Made by a program: the position numbers and the translations under genes
The notes under the pieces: generated by a model
Seen by the model: the letters and a program-made list of their open reading frames with translations, nothing else
Told to the model about the DNA's origin: nothing
Database searches by the model: none
IMG/VR virus record: IMGVR_UViG_3300031658_000131
Location: 1 to 23,602 of that record
Reading direction: 5' to 3' (one strand)
Length of the DNA: 23,602 bases
DNA from: a virus
Shown: piece by piece, positions 1 to 23,602 of the stretch
How the letters are laid out: every line of letters starts with the position of its first letter
Numbering within the stretch: the first letter of the stretch is position 1

Positions 1-207
1 GGCTCTAAGGTTAACCATTATGGTTAGTTCCTTAACAGACCATGAGTTGTATTCGCGTAAAGCTGCTTCAGATAATGGCTTAACAGTTATCACTGCTGGC
101 TCAATAACTACCTTGTCTTCCAAGACATGTTCAACATACTGTTCATGTTTATTAGGCTTCAAGGCATCAAAGCTATATGCAATCTTAGGTACGAATACAA
201 TGCTCAT
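1..207 (-). CDS. Hypothetical small protein, C-terminus cut by window edge
   Basis: An open frame of 69 codons runs from ATG at 207 to the left edge with no stop, so only the N-terminal part is visible. It begins MSIVFVPKI and continues to KPLSEAALREYNSWSVKEL. The start overlaps the stop of the upstream gene as TAATG, which implies translational coupling, and the GGAGGAGGAG run in the end of that gene can serve as ribosome binding site. The first residues resemble the N-terminus of the neighbouring 98-residue protein (MSLVFKPTI), so the two may be diverged paralogues. The part after residue 45 could begin a helix-turn-helix, but this is speculation. Function is not recognised. Confidence 0.7.
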   Translation of the reverse strand, partial: MSIVFVPKIAYSFDALKPNKHEQYVEHVLEDKVVIEPAVITVKPLSEAALREYNSWSVKELTIMVNLRA

Positions 208-503
208 TACTCCTCCTCCATTTCCATAGTCATCTGGACTAACTCGCTACGTCTTGTAGCAATTCTAAGAGCGACATCTTCCCTGCCTGCCATCTTGTTA
301 CAGAAAGAGTGTGAGTTACCTAGTAGTTCACCACAACGTATGTGTGATACACCCATGGCTCTCAGTTCAATAAACTGCAGTAGTTGTAGCTCAGTGAAAG
401 GAATAGAAGGTCTACCGATCTTCTTACCCTCCCCCTTAGGAGTGAACTTAGACTTAACCGGCTTAAACTTCTCAGGGATGGTTGGTTTAAATACAAGACT
501 CAT
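207..503 (-). CDS. Hypothetical 98-residue protein, possible helix-turn-helix
   Basis: A basic N-terminal half (many K, with GKKIGRPS around residues 27-34) is followed by a helical segment, FTELQLLQFIELRAMGVSHI, and then RCGELLGNSHSF. This looks like a short recombinase- or resolvase-style helix-turn-helix with a GRP minor-groove arm in front. The C-terminus is acidic (MEMEEE). AGGAG lies 8 nt before the ATG. The upstream gene's TAG stop is inside that ribosome site and the downstream gene starts on its stop codon, so it sits in a tight operon. A DNA-binding role is inferred from the pattern only. The coding assignment is much surer than the function. Confidence 0.75.
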   Translation of the reverse strand: MSLVFKPTIPEKFKPVKSKFTPKGEGKKIGRPSIPFTELQLLQFIELRAMGVSHIRCGELLGNSHSFCNKMAGREDVALRIATRRSELVQMTMEMEEE

Positions 504-514
504 AACCAGTACTC

Positions 515-835
515 CTAAATAACAAAGTCAAAAAATAACTTTGCCCCTATTACACCAATAGCAGCACCTGCTAAGCTGACTAAGAACATGCCCCTAAGGG
601 TAGGATGCTTGTCTGACTCAACAGTAACTGACTTAGCCTTATTACCGGGCCCAGCTATGCTTGTGGTAGACTTTGTAAAGCCATAACGGATCTTAAGTTT
701 ACTAATCCGAACACCTACAGCAATAGGAGTACGCCCTATATGTTCTGCAATACTTTCATTAGACATACCTTCTAGGTACTTGTCCCATACAAAGTCGTTG
801 TCCTTTACTGACCACTGTTTTCTTTCATTACTCAT
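515..835 (-). CDS. Small protein with SANT/HTH-like N-terminus and C-terminal membrane helix
   Basis: I chose the ATG at 835 (MSNERKQW) because GGAG lies 8 nt before it; the in-frame ATG at 856 has no such site. The 106-residue product has two parts. Residues 1-45 (WSVKDNDFVWDKYLEGMSNE, then SIAEHIGRTPIAVGVRISKL) look like a Myb/SANT or sigma-like helix-turn-helix. The last 25 residues (GMFLVSLAGAAIGVIGAKLF and following) form one hydrophobic helix near the C-terminus. A DNA-binding-like domain tethered to the membrane is unusual. It overlaps the upstream gene by 8 nt, so coupled translation is likely. Function unknown. Confidence 0.75.
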   Translation of the reverse strand: MSNERKQWSVKDNDFVWDKYLEGMSNESIAEHIGRTPIAVGVRISKLKIRYGFTKSTTSIAGPGNKAKSVTVESDKHPTLRGMFLVSLAGAAIGVIGAKLFFDFVI

Positions 836-1205
836 GTGATTCTCCAATAAGTTCATAGTTTAGTTTAAAAAATTCAGCTGCTATCAACCACACATCCGTA
901 CGGTTCTCCGGGTTATAGGCAATCATGTCGCCCTCTTTAGGACTACCATTTGCGGTGTCTGCAGCTGAGACACTAACTAAGTCCATTAACTCACCAGGCT
1001 CCCATGGGTACATAGGCTGCACTGCTGTTTTGTAATACAGTTTAATCATTTGCTTCTCCGGTACATGTTTAATAGTCATAGGCCAATTCTCCACCTTCGT
1101 ACTCGGAGATAGCCCTAGCTTTACCCAGTCCTTAGGACGTATGTCCTCTCCAGCAGGTATATCCTGCTTTGGTTTAACTACCTGAGCTTTAATGGGTTGC
1201 TTCAC
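828..1205 (-). CDS. Hypothetical 125-residue phage protein
   Basis: A soluble, mixed alpha/beta protein with no motif I can name. The C-terminal part reads KEGDMIAYNPENRTDVWLIA followed by AEFFKLNYELIG, a pattern seen in uncharacterised small proteins of other phages. The start ATG overlaps the stop of the upstream membrane-protein gene by 4 nt (ATGA), with GGAGGAG just before it, so expression is coupled. Residues about 10-25 (VKPKQDIPAGEDIRPKDWVK) are hydrophilic. No catalytic residues or membrane segment are visible. Confidence 0.75.
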   Translation of the reverse strand: MKQPIKAQVVKPKQDIPAGEDIRPKDWVKLGLSPSTKVENWPMTIKHVPEKQMIKLYYKTAVQPMYPWEPGELMDLVSVSAADTANGSPKEGDMIAYNPENRTDVWLIAAEFFKLNYELIGESHE

Positions 1206-1543
1206 GGCTTCTCCTCCTCATTTTCCTTCATAGTCTTCAGAATATCCTCTTCCAAACTGGTGAGAAACTCCTGTAAGTCTTCCTTAGTACCTAAGGTATG
1301 GACATACTGACCATCTGCCATCATTTCCTGATGCACCCGTATCACAGACATCATGACTTCACTCATCCTTTTAATTAATGAGTAGATCAGCGCTATCAGT
1401 ATGTTAACGATAGTAAAGAATGCACACATGAATATAAGAGTTAAATCAGTGTTTATGGATCCGCCATTAGCTACATGAAACCAGCTTACAGCCAGTGCGA
1501 TAGCTGGAAATAGGATCATGGTCTTAGTTAGTCGAGTTAACAT
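1202..1543 (-). CDS. Small two-helix membrane protein
   Basis: The 113-residue product has two hydrophobic segments: residues about 9-25 (MILFPAIALAVSWF) and about 33-56 (LTLIFMCAFFTIVNILIALI). A long amphipathic, probably coiled helix rich in E, K and M follows, ending EENEEEKP-like. The probable topology is a helical hairpin in the inner membrane with the charged tail in the cytoplasm. AAGGTGA upstream of ATG 1543 serves as ribosome site. It lies 11 nt after the preceding gene and overlaps the next by 4 nt. A holin-like or superinfection role is possible, but nothing in the sequence decides it. Confidence 0.75.
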   Translation of the reverse strand: MLTRLTKTMILFPAIALAVSWFHVANGGSINTDLTLIFMCAFFTIVNILIALIYSLIKRMSEVMMSVIRVHQEMMADGQYVHTLGTKEDLQEFLTSLEEDILKTMKENEEEKP

Positions 1544-1554
1544 ATATATTCACC

Positions 1555-2091
1555 TTATAAACTGTTTAGTAGAGCAATGACAGAATCATGCACACCATGT
1601 TTACGACCATTAGTAATAGTCATACCATGTTGTCCCAGTATTCCGTCAAGTTTATTAGCTGACTGATCAGGCAGGCTAAAGAAGTAAGTTCTCTCACCCT
1701 TGGTAGCAGCTACCTTCTTATCAACAAGTGTGCTCATAGGAATCTTCTTGTACTTCTTAACGAAGGCAACATGCCCCATTTTAACTGTCTCTTTATTGGC
1801 AGCAGCTACGAACTTAGTCCACCCAAGGTGTTCTAAGCAGTACTTCTGGTCTTTCATAGTCCATACAAACTTCTGCATGCACGTATAACCATAGATGAGG
1901 TTGTGTACCTCTGCATTAAGATTAGGGATCTCAGCTTTGATCATCCCATCAAAGGTATCATACATAGTGTTTTCCCAATCAATGGTACTAGCCTTATGCA
2001 GTATCTTAGCGAACATGTACTTCTGACCTGCAGATGTACGGCTTAGTACCTTAATACCTTTTACTAACTGACCTACGTTAATGTTTTTCAT
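1555..2091 (-). CDS. Hypothetical 178-residue protein
   Basis: A basic, helical protein (MKNINVGQLVKGIKVLSRTS at the start). The central segment is rich in aromatic residues (NLIYGYTCMQKFVWTMKDQK) and the C-terminal region is GQHGMTITNGRKHGVHDS. The ATG overlaps the upstream stop by ATGA, with GAGGAA ahead of it. The C-terminal third (about residues 135-170, YFFSLPDQSANKLDGILGQH) could be a small nucleic-acid-binding fold, but I recognise no family. It is probably an N4-like middle-region conserved protein of unknown function. Confidence 0.75.
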   Translation of the reverse strand: MKNINVGQLVKGIKVLSRTSAGQKYMFAKILHKASTIDWENTMYDTFDGMIKAEIPNLNAEVHNLIYGYTCMQKFVWTMKDQKYCLEHLGWTKFVAAANKETVKMGHVAFVKKYKKIPMSTLVDKKVAATKGERTYFFSLPDQSANKLDGILGQHGMTITNGRKHGVHDSVIALLNSL

Positions 2092-2663
2092 GATAATTCC
2101 TCGTTATTTAATTCTCTAACTACTCGCTTAACTGCGAGTGTCGCTCTCCATACTGTGATCATTTCATCCGGTATCAGCTCTACAGGGATATCTCCCCTTT
2201 TACGTATTAATGACTTAATATAGATATCATCCATGCTTTCTCTACCGTAGTCATTTCTTGCCTTAGCTCTCAATAAATACGCAGCGTATCTAATAGGGTC
2301 ATTTACCATAGCAGTCCTTGACTTAGTATTTGCAGCTCTGACCTTCTCAGGATTAAGTGCCCTCATTTTGGCACTAAGCGCCCTATTCCTAATTTTAAAA
2401 GCTTCATGCTGATTGATATTTTTACGGTAGTTAGCTTTCTTAGCCCTATTATAGATTAAATGCTGTTCATGCTCGTACGCAGACATATCAGTGGTCTTTT
2501 TACTACAGACTTTACCTGGATACATATTAACTGGAACAATTGGCCTGGATAGACTGTAGTTAGCTTTAGCAGCCTTACCATATATAGCATTCTGCTCACG
2601 TTCCTCAAGAGTCATGTCAGCGGCTTTCTTATGACAGCACTTCCCTGGATAAATACTAGCCAT
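2088..2663 (-). CDS. Hypothetical protein with N-terminal tandem duplication
   Basis: The N-terminal 80 residues contain two copies of a 32-residue unit, at about 5-36 and 48-79. Both follow the pattern YPGKxCxKK..DM...E.EQ..IY..A.KANY and 19 of 32 positions are identical by eye. Each copy keeps one shared cysteine in PGKxC. A basic linker (RNRALSAKMRALNPEKVRAA) follows. A C-terminal segment (GDIPVELIPDEMITVWRATL, then AVKRVVREL) resembles the tail of several phage HNH/VSR-like small endonucleases. No catalytic histidine cluster is visible, so enzyme activity is not claimed. GAGGTGA precedes the ATG. It is the first gene of its operon, just downstream of a terminator and an AT-rich gap. Confidence 0.75.
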   Translation of the reverse strand: MASIYPGKCCHKKAADMTLEEREQNAIYGKAAKANYSLSRPIVPVNMYPGKVCSKKTTDMSAYEHEQHLIYNRAKKANYRKNINQHEAFKIRNRALSAKMRALNPEKVRAANTKSRTAMVNDPIRYAAYLLRAKARNDYGRESMDDIYIKSLIRKRGDIPVELIPDEMITVWRATLAVKRVVRELNNEELS

Positions 2664-2683
2664 AGGTTCACCTCAGGTTTAAT

Positions 2684-2707
2684 TAAAAAAATACCCCAAT
2701 TAAGGGG
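2684..2707 (-). terminator. Rho-independent terminator-like hairpin
   Basis: On the minus strand CCCC-TTAATT-GGGG is followed by TA and seven T. The stem is short (4 G-C pairs), but the T-run makes it a plausible second stop for the RNA polymerase operon, or an attenuator in the leader of the 2663 gene, whose ATG is only about 20 nt away. Confidence 0.5.
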
Positions 2708-2712
2708 ACTTA

Positions 2713-2748
2713 GTATTTAAAATACATAATTACTAATAAATATATTAG
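2713..2748. promoter_or_regulatory. AT-rich gap with two inverted repeats, candidate promoter/operator
   Basis: Between the two terminators lies an almost G/C-free stretch with two perfect 6-bp inverted repeats: GTATTT-A-AAATAC (2713-2725) and CTAATA-AATA-TATTAG (2733-2748). The downstream operon (2663 leftwards) needs a start signal here because a strong terminator precedes it. N4 RNAP II middle promoters are known to be AT-rich, so this is a candidate. The exact start site cannot be seen. Confidence 0.35.
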
Positions 2749-2776
2749 AGTTTAAAATATGTACTAATAGAGTTCT

Positions 2777-2796
2777 AAAAAGGGTGCGGAGCACCC
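2777..2796 (-). terminator. Strong intrinsic terminator after RNAP C-subunit gene
   Basis: On the minus strand GGGTGC-TCC-GCACCC (2796-2782) is followed directly by five T (2781-2777). It begins 11 nt past the stop codon of the RNA polymerase C-terminal subunit gene and closes that operon. Confidence 0.85.
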
Positions 2797-2806
2797 CTTG
2801 TTTTAT

Positions 2807-3790
2807 TTAAGACAAAGCATATTCAGACTTTAGAATATACTTACTTAAATCAGCTGAATCCTTCACCAATTGAATATCTTCACCAGTAACATCTTTGATA
2901 AATGTTTTAAGTGCGTCAGAGTCAGCAAGCTGTGCGAGTATAATTCTATAATTATTACGCACCTTATTCATATGGTTTGGTGATGCCCAGAATGAGTCAT
3001 GTATATGAGCTAACTGGAACCCTTGCTGATGTGCCATACGTACCATCATACGAGCTACCCACGCATCTAAACTATGGATATAGTTAGGACATAATGAGGT
3101 GTGCTTCGCACTAGGTTGGTTATTCGTATAACGATAAGTGAAGGTAGTATGATCAAGCTCATCGACCTCAATACGAGTATCTACAGCTTCTACAACCTTA
3201 ACCCTAGCAACATGCCCATCAGGTGTACCCCACTTGTGGTACAAGGCACTGGAGTCCCAGCAATCATTAATGAATTCCATTACATCCTCTGCTCCTGCGA
3301 ATGAGGAGTTAAGGACGTTATGAAATGCTGCTTCTCTAGCTGGCGTAAGGCTCTCCTGCGCAGACTTATTATAATAGTGGGTCATTACAGGCTTCTTAAC
3401 ATCAGCCCTTACAACGGCTTCTGTTGGATCTAAGAGCAGGTTCATTCCATCTGCTACTTCAGTGTAAACATCCTCACGCTTACCTGTATCAATAAGGTTA
3501 ACCGCAGCTGCAGTCTTCTTGCAGCCCGATAGGCATGCCATGATCTGAAGTCCTGAAGCAGTAGCGTCTAATGCCATAATGTACCCCGTTGGAGTACCTA
3601 TGATTGCACTCATGTACGCATTTATAGCTTTTGTGAACAAGAACTTATTAGCAGCCTGGTCTACTAGATTCAACAAGTCACGCTCGTTGTAGTCAAACCA
3701 GAAGATTCTGTCCTTCCATGACAATTTGTCCATACCAAACTCGTTGGCAGCTGCTATCTTGATATACTCGATACCTGTGAATTCTTGCAT
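2807..3790 (-). CDS. Split T7-type RNA polymerase, C-terminal catalytic subunit (N4 RNAP II p7-like)
   Basis: Makes RNA from phage middle promoters together with the N-subunit encoded at 4154-5020. Family landmarks of T7 RNAP are visible. Motif A is MALDATASGLQIMACLSG with catalytic Asp75. Motif B is R128..K132-K-P-V-M-T-H-Y-Y140, matching T7 Arg627, Lys631 and Tyr639. Motif C is AHIHDSF with catalytic Asp265. The C-terminus SEYALS matches the T7 'SDFAFA' end. The product begins where T7 RNAP reads GYYWLKIHGAN (here GIEYIKIAAAN). At 327 residues it is shorter than the matching T7 part (about 430), lacking much of the fingers-side insertions. ATG 3790 is preferred over TTG 3814 because AAGGGG lies 6 nt ahead. 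It follows the SLOG gene by 10 nt and ends at a terminator. Confidence 0.93.
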   Translation of the reverse strand: MQEFTGIEYIKIAAANEFGMDKLSWKDRIFWFDYNERDLLNLVDQAANKFLFTKAINAYMSAIIGTPTGYIMALDATASGLQIMACLSGCKKTAAAVNLIDTGKREDVYTEVADGMNLLLDPTEAVVRADVKKPVMTHYYNKSAQESLTPAREAAFHNVLNSSFAGAEDVMEFINDCWDSSALYHKWGTPDGHVARVKVVEAVDTRIEVDELDHTTFTYRYTNNQPSAKHTSLCPNYIHSLDAWVARMMVRMAHQQGFQLAHIHDSFWASPNHMNKVRNNYRIILAQLADSDALKTFIKDVTGEDIQLVKDSADLSKYILKSEYALS

Positions 3791-3800
3791 AGTGTTCCCC

Positions 3801-4157
3801 TTAATATTTAACAATAATGGTCTCTAAGCCCATACGTCTAGCGATGTTGATCATATGCTCAGTACCCTTCGATACACCATCCCAGAAGGCCAGTAAGTGA
3901 GTAGCATTCTCTGCCATCTGCACATTGCGCTTATAGCCCGCTGACCTACCGTACACATGCCATAATGCAGGGTACTGGTGTATAACTAAGTTATACTGAT
4001 TGGCTAACGCTACGCCTGTGATGTCTGCTCCTTGTGCCATACCTGACACAATAGCTACCTCATCATTCGTATACTTACTAAAGTTGGCTAGGAACACCTC
4101 CTCCATATTGTCTAGGTTGATATAGTCACGACCACCTGCAATTATAATTTTGATCAT
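3801..4157 (-). CDS. SLOG-superfamily nucleotide-binding protein (DUF2493/YspA-like)
   Basis: The 118-residue product has the hallmarks of a single-domain SLOG (Rossmann-like, DprA/LOG-related) protein of the DUF2493/YspA group. These are a first strand with IIIAGGRDY (residues 4-12), the nucleotide-binding VSGMAQGAD (37-45), ALWHVYGRSAGYKRN (64-78), and LLAFWDGVSKGTEHMI (88-103). Known SLOG proteins bind nucleotides or nucleotide-derived signals; the ligand here is unknown. The gene lies exactly between the two halves of the split RNA polymerase. Its ATG overlaps the N-subunit stop as ATGA, and its own stop is 10 nt before the C-subunit ATG, so the three must be made from one message. A regulatory or counter-defence role is inference. 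Confidence 0.85.
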   Translation of the reverse strand: MIKIIIAGGRDYINLDNMEEVFLANFSKYTNDEVAIVSGMAQGADITGVALANQYNLVIHQYPALWHVYGRSAGYKRNVQMAENATHLLAFWDGVSKGTEHMINIARRMGLETIIVKY

Positions 4158-5020
4158 AGTGTTATAACCTCTTGTTTTGTAAAGGATAATAGAGCCTTCT
4201 TATAATCAGTGCTCTGGAAATTAATGTGATAACCTGAAGAGTACATCCTTCCTCGCTTATCAAACTTCCACATGAAGTAGAAGGGAATACTGCTATATTC
4301 TTTATATACTCTAGAACTTGTAATCCTCATAACCTTGAATTGCATGATCTTTTCTGGGGTATTCAATACCTTATTGGGCTTCTCCCTAAGGTGCATGATA
4401 TCTGGGTCAAGCTCCCACTCAATCTCTTGCAGGATATTCAAACAGTCCAATGCTTGAGCACCCTTGTGATGGTTATGGTTACCTAAAATACAGCTCTCTT
4501 CTTGAGTGTAGTGACCACCCCCCGTGTTAGATCTCCATGGCTTCGGAGTCAGTACCATTGGTGGCACATACATAAACTCCTCAATCCTACTCAACACGTC
4601 TAAACTGGCCTTGATCTTTGGCTCAATAGCTAACGTACCGGTAGGATTCTCCTCATAGTCATGTGCTAGCAGGTCATACAGCTTACCTTCACACACTGCG
4701 ATGATTTCAGCAGCTGTACGCACACCGTCTAACAACTTATCGTTGAGTAACGGCGCCAATGAGCTACATATCCCCTGGATAGGAGTAATAACACCATTAC
4801 AGCGCATTACACTAGCTGCCAGCTGATACGCAATGTCCAATGACTCAACTCTTATTTCGCTTACACGAACATTCTTGCTGTCATAGGAATACTGCTGATT
4901 TAGGTAGGTTTCTATAGAATATATAAGGTCTGTTATATCTTCTAAACACACATCATCTTTTAACGAGGCCATAAGACCCCGTCTAGAGTACGTAGTCTCT
5001 ATAAGCTTTTGTTGGTTCAT
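4154..5020 (-). CDS. Split T7-type RNA polymerase, N-terminal subunit (N4 RNAP II p4-like)
   Basis: Supplies the N-terminal, promoter- and template-handling part of a heterodimeric single-subunit-type RNA polymerase. Visible landmarks are PPMVLTPKPWRSNTGGGHY (residues 153-171), matching T7 'MVVPPENWTGTLGGGYW', and the DxxGR motif within FYFMWKFDKRGRMYSSGY (Asp254, Gly257, Arg258). These are followed by DYKKALLSF, matching T7 'MTKGLLTLAKGKP'. The protein stops right there, so the break falls between the DxxGR region and motif A, as in N4 p4/p7. Its 288 residues are close to the known N4 p4 size. The first about 130 residues are poorly conserved. AGGGAAC precedes ATG 5020. The next gene overlaps its stop by 4 nt. 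Confidence 0.92.
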   Translation of the reverse strand: MNQQKLIETTYSRRGLMASLKDDVCLEDITDLIYSIETYLNQQYSYDSKNVRVSEIRVESLDIAYQLAASVMRCNGVITPIQGICSSLAPLLNDKLLDGVRTAAEIIAVCEGKLYDLLAHDYEENPTGTLAIEPKIKASLDVLSRIEEFMYVPPMVLTPKPWRSNTGGGHYTQEESCILGNHNHHKGAQALDCLNILQEIEWELDPDIMHLREKPNKVLNTPEKIMQFKVMRITSSRVYKEYSSIPFYFMWKFDKRGRMYSSGYHINFQSTDYKKALLSFTKQEVITL

Positions 5021-5029
5021 GGTAGTTCC

Positions 5030-5278
5030 CTAGAAAGGCACGTCTTCTGTAACGTGTTGTAATACATCTGACAATGCATCACGGTGTATGGTTAGCACCT
5101 CGGACGAAGTACCCCAATTGATCTGGATTGTCCGCATAGCCCAGTAATCCTTGGCCTGCTGAGTACACACTCCAGTCGTATCCCTCATAAACCCGCTGAT
5201 CTCAGCCACTTCCACTGGCTTCAACAGGTTTATCTTAACTACAAGCTTCTTACACTCACAAATGTGCCTGCATATCAT
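5030..5278 (-). CDS. Hypothetical 82-residue protein in RNAP operon
   Basis: A small protein with a cysteine-rich start, MICRHICECKK (Cys3, 7, 9). Such spacing could bind a metal, although only three cysteines cluster there and a fourth lies near residue 38. The rest is soluble with alternating hydrophobic residues (VVKINLLKPVEVAEISGFM). GGAG lies 6 nt ahead of the ATG and the start is inside the end of the preceding small gene. It is 9 nt upstream of the RNAP N-subunit gene. Function unrecognised. A link with transcription is suggested only by position. Confidence 0.7.
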   Translation of the reverse strand: MICRHICECKKLVVKINLLKPVEVAEISGFMRDTTGVCTQQAKDYWAMRTIQINWGTSSEVLTIHRDALSDVLQHVTEDVPF

Positions 5279-5432
5279 AGTAATCTCCTACAATCTCTTC
5301 AGCACCTGCTTTAGCTAGCTCTAGAGTGTCGTACTCTCCGTCTAACCGCCAATCATCGTTTGAATAAAATAGTAGTCCCTGGTTCACATACTTAAACTGG
5401 AACCCCTTAACTGTGAAATGATGCTCTTCCAT
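5256..5432 (-). CDS. Hypothetical 58-residue protein, first gene of RNAP operon
   Basis: A short reading frame from ATG 5432 to TGA 5256. It is preceded by CAGGAG with a 6-nt spacer, a near-perfect ribosome site. The product begins MEEHHFTVKGFQFKYVNQG and is acidic (LDGEYDTLELAKAGAEEIVG). It looks like a small beta-alpha fold that may bind a partner protein. It overlaps the next gene by 23 nt, which supports coupled expression. No family recognised. It is real mainly on ribosome-site and operon evidence. Confidence 0.65.
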   Translation of the reverse strand: MEEHHFTVKGFQFKYVNQGLLFYSNDDWRLDGEYDTLELAKAGAEEIVGDYYDMQAHL

Positions 5433-5479
5433 AACATGCTCCTGTAACTATCTTAACTATCTTACAAGAAGAATAAAGC

Positions 5480-5504
5480 CTACCCCTACACTTGGTATAG
5501 GTAG
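5480..5504 (-). terminator. Terminator-like hairpin before RNAP operon
   Basis: On the minus strand CTACCTATAC-CAA-GTGTA(GG)GGTAG is followed by GCTTTATTCTT. One pair is G·U on the minus strand but would be C·A in a plus-strand RNA, which favours minus orientation. The T-run is interrupted, so termination may be partial. It lies 16 nt past the stop of the 5520-5684 gene. Confidence 0.45.
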
Positions 5505-5519
5505 ACTCTAACTTCTTCA

Positions 5520-5684
5520 CTAGCGGTCATTTTCGAGCTCTAAGGCAGTAGTCTTGCCCTTCAGCATCTTAAATGGAGATACAAACTTGAATATACGATC
5601 ATATTCCTCTTTATCCCACTCTTGTTCGTGAAATCGCTCTTCAGCTAACTCACCGTCCATCGTTACTGGTTCAAATACAAACAT
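5520..5684 (-). CDS. Hypothetical acidic 54-residue protein
   Basis: Start ATG 5684 is chosen because GGAG lies 6 nt before it; the GTG at 5708 lacks a comparable site. The product is very acidic (DGELAEERFHEQEWDKEEYD around residues 10-30). Short acidic early proteins of phages often bind host proteins or mimic DNA, but nothing here shows which. The upstream membrane-protein gene ends 1 nt before its ATG. Confidence 0.6.
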   Translation of the reverse strand: MFVFEPVTMDGELAEERFHEQEWDKEEYDRIFKFVSPFKMLKGKTTALELENDR

Positions 5685-5685
5685 A

Positions 5686-5955
5686 TCATTCTCCAATGTT
5701 GAACGCACATCCGTTCTCAGTCCTGGTTATATCTTTACGAGGTATCCCATTAGACACTAGGTCAGCAATACACTCATTCTGAATGTCATACTGATCTTGA
5801 TAAGATACAAAAGACTTAATCCCTGTATCTGCTAATATCACAATAGCTGCGATACCTGCAGTTATCATAATAGTCATACATGTAAGAAACAACACCATCA
5901 ATATAGTGTTATTACTACCCTTGACTTTAGTACTACGTTCTATTTTACGTCTCAT
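5686..5955 (-). CDS. Small single-pass membrane protein
   Basis: The 89-residue product has a positively charged start (MRRKIERSTKVKG), then a hydrophobic segment at about residues 17-42 (TILMVLFLTCMTIMITAGIA, then AIVIL). A roughly 45-residue hydrophilic tail follows with two cysteines (NECIADL and NGCAF). Positive-inside topology would put the tail in the periplasm, where the cysteines could form a disulphide. AGGGGC lies 5 nt before the ATG. Possible roles include superinfection exclusion or envelope modification. None is proven. Confidence 0.7.
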   Translation of the reverse strand: MRRKIERSTKVKGSNNTILMVLFLTCMTIMITAGIAAIVILADTGIKSFVSYQDQYDIQNECIADLVSNGIPRKDITRTENGCAFNIGE

Positions 5956-5981
5956 AACTTGCCCCTAATTTGGCTTATATA

Positions 5982-6019
5982 TAAAAAACAAGAGACCAAG
6001 CTTACGCCCAGTCCCTGTT
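5982..6019 (-). terminator. Intrinsic terminator after the 6024-6383 gene
   Basis: On the minus strand AACAGGGAC pairs with GTCTCTTGTT around a 14-nt loop. A run of six T follows. One pair is a G·U wobble only in the minus-strand RNA, giving the direction. It starts a few nt beyond the stop codon of the upstream gene. Confidence 0.65.
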
Positions 6020-6023
6020 CCTA

Positions 6024-6383
6024 TTAATCTGCGTTGATGTCGTCTGCAGACAATGCTCGGTTAAAGAACAAATCTTCCTTACCTAACTTCTGAATGAACA
6101 TGCTCTTACCTTCCTCAGAACCGTTCAACCAGCCTAATGTGATCTTACGACCCGCGTTATTCATACGAAACACTATGGTTCCCTTCTCACGGACGTCATA
6201 TCCCAGCTTAGCTTCATACTTAGCAAAGTACTCACCGTCAATGGTATCCCATGACTCTTTAGCTGCTACGTGTAGATTAATAATTCCACACTTATTACCT
6301 TCACTATCGTAAATGAATACACCAGGTGCTGGATTAGCTTTGATTACTGGAGCTTTCTTAGATACTGCTTTAGATTTGATCAT
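6024..6383 (-). CDS. Hypothetical early protein, 119 residues
   Basis: ATG 6383 (MIKSKAVSKKAPVIKA) has AAGGAAG upstream. An in-frame ATG at 6431 would add 16 residues but lies inside a shared upstream element (6420-6435), so I prefer 6383. The start is basic. The body is a probable beta-rich domain (GVFIYDSEGNKCGIINLHVA) and the end is acidic (ALSADDINAD). No family recognised. It forms its own unit: terminators lie on both sides, and the CCATATGG element lies about 36 nt upstream. Position next to the genome-end gap suggests an immediate early gene. Confidence 0.7.
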   Translation of the reverse strand: MIKSKAVSKKAPVIKANPAPGVFIYDSEGNKCGIINLHVAAKESWDTIDGEYFAKYEAKLGYDVREKGTIVFRMNNAGRKITLGWLNGSEEGKSMFIQKLGKEDLFFNRALSADDINAD

Positions 6384-6419
6384 AACAATTACTTCCTTAA
6401 TGGTATAAGACACGGATTG

Positions 6420-6435
6420 TGCCAACACCATATGG
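6420..6435 (-). promoter_or_regulatory. Repeated CCATATGG element, copy 1
   Basis: Minus-strand CCATATGGTGTTGGCA matches 14 of 16 bases with the element at 6761-6776. Both lie some 27-36 nt before the start of an early gene. CCATATGG is a perfect palindrome. It is a candidate early promoter or operator. The short stems here do not match the classic N4 vRNAP hairpin (5-7 bp stem, 3-nt loop). Confidence 0.45.
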
Positions 6436-6507
6436 AAAGGATATTAGATTTAACAGGCAACGTAACTATCGTGGGAGTGTGTAGGTGTCTAGTGTTAGAG
6501 TGTCTAT

Positions 6508-6531
6508 AAAAAAACCCTACCCGAAGGTAGG
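6508..6531 (-). terminator. Strong intrinsic terminator after the 6539-6733 gene
   Basis: On the minus strand CCTACC-TTCG-GGTAGG (6531-6516) has an especially stable UUCG-type loop. G and a run of seven T follow. It lies 7 nt past the stop of the 64-residue gene. Confidence 0.88.
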
Positions 6532-6538
6532 ATTAGAA

Positions 6539-6733
6539 TTATGCACGTCTACTTGCTATAAGGCTTCGTAGTGATGCACGTTCCTCTGGTGATGAGGATA
6601 GCTTAGCGATGTCTACGACTGCGTCATGGGTAGACTCTTCGATGGCTACGTATAGGTTGATATCTACTAGCTCTAGTACAGAGGTGATAGTATGAGTGGT
6701 GCTGCCAACTGTGGATGAGATAAACTTTAACAT
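6539..6733 (-). CDS. Hypothetical 64-residue first early protein
   Basis: Start ATG 6733 is chosen because TAGGAG lies 7 nt before it. The in-frame ATG at 6772 coincides with the shared upstream element and lacks a ribosome site. The product (MLKFISSTVGSTTHTITSVL, then ELVDINLYVAIEESTHDAVV) is small, with a helical C-terminus ending SLIASRRA. It has no recognisable family. As the gene nearest the divergent gap, with its own terminator, it is probably the first early transcription unit to be expressed. Confidence 0.68.
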   Translation of the reverse strand: MLKFISSTVGSTTHTITSVLELVDINLYVAIEESTHDAVVDIAKLSSSPEERASLRSLIASRRA

Positions 6734-6760
6734 GGTGATGCTCCTAGGATGTGGCATGAT

Positions 6761-6776
6761 TGCCAGTACCATATGG
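6761..6776 (-). promoter_or_regulatory. Repeated CCATATGG element, copy 2
   Basis: Minus-strand CCATATGGTACTGGCA is followed by ATCATGCC, so that GGCA-ATCA-TGCC can form a small hairpin. It is the partner of the element at 6420-6435 and lies about 27 nt before the ATG of the 64-residue early gene. A weaker match, ATATGGTGTT on the plus strand at 7131-7140, overlaps the start of the late operon. Confidence 0.45.
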
Positions 6777-6934
6777 TTAAGGGACGTTAAGGTCAGATTA
6801 ATGAGGGGGGGTGTTCTGTTAGTTGTTGCTGTGGGCTATTAGTACTGTACCCATACCTAATAATAATTTTCTTCTAAATACCTGTATTAGCTGTTACTGT
6901 TATATAGTATGTGTGTATTTAGCTTGTATTAGTG

Positions 6935-6968
6935 GTAGTAGGTAAGTACTATATAGTTACACTACTAC
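6935..6968. other. Hairpin in the divergent gap
   Basis: GTAGTAGGTAA (6935-6945) pairs with TTACACTACTAC (6957-6968), giving 11 pairs with one bulged base and an 11-nt loop (GTACTATATAG). No T-run follows on either strand, so it is not an ordinary terminator. Confidence 0.6.
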
Positions 6969-6985
6969 TGTTAAGGTAGTTCTTC

Positions 6986-6997
6986 AGGAGGTGATCC
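6986..6997 (+). promoter_or_regulatory. Full-length Shine-Dalgarno-like sequence without a start codon
   Basis: AGGAGGTGATCC is perfectly complementary to 12 nt of the usual bacterial 16S rRNA 3' end (GGATCACCTCCT). No ATG, GTG or TTG lies at the usual distance downstream, so it does not look like a ribosome site for a gene. On the minus strand the same bases copy the 16S tail itself. Confidence 0.6.
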
Positions 6998-7021
6998 TTC
7001 TCTTAGCTTAAGGCTTTGTTC

Positions 7022-7101
7022 AAGTACCTTATAAGAAGCGAGTAGGAGTAAGGCGAAGCGTAGCGAAAGCCTTACGACTACGAGTAGCTTATTTGGTACT
7101 T
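7022..7101. other. 80-nt symmetric hairpin upstream of the terminase genes
   Basis: From the outside in: AAGTACC/GGTACTT (7 bp); a 3x3 loop; TAAG/CTTA (4 bp); a 6x6 loop; GTAG/CTAC (4 bp); a GA/GA tandem mismatch; GTAAGGC/GCCTTAC (7 bp); and a 14-nt loop (GAAGCGTAGCGAAA). All internal loops are symmetric. Tandem GA/GA usually forms sheared pairs, so the rod is probably continuous. It could be a structured RNA, a packaging or terminus signal, or a processing site. It is not followed by a T-run. Confidence 0.75.
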
Positions 7102-7145
7102 ATCTATTAGACTATAACTGTATTATAAATTATATGGTGTTATCT

Positions 7146-7853
7146 ATGGATCCAAATACAGAAGTTAAAGAGGTATATCTGTCTAAGGAGGAGTTTAAAG
7201 CTACTCTGCCTAAGGCTATGAAGGGCCGTATAAGCGATGAGCTTATGGGTAGTATCAATGGTCTGCTTCAGGAGCAATCTACGAGAGTAGAGTTCCGTGA
7301 GAACCTGATAGGGTATGCAAGTGTGCTGGCGCAAGGCCGGTACAAGGTGGAGGATTATGTCTCTGCTGTGAAGTATGTGAGTCATAAGATGCTTGGCTCA
7401 ACCAATCTAGAATCATATGTGAAGACGTTCCCTGAGCGGTACCAGAGACTCCTGAATGATGGTGTCGATGACCATAGGGTTAGTGCGTATGCGTCTGCCT
7501 ACAACAAGAACCAGCTAGTTAATAAGATCTATGAGCAGACGCTTATACCGTCCCATATCCTGAATGCTGATGTGTTCCAGAAGGCGCTTAATGTGCAAGC
7601 TGAGTTGATGGTTCATGCCAATAGTGAGAAGGTTCGGAGTGATGCTGCGAATAGTCTCCTGACCCATCTTAAGAGACCTGAGGTTACTAAGATTGAGTTA
7701 GATGTTGGTTTAAAAGAAGATAAAACCATCAATGATCTGCGTCAGGCTACTATGGCTCTAGCCGCGAGCCAGCGGGATATGATAAAGTCGGGGATGATGA
7801 ATGCGAAAGAAGTCGCTCATAGTCAAATTATAGAAGGTGAGGTGGTAGAGTAA
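7146..7853 (+). CDS. Putative terminase small subunit (N4-like)
   Basis: A 235-residue, mostly helical soluble protein with an acidic start (MDPNTEVKEVYLSKEEFKA). It has a probable helix-turn-helix region (about residues 70-100, VEDYVSAVKYVSHKMLGSTN) and a segment ANSLLTHLKRPEVTKIELDV near residue 185. The C-terminus is typical of phage small terminases (LRQATMALAASQRDMIKSGM, then NAKEVAHSQIIEGEVVE). Small terminases bind the packaging site and load the large subunit. Position two genes before the large terminase supports this. ATG 7146 is preferred over 7134 because GGTG lies ahead of it. No strong ribosome site is present for either. Its stop overlaps the next ATG as TAATG. Confidence 0.6.
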   Translation: MDPNTEVKEVYLSKEEFKATLPKAMKGRISDELMGSINGLLQEQSTRVEFRENLIGYASVLAQGRYKVEDYVSAVKYVSHKMLGSTNLESYVKTFPERYQRLLNDGVDDHRVSAYASAYNKNQLVNKIYEQTLIPSHILNADVFQKALNVQAELMVHANSEKVRSDAANSLLTHLKRPEVTKIELDVGLKEDKTINDLRQATMALAASQRDMIKSGMMNAKEVAHSQIIEGEVVE

Positions 7854-8515
7854 TGGCCGGAATCTCTGGGTTACAGGGTGTATTGACTGATTTGTTTAGC
7901 CAGTATACTGATGGATTAATGCCCTATGAAGAATATGCTGCCAATGTGCAGATGATTCAGAAGGGTGACCCAGAGGTGTTTCAGCAGTTACAGGACGTGA
8001 ATACTGCTCAGAAGGGTAAAATGTTGGATACTCTTCAGTTTGAAACTGATGACTATAGTATGGACGATTGGAGCAAGGCTGGTCTTGAAAATATCAAGTC
8101 TGGTAACCTGGATGTACCCTTTGGAACAGAGAATGATTACTTGCCTTTAGGTGGGTCTGAGACTGATGTTTGGGGTGGTCATTCTGGTGGTAGGGTGTTC
8201 GTGTCCGGTAATGCTATTGAGCAGCCCCAGATGCCTCTCTCTGAGGTGTTGCGCCATGAAGGGTCACATAGTGTGTTCAACTTCCCTGGCATCTCACATG
8301 AGCAGGAAGAGGGGCTTATCCGTCAGCGTGACAATCAGTATGCTGATATCAATAATACAGCTCGTCCTAACGTCCCTCCCATGACAGATCTCCAAGCAAG
8401 TCAGATGCAATTTGTTACTGATAATATCAATGACCGCACACAAAATCCGCCTACGGTGGTGAAGGATGTGCAGCCTAAAAGTGGTTGGGAAAAGTTTGCT
8501 GGACTTTTTAACTAA
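7853..8515 (+). CDS. Protein with HExxH zinc-metallopeptidase motif between the terminase genes
   Basis: The 220-residue product has a helical, polar N-terminal part (GLQGVLTDLFSQYTDGLMPY). A central stretch (GGSETDVWGGHSGGRVFVSG) is followed by SEVLRHEGSHSVFNFPGISH, with HExxH at His135-Glu136-Gly-Ser-His139. Candidate third ligands follow 10-14 residues later (His149, Glu152 or Glu153). That arrangement matches the zinc site of gluzincin-type peptidases, although no signal peptide is present. The C-terminus ends SGWEKFAGLFN. It is coupled to the preceding gene by TAATG. Possible roles are a virion-associated peptidase, a maturation protease, or a degenerate fold used structurally. I do not recognise a named family. 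Confidence 0.7.
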   Translation: MAGISGLQGVLTDLFSQYTDGLMPYEEYAANVQMIQKGDPEVFQQLQDVNTAQKGKMLDTLQFETDDYSMDDWSKAGLENIKSGNLDVPFGTENDYLPLGGSETDVWGGHSGGRVFVSGNAIEQPQMPLSEVLRHEGSHSVFNFPGISHEQEEGLIRQRDNQYADINNTARPNVPPMTDLQASQMQFVTDNINDRTQNPPTVVKDVQPKSGWEKFAGLFN

Positions 8516-8735
8516 TTTACATGAGGAAAGCTTCTCGATTAATGGAGAGGTGTACGATTTTTGTACAATTAAAAACTTTTCCCTTTGTTTTATGGATCTA
8601 ATAGTTTTAATTGAATATACAGAATCTAAGAAAATTATTAAATGCACAAGTGAAGACGAATTTATTTTTTTATTAAAAAAGATGGAAACAGCTCATAATG
8701 TTTTTATTTTTACGCAGGAAAATCTATGTCATTAA
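8466..8735 (+). CDS. Possible small AT-rich gene before the large terminase
   Basis: An 89-codon frame ends 10 nt inside the large terminase gene. It overlaps the previous gene by 50 nt if it starts at ATG 8466 (weak GGTGG ahead). The unique part, from NGEVYDFCTIKNFSLCFMDL to the end, reads like a real protein and is much AT-richer than upstream genes. An in-frame ATT at 8538 sits 9 nt after GAGGAA and would give a natural-looking INGEVYDF start, but ATT starts are rare. The start is therefore uncertain. Function unknown. Confidence 0.5.
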   Translation: MCSLKVVGKSLLDFLTNLHEESFSINGEVYDFCTIKNFSLCFMDLIVLIEYTESKKIIKCTSEDEFIFLLKKMETAHNVFIFTQENLCH

Positions 8736-10318
8736 ATACTGCACCACAATCAGTCGAAGAGTTAGTTAATAATGTTAGTTTCGACACAGATCCTTATTAT
8801 GTTCCGAGTAGTTTTGCTTTAGAGTTCGTTAACTTTATTAAACTAGTTAATGGAGCAGAAGGTGAGGAGAATAAAACTCCAGTCCTTCATTATAAAATGT
8901 TAGATCAGATTGCGACGGGTGATGCCGACATATTAAATATGTTATTCCGTGGATCTGCTAAAACAACACTAATGGGTGAGTATTTATTCTTATATATTGC
9001 AACTTATGGTGGATTCCCAGAGTTTGATGTTGATTTAGCGTTATATGTTTCTGACAGTATAGAGAACGGCGTTAAAAACATGCGGAAGAATTTGGAGTAT
9101 CGTTATGAGAATAGTGATTTTCTTAAAATTTATGTTCCCTTTACTAAGTTCACGGATATTCGTTGGGAATTCCGGAATTCAGAAGGTAAGACGTTTATCG
9201 TAAAAGGTTACGGTGCAAGTACGGGTGTTCGTGGTAGTAAGGAGATGGGTAAGAGACCTACCTTAGCTATATTGGATGACTTGGTGTCGGATGAGGATGC
9301 ACGGTCTCCAACGGTTATTAAATCCATTGAAGATACTGTTTATAAGGCCATCAACTACGCTCTACATCCAATGCGTCGCAGGATTATCTGGTCAGGTACT
9401 CCATTTAACTCTAAGGATCCATTGTATAAGGCTGTTGAGTCTGGTGCCTGGAGTGTGAACGTATTCCCGGTATGTGAGAAGTTCCCATGTAGTAGGGAGG
9501 ACTTCAGAGGTGCTTGGGATGACCGATTCACCTACGAGTACATAGAAGAGCAGTACAACCGTGCAGTGAAGACCGGTCAGATCGCTTCCTTCAACCAGGA
9601 GCTCATGTTGCGCATCATGTCTGACGAAGACAGACTGGTGCAGAACGGAGACATCATTTGGTACGAGCGTAAGGGACTTCTTAAGAACAAAGGTGCTTAT
9701 AATTTCTATATAACTACTGACTTTGCTACGAGCGAGAAAAGTAGTGCTGACTATAGTGTTATATCGGTGTGGGCCCTCAACAGTAACGGTGACTGGTTAT
9801 GGGTCGATGGTATCTGTAAGCGTCAGCTTATGGATCAAAACATTGATGATCTATTCCGTTTGGCTCAGATGTACAAACCACAGCAGGTTGGGGTGGAAGT
9901 GACTGGCCAGCAGGGAGGATTTATCCAATGGATCCAACGTGAGATGACCAACCGTAACAACTACTTCACACTAGCCTCTGAGGGCAACAGTAATAGACCT
10001 GGGATACGTCCGTCTACTAACAAGATGCAGCGATTCAACATTGTGTTACCTTGGTTCAAGATGAAGAAGATCTGGTTCCCTGAGGAGATGAAGCACGATC
10101 CAATCATTGTAGAAGCAATAGATGAGCTATCATTAGCGTCAGCTGCAGGCTTTAAGAGCAAGCACGATGACTTCATTGATACCATCTCAATGCTTGGCTC
10201 ACTTAACTCGTGGAGACCTAGCCAGGAGGTGCAGTCTTCCCTTGGCAGTGATAACTCTGTAATATGGGACGACGATGACGATGACATTTCCTCATACTAC
10301 GATTCATATATTGTGTAG
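8726..10318 (+). CDS. terL: Terminase large subunit (N4 gp68-like)
   Basis: ATP-driven DNA packaging motor with a nuclease domain, acting at the portal. The 530 residues carry an atypical Walker A, FRGSAKTT (74-81), and a Walker B, LAILDDLVSDED (180-191). The coupling motif is WSGTPF (222-227). An RNase H-like nuclease domain has acidic residues at Asp332 (ITTDFA), Glu391 (VGVEVTG) and Asp481/482/485 (HDDFID). Length and motif spacing match N4-type terminases. The tail ends in a run of six Asp (WDDDDDDISS). CAGGAA lies 5 nt before the ATG. The first about 170 codons are AT-richer than the rest, suggesting a mosaic history. Confidence 0.95.
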   Translation: MSLNTAPQSVEELVNNVSFDTDPYYVPSSFALEFVNFIKLVNGAEGEENKTPVLHYKMLDQIATGDADILNMLFRGSAKTTLMGEYLFLYIATYGGFPEFDVDLALYVSDSIENGVKNMRKNLEYRYENSDFLKIYVPFTKFTDIRWEFRNSEGKTFIVKGYGASTGVRGSKEMGKRPTLAILDDLVSDEDARSPTVIKSIEDTVYKAINYALHPMRRRIIWSGTPFNSKDPLYKAVESGAWSVNVFPVCEKFPCSREDFRGAWDDRFTYEYIEEQYNRAVKTGQIASFNQELMLRIMSDEDRLVQNGDIIWYERKGLLKNKGAYNFYITTDFATSEKSSADYSVISVWALNSNGDWLWVDGICKRQLMDQNIDDLFRLAQMYKPQQVGVEVTGQQGGFIQWIQREMTNRNNYFTLASEGNSNRPGIRPSTNKMQRFNIVLPWFKMKKIWFPEEMKHDPIIVEAIDELSLASAAGFKSKHDDFIDTISMLGSLNSWRPSQEVQSSLGSDNSVIWDDDDDDISSYYDSYIV

Positions 10319-10327
10319 AGACAGAAC

Positions 10328-12337
10328 ATGACTACAGCAGCAGAATACGCAGCATTAGCAGCAACTGAAGCAAACCTCGCAGCTACTGCAGCTGTTGAGG
10401 TACAGAATAAGGTAGCTATTGCAGAATCATCTGCAAACCTAGCTACAACTCATGCTGCAACTGTCGGTGCAAGTGTAACAGGCGCAGCAGCCTCAAGTAG
10501 TGCTGCAGCTATACAGGCTATTGTAGCCGAGAACTATAGGGATCTCGCACAACTGTGGGCAAACGCCGATCCAAACGTTGTAGTGGAGGGCACTGCGTTC
10601 TCTGCAAGACACCAAGCGCTATCCACCATCGCTACACTAGCCGCGATGCAGGTTAATTTAGATGCTACGGCAGTTAGCTATGCAGCTGATAAAGCAGTAG
10701 CGGACGCTGCACGAGAGTATTTAGCGTACAGATTAGATACTGGGGATCTAGTGTTTGATAGTAGCGGTATTGACGGAGACATCAGTAATCTAACTGGATC
10801 AGTCAATAGCCAGTTAGCACAGAAGTTAAGTGTTGCCCTCTACAACAGTGACACACTTGGCCTGGCTGATTTTGCTAAGTCTAGTAATGTATCCTTAGAA
10901 AATAAGATAAGTGATTACTTAGATGAAGCTGGTCAAATAGCGTTACAGGCTATGCTTGCAGGAGCAGAGAATACAACTAAGCTCAGCTATGCAGGTGTAG
11001 TAGTTGATCCAACCACCGGCAATATAACTAATGCTGCAGGCTCTGCAGTAGCTACCGAATATGGTGTACGGATGGCCTCCGTAGAGTCCATTATGGATGG
11101 TCAGGGTAAATACACTATAGCTGTACAACAACAGCTAGCAAATAGTATTGCTACGGTTCAGCAAACAATGGAAACAAGTATCTCTAATGTAGTTGATGGT
11201 ACTACTTCTATTAACTTACATAGTGCTACTGTTGATGGCACCAGTTCTATTGTGCAGTACGTTACAAGTGAGACAGATGCACTTGTAGTGGTTAACTCTG
11301 GTACTCCTGCACAACGTGCCGCCTTAACCGGTATGGATACAAATGACCTGTTCATCGAAAAGACTACTGAGACGGGTAGCTCAGGTGTAACGATTGATGT
11401 ATCCAACACATACAAGTACAACGGTACCGCCTGGGTAAAGATCGGTAACAATGCAAACACTCTTGCCTTAGCAGACTTAGCAGATGGTAAGCGTAGTATA
11501 TTTAGTAATGTGTCCCATACTCTTCCGTCAGGTGCAGTAGTAGACGATCTCTGGATCCCTATGACTGGTACCAATGATGCAACATACATACCTGGTGAGG
11601 TGTATCAATACAGCGGTAGTTCCTGGGCAGTAGCTACCAAGTTCTCGGCAGAGATTACCACAGTAAACTCTAAGTACTCAGTTAAGATTAACGCAGCAGG
11701 ACATATTGCAGGTTTTGGATTAACCTCTACTGCTAATAATGATGTTACAGACTCTGGGTTTAGTGAATTTACTGTAGCTGCTGACTCACTCAGAGTGGGT
11801 GGGGTACAAAGTGATGGTACTGTTTCAACTACAGTCCCATTTCGTGTCATAACAGATGGTGGTGTTACAGGCGGAGGAGTGTGTGTTTCCTCTGCTGGTG
11901 TAGAGTCCGGTGGAGTGACACAAGCAGCGTGTGCTACAGCAGGTGGTACTTGGCTCCCTCCAGGTACTTGGATGAGTGACACATACATGAAGTCTGCCAA
12001 TATATCAGGCATGCTGACCGTAGGTAGTCCTGTTGCTACTTCCATAGCAGCTGCCCAGTCTGGTGCAGAAGCAACAGCTTCAGGTGACGCCACTAGTAAG
12101 GCGAATGCTGCTAAGACTGGGGCAGAGCTCACAGCATCAAATGCGCTAGGTGTTGTCACGACAAACATTTACTCCCCTAGTACCACAACTATCAATGGAG
12201 GCAAGATCACTACAGGGTCGCTATATGCAAACCAGATAACCACAGGTACAGGAAATGAGAGGATTGAGATCAATAACGATTCTATCCGGGTGTACAACGG
12301 CGGCGTTCTTAGAGTTAAGATTGGCAACCTAAGCTAA
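10328..12337 (+). CDS. Tail appendage/fibre protein with DUF1983-like domain
   Basis: The 669-residue virion protein starts with an alanine-rich coiled coil (residues 1-70). A tail-fibre linker of the 'LWAN..DPNVVVEGTAFSARH' type follows (76-95). Residues about 360-440 hold two YxYxGxxWxxA strand motifs (TYKYNGTAWVKIG, VYQYSGSSWAVA). Residues 440-510 (VNSKYSVKINAAGHIAGFGL, then FTVAADSLRVG and PFRVITDGG) match the DUF1983 domain of siphovirus tail-tip protein J. A cysteine pair sits in GGGVCVSSAGVESGG and TQAACATAGGTW (518-541). The end, INGGKITTGSLYANQITTG, is the oligomerising C-terminal module seen in J-like proteins. The start has only a weak ribosome site. It follows terL, where N4 carries its tail appendage genes. 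Confidence 0.8.
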   Translation: MTTAAEYAALAATEANLAATAAVEVQNKVAIAESSANLATTHAATVGASVTGAAASSSAAAIQAIVAENYRDLAQLWANADPNVVVEGTAFSARHQALSTIATLAAMQVNLDATAVSYAADKAVADAAREYLAYRLDTGDLVFDSSGIDGDISNLTGSVNSQLAQKLSVALYNSDTLGLADFAKSSNVSLENKISDYLDEAGQIALQAMLAGAENTTKLSYAGVVVDPTTGNITNAAGSAVATEYGVRMASVESIMDGQGKYTIAVQQQLANSIATVQQTMETSISNVVDGTTSINLHSATVDGTSSIVQYVTSETDALVVVNSGTPAQRAALTGMDTNDLFIEKTTETGSSGVTIDVSNTYKYNGTAWVKIGNNANTLALADLADGKRSIFSNVSHTLPSGAVVDDLWIPMTGTNDATYIPGEVYQYSGSSWAVATKFSAEITTVNSKYSVKINAAGHIAGFGLTSTANNDVTDSGFSEFTVAADSLRVGGVQSDGTVSTTVPFRVITDGGVTGGGVCVSSAGVESGGVTQAACATAGGTWLPPGTWMSDTYMKSANISGMLTVGSPVATSIAAAQSGAEATASGDATSKANAAKTGAELTASNALGVVTTNIYSPSTTTINGGKITTGSLYANQITTGTGNERIEINNDSIRVYNGGVLRVKIGNLS

Positions 12338-12347
12338 GGTACACTAT

Positions 12348-12635
12348 ATGAGTTATGGATTTAGAATGTGGGGAGCGGACTCAAGCATAGAGTACGACTC
12401 CAGCTCTGTTACATGGAACCAAGTAGACTTTTATTCAGTTGGTGCTGGATCCTCTGACACACGAACCTTTAGTTCACTATCAGGCAAGGAGGTCAAAGTA
12501 GGCATGTTTTTCATTGACCCGCCTTACTCCACAAGGAAGGCTACCTCACACACAGCTACCCTTAGTAACGGAAATACAACAATTAGTATAAGTGGGGGAT
12601 CAGAATCTATGTACATCCTAGTGTTAATGCGATGA
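12348..12635 (+). CDS. Small beta-rich tail accessory protein, 95 residues
   Basis: Begins MSYGFRMWGADSSIEYDSSS and ends TLSNGNTTISISGGSESMYI with LVLMR. The alternating pattern suggests a small beta sandwich. The MSYG start is shared with the next gene, so they may be paralogues or a split pair. AAGG lies 8 nt before the ATG. The stop overlaps the following ATG by 4 nt. Proteins of this type commonly sit just after J-like tail genes in marine phages. A virion role is inferred from that. Confidence 0.7.
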   Translation: MSYGFRMWGADSSIEYDSSSVTWNQVDFYSVGAGSSDTRTFSSLSGKEVKVGMFFIDPPYSTRKATSHTATLSNGNTTISISGGSESMYILVLMR

Positions 12636-13552
12636 GTTACGGATTAGAGGCTACTAATGCAGCTGGCCAGGTCTTAATATCATCTGAATTTAAGAACCTG
12701 CACTTTAAGCAGAAGAAGACATCACCAGACTACACTGACAGGAATTCAAGTGGTATATTTGGTGGGGTTAAATTGATGCGCTATAGGTTCAATCTTAGCG
12801 AGACACCTGTACCATTCTTTCATGTACCCTCCGGTAACAGCTGTGCTATAACTGCGGTTAGAAGTGTGTCATCTGGAGTGTGGGATGTTGAGGTGCTAAC
12901 TAATGGCGTTAATCCTGAGATCTATATCTTTGCAACGGCTGCTGTAACATCTTCAGGGGACACATACGGCGTACAGGTCTTCAATAATAGTAACCAAGTC
13001 ACCTTTGATAGCCGGGCAACCCCCTTACTGGTGACGGGGCTTGTTACCTTATCACAACCTAGCCAACCGAGTAGTAGTTACTCTTCCTCGGGCCTTAGCT
13101 CTGAGAGTTGCAGTACAGCAGTTGCCACTTATAGTGCCTCCTTTGTACCTGACAATACATCTTCATACAGCACTAGTCTGCCCACAAAGCCCCTATTCTT
13201 TTTCTCATCTAATGCTCAGGCAGAAAGGGAAATCCATGTATCTACGACCGATAGTGTCTGTGATGGTATAAGTGTAAAGGGCAACTGTATTGGTTTACTG
13301 AGAGAGTACGAATATGATAGTTACTATTGGGCGTTCTATAGGAACGTTATACAATGGAGCTCAGGCTCGTTGAAGTCAACTTGGTGTGTATCCGATTGGG
13401 GGTGCCATTGGACGTACAATACAGACTCTTATGCAATTGGTATTGGAACAGGGGGTAGCTCAGCCTCCGGTGGTAGCTGGCCTTATAGTAATGAGACAAT
13501 AAATACATTCAATAACACTGTTATAATTGGCGATGCGAGCTACTATGATTAA
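12632..13552 (+). CDS. Beta-rich tail protein, 306 residues
   Basis: Starts MSYGLEATNAAGQVLISSEF, the common opening of small tail-tip accessory proteins. The first about 120 residues look like a jelly-roll (VPFFHVPSGNSCAITAVRSV). A Ser/Thr-rich linker follows (SQPSQPSSSYSSSGLSSESC). The C-terminal domain is rich in Tyr, Trp and Cys (EYDSYYWAFYRNVIQWSSGS, then STWCVSDWGCHW), an aromatic surface typical of a carbohydrate-contacting region. Receptor binding is plausible but unproven. The stop overlaps the next ATG by 8 nt (ATGATTAA). Confidence 0.75.
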   Translation: MSYGLEATNAAGQVLISSEFKNLHFKQKKTSPDYTDRNSSGIFGGVKLMRYRFNLSETPVPFFHVPSGNSCAITAVRSVSSGVWDVEVLTNGVNPEIYIFATAAVTSSGDTYGVQVFNNSNQVTFDSRATPLLVTGLVTLSQPSQPSSSYSSSGLSSESCSTAVATYSASFVPDNTSSYSTSLPTKPLFFFSSNAQAEREIHVSTTDSVCDGISVKGNCIGLLREYEYDSYYWAFYRNVIQWSSGSLKSTWCVSDWGCHWTYNTDSYAIGIGTGGSSASGGSWPYSNETINTFNNTVIIGDASYYD

Positions 13553-13742
13553 ACCATTTAAGGTAATAAAAGAAGATGTTGTAAGTGATGGAACATTAGT
13601 TTTATACAAAGTGTCTAAATCTGTTATGAAAGACGATAACACTAAGACCAAAACTACAGTGACATCTACTATATTTGTTGCAGATGACTTAAACATTGAG
13701 GAAGAACTTATCACTCATTTAAAAGCAGGAAACTGGCTATGA
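13545..13742 (+). CDS. Hypothetical AT-rich 65-residue protein
   Basis: Start ATG 13545 (MIKPFKVIKEDVVSDGTLVL) is chosen because it overlaps the preceding stop; ATG 13533 and TTG 13527 are alternatives. The product is a probable small beta fold (VLYKVSKSV, TKTTVTSTIFV) ending LITHLKAGNWL. It overlaps the next start by ATGA. Together with the next gene it is AT-richer than the flanking tail genes, which suggests a later insertion. Small proteins placed between fibre genes are often fibre assembly helpers. Unrecognised. Confidence 0.65.
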   Translation: MIKPFKVIKEDVVSDGTLVLYKVSKSVMKDDNTKTKTTVTSTIFVADDLNIEEELITHLKAGNWL

Positions 13743-14395
13743 GTGACTTGATGATAAGTAATACAGGACAGTCTGCCCAAAACTACGGTGTTACTTCTGA
13801 AAGAGGCATTGAAGCCTTTAATTACCTTAAGGCATTTTTTCCAAATGAGGTAATAGAGGACTATTCTTCAGTTACAGAATCTTATATACATGAAGTGTTT
13901 AATTTAGAGTGTATAAGAACCTGTGTACCAAACAACGTATGTAAGGATATGCTTGGAATACCTACTGTATCTGCCCACAGACTATTTGTTTTAAGTACAG
14001 GAAAATCATATTTTCTAGCTAACCAATTATTTACAGACGAGCAACCTACGTGGAAACCAAGTAGATCTTTTGTATTATCTGTAATGGAACCGTATGAAGA
14101 ATACAGAAATACGCCTCCCACAGGGTTTGATACTTTTAAAGAATACATTGTAGCTATGCGGCCACAAGTAGCCACAGAAGACTTTGGCTTTTCTCCAGAC
14201 AACGCTAGTGAGTCAAGTGCGTATACTATGTTAGTTAGCACATCTGGAGTTGTACTCTCTGTTAGAAATTACAGTGAGTACTCTGGAAGTAGTCCGTATG
14301 AAACACTTAGAAGTAGGCACGTATTTCTATGTAGAAGAAGTAACCGAATAGACTTAGCAAGATTATTCCGAGATGGAAATTACATAGATACTTAA
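13739..14395 (+). CDS. Hypothetical 218-residue protein
   Basis: Acidic, soluble alpha/beta protein. Features are an N-terminal segment with a helix (RGIEAFNYLKAFFPNEVIED), two close cysteines (LECIRTCVPNNVCKD), and a C-terminal part with VLSVRNYSEYSGSSPYETLR then SRHVFLCRRSNRID. There is no signal peptide or membrane helix and I recognise no family. It is AT-rich like the 65-residue gene that overlaps its start. It may be a chaperone or cap for the beta-rich tail proteins, or a moron unrelated to the virion. Both are guesses. Confidence 0.7.
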   Translation: MSDLMISNTGQSAQNYGVTSERGIEAFNYLKAFFPNEVIEDYSSVTESYIHEVFNLECIRTCVPNNVCKDMLGIPTVSAHRLFVLSTGKSYFLANQLFTDEQPTWKPSRSFVLSVMEPYEEYRNTPPTGFDTFKEYIVAMRPQVATEDFGFSPDNASESSAYTMLVSTSGVVLSVRNYSEYSGSSPYETLRSRHVFLCRRSNRIDLARLFRDGNYIDT

Positions 14396-14406
14396 TATAT
14401 GCTACA

Positions 14407-14435
14407 TTTACACGCATAAAATTATTGATTAATAT
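14407..14435 (+). promoter_or_regulatory. Sigma70-like promoter match, start site problematic
   Basis: TTTACA, a 17-nt spacer and TAATAT form a good sigma70 match. However, the expected start site (about 14442) falls between the ribosome site (AGGAAG, 14436-14441) and ATG 14450. A transcript from here would lose the ribosome site of the first gene, so this may be chance in AT-rich DNA. Confidence 0.3.
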
Positions 14436-14449
14436 AGGAAGTAAACACC

Positions 14450-15043
14450 ATGGCTTGGTATAGCGTAGGCACAGTATCAGTTACCAATAACTCAGCAACA
14501 GTAACAGGTGTTGGAACTAGCTTCCTATCTACTGTTAAGACAGGGCATATCTTTTATGGGCCTGATAAGAACCTTTATGAGGTGCTAAGCATTGCTACAG
14601 ACACTCAGCTTACGCTAAACTCTGCGTACACTAGTGCAACTGCAGCGACTGCTACTTACTCCGTAATTCCAACACAGGGCATGGTACCTGCTTTGGTTAC
14701 CCAGGTTCAGACCTTAATAGGCGACTACGCTACTGTACGTGATACGGTAGGTACAGGTAAGTTCAGCTCAGGTGCTGCAAATACACCCGGTATTGCATTT
14801 ACTGCTGACCAGGATAGTGGTGCTTACTTAGTGGCTCCAGGCTCTTGGGCATTGGTATGTGGTGGACTAACCGGAGTAGCATTAACTCCAACTGTCACCT
14901 CCTTGAACTACAGCAACGTTACTAAGCTCAGCACTAGTGCAGCAGGTGCTACAGTTGCCGGCACACTAACAGCTACAGAGGTGCAAGTAGGGTCAGATAC
15001 GATGACCAGCCTAGCAGCGCGTATAACGGTGCTTGAGCCGTAA
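14450..15043 (+). CDS. Tail fibre-type protein, 197 residues
   Basis: The N-terminal 75 residues (MAWYSVGTVSVTNNSATVTG, then VGTSFLSTVKTGHIFYGPDK and LYEVLSI) match a small beta domain found at the start of many phage tail fibres. A linker and a trimerising-looking end follow (KLSTSAAGATVAGTLTATEV, then SLAARITVLEP). The middle contains GAANTPGIAFTADQDSGAYL, a repeat type common in collar/fibre proteins that precedes trimeric spikes. AGGAAG lies 8 nt before the ATG. Probable virion component. Confidence 0.7.
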   Translation: MAWYSVGTVSVTNNSATVTGVGTSFLSTVKTGHIFYGPDKNLYEVLSIATDTQLTLNSAYTSATAATATYSVIPTQGMVPALVTQVQTLIGDYATVRDTVGTGKFSSGAANTPGIAFTADQDSGAYLVAPGSWALVCGGLTGVALTPTVTSLNYSNVTKLSTSAAGATVAGTLTATEVQVGSDTMTSLAARITVLEP

Positions 15044-15047
15044 TGAA

Positions 15048-15075
15048 TTGCATTAAGCAGGTAGTTATGTATAAT
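15048..15075 (+). promoter_or_regulatory. Sigma70-type late promoter
   Basis: TTGCAT (15048-15053), a 16-nt spacer and a perfect TATAAT (15070-15075). The start site would be near 15082. That leaves the ribosome site TAAGG and ATG 15108 inside the transcript. In N4, late genes use host sigma70 polymerase, so this fits. Confidence 0.5.
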
Positions 15076-15089
15076 TTGAATCTATTCAA
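15076..15089. repeat. Inverted repeat at the putative late transcription start
   Basis: TTGAAT-CT-ATTCAA, a perfect 6-bp inverted repeat directly after the TATAAT box. It covers the expected start site and may be an operator. Confidence 0.4.
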
Positions 15090-15107
15090 TATTTATAAGG
15101 TGCACTA

Positions 15108-15725
15108 ATGAAGGTCTCTCGACTATTAGATTACCTACGCTTTGGTGAGCTGTCTGACTTAGCTGTTAGTGACATCACCGTGCAGGCCAATCTAGACAAA
15201 ATCTTTTCGTATGTTAATCGAGGACTGAAGAAGGTCAACTCTGAGTTAAATATCTTAGAGCAAGAAGCAGCCTTCGCAGTTACAACAGGTGTGTACACTT
15301 ACGAGATAACTGACCCGTTAATACTACGTGTTACTGCTGTCTACGACCAAGATGGTACAGAGCTACCTCTTGATGTAGAGGGTGACCCACGTAGTGTATT
15401 CACATCCAGCTACAACAAGATTTCCTTTGTAGGCCACCGGGATGATCCTAATAACAAGGTCACTTCTATCTCTGTGATTTACCTGAAGGATTTCAGCGAG
15501 ATCACAGATGTTACAGACGAAATTGCTATCAGTGATGGTATAATGGAGGTACTGACCAACTATGTGGCTTATTTAGCCCATGGATCAGTCAACATGTCCG
15601 AAGGTGGCGCCGCATCTAAGTACCAGACCCAGTATGAAGTTGAGTTGGGTAAAGCACGGAAGTTTGGCTACAAGGCACAAATGTTTAATAGTGTTGATAA
15701 ATTAAGAGAACGAGGTTTCGCGTAA
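15108..15725 (+). CDS. Adaptor-like structural protein (DUF6682-type)
   Basis: The 205-residue product begins MKVSRLLDYLRFGELSDLAV, followed by a helix with a conserved-looking FSYVNRGLKKVNSELNIL. A beta region follows (VYTYEITDPLILRVTAVYDQ, DGTELPLDVEGDPRSV), then a long helical end (EVLTNYVAYLAHGSVNMSEG, then KYQTQYEVELGKARKFG). This helix-beta-helix plan is that of phage adaptor proteins such as DUF6682 members, which connect head and tail rings. Assignment rests on pattern only. TAAGG lies 7 nt before the ATG. It leads a trio joined by TAATG overlaps. Confidence 0.6.
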   Translation: MKVSRLLDYLRFGELSDLAVSDITVQANLDKIFSYVNRGLKKVNSELNILEQEAAFAVTTGVYTYEITDPLILRVTAVYDQDGTELPLDVEGDPRSVFTSSYNKISFVGHRDDPNNKVTSISVIYLKDFSEITDVTDEIAISDGIMEVLTNYVAYLAHGSVNMSEGGAASKYQTQYEVELGKARKFGYKAQMFNSVDKLRERGFA

Positions 15726-16102
15726 TGGCGTTAATATCTACAGGCACTAACTCAGAGGCTGTATCACACAGCTATAGTCACACGCTTAAGTTAGTCCGCA
15801 ATGACACGTCTCCTGAGCTTAATTTAACTCTAACAGATGGTACCGATAACATTGCTGTCGATCTGACTAACGTAGCCACCGTAGTACTTAAAGTACGCCC
15901 ACTAGGTGGTGCTACGGTTAAGGTCTCAATCTCGATGTACCGAATTGCTCCGTACACATCAGGTAAGGTATTCATGCAGTGGCCTACGGCCTCGTTAGAT
16001 ACAGCGGGCATCTTTACAGGTGAGATTGAGCTGACCTACATAGATGGTAAGGTGCAGACCGTATTCGATGAGTTGAAGTTTGAGGTGCGCGAGGACTACT
16101 AA
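15725..16102 (+). CDS. BppU-like beta-sandwich tail protein
   Basis: The 125-residue product has the pattern of the N-terminal domain of phage baseplate upper protein BppU. LTLTDGTDNIAVDLTNVATV opens the fold, then VLKVRPLGGATV, GKVFMQWPTASLDTAGIFTG and EIELTYIDGKVQTVFDELKF follow. Such domains are small beta sandwiches that anchor receptor-binding parts. Start and stop both form TAATG overlaps with neighbours, so the three proteins should be made in fixed ratio. Family membership is moderate, virion role likely. Confidence 0.6.
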   Translation: MALISTGTNSEAVSHSYSHTLKLVRNDTSPELNLTLTDGTDNIAVDLTNVATVVLKVRPLGGATVKVSISMYRIAPYTSGKVFMQWPTASLDTAGIFTGEIELTYIDGKVQTVFDELKFEVREDY

Positions 16103-17268
16103 TGGCTATTAAGATAGGCTTACTAGAGCGAGTCAATCTTGAGGTAGCTGCTCTAGTATATCAACAGCTTGAAGTAGCTAACCTTGCCTACGTGAAACTT
16201 GAGGTCGGTACACTCACCTATTCAGATCCAGAGATGACTAATGTTTTCTTGGATCCTGATACAAAGAACCGAATCCTTCACGATTTAGCCTCAGTTAGTG
16301 AGGATTACTTCGCACACATCTCTTTAGCTAAGCATGAGAGCTTAAGCGCTCCAGATACGTACGCACTAGCCCTAAATAAGGCCGTAGGAGAGGTTATAGG
16401 TGTAATCGAGGCCAGTGTGCTCGATATACGCAAACCCCTCTTAGACGGCTCTGTAGTGACTGACATCTTCCGTCTAGCCCTCCATAAGGTCTTTGCAGAT
16501 AATACATTCCTTAGTGATGTGTTTGATGTCACAACTATTAAGGCATTCAACGATTCAGTTGCCTCCTCTGATACATTTGACCTTGTTGCTAGCTACGTTA
16601 GACACTTCCAAGACTACGTTGCCTTAGACGACTTTGCAGGTATTGATAAGTTCTATAATGGTACTAAACATAATATTGTAGGCACTGTAGATCATACTAC
16701 ATTAGCCCTTAGCATCCTTAAAGCAGACACTATGTCTACAGTTGATATGTTGAACCATATCAATACTGACAAGGCGCTTAGTGATACTGTGATGTTTGCA
16801 GACTCTCTTAGAAAAGTGATGATACATGTACTTGTGGATGCTCCATTAGTTACAGAGACTGTGCGCAGTATCCTAATAAAACCTCTATCAGATGCAACAG
16901 GCGAATTGGCAGATCAAGTAGCTCTATCCAATACTCTGAATAAATCTGATGCAACCAGTGTGCTTACACTGCTTAAAAAGAGTATTATTAGTAAAATCAT
17001 AGATTCTGCTGTGACAGTAGATCAAGTCGCAAAGACCATGCACAAATTCTTCACGGATGCTGTGGCGGTGGATGATGCGTTTGGCTTCATGGATCAAGCC
17101 ACACTACACAAGGGTAACGTCACTGTTATTAGTGACTTACTAAGTATTCAGTCCTCTAAAGAGGCAACTGATGTTGCTATAGTATCTGATGCATTTAATG
17201 TATCATATGTCCCAGGCAACTTAATGTTATTTAATAACATTCCATTTAATGAAAGCACCTTCGGGTAA
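16102..17268 (+). CDS. Repeat-built tail protein, 388 residues
   Basis: The N-terminus has three copies of a roughly 10-residue unit (VNLEVAALVYQQ, LEVANLAYVK, LEVGTLTY). Residues about 60-370 consist of degenerate 18-21-residue repeats of the form K-x-h-x-D-x-h-x-h-x-D-x-h (h hydrophobic), for example HKVFADNTFLSDVFDVTTI then KAFNDSVASSDTFDLV. The regular Asp spacing suggests a solenoid or fibrous rod, perhaps with Ca2+ binding. The end, NLMLFNNIPFNESTFG, is a short distinct cap. Similar Asp-rich repeats occur in tail proteins of marine phages. Coupled to the preceding gene by TAATG. A tail fibre or tape-like rod role is inferred. Confidence 0.65.
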   Translation: MAIKIGLLERVNLEVAALVYQQLEVANLAYVKLEVGTLTYSDPEMTNVFLDPDTKNRILHDLASVSEDYFAHISLAKHESLSAPDTYALALNKAVGEVIGVIEASVLDIRKPLLDGSVVTDIFRLALHKVFADNTFLSDVFDVTTIKAFNDSVASSDTFDLVASYVRHFQDYVALDDFAGIDKFYNGTKHNIVGTVDHTTLALSILKADTMSTVDMLNHINTDKALSDTVMFADSLRKVMIHVLVDAPLVTETVRSILIKPLSDATGELADQVALSNTLNKSDATSVLTLLKKSIISKIIDSAVTVDQVAKTMHKFFTDAVAVDDAFGFMDQATLHKGNVTVISDLLSIQSSKEATDVAIVSDAFNVSYVPGNLMLFNNIPFNESTFG

Positions 17269-17280
17269 AGGAGAAGATCA

Positions 17281-17712
17281 ATGCTTAACGATAAGCTATC
17301 TCTAACTGGTGCGCTGACTGTCTCCTTGAACGGCGAAGTTGTGCGTGACATTAGAAACCTAGTAGTAACCTCTGGTAAAGAGTTAGTTGCTGCTAATTTA
17401 CAAGGTGGTACGGTTACACCTCTTACCCATATGGGTGTTGGTACTGGCACTGCAGCAGCGGTAGCAGCGGACGCAGCTTTAGGATCTGAGTTAGATCGTA
17501 ATGCACTTGCAACCTCTGGTGGCACTGTTACAAACGCAGTAGTATCCTACTCATGTACATGGTCACCAGGTGATGGTACCGGTGCGTTAACTGAAGCAGG
17601 CTTATTCTCTGCCTCATCTGGTGGTACGATGCTTGCACGTACAGTGTTCCCAGTAGTTAACAAGGGTGCAGACGATACTGTTACTATCGTATGGGATGTA
17701 ACAATCTCTTAA
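17281..17712 (+). CDS. Small tail fibre accessory protein, 143 residues
   Basis: A compact beta-rich protein: LTGALTVSLNGEVVRDIRNL, then VVTSGKELVAANLQGG and HMGVGTGTAAAVAADAALGS, then GALTEAGLFSASSGGTMLA and a C-terminal VTIVWDVTIS. This layout, with 'NLVVTSGKELVA' and 'MGVGTGT' signatures, is common in small tail proteins next to fibres in marine phages. AAGGAG lies 7 nt before the ATG. Function beyond virion association is unknown. Confidence 0.7.
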   Translation: MLNDKLSLTGALTVSLNGEVVRDIRNLVVTSGKELVAANLQGGTVTPLTHMGVGTGTAAAVAADAALGSELDRNALATSGGTVTNAVVSYSCTWSPGDGTGALTEAGLFSASSGGTMLARTVFPVVNKGADDTVTIVWDVTIS

Positions 17713-17722
17713 GGGGAACATG

Positions 17723-18100
17723 ATGGCGATTAAGTACAGTAACAATGCTAGGTCTACCCTAGCTGCAGCTATAAATAGTACAGTTACTACTCTTTCTGTT
17801 GCAAGCACTTCTACCTTTCCTACACTAGGTGGGGGAGATGTGATGTACTTAACGCTGTCAGATAACCTTAACTCAGTTACTGAAATTGTTAAGTGTACTG
17901 CCGTATCTGGCACTACATGCACTATAGTACGAGGACATGAGAGCACCACAGCGTTATCTTGGATAACTGGGTCACATGTTCAAATACGAATTACAGCTGG
18001 CTTAATAACAGATCTCCTTACAGAGAGTACAGCCGCTGAAAGCACAGTACATGATCCCATTGGTGCTTCCGTAGCAATGGCTATAGCTCTAGGAGGCTAA
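17723..18100 (+). CDS. Small tail protein, 125 residues
   Basis: MAIKYSNNARSTLAAAINST, then VTTLSVASTSTFPTLGGGDV and IVRGHESTTALSWITGSHVQ. This is the known pattern of small phage proteins in fibre clusters: start KYSNNARSTLA, 'IV(R/T)RG.E.T.A..w..G..V' core and alpha-helical end. ATG 17723 is preferred over 17720 since AAGGGG then has a 6-nt spacer. A virion role is probable. Confidence 0.72.
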   Translation: MAIKYSNNARSTLAAAINSTVTTLSVASTSTFPTLGGGDVMYLTLSDNLNSVTEIVKCTAVSGTTCTIVRGHESTTALSWITGSHVQIRITAGLITDLLTESTAAESTVHDPIGASVAMAIALGG

Positions 18101-18104
18101 CCAA

Positions 18105-18428
18105 ATGGCGAATACATTTAAGAACGCAGGCATGGCAATTGGTACCTCACGTACTACCCTATACACCTGCCCAGCAAACACACAGGCTGTTATTCACGCA
18201 CTATACATCTCTAACATTGATGGTGTTGATGATGCTGATGTAACAGTTGAGATCACCGTAGATGGTGGCACAACATACCGTCATGTAGCTAAGACTGTAC
18301 CAGTACCGGCAGATGCTACGCTACTACTAGACAAACCAATGAACCTAGAAGCTGGTGATATTATTGGATTAACTGCATCAACTGCAGGTGACCTTGAAGT
18401 GTTCGCAAGTATCCTAGAAATCGCTTAA
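18105..18428 (+). CDS. Small beta-sandwich virion protein, 107 residues
   Basis: MANTFKNAGMAIGTSRTTLY, then CPANTQAVIHALYISNIDGV, VEITVDGGTTYRHVAKTVPV and GDIIGLTASTAGDLEVFASI. The protein is a short beta sandwich of a kind found in cyanophage and other marine phage structural clusters. GGAGG lies 9 nt before the ATG. The next gene follows with AAGGGGAACAAG between. Probably decorates a tail or fibre. Confidence 0.72.
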   Translation: MANTFKNAGMAIGTSRTTLYTCPANTQAVIHALYISNIDGVDDADVTVEITVDGGTTYRHVAKTVPVPADATLLLDKPMNLEAGDIIGLTASTAGDLEVFASILEIA

Positions 18429-18438
18429 GGGGAACAAG

Positions 18439-21201
18439 ATGGCTTACATAGGTAACGTCAGTGGTTTTGATGATGTAGATACAGAACAAGTTAAAGATGG
18501 TGCAATATCAAACGTTAAGATCTCTGATGTTGACCACAGTAAGGTAACTGGCCTGGCTGCAGAAATATCTACTGCAGTGAGCAGCCTAGTTGACTCATCC
18601 CCAGATGCCCTCAATACACTAAATGAACTTGCAGCAGCGTTAGGTGATGATGCAGCATTCTCCACTACAGTCACAGACAACATTGCTCTAAAGCTACCAC
18701 TTACCGGTGGAGCTATGACAGGTGCCATTACCACTAACAGTACCTTTGATGGGCGTGATGTATCTGTAGATGGATCTAAGCTAGATAACGTTGAAGCCTC
18801 AGCAGATGTAACTGACACAGCTAATGTAACCTCCTCTGGTGCATTAATGGATAGTGAGCTAACTAACATTACTGCTGTTAAAGCTTTAAACCAAGGTGTT
18901 GCAACAACAGATGCAGTAGACTTCACCAACGTAGACCTCACTGCTATTGCCCAATCCAAATCAGTCACAGCAGTAGACGTATTTGTTTACGACACTAGCA
19001 AAGACTCAGATGGTGGAGCATGGCGCAAGCGTACACAAGGCACATCTTGGTACAACGAAACATTGAATACATCAACTCGTGGTTCTCGTAAAGAGTTCCC
19101 AGCGGTTGCGGTGATTGTTGCAGAGTCTAACAAGGTTACTATCTACGATGGTGATGATCCTAGTATGCCTATGTGGATGGTGTTTACGCAAATAGGTGGG
19201 TGGAACTACTCATTGATAGTAGGCACAAGTAATACTTCCACAGGAATGCTTAACGCAAGGTTGTTAGTTGGCACAGCCCCAAACAGTCAGGGTTTGGTGG
19301 ACATAGACTTTATTTTGGATAGAAGCCAAGCTCACTTAACCAATGGATTGTACGGAGGGGTGGATACGGCTCCTTTATCCTTACGAAATACGTCAGGCCA
19401 CACCTTCTCCGCAGGCACAGCATTAGGTAATCCTTCACTAGATATTATTAGTAACGCAGTCAACGACATAGCAATGACAGTGCTACCCAATGCTCCTATA
19501 GACTCCGCAACTGGCCTACCGATTCCAACGATTGCAGTGGCTACCAATGGTGGCGTGAGTGTGATTAAGGATGATGGGAGCGTGGTTGATATAACTCATA
19601 CTCAGACTTATAAGAAGGCCAAGGCTATCTCTTTTAAGGGCAACCAAATTAGTTATGCAACTCAACAATCTGGCTCAGGACAGACGTACTGGCGTAAGGT
19701 GTATATCGACATTCCTTCTGCTGACACTTCAGGTGTATATGCTTCAACTTTGGTGGGTGGTACTAGCTATGATGCTAGGGGAGTCACAGGTAATAAACCT
19801 GCTCTGAACACCAACCCAAGCCTGTCTGATTCAAGTAATGACATCGTTGCTTCTATACACGACACGGCATTTGCCTTTAACAACAAGCTAACCCTGCTTA
19901 ATGTAGACAAGTTCTCTGGAACTAACCATCCTAGCGCACCTGATAGCTCAGTAGCCTACATCACCTCAGACTACAACACAGGCTACATGGTCGGTGACAT
20001 CAAACTCGCAGCATTGAGTGATACTGATAGTACGAACTTAGGTACTGAGTTGGGTGGTAATGCACAACTCGCTGGCGCAGCAAGGCTAGCTTCATACACA
20101 TATACCAGTGGAGACCTGACATTTACTCTAACGGAAGACTCAGACTCTGGTACATCATCAGGCTATATACGGGTGAATTTTAATGGTGTTATAGGTCAGG
20201 CATATAATATTGATATTCAGTGTGACACAGCGTTTACCGCAGATAATGACACACGCCTAGTCGATGTAGCTTCTAATGTATCCGTATTTGCAGGGCAGGG
20301 AACAACAGCCCTTAGAAGCCTAACCTTTGTGCAAACTGGGAGCCTTTCAGGAGTTTACTTCTATGGTAGCCCTGTTGCTGGCTCAACTGTTGCATATACT
20401 ATCTCAGTCAAGGAAGCAGACAATGACCGCTCAGTAAACGCCAACGGCCTAGCTGTACACGGAACAATCACCAAGACTCCAGTAGCAACTGGTGCAGACC
20501 TTGTGGGTTACTCAGGATTCTCTACGAGTAACTTTCTGGTACAGCCTTACATCAGTGACCTAGACTTCGGAACTGGTGATTTTAGTATTATGGGTTGGAT
20601 AAAGGTGGGATCGAATGTGTCAACCTACGCATCTATTCTTAGCAGGGTTCTATCTACAAACACAGCAACAAATGCGTGGAGCTTACGGATTGATAGTAGT
20701 GCTAACAACTACTATTTTTATACTAATAATACATCGGTCTTTACTAGTCCTTTAACACGCTCAACTTGGCAGTTTCTTACTGTAGCCCGAAGGTCTGGCG
20801 TTGTTTATTTCTATGTTAACGGTATCTTACGTACTACTGGCCCTATGGCAAATTCTATTACAAATGTTGGCGCAAGTGTAGTGGTCGGGTACGAGGCATC
20901 TCACCACCTTGGCAACTCCAGTGCAGCCCTCTTCCGTATCTCAGCAACAGCCCCATCAGCCCAGCAGATCAAAGACATCTACGAAGCAGAGAAGCCTTTG
21001 TTCCAAGAGAATGCACAAGCAACTCTCTACGGCACATCCGATGCTGTCAAAGCTCTGGCTCACGATGATACAACCAACTTACTCCACGTAGGCACATCAT
21101 CAGGTCGCTCAGTATTCCAAGGATTACGCAGAGTAGACAACACCACATCAGCCGTTGGTTCAACTATCTCAGCTTCCAATAACCTAGTAGTCGAGGAATA
21201 A
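18439..21201 (+). CDS. Large tail fibre with LamG-like domain, 920 residues
   Basis: Likely receptor-recognition fibre. N-terminal residues 44-96 carry the module DSSPDALNTLNELAAALGDD... ending LKLPLTGGAMTG, shared with the gene at 22951. Residues about 175-400 hold a block (DVFVYDTSKDSDGGAWRKRT, FPAVAVIVAESNKVTIYDGD) known from cyanophage structural proteins. Residues about 545-665 are a beta domain. Residues 695-850 form a LamG/concanavalin-like jelly roll (LDFGTGDFSIMGWIKVGSN, FLTVARRSGVVYFYVNGIL), a fold that usually binds sugars. The end (LLHVGTSSGRSVFQGLRRVD) is a probable trimerisation cap. AAGGGG lies 6 nt before the ATG. It is the largest gene here. Confidence 0.85.
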   Translation: MAYIGNVSGFDDVDTEQVKDGAISNVKISDVDHSKVTGLAAEISTAVSSLVDSSPDALNTLNELAAALGDDAAFSTTVTDNIALKLPLTGGAMTGAITTNSTFDGRDVSVDGSKLDNVEASADVTDTANVTSSGALMDSELTNITAVKALNQGVATTDAVDFTNVDLTAIAQSKSVTAVDVFVYDTSKDSDGGAWRKRTQGTSWYNETLNTSTRGSRKEFPAVAVIVAESNKVTIYDGDDPSMPMWMVFTQIGGWNYSLIVGTSNTSTGMLNARLLVGTAPNSQGLVDIDFILDRSQAHLTNGLYGGVDTAPLSLRNTSGHTFSAGTALGNPSLDIISNAVNDIAMTVLPNAPIDSATGLPIPTIAVATNGGVSVIKDDGSVVDITHTQTYKKAKAISFKGNQISYATQQSGSGQTYWRKVYIDIPSADTSGVYASTLVGGTSYDARGVTGNKPALNTNPSLSDSSNDIVASIHDTAFAFNNKLTLLNVDKFSGTNHPSAPDSSVAYITSDYNTGYMVGDIKLAALSDTDSTNLGTELGGNAQLAGAARLASYTYTSGDLTFTLTEDSDSGTSSGYIRVNFNGVIGQAYNIDIQCDTAFTADNDTRLVDVASNVSVFAGQGTTALRSLTFVQTGSLSGVYFYGSPVAGSTVAYTISVKEADNDRSVNANGLAVHGTITKTPVATGADLVGYSGFSTSNFLVQPYISDLDFGTGDFSIMGWIKVGSNVSTYASILSRVLSTNTATNAWSLRIDSSANNYYFYTNNTSVFTSPLTRSTWQFLTVARRSGVVYFYVNGILRTTGPMANSITNVGASVVVGYEASHHLGNSSAALFRISATAPSAQQIKDIYEAEKPLFQENAQATLYGTSDAVKALAHDDTTNLLHVGTSSGRSVFQGLRRVDNTTSAVGSTISASNNLVVEE
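18580..18723 (+). repeat. Fibre module, copy 1 (coding repeat)
   Basis: Encodes residues 48-95 of the 920-residue fibre, with 39 of 49 aligned residues identical by eye to copy 2 at 23281-23430 (alignment starts at Val48). The DNA is similar but not identical. Confidence 0.7.
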
Positions 21202-21203
21202 CC

Positions 21204-22253
21204 ATGACAGTAAACATAAGCAAACCCTCGATCAACATCAGGGAGAAGTTAGCAGAACTGGACAAGCCTAGCGGCATAGCTGGTGAAGCTGTACTAAGGG
21301 CTGACAGTGTTCAGGATGTAAGAGATAGTATTAATGCAGGCCGTAAGAACCTTATCATTAATGGTGCAATGGCTGTAACTCAACGGGGTACAAGTGCTAC
21401 AGGCATGGCCTATGGATACCACACGGCAGACCGCTGGAGATCAAGTTATAACGGTGCTACGTCCAACACTTATCCCCTAGTAAATGAAGCTATACTTTCT
21501 TCACAATTGGTGGATGGCAGCACCGTCAGTGTCCTCAAAAGAACCTATCCCGTACAGAGTGATCTGGGGCAGCACCGATTAAATTACAGAGTTGAAATAA
21601 GTGACATTCTACCTCATCTGGGTAAGGTTCTGACCTTGAGCTATTACGTGAAGGCAGACAAATCTCTGATACTTGATAATAGTGCTTTCTATATAGGTGG
21701 GGTGGGGGTAAGCCTCTCTACTGAAGATGTAACAACGAGCTGGGTAAGGAAGACACATACGTTTACCTGCCCCTCTACTGCTGGATCTAACACTTTTGCG
21801 GATCTGACAATTGGATCTGCCGCTGTGAATATGAGTGGGGCGAACATCTACTATACGATGCTCCAACTAGAACTAGGCTCAACCGCCACTGACTTTGAAC
21901 ACCGCAGCTATGGTGAAGAGTTGGCGTTGTGTCAAAGGTATTATCAGCGATTCGGTGGGGCAGCTTATGTGGGCATAGCTAGTGGAGTGTCAACCCACAT
22001 CACAACATCTAGATTTACTTTCGTTAACCCTGTGCAGATGAGAACAACACCAAGTCTATCCTTTAGTAGTCTCATAGCTACAGATAGAACTATATATGAC
22101 CTGCTAATTACAAATTTTAGCGGGAGCGTTCTGGGGGCGGCATCGTCGTACCTTACCTGCACCCATCAAAGCAGCGCAATTGTAAACAAGGGTGCACTCC
22201 TTGCTGTAAGGAACGGCACAACAGGTTACCTAGCATTTAGTGCGGAGCTATAA
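21204..22253 (+). CDS. Tail fibre/appendage protein with carbohydrate-binding-like fold, 349 residues
   Basis: The N-terminus VNISKPSINIREKLAELDKP is a helical linker. Then RKNLIINGAMAVTQRGTS (48-65) and YGYHTADRWR mark a well-known phage fibre module. A beta-sandwich like carbohydrate-binding modules follows (VLTLSYYVKADKS, WVRKTHTFTCPSTAG, YYTMLQLELGSTATDFEHRS), then ALCQRYYQRFGG and a C-terminal beta region. This module is frequent in marine phage and cyanophage fibres. It starts 2 nt after the LamG fibre gene with GAGGAATAACC before the ATG. It probably contacts host surface glycans. Confidence 0.8.
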   Translation: MTVNISKPSINIREKLAELDKPSGIAGEAVLRADSVQDVRDSINAGRKNLIINGAMAVTQRGTSATGMAYGYHTADRWRSSYNGATSNTYPLVNEAILSSQLVDGSTVSVLKRTYPVQSDLGQHRLNYRVEISDILPHLGKVLTLSYYVKADKSLILDNSAFYIGGVGVSLSTEDVTTSWVRKTHTFTCPSTAGSNTFADLTIGSAAVNMSGANIYYTMLQLELGSTATDFEHRSYGEELALCQRYYQRFGGAAYVGIASGVSTHITTSRFTFVNPVQMRTTPSLSFSSLIATDRTIYDLLITNFSGSVLGAASSYLTCTHQSSAIVNKGALLAVRNGTTGYLAFSAEL

Positions 22254-22254
22254 C

Positions 22255-22947
22255 ATGACTATTGAGACAGTAAAACTACATGAGAATGGTGGCTACCTAA
22301 TCAACGGCAACATGTCAGTACCCAACGACCCAGCTAACAGAGACTACCAAGAGCTATTAGACTGGATCAACGAAGGTAACACCCCTGAGGGTGCTGACGT
22401 AATAGCTCCTGACTATGTAGCCCTACGCACTGGCCCAGATGGGTACGCTTCCACAGGCGACCAACTAGACATGATTGCTGATGGAACTCAAGCTGCTCAC
22501 GTAGCTGCTGTTAAGGCTGCTTTCCCTAAGAGCATCACTGGAGGCACTACACTAGCTGAAGTACCCGCAGAGATCCTCACCGCAGCAGCAGACAAGCTAT
22601 TCGCTTCGCAGCTAGCTGAATACAACACAGCAGTCACCCGACTAGCTAAGTATGTAGTAGCTGATGGACGTGAAGAGTTAACCGAGATGCAAGTTACAGG
22701 TGAAGAAGTCTGGAATGAAGATACTGAGGAGATGGACATTGTAGTAGCTTCTGTTATTACTCAGACAGCCATTGAACCAGTTGATGCTACAGTTGAGATT
22801 ACGATATACTCTGATGATATAGAAGCAGTTGCTACAGTAAGCACAGTTACTAATCCGCTAATAACTACAGATACTACAGAGAGGGCAGAAGCTCAAGCTG
22901 TTGTTGATGCCACACCTGCAGCTGTCGTAGCTGCATCAGGAGAGTAA
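22255..22947 (+). CDS. Fibre-associated protein with tail-assembly (XkdW-like) motifs, 230 residues
   Basis: ATG 22255 is chosen as GGAG lies 8 nt ahead; the frame extends to GTG 22240. The N-terminal third contains YQELLDWINEGNTPEGADVI, a chaperone-like WxxxGNTPE segment. Residues about 60-90 follow the pattern GPDGYASTGDQLDMIADGTQ and AAHVAAVKAAFPK seen in tail-fibre assembly proteins. The C-terminal half is acidic (EEVWNEDTEEMDIVVA) and Ala/Thr/Val-rich. Position between two fibre genes supports a chaperone or fibre cap role. Confidence 0.7.
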   Translation: MTIETVKLHENGGYLINGNMSVPNDPANRDYQELLDWINEGNTPEGADVIAPDYVALRTGPDGYASTGDQLDMIADGTQAAHVAAVKAAFPKSITGGTTLAEVPAEILTAAADKLFASQLAEYNTAVTRLAKYVVADGREELTEMQVTGEEVWNEDTEEMDIVVASVITQTAIEPVDATVEITIYSDDIEAVATVSTVTNPLITTDTTERAEAQAVVDATPAAVVAASGE

Positions 22948-22950
22948 GGA

Positions 22951-23602
22951 ATGAGCTACTTAGGTAGAAGTGCCAAGCTAAGTCGTAAGACGCAAGAGAA
23001 GGTCTCCTTCTTGGCTACAGCAGGACAGACGGTTAAGACAGGTCTTAGCTATGTATCTACCTTTGTGGAAGTCAGGGTAAACGGTATCATCCTCACCGAT
23101 GTCACAGACTACACTGCTACTAACGGTAATAGTATTACCTTTGGAATAGCATTATCTTTGGATGACGAAGTTACAGTAATCTCACTTAAGACCTTTGTAT
23201 TAGCTGATCACTATAGTAAGACAGAATCTGATGCTGCTCATTACACTAAGGCAGCCTCTGATACACTAGTGACTAATGCGGTAAATGCTCTAGTAGACTC
23301 ATCTCCTGCAGCTCTAGATACTCTTAACGAGTTAGCTGCTGCTCTTGGTGATGATGCTAACTTCTCTACTACGGTTACTAATAGTATAGCTACTAAACTG
23401 CCACTAGCTGGCGGCACTATGACAGGCGACACCCTACATGGTGATAACGTCAAGGCTAAGTTTGGTACTGGTGGGGATTTAGAGATTTACCATGATGGGA
23501 GTAACTCATACATTACTGAGATTGGTGATGGTGACTTAGTTTTACAATCTAATGGGGCTAAGGTTGGATTAGCTAGTAGTTCGCCATCTTTTGAGTGGAT
23601 GG
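22951..23602 (+). CDS. Tail fibre protein, cut by window edge
   Basis: Open reading frame of at least 217 codons beginning MSYLGRSAKLSRKTQEKVSF and still open at the right edge. TAAGGA overlaps the previous stop and acts as ribosome site. The first about 85 residues (FVEVRVNGIILTDVTDYTAT) match the N-terminal anchor of many cyanophage-type fibres. Residues about 111-159 repeat the DSSPAALDTLNELAAALGDD module of the 920-residue fibre. It then continues GTGGDLEIYHDGSNSYI, a beta-repeat common in marine phage fibres. It probably continues to a peptidase- or collar-like tip outside the window. Confidence 0.8.
   Translation, partial: MSYLGRSAKLSRKTQEKVSFLATAGQTVKTGLSYVSTFVEVRVNGIILTDVTDYTATNGNSITFGIALSLDDEVTVISLKTFVLADHYSKTESDAAHYTKAASDTLVTNAVNALVDSSPAALDTLNELAAALGDDANFSTTVTNSIATKLPLAGGTMTGDTLHGDNVKAKFGTGGDLEIYHDGSNSYITEIGDGDLVLQSNGAKVGLASSSPSFEWM
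23281..23430 (+). repeat. Fibre module, copy 2 (coding repeat)
   Basis: Partner of 18580-18723, inside the truncated fibre gene. The core LNELAAALGDD and FSTTVT are shared exactly. Confidence 0.7.

Follow-up and report, generated by a model that had tools for sequence, protein, structure and literature searches.

The window, the whole 23,602-nucleotide stretch of viral DNA analysed here, comes from an N4-like phage (Schitoviridae) with a split RNA polymerase on the minus strand and the small and large terminase subunits (TerS and TerL) on the plus strand. TerL shares up to 69% identity with isolate phages. The first leftward (minus-strand) gene begins near 6772, and between it and TerS lies an 80-nt hairpin, which thus sits between divergent transcription units and has no obvious through-transcript. 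The features of this region are:

6805..6811, plus strand: G-run of the N4-family end element, matching an element near the ends of N4 and IME11
6845..6858, no strand: predicted left end and terminal-repeat boundary, from the 32-34 nt spacing in N4/IME11 and the CCCATACC motif
7022..7101, plus strand: whole hairpin; the GA/GA-bearing strand is assumed to be the folding strand
7022..7028, plus strand: outer stem AAGTACC, paired with GGTACTT at 7095-7101; a G-C pair becomes A-T in L007
7040..7041, plus strand: outer GA of a tandem GA/GA, partner 7082-7083, context C-GA-G / C-GA-G
7046..7047, plus strand: inner GA of a tandem GA/GA, partner 7076-7077
7048..7054, plus strand: apical stem GTAAGGC, paired with GCCTTAC at 7069-7075
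7053..7070, plus strand: near-invariant core GCGAAGCGTAGCGAAAGC (GCGAAGCGNAGCGARAGC), with three overlapping GNA/GNNA mini-hairpin sequences
7108..7130, plus strand: conserved block TAGACTATAACTGTATTATAAAT between hairpin and TerS, near-invariant in six relatives
7146..7853, plus strand: small terminase candidate (TerS), phrog_2109 (unannotated), in the position of N4 gp69
8726..10318, plus strand: terminase large subunit (TerL), phrog_38, E 9.7e-101

For TerS, a start at 7146 is more probable than one at 7134, because the ATGGATC at the former is conserved in 6/6 relatives and the upstream ATG is not. The block at 7108-7130 (near-invariant TAGACTATRACTNTRTTATAAAT) is a possible TerS promoter, perhaps a late one; it contains no sigma-70 consensus match. 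A direct repeat, TGCCANNACCATATGG, occurs at 6420-6435 and 6761-6776, in both cases where a minus-strand early ORF begins, and is a candidate early promoter element of a kind other than the N4 5-bp/3-nt type. A single terminator-like site occurs within 6400-7300, on the minus strand at 6513-6534. An earlier, sequence-only reading of this DNA had held that the hairpin is neither a terminator nor part of a gene, and we concur on both points: an intrinsic terminator is rejected because no U-tract follows the stem (the DNA has no T-run), and no annotatable gene lies within the hairpin.

The hairpin proposed in that reading exists at the coordinates given, 7022-7101, and its stability greatly exceeds chance. 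Its RNA minimum free energy is -37.2 kcal/mol, against -16.9 +/- 2.7 for shuffled sequences (z -7.6; 0/200 shuffles as stable). With DNA parameters, which give far smaller fold energies than RNA parameters, the value is -14.1 (z -3.2). The ladder runs in the order 7 bp, TT/TT, 5 bp, AA/AG, 2 bp (GC/GU), GA/GA, 4 bp, GA/GA and 7 bp, its four internal steps (TT/TT, AA/AG, GA/GA, GA/GA) all being symmetric and 2x2, and is closed by a 14-nt apical loop, GAAGCGTAGCGAAA, in which an internal GC-GTA-GC is able to pair as a mini-hairpin. The apical loop, the 7-bp outer and apical stems and the GA/GA tandem had been recognized previously; the inner stems, given then as 4 and 4 bp, are 5, 2 and 4 bp, the supposed 6x6 loop resolves into AA/AG, GC/GU and GA/GA, and the supposed 3x3 loop is 2x2. 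In all nine hairpins tested (9/9) the GA strand folds better than its complement with both RNA and DNA parameters.

Relatives were gathered through the TerL protein, and the hairpin was not used for selection. It is present at the equivalent place in L012, L007, L009, L004-L006 and L022/L023, lying ~45-125 nt upstream of TerS in close relatives, so that its place in front of the small terminase, noted from the window, is one that relatives keep. We made the covariation alignment by hand to the structure, as MAFFT put stem indels out of register. In this alignment, which is fitted to the fold, 101/108 pair cells (93.5%) are paired, compared with 29-44% for slid-partner controls, and 9 pairs have changed on both sides, compared with 1-4 in the controls. 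Changes on one arm left uncompensated on the other had been named beforehand as counter-evidence; we looked for these and found instead the compensatory changes expected of a conserved structure. The apical stem is GTAAGGC/GCCTTAC in the window, GTTGGC/GCCAAC in L007 and L009, and GACAGC/GCTGTC in L004; GTAG/CTAC, GAAG/CTTC and GGT/ACC are further stem variants, and stem lengths also vary. Tandem GA/GA steps are retained by most close relatives: the outer step is kept in L007, L009 and L004 and missing in L022, and the inner step is kept in L007, L009 and L022, with GA opposite TT in L004. G-U wobbles occur on the GA strand of the aligned hairpins. The apical loop GAAGCGNAGCGARA is almost unchanged across close relatives, and variation in the 18-nt core is limited to two positions, N (A or T) and R. 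The element is a genuine, conserved and previously undescribed structure. Nucleotide BLAST of the hairpin and intergenic region against isolate phages returned no homologue, and Rfam covariance models gave nothing at the gathering threshold, the hairpin being unmatched even at a permissive E-value.

The core is absent from four large relatives (L033, L039, L064 and L073), no comparable hairpin was found upstream in these four, and most other Schitoviridae of the set are without the core. The hairpin is therefore a trait of one sub-lineage. More distant N4-like contigs carry GA/GA hairpins with different loops at L013 2936-2970 and L014 922-960, in matching positions ~750-780 nt ahead of TerS, past the G-run toward the early genes; we did not count these, as ~2 such hairpins are expected by chance over the set, and they may be analogous structures or chance. 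The core in the N4-like contig L094 sits inside an ORF and was judged to be chance. In the same contig the large terminase gene (10161-12740) appears to be split by an intein-like insertion starting near SLDSSVYTVDG, an interruption for which phiJA1 provides a precedent (PMC3670811).

The core is built from a known class of small DNA structure. As DNA, GNA/GNNA hairpins of the GCGAAGC type have exceptional stability and resist nucleases (Hirao, Yoshizawa and colleagues; PMC4686876), and GCGAAGC, GCGNAGC and GCGARAGC all occur within the core, whose variable N is the loop position where GNA loops tolerate change. These mini-hairpins are known as isolated DNA fragments or aptamer parts, whereas here they lie inside a conserved natural 80-nt element.

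The hairpin is close to a predicted genome end. In the N4-like phage IME11 the mapped ends lie 32 nt past the G-run (PMC3896407), and the recorded left end of N4 is 34 nt from a C-run. From the G-run at 6805-6811 and this spacing we infer a left genome end for the window phage near 6845-6858; the matches to the mapped IME11 end and to the N4 left end thus favour the position of the genome end guessed at in the sequence-only reading. In the stretch 6805-6858 the G-run precedes a short, imperfect hairpin and CCCATACC. In most relatives that cover this stretch, the G-run lies ~130-730 nt upstream of TerS and always on the same strand, and the element is useful for predicting Schitoviridae genome ends. 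By the predicted end, the 80-nt hairpin would lie ~165 bp from the left end, beyond the terminal-repeat junction toward the terminase genes, and in virion DNA would occupy unique sequence just before the right-hand repeat.

We scanned viral contigs for the core with its flanks unconstrained, obtaining 112 distinct sites. At 14 of these the flanks pair or form GA/GA for 7 or more steps without interruption on either side; when right flanks were shuffled among sites, the mean was 0.35 such sites (maximum 4). The 14 sites fall into seven unrelated groups: N4-like phages, a marine group (L171, L213, L161 and others), L098, L100, L132, L149 and L160. In Vibrio Maculvirus, dozens of genomes carry a hairpin with this core that is weaker yet conserved; in VP93 it is 877 bp away from the annotated terminal repeat, with the late genes on its other side. 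The hairpin is ~100 bp upstream of TerS and antisense in L098, ~2 kb upstream of TerL in L160/L216 and L092, beside an HNH gene in L100, ~28 kb from TerL in L149 and ~23 kb from TerL, near no known end, in the marine group, nearness to TerL being biased by short contigs. The recurrence of one loop in unrelated phages points to a shared role, likeliest in the handling of viral DNA ends.

The marine group has a genome of at least 105 kb and a hairpin of roughly 100 nt with the same apical loop; many of its contigs end close by, and no isolate relatives were found for it. Its contigs are L214 (hairpin at about 6514), L120, L150, L161, L171, L176, L185, L192 and L213, with L217, L218, L220 and L227 in addition. 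A Microviridae (single-stranded DNA phage) contig, L104, has the core with GA flanks at 3102-3123, intergenic and on the gene strand; this hairpin folds weakly, and a BLAST search found no isolate that carries the core. In cellular genomes, the core with GA flanks is mostly a dispersed intergenic repeat, GTCATCCCGACCGAAGCGGAGCGAGAGCGAAGCGGAGTGGAGGGATC, of one rumen Clostridia MAG, also seen in related MAGs (JAFXVJ01 contigs, for example L251 4258-4279).

The explanation we favour, tentatively and at a little short of an even chance, is that the hairpin acts as DNA, on one strand, when the terminal repeat is replicated, duplicated or processed. Counted in its favour are the retention of the hairpin by relatives found through TerL, its constant location between the predicted end and TerS, and its presence near terminase genes in the unrelated contigs L098, L092 and L160/L216; counted against it are the marine group and L149, in which the hairpin is far from TerL and so not always terminase-adjacent, the lack of the core in most other Schitoviridae of the set, and fold energies that are much larger under RNA than under DNA parameters. 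The main rival, which we consider unlikely but well worth weighing, is a structured RNA (a small RNA or an untranslated TerS leader) whose stem has tandem G-A steps and whose apical loop would bind protein or RNA. The very strong RNA fold and the G-U wobbles on the GA strand fit this. So do the N4-like hairpins, which are sense relative to TerS, and, in the marine group, a kink-turn-like 3-nt bulge with GA/GA in sense orientation to the upstream gene. However, in Maculvirus, L098 and L160 the neighbouring late or terminase genes run antisense to the hairpin, the promoter-like block lies between the hairpin and TerS, no promoter was found upstream of the hairpin, and Rfam holds no match. The GA-strand polarity relative to TerS is inconsistent in L098 and L160, which also counts against the favoured explanation. 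In VP93 and the window alike, by contrast, the GA strand reads 5'-repeat, hairpin, terminase-side DNA-3', with the opposite relation to transcription in the two phages, which favours DNA over RNA. We place DNA ahead of RNA without proof, on the basis of the GNA/GNNA core, the varying orientation to genes, the constant orientation to the repeat and the location between divergent units.

The bacterial copies raise the alternative that the element is a REP-like dispersed palindrome, a passenger in phages with no phage function. The core with GA/GA flanks recurs many times between genes in the rumen MAG and in other bacterial genomes, and the rumen repeat (RGIG6780) shares with the phage element a stem, a GA/GA step and a GCGNAGC-rich loop. 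The bacterial repeat, though, has many copies per genome and a short single stem. The phage element is single-copy and fixed in position: the core occurs once in the window even with 3 mismatches allowed, and once in each near-complete relative that possesses it, rather than in the many dispersed copies of a REP, and its stems have been rewritten by compensatory changes under a constant loop. We regard this alternative as decidedly unlikely. The packaging signal suggested in the sequence-only reading would be a pac site, a hairpin or duplex that the terminase recognizes, with TerS binding to it ahead of the first cut. The hairpin does adjoin TerS and the predicted end, and adjoins TerS or TerL in several unrelated contigs, but the TerS proteins come from different families while the loop is identical, and the marine-group hairpin is remote from TerL. 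Terminal-repeat processing or replication accounts for the location at least equally well, and we consider a pac site very doubtful. An early promoter of the N4 virion-RNA-polymerase (vRNAP) type is scarcely credible. The GCGNAGC triloop does recall the hairpins GTTGC-GAA-GCAAC and AAGAAGC-GGA-GCTTCTT near the N4 left end, which lie on one strand, and GCGTAGC is on the plus strand, the would-be template strand for the minus-strand early genes. Those promoters, however, have a perfect 5-7 bp stem and a 3-nt loop, whereas here an 80-nt interrupted ladder carries a triloop closed by just 2 bp, and no perfect 5-bp/3-nt hairpin occurs within 5900-7140. Moreover, the hairpin lies outside the left end, the end that enters first, and Maculvirus belongs to Autographiviridae. 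The likeness to N4 promoter P1 remarked on previously thus extends to a common 7-base mini-hairpin and, as was said, not to the 5-bp/3-nt stem; the N4 7-mer is GCGAAGC and not CGAAGCG.

Phages with one terminal repeat per concatemer junction must duplicate the repeat. If the hairpin acts as DNA in this process, the plus (GA) strand would be exposed as a single strand close to the terminal-repeat junction when DNA is replicated, strands are displaced or concatemers are cut, and would fold into a rigid hairpin held by the tandem G-A steps and capped by a GNA mini-hairpin. Such a hairpin, ~165 bp outside the left end, could be a landmark for priming, protein loading or nicking that lets the single repeat copy at each concatemer junction be copied and both ends be cut. 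Hairpin-primed synthesis on the GA strand would head toward and then through the repeat, with the same polarity in the window and VP93. That the element acts as DNA, that it serves end processing and which step it would assist (priming, nicking, protein loading or protection) are all inferred.

A comparable use of terminal hairpins is proposed for T7 and N4. T7, also a terminal-repeat phage, has a reported concatemer-junction hairpin (Chung and Hinkle 1990, cited in PMC4281155); PMC4281155 ties that hairpin to repeat-bearing DNA, gives it a proposed role in repeat duplication and describes strand-displacement or primase-initiated synthesis models. The best-folding hairpins near the right repeat of T7 and T3 are unrelated in sequence and lack the GA/GA ladder and the GCGNAGC loop. 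N4 is of the same virus family and has the same G-run end element, and hairpin priming at its 3' end is stated in PMC3896407, which cites earlier work on N4. It differs in that gp70-gp72 separate gp69 from the right end, an interval in which no GA/GA hairpin was found.

The GNA/GNNA cap and tandem G-A ladder might, on a broader and unlikely supposition, be a DNA hairpin signal common to unrelated phage families and recognised on displaced or single-stranded viral DNA, perhaps for priming or end processing. Such a module would span Schitoviridae, Vibrio Autographiviridae, a marine group of about 100 kb and others. If true, this would amount to a DNA-structure code common to phages and read by a conserved host factor, since the phage proteins are unrelated. 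That unrelated phages and dispersed bacterial repeats have one loop in common suggests a signal in DNA structure, overlooked by standard RNA-oriented annotation. How the repeat is duplicated at single-copy concatemer junctions is a long-standing question, studied chiefly in T7, and a hairpin that is conserved and whose distance from the end can be predicted offers a concrete sequence for manipulation.
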